From Paludibacteraceae bacterium (GTDB lineage: Bacteria > Bacteroidota > Bacteroidia > Bacteroidales > Paludibacteraceae), in contig JAILLP010000024.1 in the NCBI GenBank assembly GCA_024693065.1, positions 62,001 to 126,000 of the forward strand: DNA of 64,000 bases. The letters run 5' to 3'. Positions within the stretch are counted from its first letter, which is position 1. The number at the start of each line of letters is the position of its first letter. A model generated the notes under the pieces. That model was not told the DNA's origin. It saw only the letters and a program-made list of their open reading frames with translations, and did not search any database. Below, in pieces: positions 1 to 64,000 of the stretch. The translations under genes and the position numbers were made by a program.

Positions 1-2
1 AC

Positions 3-497
3 GACCCGGGCAGAGTCCGCAACGAGGAACTGATGAAGTATATGTATGGCAAAAACGAGGCGGAGGCAAGGAAACGCTTGGTCCGTGTCAAATGGTTCAA
101 GCAACAACTGCTGTTCAGTAGCGTGAACGGCGCGGCCGATAGTCTGAAAGCGGTGGCCAAGGAACTGGCACAACTCCCCGCCTCCTACCAGAAGTACTTC
201 GACAACTCCTCCACTTTCTATTGGCGCACCGTCCGGGGAAGCAACCGTTTGAGCGCACATAGCTTCGGCATCGCCATCGATATCTGCACGAAATTCTCCG
301 ACTACTGGCGATGGAAGAACCCCGGCAAAGGGGAGGAAGATAGTCTGAAATATACGAACCGTATCCCGAAAGAGATCATCCAGATATTCGAGAAGCACGG
401 ATTCATCTCAGGTGCGAGGTGGTACCACTTCGACACGATGCACTTCGAATTCAGGCCTGACCTGCTACAGGCAAGCCGTCAACAAACAAACAACTAA
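3..497 (+). CDS. M15-family D-alanyl-D-alanine carboxypeptidase-like protein (5' truncated by window edge)
   Basis: Frame open to the window start (DPGRVRNEELMKYMYGK...); motifs SAHSFGIAIDI and WYHFDTMHFEF typical of VanY/M15 zinc peptidases. Confidence 0.75.
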   Translation, partial: DPGRVRNEELMKYMYGKNEAEARKRLVRVKWFKQQLLFSSVNGAADSLKAVAKELAQLPASYQKYFDNSSTFYWRTVRGSNRLSAHSFGIAIDICTKFSDYWRWKNPGKGEEDSLKYTNRIPKEIIQIFEKHGFISGARWYHFDTMHFEFRPDLLQASRQQTNN

Positions 498-509
498 ACT
501 TCAAGCCTC

Positions 510-1511
510 ATGGGAACACAAAAGAAAATCAACACACTACTAAGTTCAGGAATGATGCTACTCCTCGCGGGGATACCCCTCATCTCCTGCGCAGGAACGC
601 CCGCCGAGACGAGCAAAGGGGGAGAAGTGTCCATTCAGACCGTTAATCCAAGCGACAGCTCTATCGTCACAGAGAAAAAGAACGATTATACAAGCAGCAA
701 ATACTACCGCATAGACCCGCAAGGGAACACGCTCAAGAGCCGTTACGTATGCCTCGACAACGATTGGGAGCGCCCGTATACCGACGGATACGCAGAGTGG
801 TTGCTCAGTATGGAGCTACATCCGCAAGGACACGAGACTCGCTACTACAACGGTGACGTCAAGTACAATTCCAGCAGAATCTGTGTGGGTGTCCTGAAGA
901 CGGACTTGGTGGGCACCTTCAACGGCAAAGGAAAGGAAGTGCCGGCTGACCTGCAACAATGCGCCGACGCCTGCATGCGTCTGTGGGCGGAGTATCTTTG
1001 GAAGAACAAACAATACGAAAAGATCCACTTCAAAGGAGGCAACGGATTCGTCTACGAATACACTAAATGGGCGGCTGGCTACCGTGTCCACTTCGACAGA
1101 AACTGGAAAGCCTCATGGAGCAAAGATGCCCAGCCCGACTACAGTTACACCACTTTCCGCAAGTACCTCTCCCTGGTATTCACCTACTGCGGCACAGCCT
1201 CCCTGGCGGCAGAGTTGAAGAAAGTGACGCCGACCGACATCCGTCCGGGAGACCTACTCATCTACGGAGGCAGTCCTGGCCACGCATTGACCGTCATGGA
1301 CGTGCTACGCAACAAGAAGACGGGGCAACTAAGGGTTATGTTCAGCCAAAGCTACATGCCAGCGCAGGAGATAGAAATACTCGCCAGCCCGGACAACAGC
1401 AACGCCCCATGGTTCGACATAGACATTGAGAAACGCCCTTGGGTCAATACACCAGAGTGGTATTTCGACTTCAATAAAAAAAGTGCGTTCCGAAGATGGA
1501 GCAACAGATAA
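510..1511 (+). CDS. DUF4846-like lipoprotein
   Basis: Signal peptide with lipobox (LAGIPLISC); overall sequence resembles the Bacteroidetes DUF4846 family. Confidence 0.65.
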   Translation: MGTQKKINTLLSSGMMLLLAGIPLISCAGTPAETSKGGEVSIQTVNPSDSSIVTEKKNDYTSSKYYRIDPQGNTLKSRYVCLDNDWERPYTDGYAEWLLSMELHPQGHETRYYNGDVKYNSSRICVGVLKTDLVGTFNGKGKEVPADLQQCADACMRLWAEYLWKNKQYEKIHFKGGNGFVYEYTKWAAGYRVHFDRNWKASWSKDAQPDYSYTTFRKYLSLVFTYCGTASLAAELKKVTPTDIRPGDLLIYGGSPGHALTVMDVLRNKKTGQLRVMFSQSYMPAQEIEILASPDNSNAPWFDIDIEKRPWVNTPEWYFDFNKKSAFRRWSNR

Positions 1512-1527
1512 AAACAGACAAAAAGCA

Positions 1528-1556
1528 GGCGTGCCATACATAAGCTATGGCACGCC
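1528..1556 (-). terminator. Intrinsic terminator of fabD
   Basis: Perfect 11-bp stem GGCGTGCCATA/TATGGCACGCC; T-rich tract follows on the minus strand. Confidence 0.65.
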
Positions 1557-1612
1557 CGTTATCTATAATATCCGCAAGGGATTATTCCCCTAACGTTTCT
1601 ATCCTACCACGA

Positions 1613-2497
1613 TTACAGAGCAGCGGAGATCGTCTCCACGCCCTTGTCGATCTTACGAACCAAGCCCACCAAAACGGAGCCCGGACCGACCTCCGTGAAG
1701 CTATCGGCGCCAGCGGCAATCATGTTCTGCACGGACTGGGTCCACTTCACTGGAGAAGTAAGTTGTTTCACCAAATTAGCCTTGATTGTCTCAGGGTCAG
1801 TCTCCGCTTTCGTGGTGACGTTCTGATAAACAGGGCAGATAGGCGCACGGAAGCTTGTAGCCTCGATAGCCGCAGCCAACTCCACCTTCGCAGGTTCCAT
1901 CAATGGAGAGTGGAACGCACCGCTCACGGAGAGCTTCAACGCACGACGCGCGCCTGCAGCCGTAGCCAATTCACAAGCCTTGTCGATGCCCGCCATCGTG
2001 CCGGAGATTACCAATTGGCCAGGACAGTTATAGTTGGCAGGGACAACCACCTCGCCTTGCACAGAGGCGCAGATCTCCTCCACCTTCTCGTCAGTCAAAC
2101 CAATGATGGCGGCCATGGTGGAAGGATTCATCTCGCAAGCCTTCTGCATCGCCAAGGCACGCTTGGAAACGAGGCTCACACCGTCCGCGAAGTCAATCGC
2201 GCCAGCGGCCACCAATGCGGAGAACTCACCCAAGGAGTGACCCGCGACCATATCAGGAGCGAACTTCTCGCCCAGCGACTTCGCCAAGATGACAGAGTGG
2301 AGGAACACAGCAGGTTGGGTCACCTTCGTCTGCTTCAACTCAGACTCGTCGCCAGCGAACATGACATCCGTGATACGGAAGCCAAGTATATCATTAGCCT
2401 TTTCAAACAGATCCTTCGCCAAAGGGATGTTTTCATACAAATCCTTGCCCATTCCGATGAATTGGGCGCCTTGTCCAGGAAATACAAATGCTTTCAT
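1613..2497 (-). CDS. fabD: Malonyl-CoA:ACP S-malonyltransferase
   Basis: MKAFVFPGQGAQFIGMG, GHSLGEFSALVAAGA, SGAFHSPLM motifs. Confidence 0.95.
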   Translation of the reverse strand: MKAFVFPGQGAQFIGMGKDLYENIPLAKDLFEKANDILGFRITDVMFAGDESELKQTKVTQPAVFLHSVILAKSLGEKFAPDMVAGHSLGEFSALVAAGAIDFADGVSLVSKRALAMQKACEMNPSTMAAIIGLTDEKVEEICASVQGEVVVPANYNCPGQLVISGTMAGIDKACELATAAGARRALKLSVSGAFHSPLMEPAKVELAAAIEATSFRAPICPVYQNVTTKAETDPETIKANLVKQLTSPVKWTQSVQNMIAAGADSFTEVGPGSVLVGLVRKIDKGVETISAAL

Positions 2498-2510
2498 AAA
2501 AAAGTTATGA

Positions 2511-3434
2511 TTAATGGTTAAATGAATGCGTGTTTGAATAATTCACAAAAGTAGCCTCTGGCCATTTGGAGAGGTCAGAACGGCTCTCACACCTTGCTTG
2601 GAAGTCCTTATCCATATTAGAGAAGAAATCTATACCCGTCATTCTTTCCACCTCATCCACCGTAGTGACATAATCGGTGAAAGGCTTATCGAGCGCCTGA
2701 TTCGGGATGACGAAGGCGATCATCTTCTCCTTGCCCCGTTTCGAGAAGTCGAAAAGGATTTTGTAGAATTTATCAGGGATAGTCACATTGGTCCGCACAT
2801 CCTTGCCACGACTTGTGGCGTACATCTTCCGAGCTTCCTGCCCTGGTTTCGGGAGCACAGGACCTGTCACCACATAAAGGCGTTCATACTTCCGCACCCA
2901 CGAGCGAGTCTGCATCTCTAGATCGTTCCAAATGCCATTGTTAAAGCCCTTCACCTGCGGGGAAATATTGCTGGTCAAGAAACACTCCTCCATAGCGGTG
3001 GCATCGAAGCGCATGTCAGCGGAAGGTGCCAAATGCCCCCTGTCGTAGCCACTGTTCTGGTAATCCTGAGGATTAGCGGAGCCCGTCTCCACCATAGGGT
3101 CGGAGGAGAAATCCTCCTTACGGGCCAGATTGCCCTCCACCTCGCCTCTCGTAAGCTCGTAAGCCACCCACTCAGACTGCTCGTCCGACTCCGAATAAGA
3201 GAAAGAGTAGTTCGCATGGCGATAGGTTTTTCCCTTGCAATTGGTATGCGTGAAGACAGCGTCACCCGACGGATTATCATCCAATGAAGCCGCAGTCCCC
3301 GAGGTAGGGAAAACCTTGGTTAGGTCCTGAGATTCCGTCTCGGACGAAGAAGTAGCAGGCACATCCGCAGGAAGAGCCACACAAGCCCCCAAGAGCAGGG
3401 GGAAGAGATATGCTATAGAGTAAAAAAGCCTCAT
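2511..3434 (-). CDS. DNA/RNA non-specific endonuclease (NUC1 family), lipoprotein
   Basis: Start set at MRLFYSIAYLFPLLLGAC (lipobox); DRGHLAPSADM active-site motif, NISPQ...NNGIWNDLE. Confidence 0.85.
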   Translation of the reverse strand: MRLFYSIAYLFPLLLGACVALPADVPATSSSETESQDLTKVFPTSGTAASLDDNPSGDAVFTHTNCKGKTYRHANYSFSYSESDEQSEWVAYELTRGEVEGNLARKEDFSSDPMVETGSANPQDYQNSGYDRGHLAPSADMRFDATAMEECFLTSNISPQVKGFNNGIWNDLEMQTRSWVRKYERLYVVTGPVLPKPGQEARKMYATSRGKDVRTNVTIPDKFYKILFDFSKRGKEKMIAFVIPNQALDKPFTDYVTTVDEVERMTGIDFFSNMDKDFQARCESRSDLSKWPEATFVNYSNTHSFNH

Positions 3435-4282
3435 TTCACAGCTTTTAAGCTCATGTCCAGACCTTTCACGGAATGGGTAAGCGCACCGACAGAGATGAAG
3501 TCCACGCCACACTCAGCATACGAGCGCAACGTCTTGAAGGTGATGCCGCCGGAAGACTCCGTCTCGCACCTGCCGTTGATGATCTTCACAGCCTTGCGGG
3601 TTGTCTCCGTGTCGAAGTTGTCGAGCATGATTCTATCCACGCCACCGATCTTCAACACCTGATCCAGCTCATCCAGGTTACGCACCTCCACCTCTATCTT
3701 CAGGTTCTTGCCCTTCTCCTTCAGGTAACGTTTCGCGTTAGTGACCGCATTCTCGATACCGCCAGCGAAATCAATGTGATTATCTTTCAATAGGATCATA
3801 TCAAAAAGGCCGATACGATGGTTGCCACCGCCACCGATCTTAACGGCCATCTTTTCCAAAATACGAAGACCTGGTGTCGTCTTACGGGTATCGATCACCT
3901 TCGTATGCAGGTCAGCGATCTCCTTGGCGTACTTATTCGTCTGCGTGGCGATACCGCTCATGCGCTGCATGATATTCAGTACGATGCGCTCCGTCTGAAG
4001 CAGAGAACGCTCCTTGCCCGAAACGTAGAAAGCGATGTCTCCCGGTTTCACGTGTGCGCCATCCTCGATCAGCACCTCCACTTGAAGTTCAGGATCAAAC
4101 TTGGCGAAGACGCGCTTAGCGATCTCCACGCCAGCGAGCACGCCCTCCTCCTTGATGAGCAGTTGCGCCTTCCCCTTCTGTGATTCAGGGATACAACAAA
4201 GCGTGGTATGGTCTCCGTCACCGATATCCTCCGCGAAAGCGAGGTCCAGCAAATCTTCAATTAATTCATTTTCACTTTTCAT
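3431..4282 (-). CDS. nadC: Nicotinate-nucleotide pyrophosphorylase (carboxylating)
   Basis: DTRKTTPGLRILEKMAVKIGGGGNHRIGL motif; 4-nt overlap with the downstream nuclease start. Confidence 0.95.
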   Translation of the reverse strand: MKSENELIEDLLDLAFAEDIGDGDHTTLCCIPESQKGKAQLLIKEEGVLAGVEIAKRVFAKFDPELQVEVLIEDGAHVKPGDIAFYVSGKERSLLQTERIVLNIMQRMSGIATQTNKYAKEIADLHTKVIDTRKTTPGLRILEKMAVKIGGGGNHRIGLFDMILLKDNHIDFAGGIENAVTNAKRYLKEKGKNLKIEVEVRNLDELDQVLKIGGVDRIMLDNFDTETTRKAVKIINGRCETESSGGITFKTLRSYAECGVDFISVGALTHSVKGLDMSLKAVK

Positions 4283-4353
4283 TCTTCAAACAAAGATTAT
4301 AGGGGGGAATCCCCCTTCGTTAATATGCAAAAACAGAGGTAGCGTTCGCTGCC

Positions 4354-4740
4354 TCAATTAGCGGACTGTTCAATCTTCAATTGGCAGATCGACTCCCTCG
4401 AACCGCTCTTTGTAGTGAGAATCAGGACCTGGAAGGTGCCTGAATCCGTATAGAGTTTACCCATCAACAAACCGGTCTTCTCCTTTTCCGTCTTGTGGGT
4501 CACGGAAAAATTGGAAGGACGATGCTTCCTAAAGAACGAAGAGATGGCATCCTGAGCCTGCATTTTGCTCTTGGAACTGCCAGCGCGTTCAATGGTCAAG
4601 TCAACACTCGAATCCAAAAACGAATTAATTCGTTGCACATCCCCCACTGAGAAAGCCCTCACAATGTCCGGATTCGCATGAGCGGAAGCCATCACGGCTC
4701 CAAACAGCAGAATCAAGACGATTCTTTTTCTTATTTTCAT
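4354..4740 (-). CDS. DUF4783-like protein
   Basis: Small exported protein next to nadC; sequence resembles the Bacteroidetes DUF4783 family. Confidence 0.65.
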   Translation of the reverse strand: MKIRKRIVLILLFGAVMASAHANPDIVRAFSVGDVQRINSFLDSSVDLTIERAGSSKSKMQAQDAISSFFRKHRPSNFSVTHKTEKEKTGLLMGKLYTDSGTFQVLILTTKSGSRESICQLKIEQSAN

Positions 4741-4813
4741 AATTCCTTAAATATTATCTCGGCATGTTTTCATTTAATACTACAAAAACGATGTCTAAAA
4801 AACTCTTTTTTAA

Positions 4814-4821
4814 TATTTTTG
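4814..4821 (+). promoter_or_regulatory. Bacteroidetes -7 element (TATTTTTG) for rlmH
   Basis: Exact TAnnTTTG match about 20 nt upstream of the ORF start. Confidence 0.5.
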
Positions 4822-4840
4822 CGACATAAAAAATGTGAAT

Positions 4841-5314
4841 ATGAGAATCACACTTCTTACAGTCGGCAAAACTAATGATTTATCCTTTAAAAATGCAATT
4901 TCCGAGTACCAAAAGCGACTAAAATTCTACATTTCTTTTGATATCGAGGAAATACCTTCGCTAAAAAACACGAAAAACTTGACAGAGGACAATCAAAAGC
5001 AGAAAGAGGGGGAACTCATCCTGAAATACTTGCAACCGGAGGACGAGGTGGTTCTTTTGGACGACAAGGGGTCGGAATACACCTCCAAACAGTTCGCTTC
5101 ATACATCGAGAAGAAGAGCGCTTCGGGTCTCAAACGCCTCGTTTTCGTCGTCGGAGGTCCCTACGGATTCTCCCAGGAGGTCTACCAACGGGCGAACGAC
5201 AAAGTCTCCCTCTCCCGCATGACGTTCTCCCACCAGATGGTGCGTCTCGTCTTCACGGAACAACTCTACCGTGCCATGACCATCATGCGGGGGGAACCGT
5301 ACCATCACGAATAA
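4841..5314 (+). CDS. rlmH: 23S rRNA (pseudouridine1915-N3)-methyltransferase
   Basis: MRITLLTVGKT..., FVVGGPYGF, LSRMTFSHQMVRLVFTEQLYRAMTIMRGEPYHHE. Confidence 0.95.
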   Translation: MRITLLTVGKTNDLSFKNAISEYQKRLKFYISFDIEEIPSLKNTKNLTEDNQKQKEGELILKYLQPEDEVVLLDDKGSEYTSKQFASYIEKKSASGLKRLVFVVGGPYGFSQEVYQRANDKVSLSRMTFSHQMVRLVFTEQLYRAMTIMRGEPYHHE

Positions 5315-5490
5315 AAATTAAGAATTAAGAGTTAAGAATTACGTGTAAACCCCTGTACAAAAGGGGCGTCAAATCACAGACAGGGGTGCCCCGTTCCGAA
5401 GGAGCGACATTATAGACCTTAAACATTTGTGTTGGTTGTCCTCTAAGCCCCGAAGGGGCATCATTATTGACCTTAGGCTCAAAAGGTGTT
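5314..5490. repeat. Intergenic composite repeat, locus A (AATTAAG tandem plus GC-rich hairpin core)
   Basis: aaaattaagaattaagagttaagaatt followed by gtaaacccctgtacaaaaggggc and ccccgaaggggc; related sequence recurs near 42.3 kb and 56.7-57.0 kb. Confidence 0.6.
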
Positions 5491-5497
5491 CTCAAAC

Positions 5498-6334
5498 CTA
5501 ATTCGAGAAAAGCTCAGCCACCATAGTAGCATACGTCTTCGAGACAGGAATGACCTCACAAGAATTGCCCGAATCGAGCTCCAGCAACAACCCCTCCGCC
5601 GACTTGCGAAGGACACGCACCTTCCTGAAATTCACCACGTAGAAACGATGGCAACGACGGATGTTGTAGGAGGAGAAAGACTCCTCGATGCTCTTCAATG
5701 AGTTGCGGAGCATGAACCGCATCTTTTCCCCCCGATTGTTCAGGTAGAATATGTAAATATAATTATCCGCCGACTGGGCATACAAGAAATCATCTATGCG
5801 GATGGAAATGCGAAAAACGCCCTTTTCATCGTAGAAATTCAACACCTCATGGTCCTTATCCACCAACTTGATTTGGGAAGAAATCTCACTGATCACCTGT
5901 TTTTTCTCCTGCAACGCAAAATAGAGCCACGAGATCGTATAGGGCAACGCCAAAATGGTGACGACCGAGACGGACGTATGCAACATGATCGGCAAGAAAG
6001 GACGATGGGCGGCATCCACCGACCATCCCACGAGGGATAATCCTAACGATATGAAAATCAACTCTAAGACAATCCACCAACAAAACTGTTGGAAGGTGAA
6101 AGGATGCTTATGATGAATCTTATAGAAGGCGAAACGGCTGGCGGACATAATGATGTATCCTATGATAACAAGGGACAAGACGTAATAATTAGATCTACCC
6201 TCACCCTCCAGACCACGGATAAAGACATTCGGCCTATAGACAAAAGAGAAGAGCGCCGCCAGGATAAAAACCAGCGTAAGGAAGTGCAAAATGCCCCTCT
6301 TCTCCGTCATAAATATAGGTATATGTCTCTCCAT
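5498..6334 (-). CDS. Membrane-anchored LytTR-domain transcriptional regulator
   Basis: Several hydrophobic N-terminal segments followed by a LytTR domain (FYDEKGVFRISIRIDDFLYAQSADNYIYIFY...RCHRFYVVNFRKV). Confidence 0.85.
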   Translation of the reverse strand: MERHIPIFMTEKRGILHFLTLVFILAALFSFVYRPNVFIRGLEGEGRSNYYVLSLVIIGYIIMSASRFAFYKIHHKHPFTFQQFCWWIVLELIFISLGLSLVGWSVDAAHRPFLPIMLHTSVSVVTILALPYTISWLYFALQEKKQVISEISSQIKLVDKDHEVLNFYDEKGVFRISIRIDDFLYAQSADNYIYIFYLNNRGEKMRFMLRNSLKSIEESFSSYNIRRCHRFYVVNFRKVRVLRKSAEGLLLELDSGNSCEVIPVSKTYATMVAELFSN

Positions 6335-6386
6335 CTTGATTCGTTTGTTGCGCGAAAATAGTTAATTTATCTTCATGTTACAATTT

Positions 6387-6468
6387 TTTCGCAAAGTCAA
6401 ATTCGCTCATTTCGCAAAAATAATCGAAATTTCACCCCACAATATGAAATTTCGTCCCTTTTAAAGGG
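6387..6468. promoter_or_regulatory. Cluster of symmetric/repeated motifs in the LytTR / fabH divergent intergenic region
   Basis: TTTCGCAAA at 6387 and 6410; CGAAATTTCA...TGAAATTTCG (6425-6434/6445-6454); CCCTTTTAAAGGG (6456-6468). Confidence 0.5.
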
Positions 6469-6613
6469 TGCCGTAACCCATAATAAACCATAAAATTTCC
6501 CGATGGAATTGGATTTTTTAATTTTGCATCGCCGAAAATTGAGCAAAATGGCTCTAAAAGTCGGCGAGCGAACAAGCAGAGCTCCAAATCTGCTATTTAC
6601 GTAACGATTTAAG

Positions 6614-7561
6614 ATGAAAATCATAGGAACAGGAAGTGCAATTCCACGGAGAGAGGTGACCAACGACATGCTTGCGGAGTTCTTGGACACGAGCGACGAA
6701 TGGATATCCACCCGCACGGGCATTAAAAGTCGCAGAGTGTTGTCGACGGACGAGGATCTCACGCAACTGGCCATACAAGCAGCGAAGGAAGCGTTGAAAG
6801 ATGCGAAGATAGACGCGTCCGAATTGGACTACATCTTGTGCCACAACGTGAGCAACGACTTCGAGACACCGGCACTCGCCTGCGTCATCCAAGGTGCGGT
6901 CAGCGCACATTGCCCATCTCTCGACTTGAATGGCGCTTGTTCAGGCTTCATCTTCACGCTAGACTGCGCCAACGGTTTGATGAAAGCCGGAAGAGCGAAA
7001 AAAATCCTCATCGTATGCGCGGAACACATGACGAAAATGACAGACTGGACCCGCCGCGAGAGCTGCGTGCTGTTCGGAGATGGCGCGGGAGCTATCATCA
7101 TCACAGACGAGGGACCGGACTGCGAAATCAGCATATCAACCACCTATAGCGACGCACTCACCTGCAATGCGAGGGTGGTAACCACTCCGTTCAGCCAACA
7201 AGAGGAGAAGTACGCCAAACTGGTGATGAAGGGAAGGGAAGTATTCAAGTTAGCCGTACAGAGTTCGGCGCATGACATACAAGATGTGATGGACAAGGCG
7301 CACGTGACAGCGGAAGACGTGAGATTCTTCTTGCTACACCAAGCCAACCTACGCATCGTGGACGCCATAAAATCTCACCTGGACCAACCGGAAGAAAAAT
7401 TCCCTCACAACATCGAGAGGCGAGGCAACACCTCCTCCGCAAGCGTGCCGCTGCTGTTGGACGAAATCAACAAACAGGGTATGATTAAAGAGGGTGACAT
7501 ACTGGTATTCAGTGCGTTCGGCGCCGGATTCTCCTCCGGAGCGTGCCTCGTGAGATGGTAA
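6614..7561 (+). CDS. fabH: 3-oxoacyl-ACP synthase III
   Basis: KAS III Cys-His-Asn triad: LNGACSGFIF, LLHQANLRI, RRGNTSSASVP. Confidence 0.92.
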   Translation: MKIIGTGSAIPRREVTNDMLAEFLDTSDEWISTRTGIKSRRVLSTDEDLTQLAIQAAKEALKDAKIDASELDYILCHNVSNDFETPALACVIQGAVSAHCPSLDLNGACSGFIFTLDCANGLMKAGRAKKILIVCAEHMTKMTDWTRRESCVLFGDGAGAIIITDEGPDCEISISTTYSDALTCNARVVTTPFSQQEEKYAKLVMKGREVFKLAVQSSAHDIQDVMDKAHVTAEDVRFFLLHQANLRIVDAIKSHLDQPEEKFPHNIERRGNTSSASVPLLLDEINKQGMIKEGDILVFSAFGAGFSSGACLVRW

Positions 7562-7594
7562 TTTTATTAAGACAAAAATCTAAAGGATAAAGAT

Positions 7595-8542
7595 ATGATT
7601 TCAAGTAAGATTTGTGATTTAATCGGTATTCAATACCCTATTTTCCAAGGGGGTATGGCATGGATTTCAGATGCCAAATTGGCCAGTGCAGTATCAGAAG
7701 CGGGAGGTTTGGGACTCATCTCCGCCATGAACGCCAATGCGGAATACGTCAGAGAAGAAATCCGCAAATGCAAAACGATGACGAAAAAGCCTTTCGGCGT
7801 CAACATCATGTTGCAAAGCCCATTTGCGGAAGAGGTTGCGAAGGTGGTTATCGAAGAGAAAGTGGATGTCATCACCACAGGTGCGGGCAATCCATCTAAA
7901 TACATGAAAGCTTGGTTGGAAGCAGGCATCAAGGTCGTACCAGTCGTTGCATCCGCAGCATTCGCCATCTTGATGGAGAGAATCGGTGCGAGCGCAGTGG
8001 TAGCGGAAGGTTGCGAGTCTGGCGGTCACGTCGGCGAGCTCAACACAATGGCGCTGATTCCTCAGGTGGTAGACGCAGTGAAGATCCCTGTGTTGGCAGC
8101 CGGTGGTATCGGAGACGGTAGAGGTATGGCCGCAGCCTTCATGCTCGGCGCGGAGGGCGTACAATGCGGTACTTGCTTCCTCGTGGCTGACGAGTGCTGT
8201 GTAAGCCAAACTTATAAGGATAAAATCATCTCGGCAAGCGACACCGCCACCATCGTGACGGGTAAGAGATTCGGTCACCCGGTTCGTTCCTTGAAGACTC
8301 CATTCTCCAAGAAATTCGCGGACATGGAGAAGGACAACACCATCACCGACGAGGAGATCATGGCATTCGGCGCAGGATCACTCAGGAAAGCGGTAGTTGA
8401 CGGAGACGCGAAGGGCGGTTCCTTCATGGCCGGACAAATCGCTGGTCTCATCAAAGAGCAACGCCCTGCCAAGGCAATCATCGAATCGATGGTCAGCGAA
8501 GCGGAATCCTTATTAAACAAAGCTAATAACAGAATCAAATAA
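7595..8542 (+). CDS. fabK: FabK-type enoyl-ACP reductase (FMN-dependent; 2-nitropropane dioxygenase-like fold)
   Basis: YPIFQGGMAWISDAKLASAVSEAGGLG, AEGCESGGHVGE, AAGGIGDGRGMAAAFMLGAEGVQCGT. Confidence 0.85.
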   Translation: MISSKICDLIGIQYPIFQGGMAWISDAKLASAVSEAGGLGLISAMNANAEYVREEIRKCKTMTKKPFGVNIMLQSPFAEEVAKVVIEEKVDVITTGAGNPSKYMKAWLEAGIKVVPVVASAAFAILMERIGASAVVAEGCESGGHVGELNTMALIPQVVDAVKIPVLAAGGIGDGRGMAAAFMLGAEGVQCGTCFLVADECCVSQTYKDKIISASDTATIVTGKRFGHPVRSLKTPFSKKFADMEKDNTITDEEIMAFGAGSLRKAVVDGDAKGGSFMAGQIAGLIKEQRPAKAIIESMVSEAESLLNKANNRIK

Positions 8543-8544
8543 GC

Positions 8545-9771
8545 ATGAGAAGAGTAGTCATCACAGGAATGGGCATCATTTCGCCCATCGGGAAAGACAT
8601 CAAGACATTTTGGGAGAATCTGAAGAATGGAGTTTGCGGTATCGACTTCATCCAAAATATCGACACGACCGGTTTGGAAGTGAAGATCGCCGGTGAAGTG
8701 CGGGATTTCCGTGCCGAGGACTTCGGCGTAGAGAAAGGCATGGCGCGCAAGGCTGACCGTTACTGTCAATTTGCCCTCGCCGCCGCACAGCAAGCTATGA
8801 ACGACAGAGGTGACCTCGGATTGCCTAACGAAAGAGTCGGCGTTTACGTAGGCTCCGGAATCGGTGGCATGCAGACATTCCTCAACGAGAGCAAGAAAAT
8901 GTTCGAAGAGGGTCCGGGTCGTGTCTCTCCCCTATTCATTCCAATGATGATCTCCAACATCGCGGCCGGCAACATCGCCATCGCACACCATGCGGAAGGT
9001 CCATGTCTGCCAGTCGTGACAGCCTGCGCAACCAGTACGCACGCGATCGGTGAAGCCTACAGAGCCATCAAATACGGCTATGCGGACGCTATCATCGCCG
9101 GTGGTGCGGAAGCGACCATCAATCCATTGGCGATCGGTGGTTTCACCAACTGCAAGGCATTGTCCAAGTCGGGCGATCCTAAACGCGCCTCCCTGCCATT
9201 CGACGCGGAGCGCAAGGGATTCGTCATCGGAGAGGGCGCCGGAATCGTCATCCTGGAGGAATATGAGCATGCGAAAGCATCTGGCGCAAAGATATACGGT
9301 GAGATCTGCGGCTACGGCAACACCTGCGACGCTTATCACTACACCGCACCGAAACCAGACGGAACATGCGCTTCCAGAGCGATCAAAATGGCTCTCGACG
9401 AGGCGAACTACAGCGAGAAGGACACGTTGTACGTCAATGCGCACGGTACAGGTACCCACATGAACGACTCCTCGGAAACCCAAGCCCTCAAGCTGGCGTT
9501 AGGCGAAAAGGAGGCTCGCAGGGCTCACATCAGCTCATCCAAGTCCATGACAGGACACATGTTGGGCGCAGCTGGTGGCGTAGAGGTAATCGTATCGGCC
9601 TTGTCTCTCCAAGAGGGCGTCGTGACGCCTACCATCGGACTCAACAATCCTGACCCTGAGTGCGACTTGGATTACACGCCAAACAAAGCGCAGAAAGCGG
9701 ACTTGACCATCGCCATCTCCAACTCGTTGGGATTCGGTGGGCACAACGCCTGCGTCGCAATAAGAAAATAA
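8545..9771 (+). CDS. fabF: Beta-ketoacyl-ACP synthase II
   Basis: Cys-His-His triad: VVTACATSTHAIGEAYR, NAHGTGTHMNDSSE, KSMTGHMLGAAGGVE. Confidence 0.92.
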   Translation: MRRVVITGMGIISPIGKDIKTFWENLKNGVCGIDFIQNIDTTGLEVKIAGEVRDFRAEDFGVEKGMARKADRYCQFALAAAQQAMNDRGDLGLPNERVGVYVGSGIGGMQTFLNESKKMFEEGPGRVSPLFIPMMISNIAAGNIAIAHHAEGPCLPVVTACATSTHAIGEAYRAIKYGYADAIIAGGAEATINPLAIGGFTNCKALSKSGDPKRASLPFDAERKGFVIGEGAGIVILEEYEHAKASGAKIYGEICGYGNTCDAYHYTAPKPDGTCASRAIKMALDEANYSEKDTLYVNAHGTGTHMNDSSETQALKLALGEKEARRAHISSSKSMTGHMLGAAGGVEVIVSALSLQEGVVTPTIGLNNPDPECDLDYTPNKAQKADLTIAISNSLGFGGHNACVAIRK

Positions 9772-9812
9772 GTTCAGAAGAACGAACAACCTAGATCATA
9801 ATTAGTATTTGT

Positions 9813-9841
9813 AAGAGGATGTCAGTCTACGGCATCCTCTT
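9813..9841 (+). terminator. Intrinsic terminator after fabF
   Basis: AAGAGGATG/CATCCTCTT stem followed by T's. Confidence 0.6.
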
Positions 9842-9959
9842 TTCATATATATGCCACGTTTTTTTGTCGAATTATTTCACATTTTGATTTAAATTTCTTA
9901 TCTTAACGAATCGGAAAAACATATATTTGAGTCGCCAACCAATTAAGCACACATACGCC

Positions 9960-12533
9960 ATGAAACATATAATTTCATATATCAACGCATTGCTCATCTG
10001 TTTGCTATCCGCAAGCACCATGCAAGCCATGGTGTACAATGGGACTCCCCATAAGATGACGCAACCCAACGGAGACACGGTGACCGTTTATCTGTATGGA
10101 TCGGAATTCTATATCGATGCCGAAAGCGTGGACCACTACACGCTCACCACAGATGAAACCAGCGGAGAAATCTGCTACGCCATGCTCTCTAAGGACGGAA
10201 ACGAATATGCCTCCACCGGCATCACCTACACCGGAGGAGAGACCCCAGAAGCCGTGAAAATGATTGTACAGGCGGATCTTCGCATCAGCAAGGAGAGCAA
10301 AGCGAAGAAAATAGCCCAGGCGAAGAGCAAACTGAGCAAACCCGCAAGCGACACGAGCGGACCCGTTCTCCGCGCCGCCACCGTACTACCTGACACCGTA
10401 TATGGGCTCTGCCTTCTCATAGACTTTCCCAGCACGAAATCGAACATAACATTAGACCAGGTGAGGACCTTCCTGAACGGAGACAACAACCCCGTATTCG
10501 GGAACCAGAGTTCCATCAAAGAGTTCTTTCAATGGATCTCCCACGGAAAACTCACCTACATCAACTTCGTGCCGGACGACTACTACACAGCGGAGAAAGA
10601 GTTCAGCGATTACTCACCGTCCACCGCCACGGACTACACCATCGACCTATTCTATCCGCAAATAGAGGCGGCGATCAACGATTGGGCGAAGAAACACCCC
10701 GACGAATTCAACCTACTATCGGCCAACGAATACCAGGGCATCAAGGCGCTGAACATCCTTTACGCCGGCACGTGCAACAACAAGTGGGCCACCGGCCTAT
10801 GGCCTCACCAAAGCTACGTGAGCAACATCGAGCAAGTGAGAGTTACCAACTGGAGATACAAAGGTCGTAACGTGTTCCACAGCTACCAAATATCCGACAT
10901 GGGCAACAAACTGACCATGGGCACCTTCGTGCACGAAAACGGACACCTCATCTGCGGATGGCCCGATTTTTACCAATACGAGGAACACGAGCCCAACAAC
11001 GCATCCGGATACAACATAGGTGACGCCTTCAGCATCAGCAGTGAGACTAACCCATCCTACCCGAATCCTTGGGCCTTGGACCAAATGGGCTGGCTGGATG
11101 ACACCAAGACGGATATCACAAACATCAAGGACGGTAGGGTCATCACCCTCCAAAAAGGTTGCGGATACGTTGCCGTCTACAAAGGGAAGGGAAACAACGC
11201 CAAGGAGAAGTTCTATCTGGAAATCAGGGACAAACATTACCTCCACAGCCGCACGAATAGGGAAACGGGCATATTCATTTGGCACAGCTACGATGACGGA
11301 GACAACTGTTACGCCGACAAAGAGGAACTGCTCGACTGCAGACCTGCACAATACGAACATCCGTTCTGGAGTAAAAGCAATGGCCCGAAAATATTCTACG
11401 ACGAGTCTGACCCAGACGCCAAGTGGAGAGATGGAGCGGAATCAGGCATATACATCTGGGACTTCAGCGAAGGGGGCGAGACCATGACCTTCCGCTGCGG
11501 AAGGTACATAGAGAATCCTGAATTCACCACCCAAACGCTACAAAACGCCATCGCATTCCAAACATTCCACGACAGCATCCAACTGCAAGGCGGCGATGCG
11601 CCATACATGCTGGAAGTGTACGACGGTGAATTACCAGAAGGGATAGAACTGACAAGCACCGGCGTGCTTCAAGGCACACCAACCCATGAGGGGGAAACCA
11701 CATTCACCGTAAAAGCGACCGACATCAACGGGAAGTCGGTCTACCAAGAGTTCACCCTCTTCGTATACGACTCATCGCCTTACGAGGAAGCGCCTTACGC
11801 GATCCCTGGAGGCTTCCAAATGGAAAGATACGACCGAGGTGGCGCGGAGGTGGCCTTCCACACCCCAAGGACGATAGACACACGAAGAATCAAGAACGCC
11901 AGAGACGATAACGAGTTCTTCCCAATGTCGCAAGTCACCACAGGCAATTATACGATAGAGTTCACAGTGGAGGGGGAATGGACGACATACACCGTCGATG
12001 TGATGAAAAGCGGATGGTACAACATGTCGATACAAAACTCGACGATATCAGACGTCATACTATCCTTAATGGTTGACCAAGAAATTGTGGACACCATGGG
12101 CATACCAGGACTCTACACGGAAGAGTCTAGTTGGTTCTTCACCACGACCAAAGCCGTCAACAAAATCACCACAAAGGAACTACACCTCGAGCAAGGCGTG
12201 CATAAACTGCAATTCATCGGGAAGTATTTGCCTTCCACCCTGCAAATGGATAGCGTACTGTTCGAACTGGTGAAAGCGGATAAGCCGACCTCCTTGGCGG
12301 ACATTCCAAACAGAAATATCACCATCTCGCAAGAGGGTAAGGGTGAGTTCCTCCTCTCCGGTGCGCAAGGTGACGAAACAATGTACGTATACACGCCTCA
12401 GGCGGAACTGCTGGAAGCCAAGAGACTCCACAATGGAGAGACTAAATTCGGAGGCAACTACCGCAAAGGGATATACATCATCCGCATCGTCGGCAACGAA
12501 TTCTCCCACACGCTTAAGGTGATAAAAGAATAA
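9960..12533 (+). CDS. M6-family secreted metalloprotease with Ig-like domain and T9SS type A C-terminal sorting domain
   Basis: Signal peptide; HExxH in FVHENGHLICGWPDFYQ; putative Ig (He_PIG-like) DGELPEGIELTSTGVLQGTPTHEGETTFTVKATD; C-terminal YRKGIYIIRIVGNEFSHTLKVIKE. Confidence 0.85.
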   Translation: MKHIISYINALLICLLSASTMQAMVYNGTPHKMTQPNGDTVTVYLYGSEFYIDAESVDHYTLTTDETSGEICYAMLSKDGNEYASTGITYTGGETPEAVKMIVQADLRISKESKAKKIAQAKSKLSKPASDTSGPVLRAATVLPDTVYGLCLLIDFPSTKSNITLDQVRTFLNGDNNPVFGNQSSIKEFFQWISHGKLTYINFVPDDYYTAEKEFSDYSPSTATDYTIDLFYPQIEAAINDWAKKHPDEFNLLSANEYQGIKALNILYAGTCNNKWATGLWPHQSYVSNIEQVRVTNWRYKGRNVFHSYQISDMGNKLTMGTFVHENGHLICGWPDFYQYEEHEPNNASGYNIGDAFSISSETNPSYPNPWALDQMGWLDDTKTDITNIKDGRVITLQKGCGYVAVYKGKGNNAKEKFYLEIRDKHYLHSRTNRETGIFIWHSYDDGDNCYADKEELLDCRPAQYEHPFWSKSNGPKIFYDESDPDAKWRDGAESGIYIWDFSEGGETMTFRCGRYIENPEFTTQTLQNAIAFQTFHDSIQLQGGDAPYMLEVYDGELPEGIELTSTGVLQGTPTHEGETTFTVKATDINGKSVYQEFTLFVYDSSPYEEAPYAIPGGFQMERYDRGGAEVAFHTPRTIDTRRIKNARDDNEFFPMSQVTTGNYTIEFTVEGEWTTYTVDVMKSGWYNMSIQNSTISDVILSLMVDQEIVDTMGIPGLYTEESSWFFTTTKAVNKITTKELHLEQGVHKLQFIGKYLPSTLQMDSVLFELVKADKPTSLADIPNRNITISQEGKGEFLLSGAQGDETMYVYTPQAELLEAKRLHNGETKFGGNYRKGIYIIRIVGNEFSHTLKVIKE

Positions 12534-12560
12534 GGTGGGCCCCCTAGGAGAGCCCACCTT
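12532..12560. terminator. Bidirectional terminator between the M6 protease and argS
   Basis: AAGGTGGGC/GCCCACCTT stem between convergent genes. Confidence 0.55.
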
Positions 12561-12590
12561 TTAAAGGACAAATATTTCTTATACAAACGA

Positions 12591-14384
12591 TTACATACGT
12601 TCCGGCACCTCAATGCCCAACAAGGACATACCTGTCTTGACGACAGCGGCCACCTTCTTGGAGAGAAGGAGACGGAATTGAGCCAACTGCACGTCCTTCT
12701 CCTTCAAGATGGAGAAATCGTGATAGAAGGAATTATACTGTTTCACCAACTCATAGACATAGTTCGCAATGAGGGCTGGACTATATTCGGCACCAGCCTG
12801 CGCCACCACAGCCGGGAAGTTGGACAATGTTTGAATCAGGTTCGACTCCACCTCGGAGATATCCAGATCCGCAGGCAAGACACTCGGCAACGCGATATTG
12901 GATTCCGCAGCCTTGCGCAGAACAGAGCATATACGAGCGTGCGTGTACTGGATGAACGGACCCGTATTGCCATTGAAATCGATGGACTCCTTCGGATTGA
13001 AGAGCATATTCTTGCGAGGATCCACCTTCAGGATGAAGTACTTCAGAGCTCCCAAACCACAGATGCGGGCGATATCATCAATCTCCTCTTTCGTCATACC
13101 ATCCAATTTCCCCAGTTCGCGGGAAACCTCCTTGGCGGAACTGATCATCTCATCCATCAGGTCATCGGCATCCACCACGGTACCTTCCCTCGATTTCATC
13201 TTACCCTCAGGCAATTCCACCATGCCATAAGAGAAGTGGACCAAATCCTTACCCCAAGAAAATCCTAGGCGATCCAAGAGGATGGAAAGCACTTGGAAAT
13301 GGTAATTCTGCTCATTACCTACCACATATATCATCTTGCTGATATCATATTCATTGAATCGCTGCGTAGCCGTACCGATATCCTGCGTCATGTAAACAGA
13401 CGTGCCGTCGGAGCGGAGCAACAACTTCTCGTCCAAGCCATTTTTTGTCAGGTCAGCCCACACGGAACCGTCCGGGCGGCGGTAAAAGGCACCCGACTCG
13501 AGTCCTTCGTTCACCTTAGCCTTACCGTCAAGGTAGGTTTGCGACTCGTAATAGATTTTGTCGAAGCCCACACCAAGACGTTTGTAAGTCTCGTCGAAAC
13601 CAGCGTAGACCCATTCGTTCATCATATTCCAGAGCTTACGCACCTCAGGGTCGCCGTCCTCCCATTTCTTCAACATCGATTGGGCCTCCACCATCAGCGG
13701 AGCCTCACGTTTGGCATCCTCCTCCGATTTGCCCTTCGCCATGAGGTCGTTCACCTGAGCCTTATATTCCTTGTCGAACTTGACGTAGTAATCACCCACC
13801 AAGTGATCCCCCTTTTTGCCGGAGGAGGCAGGGGTTTCCCCGTTTCCGAAAAGTTTCCAAGCCAACATGGACTTGCAGATATGGATACCACGGTCGTTCA
13901 CTATGTTCGTCTTCACGACACGCAATCCATTCGCCTCCAATATCTTGCACAAGCTATAGCCCAACAGGTTATTGCGCACATGACCGAGGTGCAACGGTTT
14001 GTTCGTGTTAGGGGAAGAATACTCCACCATATAGAGAGGAGCGTCCGCCGTCACCGCCTTCGTTCCATACTTCTCGTCGGCGAGCATGGCGTTCAATTGC
14101 GCCACCCAATTGCTTTTCGAGATGGAGATGTTGAGGAAGCCCTTGATGACGTTGTATTTCTCGACTGCGCCTTCGATCTTCATCAGTTCATCACCGATTT
14201 CAGCCGCAGTCTCCTCCGGCTTCTTCTTAGACATCTTCACAAAAGGGAAAACGACAAGGGTCAAATCGCCCTCGAAATCCTTACGCGTGGCCTGCAGTTG
14301 GATCAGTTTGTCGTCAACGGTTTGTCCATAGAGCGTCTCAACCGCTTTTTTCACAGACTGGAACAAAGACTTATCTAAACTCAT
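12591..14384 (-). CDS. argS: Arginyl-tRNA synthetase
   Basis: VEYSSPNTNKPLHLGHVRNN, KSREGTVVDADDLMDE, C-terminal DALR domain; start set at MSLDKSLFQ. Confidence 0.95.
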   Translation of the reverse strand: MSLDKSLFQSVKKAVETLYGQTVDDKLIQLQATRKDFEGDLTLVVFPFVKMSKKKPEETAAEIGDELMKIEGAVEKYNVIKGFLNISISKSNWVAQLNAMLADEKYGTKAVTADAPLYMVEYSSPNTNKPLHLGHVRNNLLGYSLCKILEANGLRVVKTNIVNDRGIHICKSMLAWKLFGNGETPASSGKKGDHLVGDYYVKFDKEYKAQVNDLMAKGKSEEDAKREAPLMVEAQSMLKKWEDGDPEVRKLWNMMNEWVYAGFDETYKRLGVGFDKIYYESQTYLDGKAKVNEGLESGAFYRRPDGSVWADLTKNGLDEKLLLRSDGTSVYMTQDIGTATQRFNEYDISKMIYVVGNEQNYHFQVLSILLDRLGFSWGKDLVHFSYGMVELPEGKMKSREGTVVDADDLMDEMISSAKEVSRELGKLDGMTKEEIDDIARICGLGALKYFILKVDPRKNMLFNPKESIDFNGNTGPFIQYTHARICSVLRKAAESNIALPSVLPADLDISEVESNLIQTLSNFPAVVAQAGAEYSPALIANYVYELVKQYNSFYHDFSILKEKDVQLAQFRLLLSKKVAAVVKTGMSLLGIEVPERM

Positions 14385-14591
14385 TTCCAAAAAAATATAG
14401 GGAAGCCAGCGGCTCCCGATTACAACAAATAGTACGGACTCCAAGGCGGGCTCCATCAGGAGAGGAAGCCATGCCGCACAAAAACTTGCGCGAAAATACA
14501 TAAAAATCTCCGATTATGGTCAGGAATGCGCAAGAAAACAAAAGAGGCGACCCGAAAAACGAGCCGCCTCCTGTAAGTTTGTTTAAAACAA

Positions 14592-14864
14592 TCAATTGAG
14601 AGCCTTGTTCAACTCTGCGCCTGCCTTAAACTTAGCAACTTTCTTAGCTGCGATCTTAATCTTCTTACCTGTTGCAGGGTTAACACCCTCACGTGCAGGA
14701 TTCTCCTTTACTGAGAAAGAGCCAAAACCAATAAGAGCCACCTTATCGTTGCCCTTCAATGCAGCAGTTACTACCTCTGAGTAAGCGTCAACAGCCTTCT
14801 TGCTGTCCGCAATAGTCAAACCGCTCTTCTCTGCGATTGCCTTAATGAATTCTGTCTTATTCAT
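14592..14864 (-). CDS. HU-family DNA-binding protein
   Basis: MNKTEFIKAIAEKSGLTIADSKKAVDAY...GFGSFSVKENPAREGVNPATGKKIKI. Confidence 0.95.
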   Translation of the reverse strand: MNKTEFIKAIAEKSGLTIADSKKAVDAYSEVVTAALKGNDKVALIGFGSFSVKENPAREGVNPATGKKIKIAAKKVAKFKAGAELNKALN

Positions 14865-15127
14865 AACAAAAAAATAATTAAATATATAATAAATCGTTGA
14901 AATATCACATCAAAAAGATCACCATCACATCATCAAAGTCCTGCCCCAAATCCTCGTTTATAATCGTCATGGCAGCGTATTCGCAACAAAGATAATCCCG
15001 AATATTAATTTTGCAAAAAAAAACAACGGAAAAATGTCGAGAAAATAAAAAAATAGACAATTTTATGTTCATAAACATAATATGCGGGGATTTTATTTAT
15101 TTTTGCAGAGATAAAAAAGGGTTCATT

Positions 15128-15877
15128 ATGGGAATAGGATTGGATAAGAATGGTTCGTCCATCTGCATACACTTGATCATCATCAACGTCTTGTTTTGGG
15201 GCGCCGCTCAACTGCTTCCGAAGATAGACATAGACCTCTATGGACTTCTCGGATTGCACTACTGGTCGGGGACAGACTTCAAGCCATACCAATTCGTGAC
15301 CTACATGTTCCTGCACGATCCAAACTCCATCATTCACCTCTTGTGCAACATGTTCAACCTCTACATGTTCGGTCCAATCATCGAACGGACGTTAGGGAAG
15401 AACAAGTTCCTCATCTACTATTTCGTGACAGGTATCGGTGCGGGCATCGTGCAGCAACTCGCATGGGCATACGACCTCATCCCGTTCACTGCCGAAATCA
15501 ATCGGCTCATAGAGAGCGGGGTGAACCCTCCAATCAATTTGGGTGACGGTCAATTCCTAAGTACGATAGGTGAGGTGAATGCCTTCGCCAACGACTTCTA
15601 CAACAGGCACCTCACCATTGGCGCCTCCGGTGCAGTGTTCGCATTGTTGCTCGCATTCGGGATGTTTTATCCCAACCAACCCCTCTTCATCATGTTCATA
15701 CCTATTCCCATCAAAGCCAAATACATGGTCATCGGATATGCGCTCCTCGAATTATTCTGTGGAGTCAAGAACTTCAGCTTCGACAATGTCGCTCACTTCG
15801 CGCATTTGGGAGGACTACTATTCGGACTACTTCTCATTCTTTACTGGAAGAGGAAAAATGCGAGAAGAATAGGATAA
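15128..15877 (+). CDS. Rhomboid-family intramembrane serine protease
   Basis: GASGAVFALLLAFG (GxSG) and NVAHFAHLGGLLFG (catalytic His); start set at MGIGLDKNG. Confidence 0.9.
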   Translation: MGIGLDKNGSSICIHLIIINVLFWGAAQLLPKIDIDLYGLLGLHYWSGTDFKPYQFVTYMFLHDPNSIIHLLCNMFNLYMFGPIIERTLGKNKFLIYYFVTGIGAGIVQQLAWAYDLIPFTAEINRLIESGVNPPINLGDGQFLSTIGEVNAFANDFYNRHLTIGASGAVFALLLAFGMFYPNQPLFIMFIPIPIKAKYMVIGYALLELFCGVKNFSFDNVAHFAHLGGLLFGLLLILYWKRKNARRIG

Positions 15878-15923
15878 AAGGTTTTCGCGACTAATTCATT
15901 GAACCCACCAATAGAGATTCATC

Positions 15924-16805
15924 ATGAAAGGAGAAATCAAAGAGGAACTAATCGATTCGTTCAAGCAAGGAACCACCCTGACGAAACTCATCTACATCAA
16001 CTTGGGCGTCTTCCTGGCGGTAAACCTTGCCACGGCGCTTCTCTCCCTATTCAACATCGATGCGCTATGGGTCGACAAGCTCATGCTCCCCGCACATGTC
16101 AACACATTGCTGCACCAACCATGGTCCATCATCACATACATGTTCCTGCACGTGGATTTCGTCCACATCCTATTCAACGTGCTGATGCTCTATTGGTTCG
16201 GCAAACTTTTCCTGCAGCAATGCACGCAACACGACCTGGTAGGGGTATACATTTTGGGAGGAATTGCAGGAGGAGCGACCTACATCGTCGCCTACAATCT
16301 ATTTCCCCGTTTCGAGAATCAAGTCATGTTCGCCCAACTGTTAGGAGCCTCAGCGGCAGTCATGGCAATCACCATAGCGACAGCCGTCCTCGAACCCAAC
16401 CAGACTGTCCGATTGTTCCTCTTCGGTGATGTGAAAATCAAATGGATCGCCCTCGTCAGCGTAGTCATCAGCATCCTGCAAATCAAGGCGGAAAACGCAG
16501 GTGGAGAACTATCCCACGTCGGAGGAGCCGTCGCAGGGTACGTTTTCGCCTCCAAATACAAGAAAGGAGTGAACATCACCTCCTGGATTAACAACATCAT
16601 CCACCGCACTGTGAACCTACTCAAGGGCGCAGGAAGAACACCTAAAATGAAAGTCAACTACACCAAGGAGAGCGACCAAGAATACAACTATAGGAAAAAA
16701 CAGGAGGATGAAGAAATCAACAGAATACTCGACAAGATAAAAAGTAGCGGATACGAATCACTAAACGACGATGAAAAAGGAAAACTCTTCGGAAAGAAAA
16801 GGTAA
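15924..16805 (+). CDS. Rhomboid-family intramembrane serine protease (GASA variant motif)
   Basis: LLGASAAVMAI and ELSHVGGAVAGYVF; multiple TM segments; tandem with the preceding rhomboid. Confidence 0.85.
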   Translation: MKGEIKEELIDSFKQGTTLTKLIYINLGVFLAVNLATALLSLFNIDALWVDKLMLPAHVNTLLHQPWSIITYMFLHVDFVHILFNVLMLYWFGKLFLQQCTQHDLVGVYILGGIAGGATYIVAYNLFPRFENQVMFAQLLGASAAVMAITIATAVLEPNQTVRLFLFGDVKIKWIALVSVVISILQIKAENAGGELSHVGGAVAGYVFASKYKKGVNITSWINNIIHRTVNLLKGAGRTPKMKVNYTKESDQEYNYRKKQEDEEINRILDKIKSSGYESLNDDEKGKLFGKKR

Positions 16806-17892
16806 GAAACTGGGCTTCATACGATTCACAGTATACACCTTCGCGGTTCTGTTCAACGGAATCGTGGCCCTATGCATGCTGATTGCCAAAACAGCATGTT
16901 TCATCGACCCGGCCGAACACATCCTTCCGTCTTACCTGGGATTGGCATTTCCGTACCTGCTCTTGGCCAACACAGCCTTCCTGCTCTTTTGGATCGCAAG
17001 GAAGAAAATATACTTTCTCATCCCTATCATCGCCTTCGTCGTATGCTACAGCGAGACACGCAGGACCTTTTCCATCGGGCATGACCACAAAGCGCCAGGA
17101 GACACGCTCTCCGTCACCAGCTACAATGTCCAGATGTTCCAATTCTTCGCCCCTAAGGAGAAGAACCAAACACTGGAATATATTCTGAACTGTGGTTCTG
17201 ACATCGTATGTATCCAAGAGTTTGGGCACAGTACCCGGAAAGGTTACCTCTCGCAAAAGGAAATCACGGACACGCTATCCACACTATATCCTTACTGCGC
17301 CGTCTACGAGAACCAACTGTCATGGAACGCTCAAATCGGAGTCGCCATCCTCTCCAAATACCCTGTCGTGAAGAAAGGCTACATCGATTACGAATCGGAG
17401 CACAACAGCGCCATCTATGCGGATATACTCTTCAAGGGGGACACCATACGGGTATTCGATTGCCACTTCGAGAGCAACAAACTAACGGAAGAGGAAAAAG
17501 CAACCCTAAGGAAAATCAAGGCCGTATCCAAAGACGACGCAAACAGCGTGGTGAACTCCGTCTCCACGAAAATGAGCACGTCATATAAGGTCAGGGCTAA
17601 GCAAGCGAAAGTGATGGAAGAACTCATCCAAAAAACGGAATATCCAATCATCCTATGTGGAGACTTCAACGACGTGCCGGTCTCATATGCCTACAACACC
17701 GTGAAGGGTGACAAACTCGTCGACTCCTTCGAAGAGTGCGGATCCGGCTACGGATACACCTACAACGGGAAACTCTTCCACTTCCGCATCGATCAAATCA
17801 TGCACAGCAAAGAGGGGAAAGCCCTCCAATTTCAAATCGGGAAGGAAAAATACTCCGATCATTATCCTATCTCATGCAAAATCGTATTCTGA
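16771..17892 (+). CDS. Endonuclease/exonuclease/phosphatase family protein with N-terminal TM segments
   Basis: TSYNVQMF, DIVCIQEFG, ILCGDFNDVPVSYAY, IDQIMHS...YSDHYPISCKI. Confidence 0.88.
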   Translation: MKKENSSERKGKKLGFIRFTVYTFAVLFNGIVALCMLIAKTACFIDPAEHILPSYLGLAFPYLLLANTAFLLFWIARKKIYFLIPIIAFVVCYSETRRTFSIGHDHKAPGDTLSVTSYNVQMFQFFAPKEKNQTLEYILNCGSDIVCIQEFGHSTRKGYLSQKEITDTLSTLYPYCAVYENQLSWNAQIGVAILSKYPVVKKGYIDYESEHNSAIYADILFKGDTIRVFDCHFESNKLTEEEKATLRKIKAVSKDDANSVVNSVSTKMSTSYKVRAKQAKVMEELIQKTEYPIILCGDFNDVPVSYAYNTVKGDKLVDSFEECGSGYGYTYNGKLFHFRIDQIMHSKEGKALQFQIGKEKYSDHYPISCKIVF

Positions 17893-19802
17893 TTCTCCTG
17901 TTTACGTTACTGGGGGTACTACCCCTCCTCCATGCCCAATCTGAGAAGGACAGCATCCAAGCAACCGAACTAGACATCATCGATGTCATCGGACAAAAGA
18001 AAGCTAGTTTATCAGACTTCACGGGGGCATCCTCCCTCAGTGCGAGCAATACCTCCATCGAGATGCAACGGCATAAGTCCATCGCGGATTTCCTTGCCCA
18101 ACACACACCCTACCCCGTAAGGCAAAACGGGAACGGAATGATGACGACCCTTTCCCTACGAGGCACATCCGCCTCCCACACGCAAGTGATCTGGAACGAG
18201 ATAACCATCAGTCCTCTTACCATGGGACAAACAGACTACAGCATATTGCCCACCTACTTTTTCGACAAGATAGACGTCTACCCTGGAGGTGAGAGCGCAA
18301 TATTCGGAGGAGGAGCCATCGGAGGTGCCGTCACGCTCAGTTCGGGTGCGGACAATCCAACCCCCGCCAGACTCACCATAGACGCCGGGCTAGGCTCTTT
18401 CGGGAAGAAAAGCGCCGGCCTCAGATCACATATCGGCAACAAGAAGGCCCAAAACGAAACCGCCCTGTTCTTCAACCAATGCGACAACGACTTCCCCTTC
18501 TCCTATAGAGGAGAAGGAATGAGGCAGAAAAACGCCAGTTACTTCAACTATGGCATACTCAACCAGACAAACATCCGCATCAATCAATGGAATACGCTAG
18601 GAGGAGACGTGTGGTTCACAAAATACAACCGCGACATACAGCCCATGATGCAGAACAACGACGACCCTTCCAAATACGAGGAGATATCCGACCAAAGCAC
18701 AAAGGTGGTCCTGCACCACGAATTCGACAAGAACGCTTGGCACCTGCGCAACAAAGCGGCTTGGATCAATGACAGGGAGGAATACAAAGGAGATTTGATC
18801 GCCACCCACGACATCTCCTTTCACAGCAACCTTCGCCATAAGATATACGGCACCCGATTCCATACTCCACCGCTTATCGAAATAGGAGGGGACATCCACT
18901 ACATCCGTCCCGAAGTATACGCCTACAAGGAGGGAACCGAAGAGCGGAGAGGCTCCATCTTCCTCCTCTCACAAATCAAACCCATAAAACGGCTCACCCT
19001 GCGAGGCAACGTACGGAAAGAATTCGTGACGGACATGACCATTCCACTCTCCTTCTCATTCGGCACGGAGACACCCGCCGTCATCGGGGAACACGTGCAA
19101 TGGACGCTAGGCGGCAACCTAGCGAAAAACACCAAAACACCCACCCTGAACGACCGCTATTGGGGAGAGATGGGCAACAAAGACCTTGAATCGGAGACCT
19201 CATTCAACCTGGAATTCAAAAGCGAAACGAAAGCCTCGTTCCGCCGTTACAACATAATCATAGCGGCCACACTCTATAGGAACGACGTGGATAATTGGAT
19301 CATGTGGCTGCCCCGAGGCACCATCTGGAAGCCCATTAACGTGGACAACGTGTTGGCAAGAGGTGTCGAATGGGGCATAACGCAGGAATTCTCCATCGCC
19401 AAGACCACACACTCCCTCAGATATCTTTTCAACCACAGCTTCACAGAGATAAAAAAAGGGTTCTCGAACATGCGTCCCTTCATAGGTCACCAAATGCCCC
19501 TCCTGCCACAGAACACCTTCGCCGGCACCTGGACAACCAAGTTCAAGCATGCGGACGTATCGCTGAGCGGTCATTATACAGGAGAGCGAACCACTTCAGA
19601 CATATTCGATATCCTAGAAGGGTACTTCCTGCTCGACCTCGCCGCAGAATACGACATCATCATAAAATCCAAGAGAAGGCGGGATCACACCCTCACCCCC
19701 ACTGTACAAATCAATAACCTCCTAGACAAAGAATATCAGAACATCCCTTTCCGGGGAATGCCAGGAAGGAACATATCTTTCAACATAAGATGGAGCTTTT
19801 GA
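17874..19802 (+). CDS. TonB-dependent outer-membrane receptor (BtuB-like size and architecture)
   Basis: Signal peptide MQNRILILLFTLLGVLPLLHAQ; plug domain (SLRGTSASHTQVIWNEI, GGESAIFGGGAIGGAVTL); C-terminal RNISFNIRWSF. Confidence 0.88.
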   Translation: MQNRILILLFTLLGVLPLLHAQSEKDSIQATELDIIDVIGQKKASLSDFTGASSLSASNTSIEMQRHKSIADFLAQHTPYPVRQNGNGMMTTLSLRGTSASHTQVIWNEITISPLTMGQTDYSILPTYFFDKIDVYPGGESAIFGGGAIGGAVTLSSGADNPTPARLTIDAGLGSFGKKSAGLRSHIGNKKAQNETALFFNQCDNDFPFSYRGEGMRQKNASYFNYGILNQTNIRINQWNTLGGDVWFTKYNRDIQPMMQNNDDPSKYEEISDQSTKVVLHHEFDKNAWHLRNKAAWINDREEYKGDLIATHDISFHSNLRHKIYGTRFHTPPLIEIGGDIHYIRPEVYAYKEGTEERRGSIFLLSQIKPIKRLTLRGNVRKEFVTDMTIPLSFSFGTETPAVIGEHVQWTLGGNLAKNTKTPTLNDRYWGEMGNKDLESETSFNLEFKSETKASFRRYNIIIAATLYRNDVDNWIMWLPRGTIWKPINVDNVLARGVEWGITQEFSIAKTTHSLRYLFNHSFTEIKKGFSNMRPFIGHQMPLLPQNTFAGTWTTKFKHADVSLSGHYTGERTTSDIFDILEGYFLLDLAAEYDIIIKSKRRRDHTLTPTVQINNLLDKEYQNIPFRGMPGRNISFNIRWSF

Positions 19803-19902
19803 GGCACATTCACAAGTGCAGATGTCACCCCGACACATTTCCCATCACTGAAATTTAATGCCATTTCACTTAAATATATTTTCACACTCCAAATTATCAT
19901 TA

Positions 19903-19910
19903 TACCTTTG
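19903..19910 (+). promoter_or_regulatory. -7 element TACCTTTG for the downstream DUF4353-like gene
   Basis: TAnnTTTG match 50 nt before the ATG. Confidence 0.45.
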
Positions 19911-19960
19911 CGACATTAGGTAAACTGATTATGTGGCACTAAAAGAAAAACAATAACAAC

Positions 19961-22549
19961 ATGAAAAAACACATTATACTTACATTATTGTTCTTCACCT
20001 CCCTATTCATTTGGGCGGAAAGCACGATCATCTTCCACTTCGGCGAGAGAGAAAAAAGCCTAACCATCTCGCAAATTGACACCATACGTTTCCAAAATGG
20101 AGGAATCCAAATAGAGGCACGCAGTGGGTCAGAGAATTATAGTCTAGCTGAAATCGACAGTGTCACCTTCGGCTTGGACAAAGGCGCCGGCGACACCGTG
20201 TTCGTCACCTACAATGGCAATTCCGTCACCATCGACAATCCTTACGACAACGTCGATGCATACGCAGACGGTGCGGAAGTGACTATCATCTCCGAAGAGG
20301 GCAAAAAGGGTATCGTCTACTACCTCTCCGGTTCATCAAACAACGGTTCGTTCAACTTCACGCCAGACAAAGGCTACACATTGGTGATGGACAATCTTTC
20401 GCTCACCTGCGAGACATCTCCAATCGTCCTGAACAAGGGCTTGGATGACGAATCGTATGCGGCCACCATATACCTCAAAGGCAAATCGAGCCTGACCGAT
20501 AGCGAAAACAACAATCTGAAGTCAGCCCTCTATTCAAAGTCCAAACTTAAAATCAACGACTTGGACAACGGTCAATTGACCATCAAAGGACAGAAGCAAC
20601 ATGCAATTAACGCCTCCAAACGTATAGAAATCTATAGCGGAGAGGTGAAAATCAATGGTTCGAAGGGCGATGGAATCAATGCGGACGGTCTGGAAATGTA
20701 CGGAGGTTCCCTCTCAATATCAGAAACCACAAGCGATGGTGTGGATTGCAGCGAGCTCATACGCATTGAGGGTGGAACATTAGACCTCAACGTCGCAGCG
20801 GACGACTCAAAAGGATTGAAATGCGACAGCGTGATTGAAATCACAGGAGGAAAAATCAATGCAGAGGTTACGGGTAAAGGTTCCAAGGCGATAAAAGCGA
20901 AAGGGAAAGTGACCGTCTCAGGAGGCGAACTGATCGCGGAGCTCAATGCGAAAGAGCCTTTTGCCGGAGCGAACAATGACTACGGTTACAACGCTGCCAT
21001 CGCTTGTGACGGAGACATCGAAATCGCGCAAGAAGGCAAAGTGCAAGTGACGGGAGCCGGCATCGCGGCCAAGGGATTCAACGCAGACGCCAACGTAATC
21101 TTCAACGGAGGAGAGACTTCCATCAACTTAACAGGCAAACAATACAACGAAACCGCCAATAGAGACACGGTATCCTGTACGGGCATCAAATGCGACGGCA
21201 AGTTCACATTGACTGACGGAAAAGTGGAAATCAACATTGGCTCTGACGCATACCTCTGCAAGGGTATCAAAGCGGATGGAGACATGGAGATGACTGGCGG
21301 TGATCTGATCATCAAGATAGAAGGTGGATACTACATCACCGGACAAACCCAATCCGGAGGCGGTGGAGGTGGTGGAATGTGGAGCTTCGGCGGAAGCTCT
21401 AAGACAAAATACAGTTACGCCACATCAAAAATCATCAAAGCGGGCAAGAACTTCACCATGACAGGCGGATCGGCCAACCTGACCGCCACATTGGGTAAAG
21501 GCCTCATGTGCGACGGGAACATCACTATCGGAGAGAAAAACGGTGACGACAACAACCTGAAACTCATCATCAACGCCGGTAGCCAAAAGAACGAGACACA
21601 CACCCATGACGGAGGATCTATCGAGGGAATCCGCACCAAGGCACATGGTTCGCCCAAGGGTATCAAAGCGGATGGCAACATCACCATCAACAGCGGATGC
21701 ATTGACATCTACGCTTACGACACGGGTATCCTCGCGGAGGGAATACTCACCATCAATAACGGGAACATCGAGGTGGACGCACCATACGACCAAGGCGTAT
21801 TCGGCAAGAAAGAATTGAACATCCTTGGCGGAAGTGTGACGGTACCTTCTTCTTACGAGGCATTCTCCGGCGCCTCCATCACACTTGACGGAGATAGCCG
21901 CACCTACGTGGTCGCTTCGGATGACGCATGGAACGCCACCAGCGGTGAAGACATAGACAGATCGAACTCCGTACACATATACATGAAAGGAGGAGTACAC
22001 TACGCACAAGCGGAAGGTGACGGTCTGGACTCTAACGGAGACATGGTCATCACTGGTGGTATTACCGTAGTAGCTCAGAGACACTCCCTGAACTCTCCTC
22101 TGGATGCGGAAGGAATCACCCACAAAGGTGGCTTCGTCTTGGCAGTCGGCGGAAACGGAATGTTCAACGAGTCTATTCCTGTCGCATCGGAAGGCCACAT
22201 CTACAACAGCAGTTTCACCATAAAAGCGGGACAATACATCGTTGTAGCGAACAACTCCGGCAACGTCATCGCAGCGTTGAAGATGCCACTCGACCCATAC
22301 AACGCAAACAACGGGAATGGAGCCATCTGCGCCTACAATGCTAACATAAGGAACTACAACTTCTATGTGGGTAACAACTTCAACGGAGAGCTGAACTACT
22401 TCGATAAATTCGGGTTCTACGATCCAGAGCAGAACTTCAACCTCAACCAATTCCAAAGGTTAGACGTGAAGACAGAGACCGGCAACGGTAGCGCATTCGG
22501 CGGCGGTGGTGGTCAATGGGGCGGCGGTAGCCAATGGGGCGGTTGGTAA
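19961..22549 (+). CDS. Secreted carbohydrate-binding beta-helix protein (DUF4353 / Cthe_2159-like) with Gly/Trp-rich tail
   Basis: Signal peptide; repeated GDGINADGLEMYGGSLSI / KGIKADGDMEMTGGDLII turns; GGGGGQWGGGSQWGGW C-terminus. Confidence 0.75.
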   Translation: MKKHIILTLLFFTSLFIWAESTIIFHFGEREKSLTISQIDTIRFQNGGIQIEARSGSENYSLAEIDSVTFGLDKGAGDTVFVTYNGNSVTIDNPYDNVDAYADGAEVTIISEEGKKGIVYYLSGSSNNGSFNFTPDKGYTLVMDNLSLTCETSPIVLNKGLDDESYAATIYLKGKSSLTDSENNNLKSALYSKSKLKINDLDNGQLTIKGQKQHAINASKRIEIYSGEVKINGSKGDGINADGLEMYGGSLSISETTSDGVDCSELIRIEGGTLDLNVAADDSKGLKCDSVIEITGGKINAEVTGKGSKAIKAKGKVTVSGGELIAELNAKEPFAGANNDYGYNAAIACDGDIEIAQEGKVQVTGAGIAAKGFNADANVIFNGGETSINLTGKQYNETANRDTVSCTGIKCDGKFTLTDGKVEINIGSDAYLCKGIKADGDMEMTGGDLIIKIEGGYYITGQTQSGGGGGGGMWSFGGSSKTKYSYATSKIIKAGKNFTMTGGSANLTATLGKGLMCDGNITIGEKNGDDNNLKLIINAGSQKNETHTHDGGSIEGIRTKAHGSPKGIKADGNITINSGCIDIYAYDTGILAEGILTINNGNIEVDAPYDQGVFGKKELNILGGSVTVPSSYEAFSGASITLDGDSRTYVVASDDAWNATSGEDIDRSNSVHIYMKGGVHYAQAEGDGLDSNGDMVITGGITVVAQRHSLNSPLDAEGITHKGGFVLAVGGNGMFNESIPVASEGHIYNSSFTIKAGQYIVVANNSGNVIAALKMPLDPYNANNGNGAICAYNANIRNYNFYVGNNFNGELNYFDKFGFYDPEQNFNLNQFQRLDVKTETGNGSAFGGGGGQWGGGSQWGGW

Positions 22550-22587
22550 TCCTCCCCTGCGCTATACGAAAAACGCACAATCATATT

Positions 22588-22637
22588 CACCCTTTGCGAC
22601 GTACAATCATCATCGTCGCAAAGGGTGATTTTTTTTT
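22588..22637 (+). terminator. Strong intrinsic terminator
   Basis: Perfect 14-bp stem CACCCTTTGCGACG/CGTCGCAAAGGGTG followed by a long T-run. Confidence 0.85.
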
Positions 22638-22751
22638 CAGCATTCCCTATTTCGGAAATATCCCCCTAACTTCCCAAAAGAAGATGGATGTGCACACGAA
22701 CACACCAAAAGATAAATTGGAAGAAATGATTGAGAATCTAACAGTAATAAT

Positions 22752-22759
22752 TAAATTTG
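22752..22759 (+). promoter_or_regulatory. -7 element TAAATTTG for the DUF5074-like gene
   Basis: TAnnTTTG match 21 nt before the ATG. Confidence 0.5.
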
Positions 22760-22780
22760 CACAACTAAAAAAATAGCGAA

Positions 22781-23866
22781 ATGGGGAAAAGTAAATTCAT
22801 CAAACAATTCGGATTATTTGTTGCCGCCTTCTTATTGGTCATCAACTTCAACAGTTGCAAGGACGATGAAGAGGAAAACAAAAAGAGTAACGGGGCTTCA
22901 GCAGACTACACCTGCATCGTCCTAAACCAAGGAAATTATAATGATGCAAGCGGAAGCATCAGCACCATCGACAAAAATGGAGAGGTTACCAACCAAGTGT
23001 ACAAATACGCTAACGCCTACCCACTCGCCTCCATCATCGAGTCTGGATTCATCGACAGAGGGAAACTCATCCTCATCTGCAACAATGAGGACAAAATCGA
23101 GGTGCTAAACATCAGCGATTTCAAGACGCTGTTCACCATCAAGGGCATCGTTACCCCAAGATATGGAACAGTCGCAGACGGAGCACTATTCGTAACCTCC
23201 GTGCCAGACTGGAACAATCAAGAAGGTTTCGTCTATAAGATAAACTTGTCAGCCGCAAAGATCGACACATTTATCAAACTGGACGGACAACCAGAAGGCA
23301 TCATCACCCAAAATGGCAAAATTGTTGTGGGAGAAGGGAACAAAGTGAAAGTCATCAATCCTACCACATTAGCCGTTGAGAAGGTGGTAAAAGGTCCTGG
23401 ATTCCTCAGTGCGAAACACTTCACCAAAGACAAAGACAACAACGTTTGGGCATCCTTCGTGGGATATGACGCATCCTACAATGCCACAGGCGGCATCTCC
23501 AAGCTGAATTTCAGCAAAGACTCCGTCGACAACTTCGCACAGTTGAGCAACATCGCAGGAGAGGGTCATCTCTGCACCAATCCAGATAAAACGGAAATCC
23601 TTTACCGCACCATAGTGGGAGCATACACAGAGGATGAGAAAAGCGGCATCAGCAGCTATGACATCGACTCAAAAAGCGAGAAGGAAATTGTTTCGGGCGA
23701 CGGATTCTACGGATTCAACGTAGACCCGGAAAACGGAGACATCTACACCGCCAATATCAACGGTTGGAGGACCAACAGCACCCTGCTCATCTATGATGCA
23801 CAAGGAAACGCGAAGAGCACAGAACAAACCGTGGGAGTGGGCGCCTGCCGATTCATCTTCCCATAA
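22781..23866 (+). CDS. DUF5074/YncE-like beta-propeller surface lipoprotein (BtuG-like)
   Basis: Lipobox NFNSC followed by KDDEEE (lipoprotein export signal-like); repeated propeller-type segments (STIDKNGEVTNQVYK, KVINPTTLAVEKVV, NVDPENGDIYTANI). Confidence 0.75.
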   Translation: MGKSKFIKQFGLFVAAFLLVINFNSCKDDEEENKKSNGASADYTCIVLNQGNYNDASGSISTIDKNGEVTNQVYKYANAYPLASIIESGFIDRGKLILICNNEDKIEVLNISDFKTLFTIKGIVTPRYGTVADGALFVTSVPDWNNQEGFVYKINLSAAKIDTFIKLDGQPEGIITQNGKIVVGEGNKVKVINPTTLAVEKVVKGPGFLSAKHFTKDKDNNVWASFVGYDASYNATGGISKLNFSKDSVDNFAQLSNIAGEGHLCTNPDKTEILYRTIVGAYTEDEKSGISSYDIDSKSEKEIVSGDGFYGFNVDPENGDIYTANINGWRTNSTLLIYDAQGNAKSTEQTVGVGACRFIFP

Positions 23867-23888
23867 AGAAAGTATGCGGACCTTATAC

Positions 23889-23921
23889 AAAAAGAGTGTG
23901 GCAGTTCCACACTCTTTTTTG
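23889..23921 (+). terminator. Intrinsic terminator
   Basis: Perfect 13-bp stem AAAAAGAGTGTGG/CCACACTCTTTTT with T-run. Confidence 0.85.
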
Positions 23922-24030
23922 TTTCTACCCCTCCCTTCAACACCTCATCGAAATATATTCTTGAGCCTCCAATCTGCTTGTAAACCAAAAATAACTAAAT
24001 TCGCGGGAAAATCTGAAAAGGCGTATCGAA

Positions 24031-26868
24031 GTGGAGAGCAAGAAAGAACAAGGAACTGGATGGATAGACGTTTACGGTGCCAGGGTACACAACCTGAAGA
24101 ACATCGACGTGAGCATTCCCCGGGACAAACTGACAGTGATAACAGGACTGAGCGGAAGCGGGAAGTCCTCGTTGGCGTTCGACACCATCTATGCGGAAGG
24201 ACAGCGGCGCTACATCGAGACCTTCTCCTCCTATGCGAGGAACTTCCTCGGCAACATCGAACGCCCCGACGTGGACAAGATCACCGGACTCAGCCCCGTC
24301 ATCTCTATCGAGCAAAAGACGACCAACAAGAATCCCCGCTCCACCGTGGGCACGACCACCGAGATATACGATTTCCTCCGCCTCCTCTTCGCAAGGGCCG
24401 GAGTGGCCTACTCCTACGTGACGGGAGAGAAGATGGGGAAGCATACCGAAGAGCAAATCCTCGACCTCATCCACACGGAATACAAGGACGAAGCCGTACT
24501 GATCCTCGCCCCGCTCATCAATTCCAGGAAAGGACATTACAAAGAACTGTTCGAACAGACCCGCAAGAAGGGTTACCTAAACGTACGGGTGGACGGAGAG
24601 ATGAGGGAGATCACCCACGGCATGAAGTTGGACCGTTACAAGAACCACACCATCGAGGTGGTCATCGACAAACTGGTCATCACCGACAAGAATGAGAAGC
24701 GCATCAAAGACTCGGTACGAATCGCCATGAAGCAAGGGAACGGAACGCTCATCGTGGTCAAGAAGAGCGATGGCAGCAGCCGCCACTTCAGCCGCCACCT
24801 CATGTGCCCCACTTCCGGCATTTCCTACGCGGAACCAGCCCCGCACAACTTCTCGTTCAACTCGCCCCACGGAGCTTGCGACAAGTGCAAGGGTCTGGGA
24901 TACGTCAATGAAATAGACCTGGACAAAATCATACCCGACAAACGTCAAAGCATCTACAACGGAGGCATATCCCCGTTAGGAAAATATAAAAAATCACTCT
25001 TCTTCTGGATGTTGGAGGCCATAGCGGAGAAATACGAATTCTCCCTGAAAGACCCGATAGAGGAGATTCCAGAGGAGGCGCTAAACGCAATCCTCAACGG
25101 AACGGACGAGCGCATCTGCGTGAAGAACAGTTCGTTGGGCGAATCGCACTGCACCTACAGCTTCGAGGGCGTCATCCGCTACATCGAGATGCAACGGGAG
25201 GGTGACACCTCCGCCACTTCGCAGAAATGGGCGGAGCAATTCAGCAAGACGGTCGTCTGCCCGGAGTGTGGCGGTAGCCGAATCAACCAAGAGGCGAGGA
25301 ACTACAAGATCGCGGGAAAAAGCATCGACCAACTCGCCAACATGGACATCGCCGAGCTACAGGAGTGGACGCAAAACGTAGGCAAGGAGTTGGAAGAGAA
25401 ACAACGCGCCATCGCCACGGAGATACTCAAGGAGATACAGACGAGGCTACAGTTCCTCATCGACGTCGGACTGGACTACCTCTCCCTCAACCGCGCCACC
25501 GCCACCCTATCAGGCGGAGAGAGCCAACGCATCAGGCTGGCGACACAAATCGGTTCTCAGCTCGTCAACGTGCTCTACATCCTCGACGAGCCCAGCATCG
25601 GCTTACATCAGAGGGACAATACCCGTCTCATCAACTCGCTCAAACGATTACGAGACATAGGCAACTCCATCATCGTGGTGGAGCACGACAAAGACATGAT
25701 GCTCGAGTCCGACTACATCGTGGACATGGGACCACTGGCAGGCCGCAAGGGAGGAAACGTCGTCTACGAAGGGACACCTGCTGACATGTTGAAAACCAAT
25801 ACGATGACGGCGGAATACCTCAACGGCAAACGCAAGATAGAGGTAAGACCAGAGAAGCGGGAGGGAACAGGCAAGAGCATCCGCCTCTACGGAGCGAGAG
25901 GAAACAACCTGAAGAACGTGGACGTGGAGATACCTTTGGGCAAACTAGTCTGCGTGTCGGGCGTGTCGGGCAGCGGCAAGTCCTCGCTCATCAACGACAC
26001 CCTCCAGCCCATCCTCAGCCAGCACTTCTACAATTCCCTGCAAGACCCGTTGCCCTACGACAGGATCGAGGGATTGGAGAACATAGACAAAGTCATCAAC
26101 GTGGACCAGACCCCTATCGGGCGCACACCAAGGTCCAATCCAGCCACCTACACCGGGCTGTTCGGGGAGATACGCGAGCTCTTCGTCACCCTGCCGGAGT
26201 CCAAAATCAGAGGCTATAAGCCAGGGCGGTTCTCCTTCAACGTAAAGGGAGGGAGGTGCGAGACCTGCGGAGGAAACGGATTCAGGACCATCGAGATGAA
26301 CTTCCTGCCCGACGTGCTCGTGCCCTGCGAGACCTGCCAAGGCAAACGATACAATAGGGAGACGTTGGAGGTCCGCTTCAAGGGAAAATCCATCGCCGAC
26401 GTGCTGGACATGACCATCAACATGGCCGTCGAATTCTTCGAGAACATACCATCCATCTACCACAAAGTCAAGACGTTGCAAGAGATCGGTTTGGGATACA
26501 TCCGTTTAGGGCAACCCTCCACCACCCTTTCAGGCGGAGAGAGCCAGCGCATCAAGCTCGCCACAGAGTTAATGAGGAAAGAGACCGGCAGCACGCTCTA
26601 CATCCTCGACGAGCCCACCACAGGACTCCACTTCGAAGACATAAGGATATTGTTGGATGTGATGAACAAGCTGGTGGACAGAGGCAATTCCATCATTGTC
26701 ATCGAGCACAACATGGACATCATCAAGTCGGCGGACTACGTCATCGACATGGGTCCGGAAGGCGGACGAGGCGGAGGGGAAATCATGGCCACCGGCACGC
26801 CGGAGGAGGTGGCACAGAACCCGGAAAGCGCGACGGGCATCTATTTGAGCAAAGAGCTACAAAGTTAA
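24031..26868 (+). CDS. uvrA: Excinuclease ABC subunit A (GTG start)
   Basis: [34 protein letters not shown], zinc-finger CxxC pairs, two LSGGESQRI signatures. Confidence 0.97.
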
Positions 26869-27027
26869 GCAATATACTAATTCATAATAAGTTGCAAAAA
26901 CTGATTGATGAAAATTCATTTCCATTGTTGAAAACGTGTTAATCCTTTTTAACCACCGAGGGGAGCAAACGAAATAGGGTATGAAAAAAAATATTTATAT
27001 TCGCGTAGAACAAAAGTTGGAGTTCGT

Positions 27028-27813
27028 ATGGGAAAGATCATAGCAATCGCAAATCAGAAAGGTGGCGTAGGGAAAACCACGACAGCCGTCAACTTAGCAG
27101 CATCGTTAGCGGTGTTGGAGAAGAAAGTGTTGATTGTGGATGCGGATCCGCAAGCCAATGCCTCTTCGGGTTTGGGACTTGATGTCCGCAAGTTGAAAAA
27201 AACCGTGTACGAATGCATCTCGGGAGAAATAGACCCGCACGAGGCCATTTACGACACAGAGCTTGATAATCTGAAGATCATTCCGTCCCATGTGGATCTG
27301 GTCGGAGCAGAGGTCGAGATGATCAACCTTGAAGACCGCGAGAAATACATGAAAGCGATGTTGGAGAAGTTGAGGAACGACTACGACTTCATCCTTATCG
27401 ACTGCTGCCCGTCCCTAGGACTAATCACCATCAACTCCCTAACCGCCGCAGATTCCATCATCATCCCAGTACAATGCGAATATTTCGCCTTGGAGGGAAT
27501 CGCGAAGCTGCTCGCCACCATCAAATTGGTGAAGAGCAAGTTGAATCCAGGACTGGAGATCGAAGGCTTCCTGCTGACGATGTACGACGCCCGTACCGCA
27601 CTCAACAGAATGGTTGTGGACGATGTGAGGAAGAACTTCAAGGACATGGTATTCGACACCATCATACAAAGAAACGTACGTTTAGGAGAGGCACCTAGTT
27701 ACGGGAAACCAGTCATCACATATGATGCGGACTCAAGGGGCGCCATCAACTATATGAGTCTGGCTAACGAATTGTTAGTAAGATGTTCAAAAGATGTTAA
27801 CGTAGAAGCATAA
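27028..27813 (+). CDS. parA: Chromosome partitioning ATPase
   Basis: [24 protein letters not shown] Walker [17 protein letters not shown]. Confidence 0.95.
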
Positions 27814-27818
27814 CAGAC

Positions 27819-28718
27819 ATGGCCAAGAAATTCGGAGGTTTGAACCTAAGCAGAGGAATCAACTCAATGATTCCGACGGATGACGACGAGAAAGGAAGCG
27901 TCGCAGGCGCATCGTCCATCAACGACGTGAAAATATCAGAAATAGAGGCCAATCCAGACCAGCCACGTCGCGACTTCGACGAGGAAGCCCTTAATGAATT
28001 GGCGGACTCCATCAAACAGATCGGTGTGGTACAACCCATCACCCTGCGCAAGTTGGCGGAAGGGAAATACCAAATCGTGGCGGGAGAGCGTCGTTTCAGA
28101 GCATCCCAAATCGCAGGATTGGAGAGCATACCCGCCTACATCAGGGAAGTGAACGAATCACAACTAATGGAGATGGCGCTCATCGAGAATATTCAAAGGG
28201 AAGACCTGAATGCGATAGAAGAAGCGCTCGCCTATCAAAACCTGATGGACAAATGCGACTACACGCAAGATCAATTGAGCGAACGTGTGGGCAAAAAACG
28301 CGCCACAGTTGCCAACTACCTGCGATTGCTTAGACTCCCCGCAGAAATACAGATGGCAGTAAAAGACAAGAAGGTAGACATGGGCCACGCCCGCGCCTTA
28401 ATGTCCATCGAAGACCCTGTCGCCCAATTGGAGGTCTACAATCGAATCATCACAGAAGGCTTGTCTGTCCGGAAAGTGGAAGAGATAGCAAAAAACATCA
28501 AGGAAGGAGGTCCAGCGAACACCGTTCCTAAAGGCACCCAAGCCAAAGAACTTCCAGAAGAATATGCAATACTGAAAGAGAGATTGAACGGTTTATTCAA
28601 CACCCCAATCAGTATGACATGCGACAAAAAGGGGAAGGGGAAAATCACCATCCAATTCAACAACGACGATGACTTGTTGAAGATCATGAACATATTCGAC
28701 TCCATAAAGAACTCGTAG
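27819..28718 (+). CDS. parB: ParB/RepB/Spo0J-family partition protein
   Basis: PDQPRRDFDEEALNELADSIKQIGVVQPI, GERRFRASQIAGLESIPAYI, ENIQREDLNAIEEA. Confidence 0.95.
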   Translation: MAKKFGGLNLSRGINSMIPTDDDEKGSVAGASSINDVKISEIEANPDQPRRDFDEEALNELADSIKQIGVVQPITLRKLAEGKYQIVAGERRFRASQIAGLESIPAYIREVNESQLMEMALIENIQREDLNAIEEALAYQNLMDKCDYTQDQLSERVGKKRATVANYLRLLRLPAEIQMAVKDKKVDMGHARALMSIEDPVAQLEVYNRIITEGLSVRKVEEIAKNIKEGGPANTVPKGTQAKELPEEYAILKERLNGLFNTPISMTCDKKGKGKITIQFNNDDDLLKIMNIFDSIKNS

Positions 28719-28733
28719 ATTAAAGTTGAACTG

Positions 28734-29456
28734 TTGAGAAAGATTAACTCCATATTTGTTTTGCTAGTTGCATTGTTCACCATGGCGACATCCTCCTACG
28801 GGGAAGGGATGGCAGACACTGTCGCCACTGTGTCCGTCCAAGAAGACTCCAGTTTGGTTATCACACCTACTATAGAGCCGACTCAAGAGAAAGAGCAGAC
28901 TAGTCAAACTGCGGAGGTGATCGATTCACCTAAAAAAGCGAAAAAAATAAAATACAAGGAGAACGCATTCATGCCCAACCCGAAACGGGCGACGTGGTAT
29001 GCCATCGTATGTCCTGGATTAGGTCAGATTTACAACCGTAGTTACTGGAAACTTCCAGTCCTATACGGCGGGGTATTGGCATGCACCTACCTCATCACAT
29101 GGAACGGACGCATGTACAACGACTACCGGAATGCCTACCACGACATCATCGACAGCGACCCCAACACAACCAGCTACATGACCTTGTTCCCCACCTACGA
29201 TGGCACTCAGAATTGGTTGCCCAATACATTGAGGACAAAAATGAACAATTACCGCAGGTCAAGAGACATGAGTGTTTTCGCCATCACGATGTTGTACATG
29301 GTGAGTGCGGTAGACGCATTCGTTGACGCACACCTGTATGATTTCACAGTATCAGACGACTTATCGCTCCGTGTGGAGCCAATCATAAACAGTTACGGTA
29401 TGGACCACATGAACAGGAGCAGGTCATTCGGGTTCCGCTGTAACATCACTTTTTAA
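28734..29456 (+). CDS. DUF5683-like membrane protein (TTG start)
   Basis: NPKRATWYAIVCPGLGQIYNRSYWKLPVLYGG; position downstream of parB. Confidence 0.75.
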   Translation: MRKINSIFVLLVALFTMATSSYGEGMADTVATVSVQEDSSLVITPTIEPTQEKEQTSQTAEVIDSPKKAKKIKYKENAFMPNPKRATWYAIVCPGLGQIYNRSYWKLPVLYGGVLACTYLITWNGRMYNDYRNAYHDIIDSDPNTTSYMTLFPTYDGTQNWLPNTLRTKMNNYRRSRDMSVFAITMLYMVSAVDAFVDAHLYDFTVSDDLSLRVEPIINSYGMDHMNRSRSFGFRCNITF

Positions 29457-29468
29457 GAGAAAGGAATA

Positions 29469-30848
29469 ATGTTAAAGCATTTATGGACAATCATCGCATT
29501 GGTCGTGGCAAGCGCCAATGTGATGGCACAAGACGAAGAAGTTGAAGTAGAAGGCGATGCGTCAGAAAGCGAAGTCATCGCCCAAGAAGAGGAAATCGAG
29601 GAACAGGAAGAGCAAGCAGACTTGGCCTTCATCGACTCGGTGGAGTCCGCAAACGCGAAAGGGGACACCATCAAAATATATTCGGATCTCCCTGTCGGCT
29701 TCGACAACAAAATGGATAGTCTACTGAACGAGTACTACAAATCCGTCATCGTAACGCCTAAAAGACGCAAATGCGTATCGGACAGCATCGGAGTGGGCTG
29801 CAGCGACGAAGTCTACATCGCCAGACTGCAGAAGATTCCAGCCATCATGGAACTCGCCTACAACCCTATCGTAAAGAAACACATTGAATTATACGTGCTG
29901 AAACGCCGCAAACAGGTGGAGAACATGTTGGGCATCGGCGAATACTACTTCCCCATCTTCGAACAGGAGTTGGAGGCAGCCAGACTTCCACTCGAACTGA
30001 AATACCTGCCAGTCATCGAGTCGGCTCTCAACCCATTGGCATTCTCCCGCGCAGGTGCATCCGGTCTTTGGCAGTTCATGTACGGGACAGGCAAACTGTA
30101 CGGATTGGAGGGCAACAGCCTGGTGGACGAAAGACGTGACCCTATCAAGGCCACTCATGCGGCAGTTCGTTTCTTAGGCGACCTCTACAAAATCTACGGA
30201 GACTGGTCGCTCGTGATCGCCGCCTATAACTGCGGTCCGGGCAACGTGAACAAGGCCATCAAACGGGCGAACGGAAAGAAAGACTACTGGGCCATCTACC
30301 CTTACCTGCCATTGGAGACCAGAGGCTACGTGCCGGCCTTCATCGCCGCCACCTACGCCATGACCTACTACAAGGAACATAACATCTGCCCTGCGAAGAT
30401 GCAGATGCCAGTGTTGTGCGACACGATCAGGCTGAAGGAGAGGGTCCACTTGGGACAGATAGCGGAGGTGATGAAAATAGACATCAAGCTCCTTCGTAGC
30501 CTCAACCCGCAATATAGAAAGGATATCATCCCTGGCAACGGAGAGGTGTACACATTGTGTCTCCCGCAGAAAAGCATAAGTAGCTTCATCGACCAGAAGG
30601 ACTCCATCATCGCCTACAAAGCCGACTCGTTCGCCTTGAACAGAGCGGTGGTGCTCCCTGCAAAGGCAGACCCGTACTACAGGGGCATGAGGGGCGGAGC
30701 CATCGGCAAGGGAGTGTACATCGTGAAGAAGGGTGACTCCCTCTCCTCCATCGCAAAACGCAGAAAGGTTTCCGTCGCTAAGCTGAAGCAGTGGAACAAT
30801 CTGAAGTCCGACAGAATACGCGCAGGCCAGCGGTTGAGGATAAGATGA
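29469..30848 (+). CDS. mltD: Membrane-bound lytic murein transglycosylase with LysM domain
   Basis: VIESALNPLAFSRAGASGLWQFM transglycosylase motif; C-terminal YIVKKGDSLSSIAKRRKVSVAKLKQWNNL LysM. Confidence 0.9.
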   Translation: MLKHLWTIIALVVASANVMAQDEEVEVEGDASESEVIAQEEEIEEQEEQADLAFIDSVESANAKGDTIKIYSDLPVGFDNKMDSLLNEYYKSVIVTPKRRKCVSDSIGVGCSDEVYIARLQKIPAIMELAYNPIVKKHIELYVLKRRKQVENMLGIGEYYFPIFEQELEAARLPLELKYLPVIESALNPLAFSRAGASGLWQFMYGTGKLYGLEGNSLVDERRDPIKATHAAVRFLGDLYKIYGDWSLVIAAYNCGPGNVNKAIKRANGKKDYWAIYPYLPLETRGYVPAFIAATYAMTYYKEHNICPAKMQMPVLCDTIRLKERVHLGQIAEVMKIDIKLLRSLNPQYRKDIIPGNGEVYTLCLPQKSISSFIDQKDSIIAYKADSFALNRAVVLPAKADPYYRGMRGGAIGKGVYIVKKGDSLSSIAKRRKVSVAKLKQWNNLKSDRIRAGQRLRIR

Positions 30849-30983
30849 TGTGAGTTAAGAGTTAAGAATTAAAACCAACCAAAATAGTAAATTGTAAATA
30901 ACTAAATAGTAAATATTTACATATATTCTATATGACAAATAAATTTCCCACAAATGTAGTCACATCAATTTCTCGTCGATTCC

Positions 30984-31015
30984 CTTGCATTTCAAAAATT
31001 AAACGATTACATTTG
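30984..31015 (+). promoter_or_regulatory. trp operon promoter (TTGC -33-like / TACATTTG -7)
   Basis: TACATTTG (31008-31015) matches TAnnTTTG; 20-nt spacing to TTGC at 30984; lies just upstream of the leader ORF. Confidence 0.6.
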
Positions 31016-31034
31016 CGGTGTAAAATTTGCAGAT

Positions 31035-31112
31035 ATGGTATACAAAGTAAACACAAACATAGCTAACAGCCTTTATTGGTGGCGCCCGTCTCTCTTTCAA
31101 TCCCGGAGGTGA
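31035..31112 (+). CDS. trpL: Putative trp leader peptide MVYKVNTNIANSLYWWRPSLFQSRR
   Basis: 25-codon ORF with tandem Trp codons (31077-31082), between promoter and terminator upstream of trpE. Confidence 0.75.
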   Translation: MVYKVNTNIANSLYWWRPSLFQSRR

Positions 31113-31145
31113 GCGAGTGCTTGTGTGTATATCTAAACAATATAG

Positions 31146-31182
31146 AAGCCCGTTGGAAATCTCCAACGGGCTTTCTTTTTTT
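31146..31182 (+). terminator. trp attenuator terminator
   Basis: Perfect 12-bp stem AAGCCCGTTGGA(AATC)TCCAACGGGCTT followed by TCTTTTTTT; 34 nt after the leader stop and 45 nt before trpE. Confidence 0.85.
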
Positions 31183-31226
31183 AGCATTCCAACAAGAAAA
31201 AACAAATAAAAAATAATACAGTAAAA

Positions 31227-32633
31227 ATGAAGAGATTTAGTTATTCCATTCAAAGCAAGAAGATACTTGCAGACATGTACACTCCAGTCAGTGTATACAT
31301 GCGCCTACGCGACATGTACAGTTGCAGTGCGCTCATGGAGAGTTCCGACTACCACAGCATGGAGAACGCCCGTTCCTACATAGGCGTCTCCCCTATCGCC
31401 TCCATCGCCATCGGGCATGGGAAGTCAGAGATGACCTTCCCGGACGGTTCGGTCGTGAAGGGGGAGATCTCGGAGAAGTGCCACGTGGACAAGGTGATCC
31501 GCGAGTTCATGTCGTGCTTCGACATCCAAGGAGGCGAAGACCTACACTGCGGCCTCTTCGGCTACACCTCCTTCAATGCGGTGCGCTACTTCGAGAACAT
31601 CGCCGTGAAGGATGAGACCCAGACCAAGAACGACGCACCGGACATCCTGTACGTCTTGTTCAAGAACATCGTCGAGTTTGACCACTACAACAGCTCACTC
31701 AAAATCATCTCCCTCTGCGCCGACGGAGAAGCGTCTGACTTGGCGCTCATCGAACGTCAAATGAACCGCACCAACATCCGGGCGTATGACTTCCATCCTG
31801 TGGGTGAGACCACCAGCACGCTGACTGACGAGGAGCACAAGGCAAACATCCGCAAGGGTATCGAGCACTGCCTGCGAGGTGACGTCTTTCAAATCGTTCT
31901 TTCAAGACGATTCATCCAACGTTTCGAAGGTGACGATTTCAAGCTCTACCGTGCTTTGCGCAGCATCAACCCTTCCCCTTACTTGTTCTACTTCGATATG
32001 GGAGGCTTCCGCATCTTCGGATCATCGCCTGAGACCCACTGCCGCATCATCGGCAGCAAGCGCAGGGCTTACATCGATCCGATAGCGGGCACGACCAAGC
32101 GCACGGGCAATGCGGAGATCGACGCACAAAACGCTCAATACCTGAGAAATGACCCGAAAGAGAACGCCGAACACGTGATGCTGGTCGACTTGGCCCGCAA
32201 CGACCTGAGCCGCAACTGCCACGGTGTGAAGGTGGATTTCTACAAGGATATGCAATACTACAGCCACGTCATCCATTTGGTGAGCCGTGTGAGCGGAGAG
32301 CTCGACGCAGACGCGGACCCGATCCGCACCTTTATAGACACCTTCCCTGCCGGCACGCTCTCCGGTGCGCCTAAGGTACGCGCCATGCAGCTCATCAGCG
32401 AATACGAGCCTCATAACCGTGGCGCCTACGGAGGTTGCGTCGGCATCATCGGCTTCGACGGTTCCCTCAACCAAGCAATCACTATCCGCACATTCGTCAG
32501 CCGTAACAATGAACTCTGGTTCCAGGCGGGCGGCGGTATCGTGGCGAAGAGCAACGAGGAATATGAGCTTCAGGAGGTGAACAACAAACTGGGCGCCCTC
32601 AAGAAGGCTATTGAGATGGCAGAAACAATGTAA
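31227..32633 (+). CDS. trpE: Anthranilate synthase component I
   Basis: SPETHCRIIGSKRRAYIDPIAGTTKRTGNAEIDAQNA, FPAGTLSGAPKVRAMQLI. Confidence 0.95.
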   Translation: MKRFSYSIQSKKILADMYTPVSVYMRLRDMYSCSALMESSDYHSMENARSYIGVSPIASIAIGHGKSEMTFPDGSVVKGEISEKCHVDKVIREFMSCFDIQGGEDLHCGLFGYTSFNAVRYFENIAVKDETQTKNDAPDILYVLFKNIVEFDHYNSSLKIISLCADGEASDLALIERQMNRTNIRAYDFHPVGETTSTLTDEEHKANIRKGIEHCLRGDVFQIVLSRRFIQRFEGDDFKLYRALRSINPSPYLFYFDMGGFRIFGSSPETHCRIIGSKRRAYIDPIAGTTKRTGNAEIDAQNAQYLRNDPKENAEHVMLVDLARNDLSRNCHGVKVDFYKDMQYYSHVIHLVSRVSGELDADADPIRTFIDTFPAGTLSGAPKVRAMQLISEYEPHNRGAYGGCVGIIGFDGSLNQAITIRTFVSRNNELWFQAGGGIVAKSNEEYELQEVNNKLGALKKAIEMAETM

Positions 32634-32654
32634 AATACTTAAAAAGAAAAGATT

Positions 32655-33218
32655 ATGAAAATCGTCATAATAGATAACTACGACTCATTCACCTACAATT
32701 TGTACCATTTGCTGCGTGAAGTAGGTGCCGACACCAGCGTCGTGCGCAACGACAAGTTCGCTTTGCCCGACCTTGAAATATATGATAAAATCGTGCTTTC
32801 GCCTGGTCCTGGAATCCCTTCCGAGGCGGGTCTGCTGCTCGACACGATCGATCGGTACGCAGGCAAGAAACCTATCCTTGGCGTGTGCCTCGGACACCAG
32901 GCCATCGGTCAATACTTCGGAGCGGAACTCACCAACCTGACGGACGTGTTCCATGGTGTGCAGACGGATGTGCGCCGCACCAACGACGACTATCTGTTCA
33001 ACGGATTGCCGGAGAGATTCCCTGTAGGAAGATACCACTCATGGGTAGTGGACGCCAAGACGATGCCTAACACGCTGGAGGTGACCGCCACGAGCGACGA
33101 GGGCTTGGTGATGGCACTGAAACACAAGGAGTATGACATCCACGGCATACAATTCCACCCAGAGTCGGTACTCACCCCCGACGGAAAAAAAATCATCGAG
33201 AATTTTATAAACAAATAA
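32655..33218 (+). CDS. trpG: Anthranilate synthase component II (glutamine amidotransferase)
   Basis: IDNYDSFTYNLYHLL, GVCLGHQAIGQ, GIQFHPESVLT. Confidence 0.95.
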   Translation: MKIVIIDNYDSFTYNLYHLLREVGADTSVVRNDKFALPDLEIYDKIVLSPGPGIPSEAGLLLDTIDRYAGKKPILGVCLGHQAIGQYFGAELTNLTDVFHGVQTDVRRTNDDYLFNGLPERFPVGRYHSWVVDAKTMPNTLEVTATSDEGLVMALKHKEYDIHGIQFHPESVLTPDGKKIIENFINK

Positions 33219-33230
33219 ACCCATACGATC

Positions 33231-34232
33231 ATGAAACAGATATTATCACGTCTGGTGCTCCACGAGGAGCTGACATCCGAAGAAACAGAACAGATACTCA
33301 TAGGCATTACGCAAGGAAAATATAGCAATGAGCAGATCTCCGCACTCATCATGGCGCTCCAAATGAGGGGAATCAGCGTGGACGAACTACTTGGGTTCCG
33401 GAAGGGAATCCTCAGCACAGGTGTACATGTGGATCTATCCCCCTATAAACCCATCGATATCGTAGGAACGGGCGGTGACGGAAAAAACACGTTCAACATC
33501 TCCACCTGCGCCTGCTTCGTTGTCGCTGGTGCCGGCTACAAGGTGGCTAAGCACGGTAACTACGCCTCGACCTCCGTCAGTGGAGCGAGCAACGTGATCG
33601 AAAACCACGACGTGAAGTTCACCAACGACAACGACAAGCTCAAGCGAAGCATCGAGGAATGCGGCTTCGTCTATCTGCATGCGCAACTCTTCGCCACCGC
33701 CATGAAGCATGTGGGTGGCATCCGCAAAGCCTTGCAGATTCCAACCTTCTTCAACCTGCTTGGCCCATTGGTTAACCCATGCCAGCCAAGCTACCAGTTG
33801 CTGGGTGTAGCCAACCTCGACCAAATGCGTCTCTACAGCAACGCATACCAGAAAATCGGCATCGGCTATGGCATCGTGAACAGCCTCGACGGCTATGATG
33901 AGATATCGTTGACGGGCGACTTCAAGGTGGTGACCAACAGCATGGAGAAGATTTACAAGCCAATGGACGTTAAGATGCCTATCTCCAACGTGGCAGACCT
34001 CAGCGGATCGAGCCGTCAAACCATCGAAGACGCGAAGAAAGTATTCGATGACGTTTTGGAGGGCAATGCGACAGAGAGCCAGATGAACGTGGTGATCATC
34101 AATGCCGCCTTCGCCATCAAGGTGATGGAGCCTGAGAAGGAAATCGACGAGTGCATCGCGATCGCCACGGAATCGCTCAAGTCAGGCAAGGCATTGTCCG
34201 TCTTGAAGAAATACATTGCCTTAAATTCTTGA
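33231..34232 (+). CDS. trpD: Anthranilate phosphoribosyltransferase
   Basis: DIVGTGGDGKNTFNIST, KHGNYASTSVSGASNVIE, NLLGPLVNPCQPSYQLLGV. Confidence 0.95.
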   Translation: MKQILSRLVLHEELTSEETEQILIGITQGKYSNEQISALIMALQMRGISVDELLGFRKGILSTGVHVDLSPYKPIDIVGTGGDGKNTFNISTCACFVVAGAGYKVAKHGNYASTSVSGASNVIENHDVKFTNDNDKLKRSIEECGFVYLHAQLFATAMKHVGGIRKALQIPTFFNLLGPLVNPCQPSYQLLGVANLDQMRLYSNAYQKIGIGYGIVNSLDGYDEISLTGDFKVVTNSMEKIYKPMDVKMPISNVADLSGSSRQTIEDAKKVFDDVLEGNATESQMNVVIINAAFAIKVMEPEKEIDECIAIATESLKSGKALSVLKKYIALNS

Positions 34233-34262
34233 TTATAAATATTTTATTTAACGATTCAAGAC

Positions 34263-35063
34263 ATGAACAATTATCTGGAAAGAATCATGGCGACGAAAGG
34301 CGAATGTGTGGCCGAGGCGAAGCGGAAGGTCTCCCTTGAGGAGGTGAAGGCTATGTGCCGCGACGTACGCCCCTGCTTCTCCCTCTCGGAGAACCTGCGG
34401 AAACGCAACGGTATCATCGCCGAGTTCAAGCGCCAGTCACCTTCGAAAGGGGTGATCCACGGAGGCATAACGCCCAAGCAGGTGGTCGGATGCTACGAGC
34501 AGGCAGGCGTGAGCGCCGTTTCCGTGCTCACGGACACCCAGTTCTTCGGAGGCTCCATCGCGGACCTGCGGGAGGCGGCGTCGGTGCTCAACATCCCTAT
34601 CCTCCGCAAAGAGTTCATCAACGACCCATACCAAGTCTACGAAGCCCGTGCCAACGGAGCCTCCGCCATATTGCTCATCGCAGCGGTGCTCGAACGTGCG
34701 CAGGCACAGGATTTGGCCGCCTTGGCCAATGAGCTCGGTCTAGAGGTGTTGTTGGAGCTCCATGACGAAGAAGAGTTGGCATATATCACACCAGAAACCA
34801 ATGTGGTAGGAATCAATAACCGAAATCTTCGTACCTTTGAGGTCGATTTGAACCACTCCATCTCCATGGCCTCCTCCCTGCCCAAAGAGACGCCCAAGGT
34901 GTCTGAGAGCGGCATACGGAGCATAGACAACATGGTGACGCTTCGGAACGGAGGGTTCGACGGATTCCTGATCGGTGAAAACTTCATGGCGGCGGAGAAC
35001 CCTGGGCAAGCCTGCATAACGTTCTGCAAAGAGTATACGGACCGTTTATCACAAGGGAAATGA
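34263..35063 (+). CDS. trpC: Indole-3-glycerol-phosphate synthase
   Basis: IIAEFKRQSPSKGVI, VSVLTDTQFFGGS, VVGINNRNLRTFEVD. Confidence 0.95.
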   Translation: MNNYLERIMATKGECVAEAKRKVSLEEVKAMCRDVRPCFSLSENLRKRNGIIAEFKRQSPSKGVIHGGITPKQVVGCYEQAGVSAVSVLTDTQFFGGSIADLREAASVLNIPILRKEFINDPYQVYEARANGASAILLIAAVLERAQAQDLAALANELGLEVLLELHDEEELAYITPETNVVGINNRNLRTFEVDLNHSISMASSLPKETPKVSESGIRSIDNMVTLRNGGFDGFLIGENFMAAENPGQACITFCKEYTDRLSQGK

Positions 35064-35689
35064 GCGACGCACCGTTGAAAATAAAGGTTTGTGGGATGGC
35101 CGATGCAGAGAACCTGGCCCAGTTGGCCCGCTTGAAGCCGGACTACGTAGGGTTCATCTTCTACCCGAAGTCTAGCCGATACGTGGTGGAACGCTTGTCC
35201 GCCGAGGCGCTTAACGTGTTGCCTAGAGACACGAAAAGAGTGGGCGTCTTCGTCTCCGAGAAGCCAGAAACGCTCCTCGCCCTCGCGAAGGAGTATGGGC
35301 TCGACTACGTGCAGCTGCACGGTGACGAGAGCGTCGAATACTGCCAGAGCATCAGGCAACAGGGATTGAAGGTGATCAAGGTCTTCCGTGTCTCCACGGC
35401 GGACGATCTGGCGACGGTTGCGAAGTATGCCCAATGTGCCGACCTCTTCTTGTTCGACACCAAGACACCGCTGTATGGCGGGTGCGGGCAGGAGTTTGAC
35501 TGGACCATCCTTGAGCAAGCCCAAGTCCCTCTGCCGTGGCTGATTTCAGGAGGCATATCTGCCGATAACATCCAGCGGGCCTGCCAAACAGGCGCATTCG
35601 CCGTAGACCTGAACAGCAGGTTCGAGACCGCCCCAGGCGTGAAGGACATCCCATTGCTTGAAAGATGTTTTGAATTAATACGTAAATAA
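35060..35689 (+). CDS. trpF: Phosphoribosylanthranilate isomerase
   Basis: KVCGMADAENLAQL, DYVGFIFYPKSSRYV, DYVQLHGDES; 4-nt overlap with trpC. Confidence 0.93.
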   Translation: MSDAPLKIKVCGMADAENLAQLARLKPDYVGFIFYPKSSRYVVERLSAEALNVLPRDTKRVGVFVSEKPETLLALAKEYGLDYVQLHGDESVEYCQSIRQQGLKVIKVFRVSTADDLATVAKYAQCADLFLFDTKTPLYGGCGQEFDWTILEQAQVPLPWLISGGISADNIQRACQTGAFAVDLNSRFETAPGVKDIPLLERCFELIRK

Positions 35690-35720
35690 CAGATTTTTAA
35701 ATTATTAAACAGATAAATAT

Positions 35721-36905
35721 ATGTCGAAATACGATGTCAGCAGCGAAGGATTTTACGGACGTTTCGGAGGCGCATACATCCCTGAAATGCTCTATCCTAA
35801 CGTTGAGAATCTGAAAAAGATTTATCTTGAGATATTGAACTCCGAGAAGTTCAAATCGCAGTACAAGCAGCTCATGAAGGACTATGTGGGAAGGCCTACC
35901 CCACTCTTCTACGCGGAGAAGCTCTCGTCGATCTACTCGACCCATGTGTTCCTCAAACGTGAAGATTTGGCGCACACGGGAGCGCATAAGATCAACAATG
36001 CGATCGGTCAGGTGTTGATCGCCAAGGAGATGGGCAAGACGCGTATCATCGCGGAGACCGGAGCCGGACAGCACGGAGTGGCCACCGCCACCGCATGCGC
36101 ACTCTTAGGCATGGAGTGCCACGTCTACATGGGCGAGGTGGACATTGAGCGTCAGGCGCCTAACGTAGCGCGCATGCGCATGCTCGGAGCCGAGGTGGTG
36201 CCAGCCAAGAGCGGTAACAAGACACTGAAGGACGCCACGAACGAAGCGTTGCGCGACTGGATTTCCAACCCAGAGGACACCTTCTACGTGATAGGCTCCA
36301 CTGTAGGTCCATTCCCTTACCCAGACTTGGTCGCAAGGCTACAATCCATCATCAGCGAAGAGATGCGTTGGCAGCTTAAAGAGCAGACAGGCAAGGAGTT
36401 GCCAGACTATGTGATCGCCTGCATCGGTGGCGGTAGCAACGCCGCAGGTTCGTTCTACCACTTCGTCAACGACGAGCAGGTGAAGCTGGTGGCTGTAGAG
36501 GCCGCAGGTCACGGACTAGACTCGGGAGACACCGCCGCCTCGATCGCAAGGGGATCGGAGGGCATCATTCATGGCGCACGCACCATGCTCATGCAGACGG
36601 ACGACGGGCAGATCATCGAGCCATATTCCATCTCGGCAGGACTCGACTACCCGGGCATCGGTCCTATGCACTCCTTCTTGGCTGAGGTCGGAAGGGAGAC
36701 CGTACTCTCCGCAACTGACGACGAAGCATTGCAAGCCGCACTGCAGCTCACCAGGGAAGAGGGCATCATACCCGCACTCGAGAGCTCGCACGCCTTGGCG
36801 GCACTGCCTAAGCTGAAGTTCCGCAGCGACGAGAACGTGGTCGTGACCATCTCAGGCCGAGGCGACAAAGACATGGCAACGTATATTAACCATTTAAAAC
36901 TATAA
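35721..36905 (+). CDS. trpB: Tryptophan synthase beta chain
   Basis: GRPTPLFYAEKLS, KREDLAHTGAHKINNAIGQ, ETGAGQHGVATAT. Confidence 0.96.
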   Translation: MSKYDVSSEGFYGRFGGAYIPEMLYPNVENLKKIYLEILNSEKFKSQYKQLMKDYVGRPTPLFYAEKLSSIYSTHVFLKREDLAHTGAHKINNAIGQVLIAKEMGKTRIIAETGAGQHGVATATACALLGMECHVYMGEVDIERQAPNVARMRMLGAEVVPAKSGNKTLKDATNEALRDWISNPEDTFYVIGSTVGPFPYPDLVARLQSIISEEMRWQLKEQTGKELPDYVIACIGGGSNAAGSFYHFVNDEQVKLVAVEAAGHGLDSGDTAASIARGSEGIIHGARTMLMQTDDGQIIEPYSISAGLDYPGIGPMHSFLAEVGRETVLSATDDEALQAALQLTREEGIIPALESSHALAALPKLKFRSDENVVVTISGRGDKDMATYINHLKL

Positions 36906-36912
36906 GAGACCC

Positions 36913-37683
36913 ATGAAAAATAGGTTAGACAATATATTAGAGAGCAAGAAAGACTTGCTATCGATCTATGTGATGGCTGGGTATCCACAGCGCAATGACC
37001 TCATGACCATCTTGCGCGGGCTGGAGAAGGCGGGAGTCGATTTCGTGGAGGTCGGCATGCCCTTCAGCGACCCGTTGGCAGACGGTCCCGTGATTCAGGA
37101 TGCAGGCAACGCGGCGCTCGACAACGGCATGAGCATCAAGGAGTTGTTCGCCCAGATAAAAGAGATGCGCAAGGAGATCACCATGCCCGTATTGCTGATG
37201 GGCTACATCAACCCAGTGATGCACTACGGCATAGAAAAGTTCGCCGCCGATGCGCACAGTGTAGGCGTGGACGGCCTCATCATCCCCGACCTACCGTTCG
37301 ACACCTACGTGAAGAAGTACAAGGCGCTCTTCGACGCCAACGAGCTGCACTTCATACCGCTCATCGCGCCGCAGACACCGGACGAGCGCATCAAGCACAT
37401 CGACGCACAGGCGGAGGGCTTCATCTACACGGTCGCATCCGCAGGAATCACCGGTAACATCAAGACGTCGGAAGACTACCGCACCCAATACTTCGAGCGC
37501 ATCCGCAACCTGCACCTGCGCAACAAGACCGTCATCGGGTTCGGCATCAAGGACCATGCCAGCTACACCCACGCTTGCAGCCACGCTGACGGAGCCATCA
37601 TCGGAACCGCCTTCATCAAGCACCTGAAAGAGAACGGAGCGAGGGAGGAAGCGGTCGGGAAGTTCGTGAAATCGATACGCTAA
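36913..37683 (+). CDS. trpA: Tryptophan synthase alpha chain
   Basis: VDFVEVGMPFSDPLADGPVIQ, VDGLIIPDLPFD, IYTVASAGITG. Confidence 0.95.
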   Translation: MKNRLDNILESKKDLLSIYVMAGYPQRNDLMTILRGLEKAGVDFVEVGMPFSDPLADGPVIQDAGNAALDNGMSIKELFAQIKEMRKEITMPVLLMGYINPVMHYGIEKFAADAHSVGVDGLIIPDLPFDTYVKKYKALFDANELHFIPLIAPQTPDERIKHIDAQAEGFIYTVASAGITGNIKTSEDYRTQYFERIRNLHLRNKTVIGFGIKDHASYTHACSHADGAIIGTAFIKHLKENGAREEAVGKFVKSIR

Positions 37684-37719
37684 ACGTCAGTCGCAGACGC
37701 TTTAGCGGGTACAAAAAGA

Positions 37720-37758
37720 AACACGGCGGAAGGTCACATACCCTCCGCCGTGTTGTTT
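37720..37758 (+). terminator. Terminator after trpA (possibly bidirectional)
   Basis: AACACGGCGGA/TCCGCCGTGTT stem between convergent genes. Confidence 0.7.
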
Positions 37759-37787
37759 AGATAAACCTTGTTAAAAGTTCCCTTTAA

Positions 37788-38546
37788 CTATTTAATATAG
37801 AAAGTCAGTGCTCCGAAAAGGACACCATTCCTGTTCTTGAACTTGCTGTTGTCACCTCTGACAACATCCACAAGACCGAGGTCATAGCCGAAAGACAATT
37901 TCACCTTCTCCGTGAAAGCCAAGCCAAGGCCAAAGCGCAATCCATAATCCAGCTTGTCCGCCGCATTGTCACCGAAAGAGTCCTCCTCCCTTTCATCCGT
38001 TTTCTTATTCATGCTAACATCCGTGTAAACCTTCACAGACGGGTCATCCGTAAGGTCGCTGACGAGAACGAGATCACCCAACGTATTCACCGCATCGTCA
38101 AAGTTATACTCTGTCGTGTACTTTGTCTTGCCGCCCACACCGTAGGCAACATATGCGCCTGCCTGAGGAATCAGACCCAAATCTCCGACAGGGATGCGGA
38201 AATTGAGCGTCAGAGGAAGCTCCATATAATACAAATTGGTGGTAACGGTTGATTTATAGATTTTTGTCTCGATTTCTTGCTTTCCACCCTTCCTTTGGAA
38301 CGTCAAACCTGCCTCCGCGAAGAAACCGTTCACGAACGCATAATCGAAAACGAGACCACCTTGGATATTGGCGATAGGCTTCCGCTCACTCGTGAAACCC
38401 GGATAGGTAGGGTCATCCGCATTGATTTTCGCCAAACCTCCACCGACGGTAATACCGATGTTGAAATCTCCTGCATTGGCATCCTGCGCAAACGAAGAGA
38501 CACTAACCATAAATAGGCTTAATACTGAGAATAAAACTTTCTTCAT
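37788..38546 (-). CDS. Porin-family outer-membrane beta-barrel protein
   Basis: Signal peptide; alternating amphipathic strands (GGLVFDYAFVNGFFAEAGLTFQRKG, LRFGLGLAFTEKVKLSFGYDLGLVDV). Confidence 0.75.
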   Translation of the reverse strand: MKKVLFSVLSLFMVSVSSFAQDANAGDFNIGITVGGGLAKINADDPTYPGFTSERKPIANIQGGLVFDYAFVNGFFAEAGLTFQRKGGKQEIETKIYKSTVTTNLYYMELPLTLNFRIPVGDLGLIPQAGAYVAYGVGGKTKYTTEYNFDDAVNTLGDLVLVSDLTDDPSVKVYTDVSMNKKTDEREEDSFGDNAADKLDYGLRFGLGLAFTEKVKLSFGYDLGLVDVVRGDNSKFKNRNGVLFGALTFYIK

Positions 38547-38723
38547 GCGATAAAATTTATGTTTGTTATTAAATCTGAATCGAAATTAGCAACTATTTCA
38601 CTATGCGACAAATGCTGTAAAACATTTTTATTAACATATGTTTCCGAGCTACATTTATGTGCCTGACGCTCAGAGAGGAAAAGTCCATTTGGATAAATAT
38701 ATTTTTTTACGCACCTTTGCGGT

Positions 38724-41700
38724 ATGAAAAAACAGAACTTGTCTTTAGAGCAAAATCAGGCGCAGGATGACTTAGTATCATTATTGAAGGACCTTCAGGG
38801 AAATCTTCCCATGAGGGCACGTTACGTGCGCCTAGGCAGGATGCTCCAACGCACGGTATCCGAGCTGGGCAGCCACCTGCACGTGGTCTATTCCAACCAA
38901 GCCTCCTACATCGACGCGATATGCAAGGAGCGCAATTATCCGCAAAGGAAATCGTTGCAGGTGCTTCGCCGGCACATCAGCAACACACTACATAACCAGT
39001 TCTCTCCCTCGGAGGAAGATTACCTCTTCGATGTGAAGGCGATGGCGGAGGCCCTCTCGTTCTTCTTCCGTGTCCCGATACCGATTGGGCTGACAGAGGC
39101 CCTGCCCGAGTCGTGGCGTAACCTGGAGTTCATTCCCGACACCCGCCACATGGTCAAGTATGCAAGACTCCGCATGACGGTCAGCCGCTGGACGGATAGT
39201 TTGCTGTACGGGGAGGTGGAGAATGTAGGGGAGGAATCATTCGACGGGGAATACGTCGCCGCCTACACGCAGATGGGCAACGACGAACCGATGGCACAAG
39301 CCACCCGACACTTGGGAGACACCTTCGCCGAGCTGAACGCTTCCCTTTTCGAAGGGGCGCAGGTCAACCTATTGGACGTCTCCGTGGAGAGCCGCGAGGA
39401 TGGCACCCCGTTGTTCGTGCCCGAGCTGGTCGTTTTCGAGCCTGACTTCCTCGTGGACATCACCGCCATCACGGGCTGCATCCGTCCCTATGGGAGCCAT
39501 GCGATGAACCACCTGCTGCACAAGGTGGAGCCCCCTTCCCAGTCGGCCGCCATCACAATCGGTAACGTGGCGAACCAATTCCTCGACGACTGCGTGAACC
39601 AGACGAAGGAGGAGCCGGCCACCTACGAGGACTCCATGAAGAAAGCCTTCAACATGGACCCGATCCCCTTCTGCACGATGGAGGAGATCAACGCGGAATT
39701 CTTCCAAACGACGAAAGTGCAATTCAACAATATCCAGCGCACGGTGGACAAGAGCTTCGACGAGGTGGGCATCCACCTACGGGAGGGCGTGGTGTTGGAG
39801 CCCACGTTCATCTGCGAGGCGCTAGGCATGCAAGGACGTATGGACTTGCTGTCGGCGGATTACCATAAGATCGTGGAGCTGAAGTCCGGCAAGGCGGACG
39901 AATGGAACAAGACGGAGCCCGAAGTGCGCGACGAGCATCTGCTGCAGCTGACGCTCTACTATGAGTTCCTCCACTACAACCTAGGACTTGACTACGCCGA
40001 AGTGAGCAGTTTCCTGCTCTACTCCCGCTACCCGAGGATGAAGGATTGCCGCGCCTCCCGCAGAATGGTGAGGGAAGCGTTGCAGCTCCGCAACAACATC
40101 GTGGCGAGCGAATGGAACCTGCTCAGGGGAGGCTCGCGCGACCTCTACACCACCCTCACCCCCGAACTATTGAACCAGAACAACCTATGCGGCAAACTGT
40201 GGTCGGTCTACATCGAGCCATCGCTCTCCGACACGCTGAAGCCCCTGCACACGGCCGATGCGCTGGAGCTCGCCTACTTCCACACCTTCTTCACCTTCGT
40301 GGAGAGGGAGATGTTCTTAGCGAAGATCGGATGCTCCTCCACCGACAGAAACGGAGGGTACTCCGACGCATGGAACCTGCCCGCGGAGGAGAAACTGCGC
40401 AGCGGCAACATCATCATGGACCTGACCATCGACCAATTCAACGTGACGGACGGACTGGACGTTTCCGACCATTCGGAGGCGATACGCAACATCCGTTTCC
40501 ACTGGGTGCAGGACGATGAGAACCTAGCCAATTTCAGGGTGGGCGACCTGGTGATGGTCTACGAGCGTAACGATGCGCAGGACAATGTGACCAACAAACA
40601 ACTCTTCCGTTGCTCGATCGAATCGTTCGACGCGGACAACGTGGTGGTACGCCTCACCTACAAGCAGCGCAACCGCGCCGTCTTCAACCTGAGCAGCCAT
40701 TACGCGATGGAGCATGATATGATGACCTCCTCCTTCAATGCCATGACACGTTCGTTGCGGGCGTTCCTCGTGGCTCCGAAAGAGCGGCGGGACCTCCTAT
40801 TAGGGCGAAGAGACTTCCGTTTCTCCCCGAAACAACCCATTCCTCGGCCTTCGACGGAGAGCGCACAGGTGAACGACATCGTAGGGGATGCCCTATGCGC
40901 CGAGGACTTCTACCTCTTGGTGGGACCTCCCGGAACAGGCAAGACCAACCTGGCGATGCGCACCATGGTGGACAACTTCCTGGCGAACCCCGAGCACCGC
41001 ATTCTGCTCATGGCTTACACCAATAGGGCGGTGGACGAGATCTGCAGGATGTTGCACCGCTACGACCCCGAATTGGACTACATCCGCATAGGCAATGAGC
41101 TGAACTGCGACCCGGCCTTCCGCCAGCACCTGCTCAAGTACCAGATAGAGGGATGCACCAACCGCTCGGCGGTGAAAAGCAGGCTATTCCAGCCCCGCAT
41201 TTATGTGGCGACGGTAGCCTCCATGGACAGCAAGACAGCGCTGTTTGACCTCTTCCACTTCGACGTGGCCATTGTGGACGAGGCTTCGCAGATATTAGAG
41301 CCACAACTGTTAGGGCTACTATGCGCCACAACGAAAGGAGGGGAAGCCGCCATCCGCAAGTTCGTCATGATAGGCGACCACAAGCAATTGCCCGCCGTCG
41401 TGCAACAACCCAGAAGCGAGGCGGAGGTGACAGACCCCGCACTGCGCACGTTCGGGTTGGAGAATTGCGCGGACTCCCTGTTCGAGCGGCTACACCGTCA
41501 CATGCTGGCGCACAGCGAAGTGAAGCCAGGCATGCTCGACACGCAATGGCGCATGCACCCGACCATCAGCGAGTTCGTCAGCCGTGAGTTCTACCACAAA
41601 GCCCTGCGGGTGGGTAAGAACCGGCACCAGACAGTAGTTGAGTTACCATTCACAAGTGAGGGGGAGACCCGTCAGTTAGCCTGTTTCCCGAAGAACATGG

Positions 41701-42221
41701 AGCTAAACGGAAAGAACATCCATGAGTTCGTGCGCACCGTGCGGATGGGTTTCGTGGACGTGCGCAAAGCCAGTCGGATGGACAATAGCAAGATCAATGC
41801 AGAGGAGGCGGAGGTCGTGGCGCAGATGGTGCGTTCCATCGCCCAGCTGAACGCGTCCGACCCAAGTTTCAAACTCTCCGAGCACGTAGGCATCATCGTG
41901 CCATTTCGCAATCAGATAGCCGTCATACTCAAGCAGTTGCGCAGTCTAGGCGTCGAGGGGGCGGAGCAGATTGTGATCGACACGGTGGAGCGGTTGCAAG
42001 GCGGACAGAAAGACTACATCATCTTCTCCACCACCATCAGCCAATACTACCAATTGGGCGTTTTGAGCGAGCCCGTCGAGGTGGAAGGGCAAGAGGTGGA
42101 CCGCAAGTTGAACGTGGCGATCACCCGGGCCAGGATGCAATTGTTTGTGGTCGGCAATGAGCCATTGTTACGGATGTCAGAGATTTACGGCAGGTTGATA
42201 GATTATTGCCGGGGGGAATGA
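38724..42221 (+). CDS. Dna2-like fusion of PD-(D/E)XK nuclease and SF1 helicase
   Basis: GRMDLLSADYHKIVELKSGK nuclease motif; VGPPGTGKTNLAMRTM Walker A; VAIVDEASQILEPQ Walker B; MIGDHKQLPAVV; DTVERLQGGQKDYIIFSTT; LNVAITRARMQLFVVGN. Confidence 0.88.
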   Translation: MKKQNLSLEQNQAQDDLVSLLKDLQGNLPMRARYVRLGRMLQRTVSELGSHLHVVYSNQASYIDAICKERNYPQRKSLQVLRRHISNTLHNQFSPSEEDYLFDVKAMAEALSFFFRVPIPIGLTEALPESWRNLEFIPDTRHMVKYARLRMTVSRWTDSLLYGEVENVGEESFDGEYVAAYTQMGNDEPMAQATRHLGDTFAELNASLFEGAQVNLLDVSVESREDGTPLFVPELVVFEPDFLVDITAITGCIRPYGSHAMNHLLHKVEPPSQSAAITIGNVANQFLDDCVNQTKEEPATYEDSMKKAFNMDPIPFCTMEEINAEFFQTTKVQFNNIQRTVDKSFDEVGIHLREGVVLEPTFICEALGMQGRMDLLSADYHKIVELKSGKADEWNKTEPEVRDEHLLQLTLYYEFLHYNLGLDYAEVSSFLLYSRYPRMKDCRASRRMVREALQLRNNIVASEWNLLRGGSRDLYTTLTPELLNQNNLCGKLWSVYIEPSLSDTLKPLHTADALELAYFHTFFTFVEREMFLAKIGCSSTDRNGGYSDAWNLPAEEKLRSGNIIMDLTIDQFNVTDGLDVSDHSEAIRNIRFHWVQDDENLANFRVGDLVMVYERNDAQDNVTNKQLFRCSIESFDADNVVVRLTYKQRNRAVFNLSSHYAMEHDMMTSSFNAMTRSLRAFLVAPKERRDLLLGRRDFRFSPKQPIPRPSTESAQVNDIVGDALCAEDFYLLVGPPGTGKTNLAMRTMVDNFLANPEHRILLMAYTNRAVDEICRMLHRYDPELDYIRIGNELNCDPAFRQHLLKYQIEGCTNRSAVKSRLFQPRIYVATVASMDSKTALFDLFHFDVAIVDEASQILEPQLLGLLCATTKGGEAAIRKFVMIGDHKQLPAVVQQPRSEAEVTDPALRTFGLENCADSLFERLHRHMLAHSEVKPGMLDTQWRMHPTISEFVSREFYHKALRVGKNRHQTVVELPFTSEGETRQLACFPKNMELNGKNIHEFVRTVRMGFVDVRKASRMDNSKINAEEAEVVAQMVRSIAQLNASDPSFKLSEHVGIIVPFRNQIAVILKQLRSLGVEGAEQIVIDTVERLQGGQKDYIIFSTTISQYYQLGVLSEPVEVEGQEVDRKLNVAITRARMQLFVVGNEPLLRMSEIYGRLIDYCRGE

Positions 42222-42274
42222 TGGGGTATGAGGTTCATCATTCGACAAGAGCCAAGCGATATTCCAGGGCATCA

Positions 42275-42392
42275 CACACCCAAACCCCGAAGGGGTGATA
42301 TCCTCCAGGCAGGGGTGTCGTCCTTTCAGGACTAGGAAATCCATCGAACTGTTCCATAATTCTTAATTCAAAATTCATAATTCATAATTCAT
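42275..42392. repeat. Intergenic composite repeat, locus B
   Basis: ccccgaaggggtgatatcctccaggcaggggtgt (reverse complement of the locus C core) followed by ttcttaattcaaaattcataattcataattcat. Confidence 0.65.
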
Positions 42393-42397
42393 ATTGC

Positions 42398-42405
42398 TAT
42401 CTTTG
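42398..42405 (+). promoter_or_regulatory. -7 element TATCTTTG for the capA-like gene
   Basis: Exact TAnnTTTG, about 40 nt upstream of the ATG. Confidence 0.5.
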
Positions 42406-42444
42406 CATAACCAAAACATAACCTATTACGTTCCAACAGATTAA

Positions 42445-43662
42445 ATGAAACGATACTTTTTATTCATATTGCTCGCCCTGTTCGTATGCGCACAGAGCCA
42501 GGCCGGAAGAAGATCCAAAAGAAGACATAAGGCCAAAATCGAAACCGTAGTCGACACATTGGCCAACAAACAAGAGAATCAGGCCGTAGTGGCGATCGAC
42601 ACGCTGCGAACCGACTCGCTAGCGCAGGGGACAGACACCCTCATGGTCATCGAACCGACCGACAAACACGACACGATCACCATCACAGCGGTGGGGGACG
42701 TCATGATAGGCAGTATTCTGCCAAACACCTCCTACCTGCCTCCCAAAGAAGAGGAGGATAAGTTCTTCGACGAGGTGAAACCCTACTTCCAGAACTCCGA
42801 CATCGTATTCTGCAACGTGGAAGGCACATTCACCGACACAGAGGTGGGTGCGAAGAACTGCAACGACCCCAAGACCTGCTTCAAGTTCGGTATGCCTTGC
42901 CGTTTCGCGCAATACTACAAAGAGGCGGGCTTCAACGTGGTGAGCGTGGCGAACAACCATAGCGGAGACTTCGGAGAGAAGGGCAAGGAAAACGCCAAGA
43001 GACTATTCGACAGCCTGCAGATCAATTGGGCGGGCTTCACGGAGAAACCTACCGCGGAGTTCGTCGAGAACGGTGTCAAGTACGGTTTCTGCGCCTTCGC
43101 ACCTAATCGGGGCACCGTGCAAATCACCGACTACGAAGTATTGGACTCGCTGGCAAAACAACTACGGCAGACCTGCGACATCGTGATCGTATCCTTCCAC
43201 GGAGGCGCTGAAGGGAGCAAATACCAACACGTTCCGAGAAACTACGAGAACTTCCTCGGTCAGAACAGAGGGAATGTCTATGAATTCGCACACAGAGCCA
43301 TCGACGCCGGAGCGGACATCGTGCTGGGACATGGTCCTCACGTGACCCGCGCCGTAGAGATCTATAAGAACAAGTTCATCGCCTATAGCATGGGCAACTT
43401 CGCCACCTACAGCAACGTGAACATCAAGGGAGTGAACGGTCTAGCCCCTATCTTCAGGGTGAAGATGGAGCAACAGACGGGCAACTTCATCAGCGCTGAG
43501 ATCATCTCCACTTACCAAATCAAACCACCGAACAAGGGTCCACACATCGACCCCGACAACCGTGTGCTGAAGGTGATTCAAGCCCTGACGAAGGAGGATA
43601 TGCACGACAATCTGCCACAGATATCCGACGAGGGAATCATTACTGCACCGGAAGGCAATTGA
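42445..43662 (+). CDS. CapA-family (PGA_cap metallophosphatase-like) protein
   Basis: ITAVGDVMIGS, VEGTFTD, SVANNHSGDFGEKG, HGGAEGSKYQHVP, GADIVLGHGPHVTRAVEIY. Confidence 0.88.
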   Translation: MKRYFLFILLALFVCAQSQAGRRSKRRHKAKIETVVDTLANKQENQAVVAIDTLRTDSLAQGTDTLMVIEPTDKHDTITITAVGDVMIGSILPNTSYLPPKEEEDKFFDEVKPYFQNSDIVFCNVEGTFTDTEVGAKNCNDPKTCFKFGMPCRFAQYYKEAGFNVVSVANNHSGDFGEKGKENAKRLFDSLQINWAGFTEKPTAEFVENGVKYGFCAFAPNRGTVQITDYEVLDSLAKQLRQTCDIVIVSFHGGAEGSKYQHVPRNYENFLGQNRGNVYEFAHRAIDAGADIVLGHGPHVTRAVEIYKNKFIAYSMGNFATYSNVNIKGVNGLAPIFRVKMEQQTGNFISAEIISTYQIKPPNKGPHIDPDNRVLKVIQALTKEDMHDNLPQISDEGIITAPEGN

Positions 43663-43697
43663 GAATTAAAAATTAAGAATTAAGAATTAAGAATTAA
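43661..43697. repeat. AATTAAG tandem repeat at the capA 3' end
   Basis: gagaattaaaaattaagaattaagaattaagaattaa. Confidence 0.65.
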
Positions 43698-43742
43698 CGG
43701 GGAGTAATATTTTTCAAAATTTTTATTGCGTATATTGTACAT

Positions 43743-43767
43743 TGTATAAAATTATTTTATACATTCG
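43743..43767 (+). promoter_or_regulatory. 9-bp perfect inverted repeat TGTATAAAA-TTA-TTTTATACA overlapping a -7-like TACATTCG
   Basis: Read directly; about 105 nt upstream of the gliding-motility-type gene. Confidence 0.5.
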
Positions 43768-43870
43768 CGGATGATAACCACACAAGGTATGTGGTTGGGA
43801 ATACTTGTTAGGTTTGCAATTGGAGCGCCTGTAGTATTTGAACTGTTATTGTTTGTAATAAAATAAAAAT

Positions 43871-46318
43871 ATGCATTTAAAAAACTTTCTATCTGCAATA
43901 GTAATCGCTTGTTGTTCAATATGCAACATCCACGGAAGCGTGCTTATCAGCGGCATAATGGCAGACCCGGCCAGCTACGACAACATCTACGAGTACGTGC
44001 AATTCATGACCTCCGAACGCATTGATTTCTCGGAGACGCCCTACACGGTGATCATCTGCAACAACGGCACAATCCTCCACCCGAGCGGCTGGCTAACGGG
44101 AAGCACACTGACCTACGCCATACAACTCGATTCAGGAGTAGTGGAGATGGGCGAGACGTTCTACATAGGCGGTCCCACCCCGAAACTGAACGGTCCGAAT
44201 AGCGAAGACATACACTTGAAAAATTGGTTCGCAATCGATTGTACCGCCCAGGACGGAGCAGGAGGCATAGGGTTGAAACAGCAATGGAGAATAGGCATGG
44301 TAGGCAACGGAGGTCCCTCGGCGGACGGTATCGCAGTCTTTGCGGGCAAGGCGGAGGATCTGACGGAGGAGAGCGTTCCCCTGGACTGCGTCTTCTACGG
44401 GGATGCGGTGGGAGATGCGGCCGCCTACCAATACCGCCTAACGGACAGCACCCTACTCGATGAGGAGGACGATATATACCCTTCGCCCGGCAAGGAGTGC
44501 CTGATGAAGTTCGAGGGAGTCTACAACTACCTGGAGGACAAATGGGTAGTGGAACGCATAAGCTTTTCCGTACCCTCCTTCACCGAGGAAGATTTCAAGC
44601 CTGCGATCAAACTGATTCCCTACGTTTTCGACGTGGAGGTCTCCTCCACCCCCTGCGAGGAGTGCATCACCTGGAAGAGCATCCTACCTGACACCACACG
44701 ATTCGCCGTGCTTTGGCAAGAGGATTCCACCGCGGGATGTCCCGCCTACCCTACGACAATCTGCAGCATGCCCGATTCCCTGCCCGAGGGACTCAGTCTG
44801 CTGGAGTTCTCCACCGAGAAAAACCTTTGCACAGCAAACGCTCCCATGGCACAACACCTTGTAGCCATCTACCCGATGGAGAACGGTTGCATAGACACCT
44901 TAGGGTGCGATTTAGGACTCCACATAGCGCAGGCAACCTTACGGGAAACCACAACGTCCCATTTGCGGGGATGCTTGGGAGATACGACGCTCTACCTAGC
45001 AGAAGGGAGGGATAGTGTTTGGGTAGAACTGCCAACGCCCCAGTTCGACAACCCCTGCAATCAGTTTCACCTGACCAGCACCTTCCAGCCAGACTCCTTC
45101 GCACCAGGGACGTACACGTTCGATTTTGCCTTGAGGAACGAATCCGAGCAGGTGGTGGATCAATGCGCCACGCTTGTCCACGTGATAGATACGATACCAC
45201 CGATCGGACCTGACACCACGCCTACCATCGTGGACACCATACCGACAGTCTTACCTGACACCACGCCTACCATCGTGGACACCATACCGACTGTCTTACA
45301 AGATACCACGCCTACCATCGTGGACACCATACCGACTGTCTTACAAGACACTACGCCTACCATCGTGGACACCATACCGACTGTCTTACAAGATACCACG
45401 CCTACCATCGTGGACACCATACCGACAGTCTTACAAGACACTACGCCTACTATTGTGGACACCATACCGACTGTCTTACAAGATACCACGCCTGCCATCG
45501 TGGATACCATACCGACAGTCTTACCTGACACCACGCCTGCCATTGTGGATACCATACCAACTGTCTTACAAGACACCGCGCCTACCATCGTGGATACCAT
45601 ACCGACAGTCTTACAAGACACTACACCTACCATCGTGGACACCATACCGACAGTCTTACAAGATACCACGCCTACCATCGTGGATACCATACCGACTGTC
45701 TTACAAGATACCACGCCTACCATCGTGGACACCATACCGACAGTCTTACAAGACACCACGCCTACCATCGTGGATACCATACCGTCTGTTGTACCTGATA
45801 CCACGCCTACCATCGTGGATACCATACCGTCTGTTGTACCTGATACCACGCCTACCATTGTGGACACCATACCGACTGTCTTACCTGACACCACGCCTAC
45901 CATCGTGGACACCATACCGACTGTCTTACCTGACACCACGCCTACCATCGTGGATACCATACCCGAACGGGAGGAAGATGAACCGCTTTTGCCAACAGAC
46001 ACGATATCGGGAGAGAAAGGAAGCGGGAAGGCGAAAGATGTTCCGTATAACCTATTACTGACGCCTAACGGAGACGGTATAAACGACAGACTTGAGATTG
46101 AATCACTGTCGCAATATCCTGACAATGAAATCTATATCTACAACAAATGGGGCATACAAGTCTTCCATATGAAACATTACGACAACCATTGGGGAGGCGA
46201 CAACCACAATGGATTCAGCCTAGGCGGAAGGAAACTATTACCCGTCGGGACATACTATTACCTGCTTCTCTCCAAAGGGTCGAAAGCGCTGTCTGGTTTT
46301 ATTGAATTATCATATTGA
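43871..46318 (+). CDS. Secreted protein with Thr/Pro tandem-repeat stalk and T9SS type B (gliding-motility-associated) C-terminal domain
   Basis: Signal peptide; DTTPTIVDTIPTVLQ repeats; C-terminus LLLTPNGDGINDRLEIESL...IYIYNKWGIQVFHMKHYDNHWGG...LPVGTYYYLL. Confidence 0.88.
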   Translation: MHLKNFLSAIVIACCSICNIHGSVLISGIMADPASYDNIYEYVQFMTSERIDFSETPYTVIICNNGTILHPSGWLTGSTLTYAIQLDSGVVEMGETFYIGGPTPKLNGPNSEDIHLKNWFAIDCTAQDGAGGIGLKQQWRIGMVGNGGPSADGIAVFAGKAEDLTEESVPLDCVFYGDAVGDAAAYQYRLTDSTLLDEEDDIYPSPGKECLMKFEGVYNYLEDKWVVERISFSVPSFTEEDFKPAIKLIPYVFDVEVSSTPCEECITWKSILPDTTRFAVLWQEDSTAGCPAYPTTICSMPDSLPEGLSLLEFSTEKNLCTANAPMAQHLVAIYPMENGCIDTLGCDLGLHIAQATLRETTTSHLRGCLGDTTLYLAEGRDSVWVELPTPQFDNPCNQFHLTSTFQPDSFAPGTYTFDFALRNESEQVVDQCATLVHVIDTIPPIGPDTTPTIVDTIPTVLPDTTPTIVDTIPTVLQDTTPTIVDTIPTVLQDTTPTIVDTIPTVLQDTTPTIVDTIPTVLQDTTPTIVDTIPTVLQDTTPAIVDTIPTVLPDTTPAIVDTIPTVLQDTAPTIVDTIPTVLQDTTPTIVDTIPTVLQDTTPTIVDTIPTVLQDTTPTIVDTIPTVLQDTTPTIVDTIPSVVPDTTPTIVDTIPSVVPDTTPTIVDTIPTVLPDTTPTIVDTIPTVLPDTTPTIVDTIPEREEDEPLLPTDTISGEKGSGKAKDVPYNLLLTPNGDGINDRLEIESLSQYPDNEIYIYNKWGIQVFHMKHYDNHWGGDNHNGFSLGGRKLLPVGTYYYLLLSKGSKALSGFIELSY
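45212..45961 (+). repeat. 45-bp in-frame tandem repeat (16 full units plus a partial unit) encoding DTTPTIVDTIPTVL[Q/P]
   Basis: Unit starts tracked in the DNA every 45 nt from 45212 to 45932. Confidence 0.9.
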
Positions 46319-46321
46319 GTC

Positions 46322-47230
46322 ATGAAACATTTTCTACTGATCCTATTCATCATGGCAGGCTGGGTAGCCAAAGCCCAGCAGGAAGAACGTCCGTCGTTAT
46401 ACATGGAGAACCCATACCTCTACAACTCAGCCTGTTCGGGCTTCACAAGCGGACTGAACGTCACTCTTCAGTACACCAATCAATGGATGGGGATAGCGAG
46501 AAGTCCGAGCGAGATATCCGCCACCGTCCACAAACTATTGAGGGAAACGAACTACTCCATGGGAGGCATCGTCCTGTGCGAAAAGGCAGGCGTATCCAAG
46601 CTATTGGAGGTGGAGATGTCCGGCACCTACCGTTTCCTGGTGACCGACTGGACTTGGCTCTCCCTGAACGTGGGCGGCGGAGCTCGATGCATCGGCAAGG
46701 ACTTCTCCCTCCTTAGGCAAGACGAAGACCCCTACTTCGAGCGGCAGAAGGGAACAGAGGTGGTCGTCCGCTTCCGCATGGGGGCATGGCTACGTTTCGA
46801 AGGAGAGGATTTCCTCGCCTTCAGCGTGCGTGGTGTGGGGAACGGTCACCTACGAGCCTTCGGGCACAAGCAGGCGACCCACTTCTACCTATCCGGCGGG
46901 AAACGGTTCCGCACGAGCGCAAACAGGTATCTATCGTTAAACGGAATGCTCTACGTGGCGAAATACTCACCCTTCGGAGCGGTGGTCTCCCCCAGCCTAC
47001 AACTGAGGAAGAAATGGGAGCTCGGTCTCAGCTACCAGACGGGAAGGATGGTCTCCCCTTGGGCAAGGCTGAACCACAAGGAGAACCTCTTTCTCTCCTG
47101 CATGTACACCTTCCCAATGAGCCGTCTCTGCCAAGCCGGCAACGCCTCCACCTTCTCCCTGATGATAGGCTTCCGATGCGTGTCGAGCGAAAAAGAAAAG
47201 GAGCGAATCTACCGAAACGCTCCCCTATGA
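46322..47230 (+). CDS. PorP/SprF-family type IX secretion membrane protein
   Basis: PYLYNSACSGFTSGLNVTLQYTNQWMGIARSPSEISATVHK; directly downstream of the T9SS type B cargo gene. Confidence 0.85.
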   Translation: MKHFLLILFIMAGWVAKAQQEERPSLYMENPYLYNSACSGFTSGLNVTLQYTNQWMGIARSPSEISATVHKLLRETNYSMGGIVLCEKAGVSKLLEVEMSGTYRFLVTDWTWLSLNVGGGARCIGKDFSLLRQDEDPYFERQKGTEVVVRFRMGAWLRFEGEDFLAFSVRGVGNGHLRAFGHKQATHFYLSGGKRFRTSANRYLSLNGMLYVAKYSPFGAVVSPSLQLRKKWELGLSYQTGRMVSPWARLNHKENLFLSCMYTFPMSRLCQAGNASTFSLMIGFRCVSSEKEKERIYRNAPL

Positions 47231-47253
47231 TTTCTGGATGAAGGGTGACAAGC

Positions 47254-48321
47254 CTATTCGACCTGTCCGCTGATCTCCACCTCCTGCTTTTTCAGCTTGT
47301 TCTTATTTAGTTCCGCATATTGGATCCTATTCTTGTAGATATCGCAAGCGAGGTAAAGCGCATTGCGGAAGGACTCCTCCGATGCCTCGCCGACGCCCAC
47401 CTTATCATAAGAAACGTCATGAACAGGAGAGGTGCGGATGATAGGCAAGTTAGCCGTGAAGTTCACGCCGCTCTCCATGGCGATGCATTTGAACGGAGCC
47501 AAGCCCTGGTCGTGGTACATCGCCAACACTGCGTCGAAGCGTTTGAAGTTACCGCTACCGAACAACGAGTCAGCAGGGTATGGTCCGAAACATGTGACAC
47601 CCATATCCGACGCTTTCTTGATGGCAGGGATGATGATCTCCTCTTCCTCGGAGCCCAACACACCATTGTCACCCGCATGAGGGTTAAGGCCCAACACAGC
47701 GATGCGCGGACGAACCACGGAGAAGTCTTGGATAAGGGTTTTGTTCAAATCGCTCAGCTTAGAGACGATCTTATCCACCGAGAGGTAAGAAGAAACCGAC
47801 TTGATAGGCACGTGTCCAGTCACCACAGCGACCTTCAACACATCGCTCACCATCAGCATCAAGCCCTTTTCTCCATAGCCGAACTTATCCTGCAGATACT
47901 CGGAATGTCCAGGGAAATGGAACTTCTCGGACTGGATGTTCTTCTTATTGATCGGCGCCGTCACCAGCACATCGATCAATCCATCCCGCAAGTCGGACGT
48001 GGCACGCTCCAAGGCCAGAAATGCGGCATGGCCAGCCTCCTCCGTGGATTTGGCCAACTCCACCTTTATCTCCTCATCGACGCAATTGATGATGTTGGAA
48101 CGCTTCGGATTCGCCTCCGTCGCATTGGATATGACGTTCAGATTGAAGTTCTCTATATTCAACGATTTACGATGATAGGCGGCCGCCTTCGAGGAACCGT
48201 ACACGATCGGAATGCAGAACTCATTCACGCGCATGTCGGCCAATGTTTTGATAATCACCTCATAACCAATACCATTGATGTCACCCTGCGTGATGCCGAC
48301 TTTTATTTTATCTTCTTCCAT
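47254..48321 (-). CDS. pdxA: 4-hydroxythreonine-4-phosphate dehydrogenase
   Basis: VGITQGDINGIGYEVIIKT, VTAPINKKNIQ, GLNPHAGDNGVLG, MYHDQGLAPFK. Confidence 0.94.
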   Translation of the reverse strand: MEEDKIKVGITQGDINGIGYEVIIKTLADMRVNEFCIPIVYGSSKAAAYHRKSLNIENFNLNVISNATEANPKRSNIINCVDEEIKVELAKSTEEAGHAAFLALERATSDLRDGLIDVLVTAPINKKNIQSEKFHFPGHSEYLQDKFGYGEKGLMLMVSDVLKVAVVTGHVPIKSVSSYLSVDKIVSKLSDLNKTLIQDFSVVRPRIAVLGLNPHAGDNGVLGSEEEEIIIPAIKKASDMGVTCFGPYPADSLFGSGNFKRFDAVLAMYHDQGLAPFKCIAMESGVNFTANLPIIRTSPVHDVSYDKVGVGEASEESFRNALYLACDIYKNRIQYAELNKNKLKKQEVEISGQVE

Positions 48322-48372
48322 GTCTTATATTATCAGAATTATCTACTTTCTTTTTCACAAAAGTAAAAAAAA

Positions 48373-49386
48373 TTATTCAATTTCCAACGAATGGAGGACC
48401 GCCTCCACCTGTCTGATTTTATTTCTCTTTTTATGCTGTGGGGCATAGACGAACGCCTCCACGGTCACCGTTTCCTGACGCAATGTATCGACAAAAGTAC
48501 GGCTGACGAACGGTCCGCCCATGAACTCGTTCTCCGTGCGCCAAAGGCCCCGCACCTCAGTGCATTTCCTTCCCTTGTAGAGGATATGACGCTCCACCGG
48601 AGGAATGACCTCATGCTCCACACACATATAGGACCCCTCTGAAGGTCCGGGAATATATATCTTGGTGAGGGAATCCCTCTTTTCCAGAATACGGTCAAGA
48701 TCCATGTCCTTCTTGCCTTGGAAAGGCGTGCGGTACGCGAGGACATCCAGACGGGCATCAACGCTACCGTTGGACAGCCAAATGAATTTCTCGCCCACCT
48801 TGCTTTTGTTAATGTAATTAGGCAAGGAGACCCTGATGCCCAGCTTATCGTACAAGAGTTTTTTCCCTTCCGCATTCGCATATCTGTCAAAATAGAGGAT
48901 GCTACGCTCACACTCCTTATCGACGAAGAAATCGACGATAGCCCTTCCCCTCTCCTTCACGACACGCGCCATCTCCTCCTGGTTGGGGGCGGTAATCTTC
49001 ACGATGGCTTGTGTCTTAGCCCAACGATCCACGGAGAAAGAGACCTTTCCTTGGGTGTATTGCGTGCTGTCCACGTCATAAAAGATAAGGCTACGCATAG
49101 GCTTTACAATATCCGTAAACTCCTGTGTGTTAAGGAATAGGATATTAAACAACGGTTCCGCCTGCGGAAGTCCCGGCATGTCTTCATCCAAGACGTCGAA
49201 CAAGGTGCGGCCCGCATCTCCTTTCCAGATATCAGGGTCGCCCACGACCATCACATCGTAGGCATTTCCGCCTACCGTGACCGTAAACAAACCATTATCC
49301 TTCTTCGAACACGAAGTGAGCGCAGTAATTACCATGAAGGCACAACACGCTATGAAGGCAACTCTTTTTTTCATGAAATCTACCAT
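48373..49386 (-). CDS. DUF4837-like lipoprotein
   Basis: Lipobox TALTSC; resembles the Bacteroidetes DUF4837 family (VGDPDIWKGDAG...). Confidence 0.65.
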   Translation of the reverse strand: MVDFMKKRVAFIACCAFMVITALTSCSKKDNGLFTVTVGGNAYDVMVVGDPDIWKGDAGRTLFDVLDEDMPGLPQAEPLFNILFLNTQEFTDIVKPMRSLIFYDVDSTQYTQGKVSFSVDRWAKTQAIVKITAPNQEEMARVVKERGRAIVDFFVDKECERSILYFDRYANAEGKKLLYDKLGIRVSLPNYINKSKVGEKFIWLSNGSVDARLDVLAYRTPFQGKKDMDLDRILEKRDSLTKIYIPGPSEGSYMCVEHEVIPPVERHILYKGRKCTEVRGLWRTENEFMGGPFVSRTFVDTLRQETVTVEAFVYAPQHKKRNKIRQVEAVLHSLEIE

Positions 49387-49407
49387 TATCGTGGATACTA
49401 AAAATTG

Positions 49408-50436
49408 CTATTTCTCGGAAATCTTTTGGGTCGACAATAATCCGCACGCCGCAAGGATATCCTCTCCCCTTGATTTTCTGATGGTTGTAGTGACACCCTT
49501 CTTGTTGAGTTGATCACGGAACCACTCCATCCGTTGCATGGAGGCGCCCTTGAAAGGGGTGTCCGGGACCGTATGGAAGCGGATAAGGTTGACCCTGCAC
49601 TCCAAGCCGGAGAGGAGCCGAACAAGCGCATCGACGTGGCGTTGCTGGTCATTCACCCCTTCGAACATCGTATATTCGAAGGAGACCCTTCTCTGGCCCG
49701 TAAAATCAAACCGTTTTATCTCCTCAAGGACCCGTGCGATAGGAAAGGCTTTCTGCGCCGGCATCATCTCCAGACGCTCCTCCGCGATCGGATTGTGCAG
49801 ACTGACCGCCAAGTGACACTGGCTTTCGGACAAGAAACGAAGCATACCCGGAATCAGTCCCACGGTGGAGACAGTGACCCTTTTCGGGCTCCAAGCATAG
49901 CCGGTCTCCGCGGTGAGGACATTCAACACACGCAACACATTATCCGTATTATCGAAAGGCTCGCCCATGCCCATGAAGACGATGTTGGTCAACTCCTTCG
50001 ACTCCGGGATCGATTGAATCTGGTTCAGTATATCCGTGGCGGTAAGCTGTCCATGGAAACCCTGCTTGCCCGTCGCGCAGAACTTACAGCCCATTTTACA
50101 ACCCACCTGAGTGGAGACGCACAAAGTACAGCGGTCCCCGTCCGGAATCATTACGCTCTCGACGAATCCACCGGCGACCTCGAAGAGATACTTCTTCGTG
50201 CCATCCTTCGAGACGGTAGTCTGGATAGGCTTATAGCAGCCCACCTCATATGCGTCGGCCAACTTGGTGCGGTTCGACAACGACAGGTTGGTCATCTCAT
50301 CAATGGAGGTCACCCGTTTTTTGTAGAGCCAGTCAGCGATCTGCTTAGCGGTGAAAGAAGGCATGGACATCTCTTGGACAATCTGTTTCAGTTCGTCCAG
50401 CGGCAACGCCAATAACGGTTTCCTTTGCTTATCCAT
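49408..50436 (-). CDS. rlmN: 23S rRNA/tRNA (adenine-C2)-methyltransferase, radical SAM
   Basis: CKMGCKFCATGKQGFHG, VFMGMGEPFDNTDNVLR, VSTVGLIPGM, AVSLHNP. Confidence 0.96.
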   Translation of the reverse strand: MDKQRKPLLALPLDELKQIVQEMSMPSFTAKQIADWLYKKRVTSIDEMTNLSLSNRTKLADAYEVGCYKPIQTTVSKDGTKKYLFEVAGGFVESVMIPDGDRCTLCVSTQVGCKMGCKFCATGKQGFHGQLTATDILNQIQSIPESKELTNIVFMGMGEPFDNTDNVLRVLNVLTAETGYAWSPKRVTVSTVGLIPGMLRFLSESQCHLAVSLHNPIAEERLEMMPAQKAFPIARVLEEIKRFDFTGQRRVSFEYTMFEGVNDQQRHVDALVRLLSGLECRVNLIRFHTVPDTPFKGASMQRMEWFRDQLNKKGVTTTIRKSRGEDILAACGLLSTQKISEK

Positions 50437-50495
50437 TGTAGGGCCGAGATTACAATCCGATAGGATGACAATCCAAAAATAATATAACTAAAAAA

Positions 50496-50527
50496 GGCGC
50501 GAGGAAAATACAAGTTAACCTCGCGCC
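50496..50527 (-). terminator. Terminator downstream of the ppiD-like gene
   Basis: GGCGCGAGG/CCTCGCGCC stem, T-rich on the minus strand. Confidence 0.7.
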
Positions 50528-50548
50528 CAATATTCTAAACCAATTCAA

Positions 50549-52636
50549 TTAAAAGAACGTGGAACGATTATCCACGATATCAGTTTTTTCGAGCAACACG
50601 TCCATAGAACGTCTGTACAGCATCTCCAATTCTCTACGACGGTTGTTTGGAGCAGCCCCCTCAACAGGTTTCTTACCCAACACCTTCACCTTGTAGACAC
50701 CGCTCACGCCCTTAATAGGTGCGGAAGTCTCGCCCTCATTCAATGAGCAAAGGCTTGCGAGGACAGCTGGGTCTTGGGTGTTAACATCGAAACGGGCATC
50801 ATTCACCGTATCGATACGTTCAACGCAAGCGGCGATATCCTTATCCTTCCACTCTGCGATGGTAGCCGCAGCCTTCTTATCCTCCATCACCTTTCTCTTG
50901 GAGTAATCATTCGCATAGCTGTAAGTATATGGGAGGAATCCCTTTTCGACCACACCTGTCACAGCAGCGATCACGCATTGGTTAGGGAACTCAAAAGGTT
51001 GGGAAGTGATATCACCCACCTCATGATTGTATGCCCAAGTAATCACCTTACGAGCGTTTTCTATGTTACTGTTTCTGATTTGGTAATCATTCTCAAAGAT
51101 CGGAGAATACTCATAAGCGAACAAACCAGCGGCTGAAGCGTTGTTGGAGAAGTCGTCCAAAGTAGTATTCTCGCTGAGGTACTTGCTAGCCTTCTCGTAA
51201 TATTTACGATAGGTATCGGTTCCAGACTCAATCATCACAGCCACCTCTGCCAATTTAACCTTGCGGACAGGAGCCGTTATTGAATCGATCTTAACGATGA
51301 TTTGATCATCCTTATCCGACATTTGGAACACTTGTCCGACCTTGCCGTTGAACGCAGTCTCATCGAAGTCCTTGAATCTGCTGAACATACCCTCTCTCAA
51401 CCAGCCGAACTCACCTTTTCTCTTTTGGGAATTATCCATGGAGAATTTCTCCGCCAAGTCACCGAACGAAGCACCATCCTTGATTGCGCCATAGATGCTA
51501 TCGGCTTTCTTCTTAGGGTCATCGCCCTTGGCAGTCTTCGCCAAGAAGATAAGGGAAATCTTCACAGAATCAGGACGGGAAATCACATCAGAAAGAATCT
51601 TAGCCGTTTTATAGAAAAGACCATCCACGAAAGTTGGGATAACGGAATCCTTTTTGCCAGAGAAAGCGAACTCCCTCAAAGAGAAATCAATATCAGACTC
51701 CTTCATGTAGACATTCTGGGAAACGAAACTAGGATCGCTCTCCTGAGCAGCCAACAAATAGGCGTCCTCTACCGTATTGATGTTTTTGAATTCATTCTCG
51801 TTATCGATGGCTCTAGCCTTAGCCTCTGCAGAATCCTCCGCACCTGGGCGAACATCAAAAACGATTGCCTTAATAGAACGGAACTTGTCCGTCTTGAAAG
51901 TATTCTTAATCTTCTCGTACTCAGCGCGACCCTCCTCCTCCGTCACAGCAAATGCGGAATCAGGCATAAGGAAGTATGGTTTGAACGCGCAAGCGAAATC
52001 CACTTGATTGTTAGCATATTTTGCGATGAGGTTCTTCTCAGCCTCAGGCGCTTTCGTAGCGTTTGACGTCAAAGTGATGAGTTTCTCGTAAGCGATCGTA
52101 TTGACCAACTTATTCTCAACACACAACCAACCACTGTACACGTCCTTAAGATACTCATTCGACGCCTCATCCGGATTTTCCTCCAATTGTTTGAAAGTGC
52201 GAAGAAGTCCTTCCAATCTCTGTACGCTGAAATTACCGTTCTCATCCTTCAGGATTTGCAGGTTCCACAACTCTCTGTGAGGATTCACCTTCGTGTAATA
52301 CTCCAACTCTTCTTCGGAAATAGACAATCCGATCTTAGACATTTGGTCCTCCAACATGTTGGTAATCACAAATGTTTGCCAAGCCTCAGTACGAACATCA
52401 GCATCGCTCACATTCCTACCTTCCAACTTGTTGAAATTAGTGAATGCATCAATACTCTTCTGGAACTCAGCATAGTTCATCTTCTTTCCACAAACTTCAC
52501 CGACCTGCTCGCGATTCGAGTTGAAAATCGCATTTGAGTTACTCAAGAAATCACCAATAACGAAACAAAGCAATGCCACGAACACGACTACCATGACAAT
52601 CTTGCCCCGCTTCCTAATTTTCTCTAATGTTGCCAT
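50549..52636 (-). CDS. PpiD/SurA-type membrane-anchored peptidyl-prolyl isomerase
   Basis: N-terminal TM anchor (RKRGKIVMVVVFVALLCFVIGDFL); parvulin-like DGASFGDLAEKFSMDNSQKRKGEFGWLREGM. Confidence 0.88.
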   Translation of the reverse strand: MATLEKIRKRGKIVMVVVFVALLCFVIGDFLSNSNAIFNSNREQVGEVCGKKMNYAEFQKSIDAFTNFNKLEGRNVSDADVRTEAWQTFVITNMLEDQMSKIGLSISEEELEYYTKVNPHRELWNLQILKDENGNFSVQRLEGLLRTFKQLEENPDEASNEYLKDVYSGWLCVENKLVNTIAYEKLITLTSNATKAPEAEKNLIAKYANNQVDFACAFKPYFLMPDSAFAVTEEEGRAEYEKIKNTFKTDKFRSIKAIVFDVRPGAEDSAEAKARAIDNENEFKNINTVEDAYLLAAQESDPSFVSQNVYMKESDIDFSLREFAFSGKKDSVIPTFVDGLFYKTAKILSDVISRPDSVKISLIFLAKTAKGDDPKKKADSIYGAIKDGASFGDLAEKFSMDNSQKRKGEFGWLREGMFSRFKDFDETAFNGKVGQVFQMSDKDDQIIVKIDSITAPVRKVKLAEVAVMIESGTDTYRKYYEKASKYLSENTTLDDFSNNASAAGLFAYEYSPIFENDYQIRNSNIENARKVITWAYNHEVGDITSQPFEFPNQCVIAAVTGVVEKGFLPYTYSYANDYSKRKVMEDKKAAATIAEWKDKDIAACVERIDTVNDARFDVNTQDPAVLASLCSLNEGETSAPIKGVSGVYKVKVLGKKPVEGAAPNNRRRELEMLYRRSMDVLLEKTDIVDNRSTFF

Positions 52637-52727
52637 TTATTTGATTATTAATTATTTTATATTTTTTACATTTTTTAGCGCACGAAATTAGTAAAAATAC
52701 GTTCAATCTGAAACATTTTTATGAAAT

Positions 52728-53291
52728 TTATTCCCTGATAGGGAAAATTCCTTCCGGGTTCTTTATCGTATATTTTGTCAATGTTTGATTGGAGTCGAAC
52801 CCCTTTCCATAAATGACCCTATCCTTTTGGGTGATTTTAATCTTCCCGTTGGAGTAAACCCGTTCCGCCTTCTCATCCCAGAAGAGTTGGTCGCACTCAA
52901 ATTGTTCGCCTTCGAGATTAACCGCCTTGACGCTATCCCTCAGGTCCCACAACTTAGGCTCCGTCTTATAGATAGCATAGTTGCTTTGGATCTCCGCGTC
53001 CACATTTTTCTGCGGGTCGAACCGCTCCAAGCGCAACCCGGAAGGGAAGTCCCAATAAGGGTCTTCCGCCTTGTCGTAGACGAACCACTCCTTCGTGTTC
53101 ACGCGATAGCGCACCACCCCAGAGTCGGAAACCAGCGTCTGCACATCCAACGCGTGCAGGGAAGCCCTCTTGGAACGCTCCACGGCGGGCACGGAATCCA
53201 TCTTCTCCGTACAGGATAATAAACAGATAGCAGCCACGATGATCGCAGCCGCTATACTGAATGAACCGTTATGGTTGTTTTTCCGTTTCAC
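52728..53291 (-). CDS. lptC: LPS export periplasmic protein LptC
   Basis: Lipobox CLLSC; VRYRVNTKEWFVYDK..., WDEKAERVYSNGKIKITQKDRVIYGKGFDSNQ. Confidence 0.85.
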   Translation of the reverse strand: MKRKNNHNGSFSIAAAIIVAAICLLSCTEKMDSVPAVERSKRASLHALDVQTLVSDSGVVRYRVNTKEWFVYDKAEDPYWDFPSGLRLERFDPQKNVDAEIQSNYAIYKTEPKLWDLRDSVKAVNLEGEQFECDQLFWDEKAERVYSNGKIKITQKDRVIYGKGFDSNQTLTKYTIKNPEGIFPIRE

Positions 53292-53306
53292 AATTCTATC
53301 CGAATC

Positions 53307-54671
53307 TTACCTAACCGTCGTCTTTTCATTGATCCACCCTGGCACAGTAAAGGTCTGTCCCTTCGTGATGTTTCTCATGAACAATTGGTCTGCGGCAGGG
53401 AAGTATGGTTTGTACTTGCCGATCAATTTGTTGGCATCGGCCGCAACAGATGGATCCACCTGCTTAGCCTTCTCCCACTGCTCAACTGCCAACCAGTAAG
53501 CGGTTTGACGGATAACAGCGTCATCGCTGATGTTGTCGTTGAACACGGCGTACAGGTTACCGATCAACAGATAAGCCTTTCCGTTCTTTGCGTCATAAGA
53601 GAGAGCCTTTTGAGCTGCCGTACGAGCTGCGGAAGGGTTCTTCATGTCCCTGTAAATGGTAGCCACGATGTACTGCAAAGAGGACTTCTCGCTGTTCTTC
53701 GACTCCAAATTGATCGCATCGTTCAAATAGCTCAATGCCTTGTTATAATCCCTACTCTTGATGGATTGAGAGGCAAGACCTCTCGCCGAGTTGGCGGAAG
53801 GATCGATCTTATGCTTGTAAGTCGCAGCCTTAAAATATGTCTGAGACTCCTCGCAACCCGCCAATTTGAACAGAGACAACACCATGTTCAAGAAATCCTT
53901 ATCGCCCTTGTTAGCCTCGATTTTGCTGCCATACACGCCTTCCAACGTCTTGCAGTCGGCCGCACCAGAGCTTGCGAAATTCTGATCGATATCAGCCTTC
54001 GCCGCCTGATAGTTAGGAAGATCAGGATCATTCTCCGGCATTGCGGACATCTTCTCGCCGATGTAGCCGGAAACTGTCAGATAATCAGACAAGAACTTAT
54101 CCCTGAAACCATCCTTGTTGCTTTTATACAGGTTCGAGGACAAATAGAAACGCTGCTGAAGTATAGCAGCAGGAGTAGCCTCCTTCTTAGCCTCTATGAT
54201 TTCACCCAACCAGTTGTAGGCAACCTCCTTGTTCGGATCATTCTTGCTCTCAGGCACATAACGCATGTAATCCGTAGCCTTCTTGCCCAATATATAGTAT
54301 TTGTCATACTTCTTATCACGTCCGAAATACTTGATACGGTCATCATACAACTTCATCATTCTATCAAATATCTTCTCCTTCTTAGCGGCATCCGTCTCCT
54401 TGGTCAATTGGTCCGCAAGTATCTCCACGCCATTAATATAAACGTTCTTCGAACATTTCGGGCACTCAGCGTACACGATCTCGAAGCATGGAGCAGCGCT
54501 TGCATAATCCTTCTGCTTGGTGTATTGAACCATCATACTCAAGTTGGATATACACCTGATGCTATCTTCTCCATGTCCATACTTGGATCCGTCATTAATT
54601 CCTTTCTGTGCGAACGTCATTGTTGGTAAGGTCAACAATACCACGCCTAATAAAATTGAATTCGTTTTCAT
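53307..54671 (-). CDS. Tetratricopeptide-repeat protein
   Basis: Signal peptide MKTNSILLGVVLLTLPTMTFAQ; TPR-like helical repeats (ARGLASQSIKSRDYNKALSYLNDAINLE). Confidence 0.8.
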   Translation of the reverse strand: MKTNSILLGVVLLTLPTMTFAQKGINDGSKYGHGEDSIRCISNLSMMVQYTKQKDYASAAPCFEIVYAECPKCSKNVYINGVEILADQLTKETDAAKKEKIFDRMMKLYDDRIKYFGRDKKYDKYYILGKKATDYMRYVPESKNDPNKEVAYNWLGEIIEAKKEATPAAILQQRFYLSSNLYKSNKDGFRDKFLSDYLTVSGYIGEKMSAMPENDPDLPNYQAAKADIDQNFASSGAADCKTLEGVYGSKIEANKGDKDFLNMVLSLFKLAGCEESQTYFKAATYKHKIDPSANSARGLASQSIKSRDYNKALSYLNDAINLESKNSEKSSLQYIVATIYRDMKNPSAARTAAQKALSYDAKNGKAYLLIGNLYAVFNDNISDDAVIRQTAYWLAVEQWEKAKQVDPSVAADANKLIGKYKPYFPAADQLFMRNITKGQTFTVPGWINEKTTVR

Positions 54672-54691
54672 ATCATTAAAAATTATCGTTT

Positions 54692-55939
54692 CTACTCTAA
54701 TTTCCGTTTCACGAACCAACGCTCGTTAATCGTAACGTTGATCGTTCCCTTAAAATACCGCTCCTTAATGAGCCCGTCGTCAGAACTACCTGTCTTGCCA
54801 TATTCCAACCCCACGTTGATCACTGTCGGATTTAACCCTTTCTTCAACGGGAACCCGAACCCCGCATCCACCGCCATCTTACCTAACTCCTCCTTGTTCA
54901 CCTTGTAATATGACTTGCTCACATTCAGTCCGCAACGATAATACATCCGCTGGTAATACTTCCTTCCGTTCTTGTCCGGCTGGTATTGAACACCCCAAGC
55001 GAATCTATTCACATCCTCAAAAGGTTTCTCGTCGAAGAATCTAATGTCGGACCAAGCCGTGCGCTTGTAATCAAATCCGGCGAGTACCCTTCTATTAAAA
55101 TGATATACAAATCCTATGCCAAGACTAGCAGGTGTATCGAATTTATTATCATAATTTAACACTGTGGTATCCGATGCAATGATGGTCTTGCTAGCCTCCG
55201 CCTTCAGCTCCGACTTGAACTGATAGGTGGCACCAATGGTCACAAACCGCTCTTCCCCGAGTTTGAACGACCCCTGCGCACCTAAATTCACACAGAAATC
55301 ATTCACCCGAATCTTCTGCTTCTGGCTCGACGGATATATATACCCTTTGTCAAATATGATTGCGCTATTGTGCTCTATTGAACCAAAATGATACATCAAA
55401 TTGGCTCCGACAGAGAGATTCTGGAAAATTTTGAAACCCATGCCCAAATAGACTTGATTGATTCCTCCCTCCCCTTCGTAGGTATGCCCGGCAGAGAGCG
55501 TGTCCTGCGTGAGATTGGTCCGCTCCGTCACTTGGAAAGAGTTCTCATAACCCACTCTGGAATAAGGACGGAGACCTAAACTGAGCGCCATCCACTTCTT
55601 AACAGGGAATTGCATCGCAAGGTACTCCATGTTCCCGGTCAAACCTTTATGGGAGTCCTTCCCATCCGTATACGAATCCATCGAGCAACTCGCCCCGACC
55701 TCAATCCTGAAGTTGAGAGAATCAATAGCGGTATACGATGCAGGATTGGATGGATTGGTGAAATATGCCGAACGCATGCCAGACATCAAACCTCCCATCT
55801 GAGAAGTTTGCCCATAGCCGCCCTCAACTATCGACCCGTAGCCATAGCGAGTGTACGGTGAACTTATATTGTTTTGCGCCGAGGTGTTGATGAAAACACC
55901 CGCTACCATTATTCCTATGAATGCAACTCTCTTAATCAT
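54692..55939 (-). CDS. Outer-membrane beta-barrel protein
   Basis: Signal peptide; NNISSPYTRYGYGSIVEGGYGQTSQMGG; beta-strand pattern; in coaX-lptC cluster. Confidence 0.75.
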   Translation of the reverse strand: MIKRVAFIGIMVAGVFINTSAQNNISSPYTRYGYGSIVEGGYGQTSQMGGLMSGMRSAYFTNPSNPASYTAIDSLNFRIEVGASCSMDSYTDGKDSHKGLTGNMEYLAMQFPVKKWMALSLGLRPYSRVGYENSFQVTERTNLTQDTLSAGHTYEGEGGINQVYLGMGFKIFQNLSVGANLMYHFGSIEHNSAIIFDKGYIYPSSQKQKIRVNDFCVNLGAQGSFKLGEERFVTIGATYQFKSELKAEASKTIIASDTTVLNYDNKFDTPASLGIGFVYHFNRRVLAGFDYKRTAWSDIRFFDEKPFEDVNRFAWGVQYQPDKNGRKYYQRMYYRCGLNVSKSYYKVNKEELGKMAVDAGFGFPLKKGLNPTVINVGLEYGKTGSSDDGLIKERYFKGTINVTINERWFVKRKLE

Positions 55940-56658
55940 CTAAACATTAGAATTCGGTTTAACCCGAGTGATAATAAATTTGGGACTACAAAGTTGCAGT
56001 ATTTTATCCTTTTTTCAAAATATTTTGCGTTTCCACCTGTTAAAAACACTAAAAGTTTCGGATAAATCGATTTGAACGCATCGATGAAACCATTTATCTC
56101 ATAGGTCATACCGTTCAAAACGCCCGAGGCGATCGCCTCCCTCGTGGTCCCTCCCGTCAAGGGGGATTCCTCCTCCCGCGTCACGAGGGGAAGTTTGCTG
56201 GTGAAGGTGTGCAGGGCCTTGAAACGCATGTCCACCCCCATCGAGATGTTCCCGCCCACATAGTTGTTCTGCGCATTGACCACATCGTACGTGATGGCGG
56301 TGCCGGCGTCTATCACCAACAGATTACGGTCGGGGCTCAGATAGTTGGCTCCGACACATACCGCGATACGGTCTTTCCCTAATGTTTTGGGGGTCTTGTA
56401 CAGATTTCCTATGGGCAACGGGGTGTTTTCGTCCAACTGCACGAATTTCCTGGAATTCTCCGTCAACCATCGCACGAGCATCGGGTCCGTCTCTACGACG
56501 GACGAGATGATGGAATTCTCCCAACCGACCCCCCGCTGAATCGTTTGGAGGGTCTCCACGCTGAGGTTCTCATAACGCTCCGAGCAGGTCATCACACCAT
56601 CGTCGTAGAGGCTCACCTTGCTGGAGGAATTTCCTTGGTCTATGATTAAATTCTTCAT
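55936..56658 (-). CDS. coaX: Type III pantothenate kinase
   Basis: LIIDQGNSSSKVSLYD, GKDRIAVCVGANYL, VIDAGTAITYDVV, GGNISMGVDMRFKALH; 4-nt overlap with the downstream OMP gene. Confidence 0.92.
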   Translation of the reverse strand: MKNLIIDQGNSSSKVSLYDDGVMTCSERYENLSVETLQTIQRGVGWENSIISSVVETDPMLVRWLTENSRKFVQLDENTPLPIGNLYKTPKTLGKDRIAVCVGANYLSPDRNLLVIDAGTAITYDVVNAQNNYVGGNISMGVDMRFKALHTFTSKLPLVTREEESPLTGGTTREAIASGVLNGMTYEINGFIDAFKSIYPKLLVFLTGGNAKYFEKRIKYCNFVVPNLLSLGLNRILMFR

Positions 56659-56674
56659 ATTTCTTCTTTTTGTC

Positions 56675-57012
56675 GCACAGGGGGTTATGCCCCTGCCTGG
56701 AGAATGTCGCCCCCTCAGGACTCAGGATACGCAAACACGCACCCCCTTAATTCAAAATTCTTAATTCTTAATTCGAACGTGTCGCCCCTGCAGGGCTCTC
56801 CTCTCGCCCGTATTCCTTCATACAGGGGTTTACACCCCTGCCTGGAGGATGCCGCCCCTGCGGGGCTTACGGGTCGGATAATCCATTCGTCCAACGTTCC
56901 TGTCACATAGTGGGTTACACCCCTGCCTATGGCTTACCATCCCCTCGGACTTCAGACCGCACAAATTAAGTAGAATCCCCCTTCATTCATAATTCAAAAT
57001 TCTTAATTCTCA
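56675..57012. repeat. Intergenic composite repeat, locus C (about 3 GC-rich core copies plus AATTAAG-type tracts)
   Basis: cacagggggttatgcccctgcctggag; tacaggggtttacacccctgcctggaggatgccgcccctgcggggc; agtgggttacacccctgcc; ttcaaaattcttaattcttaattc (twice). Confidence 0.7.
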
Positions 57013-57014
57013 TC

Positions 57015-60000
57015 CTATTTCCTCTCAATGACCTGCGACGGTTTCGTGCCGAAGTACTCCCTGAACCGGCGGCTGAAATAGGCGGGGTCACTGAAGCCGA
57101 CATTATAGGCCACATCGCTGATCTGCGTTTCACTGTCGGCGTTCTTCAACTGCCTCATCGCCTCGTTCAGCCTAAACTCGTTCAGTATCTCAAGCGGGGT
57201 CTTGCCGATGATAGAGTTGGTACGTCTTGTCAGTGTGGACTTGCTGAGGAACATGTCCTGCGCAAGGTCTTCTATGGTGATGTCGCTCTCCGTATAGCGC
57301 TTCTCGATGACCTCGAGGAATTGTTTCACGAACGGATTGACCTTCTTCGGCTTGGCTTCTTCCTCGGTGTGCTCCGTCTCTGTGGATTCCCCGCCTCTGT
57401 CTTTAAGGATTTTTTCGAGGATATGCTGTTGCTGTTTCTGCCTCATTTTGAGGATATTGCACACCTTAAGCAACAATTCCTCCGGACTAAATGGTTTCGG
57501 TATATAATCCACCGCCCCACTCTTCAGACCGATGAGGCGGTCGGAGTCCTCGTTCCTTGCGGAGAGGAAGAGCAACGGTATATGCTCCGTTTCGGCGGAT
57601 TGCTCGATGATTCGACTCATCTCGATTCCGTTCATGACAGGCATCTCCACATCGCTGAGGATAATGTCCGGCTTCTTCTGCTCGATGATCTCCAGCGCCT
57701 CCTTACCGTTGTTGGCGGTGAGGACATTCAGGTAGGAGGAGAGCAATGTCTTCACGTTCTCGCAGATAAGCGGATTGTCGTCTATGACGATGGCCGTGTT
57801 GCCCGTGAGGATGGAGTAATCCTCGGCGGACTTCGGTTCATCCATTCTATACTCCTCCTTGATCTCCACCTTCCGCTCCGACGAAGGGAGTGTGATGGTG
57901 ATGATGGTCCCCAAGCCCTGCTTGCTCTCCACATCCATGGAGCCGTTGTTGCGCAGGATATAGTTGCGGCAGATACGGTATCCCAAGCCGTTCCCTTCCT
58001 CGTTGTTCGTGCCCTGCGTGGAGACGGTAGACTCGCCCGACCGCAACCGTTTCACCTGTTCGTCGGACATTCCGACACCATTGTCCTTCACGGCTATCTT
58101 AACGTTCTTGTTGTCCATCCACGACAAAATGGATATGCTGCCTCCCTCCGGCGTGAATTTGATCGCATTGCCCAACAGATTACGGATGACAGCCTCCAAC
58201 ATGCGCGGGTCGGCGAAGGCGAAGTGCGTCAGGCGGATATCGGTCGTGAGCGATATCCGCTTCTTCCCCATTACGTTGGAAAGGAGAAGCGAGACATTAT
58301 GAATAACGGATTGCACATCCACGTCCGACGGGTGGCAGGTGATGTCCTCCTTCTTGGACTGAGCCCAATCCAAGATCTTCAGCATCTCGTTCTGCAACGT
58401 CTTCGCGGAATCGTACGTGCTATTGGTGATGCGCTGGCGATCCTGTTCATTGAGGGCACCCGTATTGTTGGAGAGGTTCTCCAACGCACCCACGATGGCG
58501 AACATAGGATTCTTCAGGTCATGGGCCACCACTGAAATCAAACGGTCCTTGTCATTAAGCGCCTCCTTCAGCTCCGAAGTGCGCTCGTCCACTTTCCGCT
58601 CCAGTTCCTTCTTCGCGTTCATCAATCGTTTGATGCGCAAGAGGATGATGCTGCCCACGATCAGGGTGAGGACGATGGCCAGCAAAGATCTGAACCACAG
58701 CGTCTCCCACCACGGAGGCAACACCTTGATGGTCAGGTTGATTTGCTTAGGGACACTCTCCACATTGTTTCGGAACGCCTCGATGGTCAGTTGGTACTCT
58801 CCCGCAGGCAAGTGGGAGAATTGCACAAATTTACCGCCCGAAATCTCCGTCCATTCTTCCTTCAGACCGCTGAGTTTATAGCGGTACTGGATCGGGTCGA
58901 ACTCCGAATAGTCGATGGCGTCGAAGTGGATGGTGATGTCCGTCTGGTCATACTCAAGCGACAGATGCCCGTCCCATAGGTTGCACTCCTTCAGCGGGCC
59001 ACTCCCACGTTTCACCTTGTTGTTGCTAATATACAAGTCTGAAAACGCCAGGTACGGGATGCCCGTATCCACTGCGAGGTGGGCAGGGTCAAACGTGACA
59101 AAACCATCATTGGTACCGAAATGGATTCGTCCTCTGCTATCCTTAAATCCGCTGCGGAAGATAAAGTAGTGCAAGGCTATGTTATTACGGCTATCGGTCA
59201 GCAAACGGAAACTTTTCTTCTTGACATCAACCCGTGCGATACCATTGTCTCCCGCCAGCCAGAAAAAACCGTTATCATCCCTTTGTATGCTGTGATAACT
59301 ACAGGCCGGGACAAAGTCGGACAGTTCACACTCATCCTTTCCAGCCTCCACCACGAAGAATCCCTTGTTCGAGGTGACATAGAGATTGCCCTCGTCATCG
59401 CAGGCGCCATCCGCCAGACTGAGGGTAGAGAGTTTATCGCCCTCCAATCCTTTGATTGGAATGAGGTCGCAACGTCCATTCCGCAAGCGCCACAATGCGG
59501 TCGACGTCAACGCCCATGTGGTGTTATCGGGTGCATCGATAGCTTTGAAGGCCCACCTGTCCACCTCCGTAGTGTCATTCTTGAGGATGATCTTCTGCCA
59601 ATCCTTGTCACCCTCCTTCTTGTAGAGTCCATCACCCGCCGAACACGCATAGAGGGTTTGGCCATACCGGCAAGCCCCGAAATAGCAACGGCTGGGTAGA
59701 TGCATGCCGGAGAAGTCCTCCTTGCTGATGGCCCTCGTTTTCGCGTCAATGTTAAACGTTCCCCCACCCCAGGTAGGCACGATCACGTCTCCGTTCTCCT
59801 TCACGACAGCGGAGCAGACGTTATTGTTTTCCAGCTCGACGAGCTCAATATTCCTGAAATCGGGCGAGACGTAATAGACACCGCTACCATCCGAGCCGAC
59901 TACCAGATTGCCCTGCTTATCCTCCGAAATGCCCGTGCAGGCAACTGCGGGGAACCCATAATTGCGGGAGAAGGAGATGTTGGTCAGGTCATTTCCACGA

Positions 60001-60977
60001 TAACACCAGACACCGGAGTTCCTCGTGCCCAGCCACACATTGCCGGCTGAATCCAACGTCATGCAGTAGATCTTCCTGATTTCCAAGCCTTGGGAATTAT
60101 ACGGAACGACGGAGTGGAACCTAGCCTTCTCCGAGATCTCATCATCGGTATACCAGAGGCCGAAGCCATCCGTGGCGAACCAATAACGATTGTTCTTATC
60201 CCTCAGCACCTTGACAGTGTTCCCGAACGGCACATTCAGCACGGTTGGTTTCCCGATCGTGTCTTGGATGTCGAAGACCCACATCTCGTGCGTCTGCGTG
60301 GTGACCAGCAGTTTGTCGTTGCCAATCGGCAACAGGTTCCAAATAAAGCCACAAGCGTCTACAGGAGGGTCGCACTCCACGATCAATTCGCCCGAAGAAT
60401 CATAGACGTAATATTTATCAAGGGAGCCCACCCAGTATCTGCCATATTTATCCACATACATCGACTTGATGTAAGTCTCCTTCGTGCCCTCGTAGATCTT
60501 CGTGTCGCTACGGAACGCATGCGTCTCCGGGTCATAAAGGAATATACCCTTGGTGGTCATCGCGAAACGACGTCCATCGTCCGCCACATAGAAGCCCTCC
60601 GTCTCCTCCGGTTTGCCCGTCACGAAGACGTCGGGGATATGGTCTATCAAGGTATCCCGCTCCTGGTCGTACTCTTCCAGCAGGCCATGATAGCCTCCGA
60701 GGAAAAGATTGTTATTATCCCCCAAATGACAAATGAGGACATCCTCCCTACGCAGTGTCGGGTAATCTTTTTTCTGATGATGCTTGAACGTTTTTCCGTC
60801 AAAGCGGTCGAAGCCGAAATCCGTGGCGAGCCATAGGAAGCCGTTCTGGTCGAACGTGATATTATATACCCTATCCGATATCAACCCATCCTCCGTACCG
60901 AAATGGTCAAACCGGCCATATTCCTGCGCATTCGCAAGGAATGTGGCGAATAGGATTACCGGAAGAATCACCTTCAT
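57015..60977 (-). CDS. Hybrid two-component system (periplasmic propeller + Y_Y_Y + HisKA/HATPase + REC + AraC)
   Basis: Propeller repeats (GFLWLATDFGFDRFDGKTF), VVAHDLKNPMFAIVGAL H-box, NAIKFTPEGG, IVIDDNPLICENVKTLL...ILSDVEMPVMNG, C-terminal AraC domain; start set at MKVILPVILFATFLANA. Confidence 0.93.
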   Translation of the reverse strand: MKVILPVILFATFLANAQEYGRFDHFGTEDGLISDRVYNITFDQNGFLWLATDFGFDRFDGKTFKHHQKKDYPTLRREDVLICHLGDNNNLFLGGYHGLLEEYDQERDTLIDHIPDVFVTGKPEETEGFYVADDGRRFAMTTKGIFLYDPETHAFRSDTKIYEGTKETYIKSMYVDKYGRYWVGSLDKYYVYDSSGELIVECDPPVDACGFIWNLLPIGNDKLLVTTQTHEMWVFDIQDTIGKPTVLNVPFGNTVKVLRDKNNRYWFATDGFGLWYTDDEISEKARFHSVVPYNSQGLEIRKIYCMTLDSAGNVWLGTRNSGVWCYRGNDLTNISFSRNYGFPAVACTGISEDKQGNLVVGSDGSGVYYVSPDFRNIELVELENNNVCSAVVKENGDVIVPTWGGGTFNIDAKTRAISKEDFSGMHLPSRCYFGACRYGQTLYACSAGDGLYKKEGDKDWQKIILKNDTTEVDRWAFKAIDAPDNTTWALTSTALWRLRNGRCDLIPIKGLEGDKLSTLSLADGACDDEGNLYVTSNKGFFVVEAGKDECELSDFVPACSYHSIQRDDNGFFWLAGDNGIARVDVKKKSFRLLTDSRNNIALHYFIFRSGFKDSRGRIHFGTNDGFVTFDPAHLAVDTGIPYLAFSDLYISNNKVKRGSGPLKECNLWDGHLSLEYDQTDITIHFDAIDYSEFDPIQYRYKLSGLKEEWTEISGGKFVQFSHLPAGEYQLTIEAFRNNVESVPKQINLTIKVLPPWWETLWFRSLLAIVLTLIVGSIILLRIKRLMNAKKELERKVDERTSELKEALNDKDRLISVVAHDLKNPMFAIVGALENLSNNTGALNEQDRQRITNSTYDSAKTLQNEMLKILDWAQSKKEDITCHPSDVDVQSVIHNVSLLLSNVMGKKRISLTTDIRLTHFAFADPRMLEAVIRNLLGNAIKFTPEGGSISILSWMDNKNVKIAVKDNGVGMSDEQVKRLRSGESTVSTQGTNNEEGNGLGYRICRNYILRNNGSMDVESKQGLGTIITITLPSSERKVEIKEEYRMDEPKSAEDYSILTGNTAIVIDDNPLICENVKTLLSSYLNVLTANNGKEALEIIEQKKPDIILSDVEMPVMNGIEMSRIIEQSAETEHIPLLFLSARNEDSDRLIGLKSGAVDYIPKPFSPEELLLKVCNILKMRQKQQQHILEKILKDRGGESTETEHTEEEAKPKKVNPFVKQFLEVIEKRYTESDITIEDLAQDMFLSKSTLTRRTNSIIGKTPLEILNEFRLNEAMRQLKNADSETQISDVAYNVGFSDPAYFSRRFREYFGTKPSQVIERK

Positions 60978-61222
60978 TTTAAAACCTATAACAATAGATC
61001 GGTTGTCTGCCCTGCGGTCCATAGTATCAGATAAGTACAATGCAAATATATAAAAACGTTGTGATTCCATCATGATTTATTTGTTTTTGATGAACAACTA
61101 CCCAAGATTTCTACGTTTATTCCTCCTCCGACAACGCCTCATACCCCTCCGCTCACCAAAGATGGGGAAGGGACTCGCTTATTTCATCATTTATCGTTAT
61201 TCCACGGATGGACGGGAAGGGG

Positions 61223-61230
61223 TAGATTTG
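61223..61230 (+). promoter_or_regulatory. -7 element TAGATTTG for the flavodoxin gene
   Basis: TAnnTTTG match; AATTAAG repeat follows immediately and forms the predicted 5' UTR. Confidence 0.5.
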
Positions 61231-61280
61231 CAATGAGTTAAGAGTTAAGAATTAAGTTAAGAATTAAAATACTAAAGCGT

Positions 61281-61775
61281 ATGAAGGTTGGAATCTTTTA
61301 TGGAAGTAGTACTGGGACCACTGAGGATGTCGCAGGAAGAATCGCCAAAGCGTTGAACGTGGAATCTGCGGATGTTCACAATGTGACGGATGCTGACTCC
61401 GCCATGATCGAGGGCTATGATGTTCTGGTGTTGGGTAGTTCCACATGGGGCGTGGGAGAGTTGCAGGACGATTGGTACGATGGTATCAAGAAGTTCAAGG
61501 CGGCGAACCTGCAGGGAAAGAAGGTCGCGTTGTTCGGATTGGGCGACAGCGGGTCGTTCAGCGACACCTTCTGTGACGCCATGGGAATCATCAAGGGCGA
61601 GTTGGCTGGTGCCGGCGTGACATTCATCGGAGAGGTTCCTTCGGATGACTATTCCTTTGATTCGTCTGTCTCCGTGGAGAACGGATGTTTCGTGGGACTG
61701 GCCTTGGATGAGGTGAACGAGGACTATAAGACCGACGAGCGTATCAGCCGCTGGGCGTCGTCCTTGCCACTATAA
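61281..61775 (+). CDS. fldA: Flavodoxin
   Basis: GIFYGSSTGTTEDVAGRIA, GSSTWGVGELQDDW, FGLGDSGSFSDTFCDAMG. Confidence 0.95.
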   Translation: MKVGIFYGSSTGTTEDVAGRIAKALNVESADVHNVTDADSAMIEGYDVLVLGSSTWGVGELQDDWYDGIKKFKAANLQGKKVALFGLGDSGSFSDTFCDAMGIIKGELAGAGVTFIGEVPSDDYSFDSSVSVENGCFVGLALDEVNEDYKTDERISRWASSLPL

Positions 61776-61822
61776 GAGAGTCTTATATACATGATGTGAA
61801 ATAAAATTAAAGGAGGTAGGTT

Positions 61823-62203
61823 ATGCAAATGATGATGCCTACGGGCGAATTTAAGGTTTTGTCGAACTACATCTATGAGTTCAAGAAAGGGGTGCGCAAC
61901 TTGGTGCTTTACACGTTGGATGTGCGCCACGAGGAGATGGCTTGCCGTCGATTGGAGGGCGCGGGTATCGATTACCTCACGCAACGGGTCAACGATCGGA
62001 ACGTGAACTTCTATTTCGGGGAGCCTGAATGCCTAAACGTTGTCCGCTCGTTCCTGGATCGTCCATTGAACAAACTGACGCCCGAAGAGGATTTCATATT
62101 AGGAACACTCTTAGGGTATGACCTCCGTAAACAATGCTCCCGTTATTGCGAGCGGAAGGGCCGTATGTCGTTTGCCCCATCCATCGCATCATCGGTTATG
62201 TAA
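61823..62203 (+). CDS. DUF2023-like protein
   Basis: Position directly after flavodoxin; KGVRNLVLYTLDVRHEEMACRRLEGAGIDYLTQRVNDRNVNFYFG. Confidence 0.75.
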   Translation: MQMMMPTGEFKVLSNYIYEFKKGVRNLVLYTLDVRHEEMACRRLEGAGIDYLTQRVNDRNVNFYFGEPECLNVVRSFLDRPLNKLTPEEDFILGTLLGYDLRKQCSRYCERKGRMSFAPSIASSVM

Positions 62204-62293
62204 AATTGCCTCCCCCTCTCCATGGGGGGATTGTATACTGTTGCTATCGTTCCCAAAAGGGAAAGGTTAATCTGTTTTTTGTGTTGTGTAAAG

Positions 62294-62330
62294 AAAGGGA
62301 GGGAATCCAATCGGAAACCCTCCCTTTTGA
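62294..62330. terminator. Terminator between DUF2023 and malic enzyme (convergent)
   Basis: AAAGGGAGGG/CCCTCCCTTT stem. Confidence 0.65.
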
Positions 62331-62350
62331 CATTTCATGAACTGGAACTA

Positions 62351-64000
62351 TTATTTATTGTTCAATTGAGCATCTATTACAGCGATGGTCGTCATGTTGA
62401 CGATGTCGCGTACGGAAGCCTCCACATCCAACACGTGAACTGGCTTCTTCAGACCCATTTGAACAGGACCTACGCTCTCCGCCATACCCATCTGCATCAA
62501 CATACGGTAAGCGATGTTGGCTGAGTTCAAGCAAGGGAATACCATGGTGTTCACATCCATGCCGTCGATCTTGCTGAATGGGAACTTCTCGTGACGAAGC
62601 TTCTTGTCAAGGGCGAAGTTCACCTGCATCTCACCATCCACCAAGATCTCAGGGTGGTTCTTATGCAAGTTCTCCACAGCGTCGTGTACCAAGCAAGGGT
62701 TTCCTGTGGAATCCGCGCCGAAGTTAGAGTAGGACAACATAGCCATCACTGGGTGCTCGTTGAATAACTTCACCGTCTCGTTGGTCAATACTGCGATCTC
62801 AGCCAACACGTCAGCTGATGGAGAATCGTTCACCAAAGTATCCGCCAAGAAGTAAACACCCTTGGAAGTGTTCAGGATGTTGAGCGCAGCGATGTTCGTG
62901 ACACCATCACGCATTCCGATGATATCCATAGCAGGCTTGATGGCCTCCATGTAGCGGGTATAAGAACCGGTGATCATAGCGTCCGCCTCACCCATCTCCA
63001 CCATCATGGCGCCGAAGTAGTTGCGGTCGTACATCTTCTCGTTCGCCTCAGAGTAGGTGTAACCCTTGCGGGCCAACTTCTCGGAGAGGTATTTAGCGTA
63101 ACGGTTGCGGCGAGCCTCCTCACGGTCGTGACGGAGGTTGATGATCTCGATGCCCTCGATGTCGATACCGTTCTCTTTCGCGATCTTAGCGATACGCTCC
63201 TCGTTGCCCAAGAGGATAGGAATACAGATGCCCTCTTTCTTCGTCGTGGAAGCGGCCTGTAAAGTATTAGGGGTGTTAGCCTCCGTGAAGACCACACGTT
63301 TAGGATTTGCCTTAGCGGCCTCGGTCAACGAACCGATCAACGTGTTGTCCAATCCCATGCGGGCGCGGAGCTCAGCCTTGTACTCATTCCAGTTGGTGAT
63401 GTTCTTGCGAGCCACACCTGAATCCATAGCCGCCTTAGCGACTGCCGGAGCGACTGTCTCGAGCAAACGTGGGTCGAATGCTGTAGGGATGATATAGTCA
63501 GGACCGAACTTCATCTTCTTGTTGCCGTAAGCGATGGAGACTGCCTCAGGTACCGGTTGCTTAGCCAAGTCGGCCAAGGCGTGCACAGCGGCCAGCTTCA
63601 TCTCCTCGTTGATAGCCTTAGCGTGGGTATCCAACGCACCACGGAAGATGTAAGGGAATCCTAACACATTGTTGATTTGGTTCGGATAGTCGGAACGACC
63701 CGTACCGCAGATCACGTCAGGGCGGGAAGCCTTCGCATCCTCGTAGGAGATCTCAGGCGTAGGGTTCGCCAATGCGAAGACGATAGGGTTCTTGGCCATC
63801 GAACGAACCATGTCTTGGCTCAACACGTTACCCTTGGAAAGACCCAAGAAGACGTCTGCATCCTTTACAGCCTCCGCCAACGTCGTGATGTCACGGCTAG
63901 TAGCGAAAGGTTTCTTCCTATCGTTCAAATCCGTTCTCTTGGTGTTGATGACACCCTTGGAGTCGCACATCACGATGTTCTCCAAACGAGCGCCCAAAGC
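62351..64000 (-). CDS. maeB: NADP-dependent malic enzyme with C-terminal phosphate-acetyltransferase-like domain (N-terminus beyond window)
   Basis: NPIVFALANPTPEISYEDAKASRPDVICGTGRSDYPNQINNVLGFPYIFRGALD; PTA-like C-terminus; ORF runs to the window edge. Confidence 0.92.
   Translation of the reverse strand, partial: ALGARLENIVMCDSKGVINTKRTDLNDRKKPFATSRDITTLAEAVKDADVFLGLSKGNVLSQDMVRSMAKNPIVFALANPTPEISYEDAKASRPDVICGTGRSDYPNQINNVLGFPYIFRGALDTHAKAINEEMKLAAVHALADLAKQPVPEAVSIAYGNKKMKFGPDYIIPTAFDPRLLETVAPAVAKAAMDSGVARKNITNWNEYKAELRARMGLDNTLIGSLTEAAKANPKRVVFTEANTPNTLQAASTTKKEGICIPILLGNEERIAKIAKENGIDIEGIEIINLRHDREEARRNRYAKYLSEKLARKGYTYSEANEKMYDRNYFGAMMVEMGEADAMITGSYTRYMEAIKPAMDIIGMRDGVTNIAALNILNTSKGVYFLADTLVNDSPSADVLAEIAVLTNETVKLFNEHPVMAMLSYSNFGADSTGNPCLVHDAVENLHKNHPEILVDGEMQVNFALDKKLRHEKFPFSKIDGMDVNTMVFPCLNSANIAYRMLMQMGMAESVGPVQMGLKKPVHVLDVEASVRDIVNMTTIAVIDAQLNNK

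What the first reader, a model, noticed from the sequence alone, without database searches (positions are those of the whole stretch)
30984..31226. trp operon leader with tandem Trp codons and a perfect attenuator hairpin
Seen directly: a TACATTTG promoter, then a 25-codon ORF MVYKVNTNIANSLYWWRPSLFQSRR* (31035-31112) with two adjacent TGG codons. It is followed by a perfect 12-bp stem plus U-tract (31146-31182), then trpE at 31227. A candidate antiterminator is UUUCAA(UCC)CGG at 31095-31106 pairing with CCGUUGGAAA at 31150-31159. It would be free when a ribosome stalls at WW and covered when the ribosome reaches the stop codon, which is the correct logic for Trp attenuation. The pairing is bulged and much weaker than the terminator, so the switch mechanism is inferred. 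Ribosome-mediated trp attenuation is best characterised in Proteobacteria; a Bacteroidales example that uses no SD-driven leader translation would be notable.
Basis: partly seen in the sequence, partly recalled or inferred. Interest (0 to 1): 0.78.

Follow-up and report, generated by a model that had tools for sequence, protein, structure and literature searches.

The report
Bacteroidales tryptophan-operon ribosome attenuator
The DNA in front of this gut bacterium's tryptophan genes carries a switch in which a ribosome that stalls on two tandem tryptophan codons would let the genes be read through a stop signal; the same switch stands in front of most related bacteria's tryptophan genes, so it is a well-supported new member of a known kind of regulator rather than a new one.

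Summary
A 25-codon ORF with TGG-TGG (31035-31112), a perfect 12-bp terminator with U-tract (31145-31182), a conserved TTG/TACATTTG promoter and trpE lie as described. In seven same-genus genomes the background diverges, but promoter, ATG, reading frame, WW codons, nearly everything after them and the terminator stay. Tandem-Trp leader ORFs stand upstream of the first trp gene in 138 fetched Bacteroidales loci, against about 0.3% expected by chance. A covariance model built without the window's genus finds the window leader at E = 8e-7.

Comparative folding and covariation instead support (i) a protector hairpin 31090-31098/31105-31113 and (ii) an antiterminator in which GGAGGU over the leader stop codon (31105-31110) pairs with AUCUCC in the terminator loop and 3' arm (31159-31164), and GCUU (31119-31122) pairs with AAGC at the terminator base (-16.3 kcal/mol).

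This is classical ribosome-mediated trp attenuation. Bacteroidetes trp leaders have been in Rfam since 2010 (RF01692); that model misses the window, but mine matches both. New member of a known kind. Side finding: two genomes carry two such attenuators in series. No expression data exist here.

The parts
30985..31015 (+). promoter-like pair: TTG (30985-30987) and TACATTTG (31008-31015), Bacteroidetes type
   Evidence: CTTG and TA-ATTTG boxes stay in 7 same-genus leaders whose surroundings diverge; TAnnTTTG lies within 70 nt upstream of the leader ATG in 85 of 130 distinct leaders. Assignment as a Bacteroidetes promoter rests on general knowledge; no transcript data
31035..31112 (+). leader peptide ORF MVYKVNTNIANSLYWWRPSLFQSRR*
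   Evidence: ATG, frame and the 14-codon distance to WW kept in 7 genus leaders although the N-terminal residues change
31077..31082 (+). tandem Trp codons TGG TGG (sensor)
   Evidence: tandem or near-tandem Trp codons in all 138 detected leaders (the search required them); 2 to 4 Trp codons each, 109 of 129 distinct ones have three
31090..31113 (+). protector (1:2) hairpin, CUC-U-CUUUC aauccc GGAGG-U-GAG
   Evidence: in the window MFE fold; homologous hairpin in 37 aligned leaders: 92% of cells paired, 7 of 8 pairs with two-sided changes, 0/500 shuffles as high
31105..31122 (+). antiterminator 5' strand (region 2): GGAGGU + CGAG + GCUU
   Evidence: constrained folding, -16.3 kcal/mol with its partner; homologous core: 87% of cells paired, covariation score 0.242 against 0.187 in shuffles, 0/500 as high
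31146..31164 (+). antiterminator 3' strand (region 3): AAGC at 31146-31149, middle 31151-31155, AUCUCC at 31159-31164
31145..31182 (+). intrinsic terminator (attenuator), 12 perfect bp plus one G-U, then U-tract
   Evidence: terminator pairs 98.5% kept in 53 Prevotella-group leaders with 7 two-sided changes
31227..32633 (+). trpE, first gene of the regulated operon trpE-G-D-C-F-B-A (31227-37683)
   Evidence: homologues by tblastn

Best explanation
This is a ribosome-mediated transcription attenuator of the trp operon. RNA polymerase starts just upstream of the leader ORF, and a ribosome starts at its ATG without a Shine-Dalgarno sequence. With enough charged tRNA-Trp the ribosome runs through WW to the stop codon (31110-31112) and covers region 2 (31105-31122), so the terminator 31145-31182 forms and transcription ends. 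With too little charged tRNA-Trp it stalls at 31077-31082 and masks the left arm of the protector hairpin. Region 2 is then free and pairs with the base and loop of the nascent terminator (GCUU:AAGC, GGAGGU:AUCUCC), and polymerase reads on into trpE. If nothing is translated, the protector hairpin holds region 2 and the terminator forms. Shown here: parts, conservation, covariation, mutually exclusive folds. Inferred: dependence on Trp, leader translation, termination efficiency.
For: Conservation of the ORF, WW and terminator. Compensatory changes in the protector and in the antiterminator core, including one column that pairs with both its protector and its antiterminator partner (53/53 in each). 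A covariance model made without the genus hits the window at 31074-31178, E = 8.2e-7. Step-wise folding gives the expected three states: free RNA has protector plus terminator; ribosome at WW has the antiterminator from polymerase position 31158 to about 31176-31178; ribosome at the stop has the terminator only. Located directly before trpE, or before trpB where that gene comes first. No T-box or riboswitch family reaches Rfam's gathering score.
Against: No expression or ribosome data. In the full-length RNA the terminator (-22) is still more stable than the antiterminator (about -16 to -18), so the switch must be kinetic. For the window sequence alone the antiterminator is only modestly better than shuffles (3.1% of shuffles as good), and the swap control does not separate it from terminators of relatives. 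Two relatives with trpB first show no tandem-Trp leader in the roughly 300-500 nt searched (L116, L124).
Confidence: 0.9

Rival explanations
1. Same attenuation principle, but with the antiterminator drawn by the first reader (UUUCAAUCCCGG 31095-31106 with CCGUUGGAAA 31150-31159).
For: In two relatives with the same FQSRR leader end (L041, L044) the aligned segment CAAUCUCGG or AAUCUCGG does pair with CCGAGAUU(G) in the terminator 5' arm and loop, so the register may have moved during evolution.
Against: In the window it is worth -4.9 kcal/mol against -16.3 for the alternative; L043, L045, L049, L062 and the Prevotella group use the downstream register.
Confidence: 0.07
2. The nascent leader peptide (conserved ending FQSRR) arrests the ribosome, as TnaC does, rather than Trp codons being read slowly.
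For: FQSRR is kept between the window and L041 through three synonymous changes.
Against: The same bases form the protector and antiterminator, which explains the conservation; relatives L045, L049 and L062 have other or shorter endings yet keep WWW and the RNA structure.
Confidence: 0.03
3. An ordinary intergenic terminator of the upstream gene plus a chance short ORF, with no regulation.
For: The upstream gene (29469-30848) is on the same strand and ends about 300 nt before the hairpin.
Against: A conserved promoter and ORF lie between that gene and the hairpin; a WW ORF by chance has a frequency of 0.3%; conservation and covariation across the order.
Confidence: 0.02

Closest known systems
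Bacteroid-trp RNA, Rfam RF01692 ('Bacteroidete tryptophan peptide leader RNA'; Weinberg et al. 2010, PMC2864571)
   Same: trp leader in Bacteroidetes with tandem Trp codons, a hairpin beginning around the Trp codons and a terminator start; before trpB in the six hits fetched. Four of the six RF01692 loci are also found by the model R1 that finds the window.
   Different: The window is not matched by RF01692 even at E up to 10, nor is any of the 16 genus genomes. The window has two Trp codons instead of the usual three, and trpE comes first.
E. coli-type trp attenuator, Rfam RF00513 Trp_leader
   Same: WW in a short leader ORF, protector, antiterminator and terminator segments in the same order, upstream of trpE. 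The overlapping match scores 30 bits.
   Different: Below the family's gathering score (30 against 41); other leader peptide; no Shine-Dalgarno seen; the antiterminator reaches through the terminator loop into its 3' arm.
trpB ncRNA motif, Rfam RF04312
   Same: Same layout of hairpin then terminator; weak overlap (28.9 bits).
   Different: Far below its gathering score of 59.

Membership tests
ribosome-mediated amino-acid operon attenuator (class) | short leader ORF with clustered codons for the operon's amino acid | tested here: met
ribosome-mediated amino-acid operon attenuator (class) | intrinsic terminator between leader ORF and first structural gene | tested here: met
ribosome-mediated amino-acid operon attenuator (class) | mutually exclusive antiterminator and protector hairpin placed so that stall and stop positions of the ribosome decide between them | tested here: met
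   (by computation only)
ribosome-mediated amino-acid operon attenuator (class) | readthrough depends on charged tRNA and leader translation | not testable with these tools
   needs an experiment
Rfam RF01692 Bacteroid-trp | score at or above the gathering cut-off of 49 bits | tested here: not met
   no hit at gathering, none at E up to 10, none in 16 genus genomes
Rfam RF01692 Bacteroid-trp | homology through intermediates | tested here: inconclusive
   model R1 hits both the window and four of six RF01692 loci; suggestive, but no tree or direct alignment was made
Rfam RF00513 Trp_leader | score at or above the gathering cut-off of 41 bits | tested here: not met
   30 bits
T-box / tryptophan riboswitch-like leaders | match to a T-box or riboswitch family | tested here: not met
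   no Rfam family at gathering in the window

The most novel reading that the evidence does not exclude
Most Bacteroidales trp operons, far beyond what Rfam's model reports, are controlled by one family of ribosome-mediated attenuators that work without Shine-Dalgarno initiation and close to the 5' end, in some species as two attenuators in series. That would mean a ribosome follows RNA polymerase closely at the start of transcripts in this phylum.
Probability: 0.6. Interest if true: 0.45.

Novelty: new member of a known kind. Interest (0 to 1): 0.33.

Why it matters
It gives a complete, testable three-state model for trp attenuation in uncultured rumen Bacteroidales. It shows that RF01692 captures only part of these leaders (6 of 61 relatives searched). 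It also makes transcription-translation coupling in a phylum that initiates without Shine-Dalgarno sequences open to a simple reporter test. I found no paper in the open library describing the mechanism in Bacteroidetes beyond the 2010 motif listing; subscription papers are not covered.

Tried and rejected
Rfam at gathering: nothing in the window. Rfam at relaxed E-value: RF00513, RF04312, RF00506 and other families overlap the leader below their cut-offs, on layout rather than membership. Swap control (region 2 with other species' terminators): uninformative because relatives share the same blocks. Whole-genome scan with R1 in the genus: the hits in G000 are weak and the ones examined show only a terminator, and the G015 hit is a chance TGGTGGTGG inside a gene (phosphoglycerate-kinase-like, by reading) followed by a terminator; this scan's first-look filter also lost the window's own leader, which the direct search finds. 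Several second-locus R1 hits in other genomes (L209-L216) are not trp leaders as far as examined: no tandem-Trp ORF, mostly at gene ends. Loci first scored as lacking a leader mostly have truncated contigs or further genes upstream, such as trpA or trpB.

Full report
What is in the sequence. Reading the window directly confirms each element: TTG at 30985-30987 and TACATTTG at 31008-31015; a 25-codon ORF at 31035-31112 with TGG TGG at 31077-31082; a terminator at 31145-31174 followed by CTTTTTTT; and trpE at 31227. The ORF list gives the run trpE-G-D-C-F-B-A up to 37683 (gene names from sequence inspection, trpE and trpB backed by homologues). The leader folds better than 200 of 200 shuffles (z = -3.3). 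No Shine-Dalgarno is visible before the leader ATG. If transcription starts a few bases after TACATTTG, the 5' leader before the ATG is only about 12-16 nt (inference).

Whose genome. The nearest named records are rumen Bacteroidales or Paludibacteraceae metagenome-assembled genomes. Their trpE is 98-100% identical, yet several of their leader regions have diverged, which makes a good footprint.

Conservation. In seven same-genus leaders the stretch before the promoter and the first 14 codons change freely, but without frame shifts. Constant are CTTG, TA-ATTTG, the ATG, the distance to WW, the sequence from TATTGGTGG to GAGTGCTT with one variable base, and nearly all of the terminator. N-terminal residues vary (MVYKVNTNIANSLY, MINKIEINTISNLY, MTNKQIIIITNNAY), so the ORF start and frame are kept, not the peptide. 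Beyond the genus, tandem-Trp leader ORFs were found upstream of trpE or of trpB in 138 fetched loci, 130 of them distinct. 126 of 130 have TGGTGG in such an ORF within 300 nt, against 0.25% in resampled sequence; the 130 were chosen for having a leader, so the fair denominator is the 158 loci, of which 20 had none found. One of the 130, L104, looks like the end of an upstream gene and was left out of later counts. Most loci scored as lacking a leader are truncated or have further genes upstream; L116 and L124 appear really to lack one in the part searched.

Structure. I folded each leader with the part covered by a ribosome at the last Trp codon removed and with the terminator's 3' arm incomplete. 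A similar antiterminator plan came out in most of the 20 leaders printed: a block at or just after the leader stop codon pairs with the terminator loop and the top of its 3' arm (window GGAGGU:AUCUCC; L049 and L062 CCGGAGU:ACUCCGG; Prevotella types UCGUGAG-like with UUCUUGCGA or CUCACGA; GUCGCGA:UCGCGAC), and a second block pairs with the base of the terminator 5' arm (window GCUU:AAGC; others GCC:GGC). Across 129 leaders 75% are at or beyond the 5% level of their own shuffles (60 shuffles each).

Covariation. On an alignment of 37 leaders from outside the genus (A1), the protector hairpin has 92% of cells paired and 7 of 8 pairs with changes on both sides, with no shuffle or slid version as good. 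The antiterminator core has 87% paired, against 27-43% for slid versions, and a covariation score that no shuffle reaches. The number of its pairs with two-sided changes (3) is not above shuffles (193/500), so its support rests on pairing and the covariation score. On a separate alignment of 53 Prevotella-group leaders, one column pairs with its protector partner in 53 of 53 (A-U 26, G-C 27) and with its antiterminator partner in 53 of 53 (U-G 14, C-G 27, U-A 12), as expected for a base used in both states. The structures were derived from members of the set, which favours them on cells paired; the shuffles do not remove relatedness.

Independent test. A covariance model (R1) built from A1, which contains no member of the window's genus, finds the window at 31074-31178 with 36.2 bits, E = 8.2e-7 in 64 kb (E-values of this tool are rough); the next hits are terminators (E = 0.03 and above). 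Over a sample of the order, 78 of 199 genomes have a hit at E <= 0.001, including four of the six loci that RF01692 finds. Genomes that lack the trp operon are in this denominator.

Mechanism. Folding at successive polymerase positions (10 nt hidden in polymerase, ribosome footprint 12 nt past the A-site codon; both assumed) gives three states. Free RNA: protector, then terminator. Ribosome at W15 or W16: antiterminator pairs from about 31158 to 31176-31178, with the terminator winning only at 31178-31182. Ribosome at the stop: terminator only. The antiterminator is thermodynamically weaker than the terminator, so it must act by forming first. Shown: anatomy, conservation, covariation, exclusivity. 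Inferred: Trp dependence, translation of the leader, efficiency of termination.

Comparison. The class (ribosome-mediated attenuation, as in E. coli trp) is known. Bacteroid-trp, RF01692, was listed in 2010 as a probable cis-regulatory RNA of Bacteroidetes, and Rfam calls it a tryptophan peptide leader. The window falls outside both RF01692 and RF00513 by score, but fits the class on every feature that computation can test. I therefore call it a new member of a known kind, outside the reach of the current model.

Extra. Two genomes of other families in the order carry two complete attenuators in series, each with its own WW leader and terminator: one before trpE (L207) and one before trpB (L208). 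I know of no described case of tandem ribosome-mediated trp attenuators, but did not search for one specifically.

Noticed in passing
L207 (G042:C131:1500-5000, minus strand), ORFs MNTNRLNNYWWWQFTYSFYREEGKLS and MNNSNLHIWWWHNSGIKP before trpE: Two complete trp attenuators in series, each with its own tandem-Trp leader ORF and terminator, before one trpE.
   Followed up: partly
L208 (G435:C36:60000-63500, plus strand, about 1526-1800): A second case, in another family, of two trp attenuators in series: MKIENITYTYWWRILDNLK with terminator, then MITILNIWRWWLIPVKKS with terminator, before trpB.
   Followed up: partly
genus of the window: L008 and relatives against L014, L016-L018: Within one genus some genomes have trpE first with a WWR leader and others have trpB first with WWWQ or WRWQ leaders; four genomes (G003, G006, G012, G013) show no strong trpE hit.
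   Followed up: partly
window 14487-14621: Weak R1 hits on both strands over a GC-rich hairpin; looks like an ordinary terminator, not a Trp leader.
   Followed up: no
L041 and L044: Leaders with the same FQSRR ending as the window but a shifted antiterminator register (CAAUCUCGG:CCGAGAUUG), suggesting that the pairing partner can slide in evolution.
   Followed up: partly
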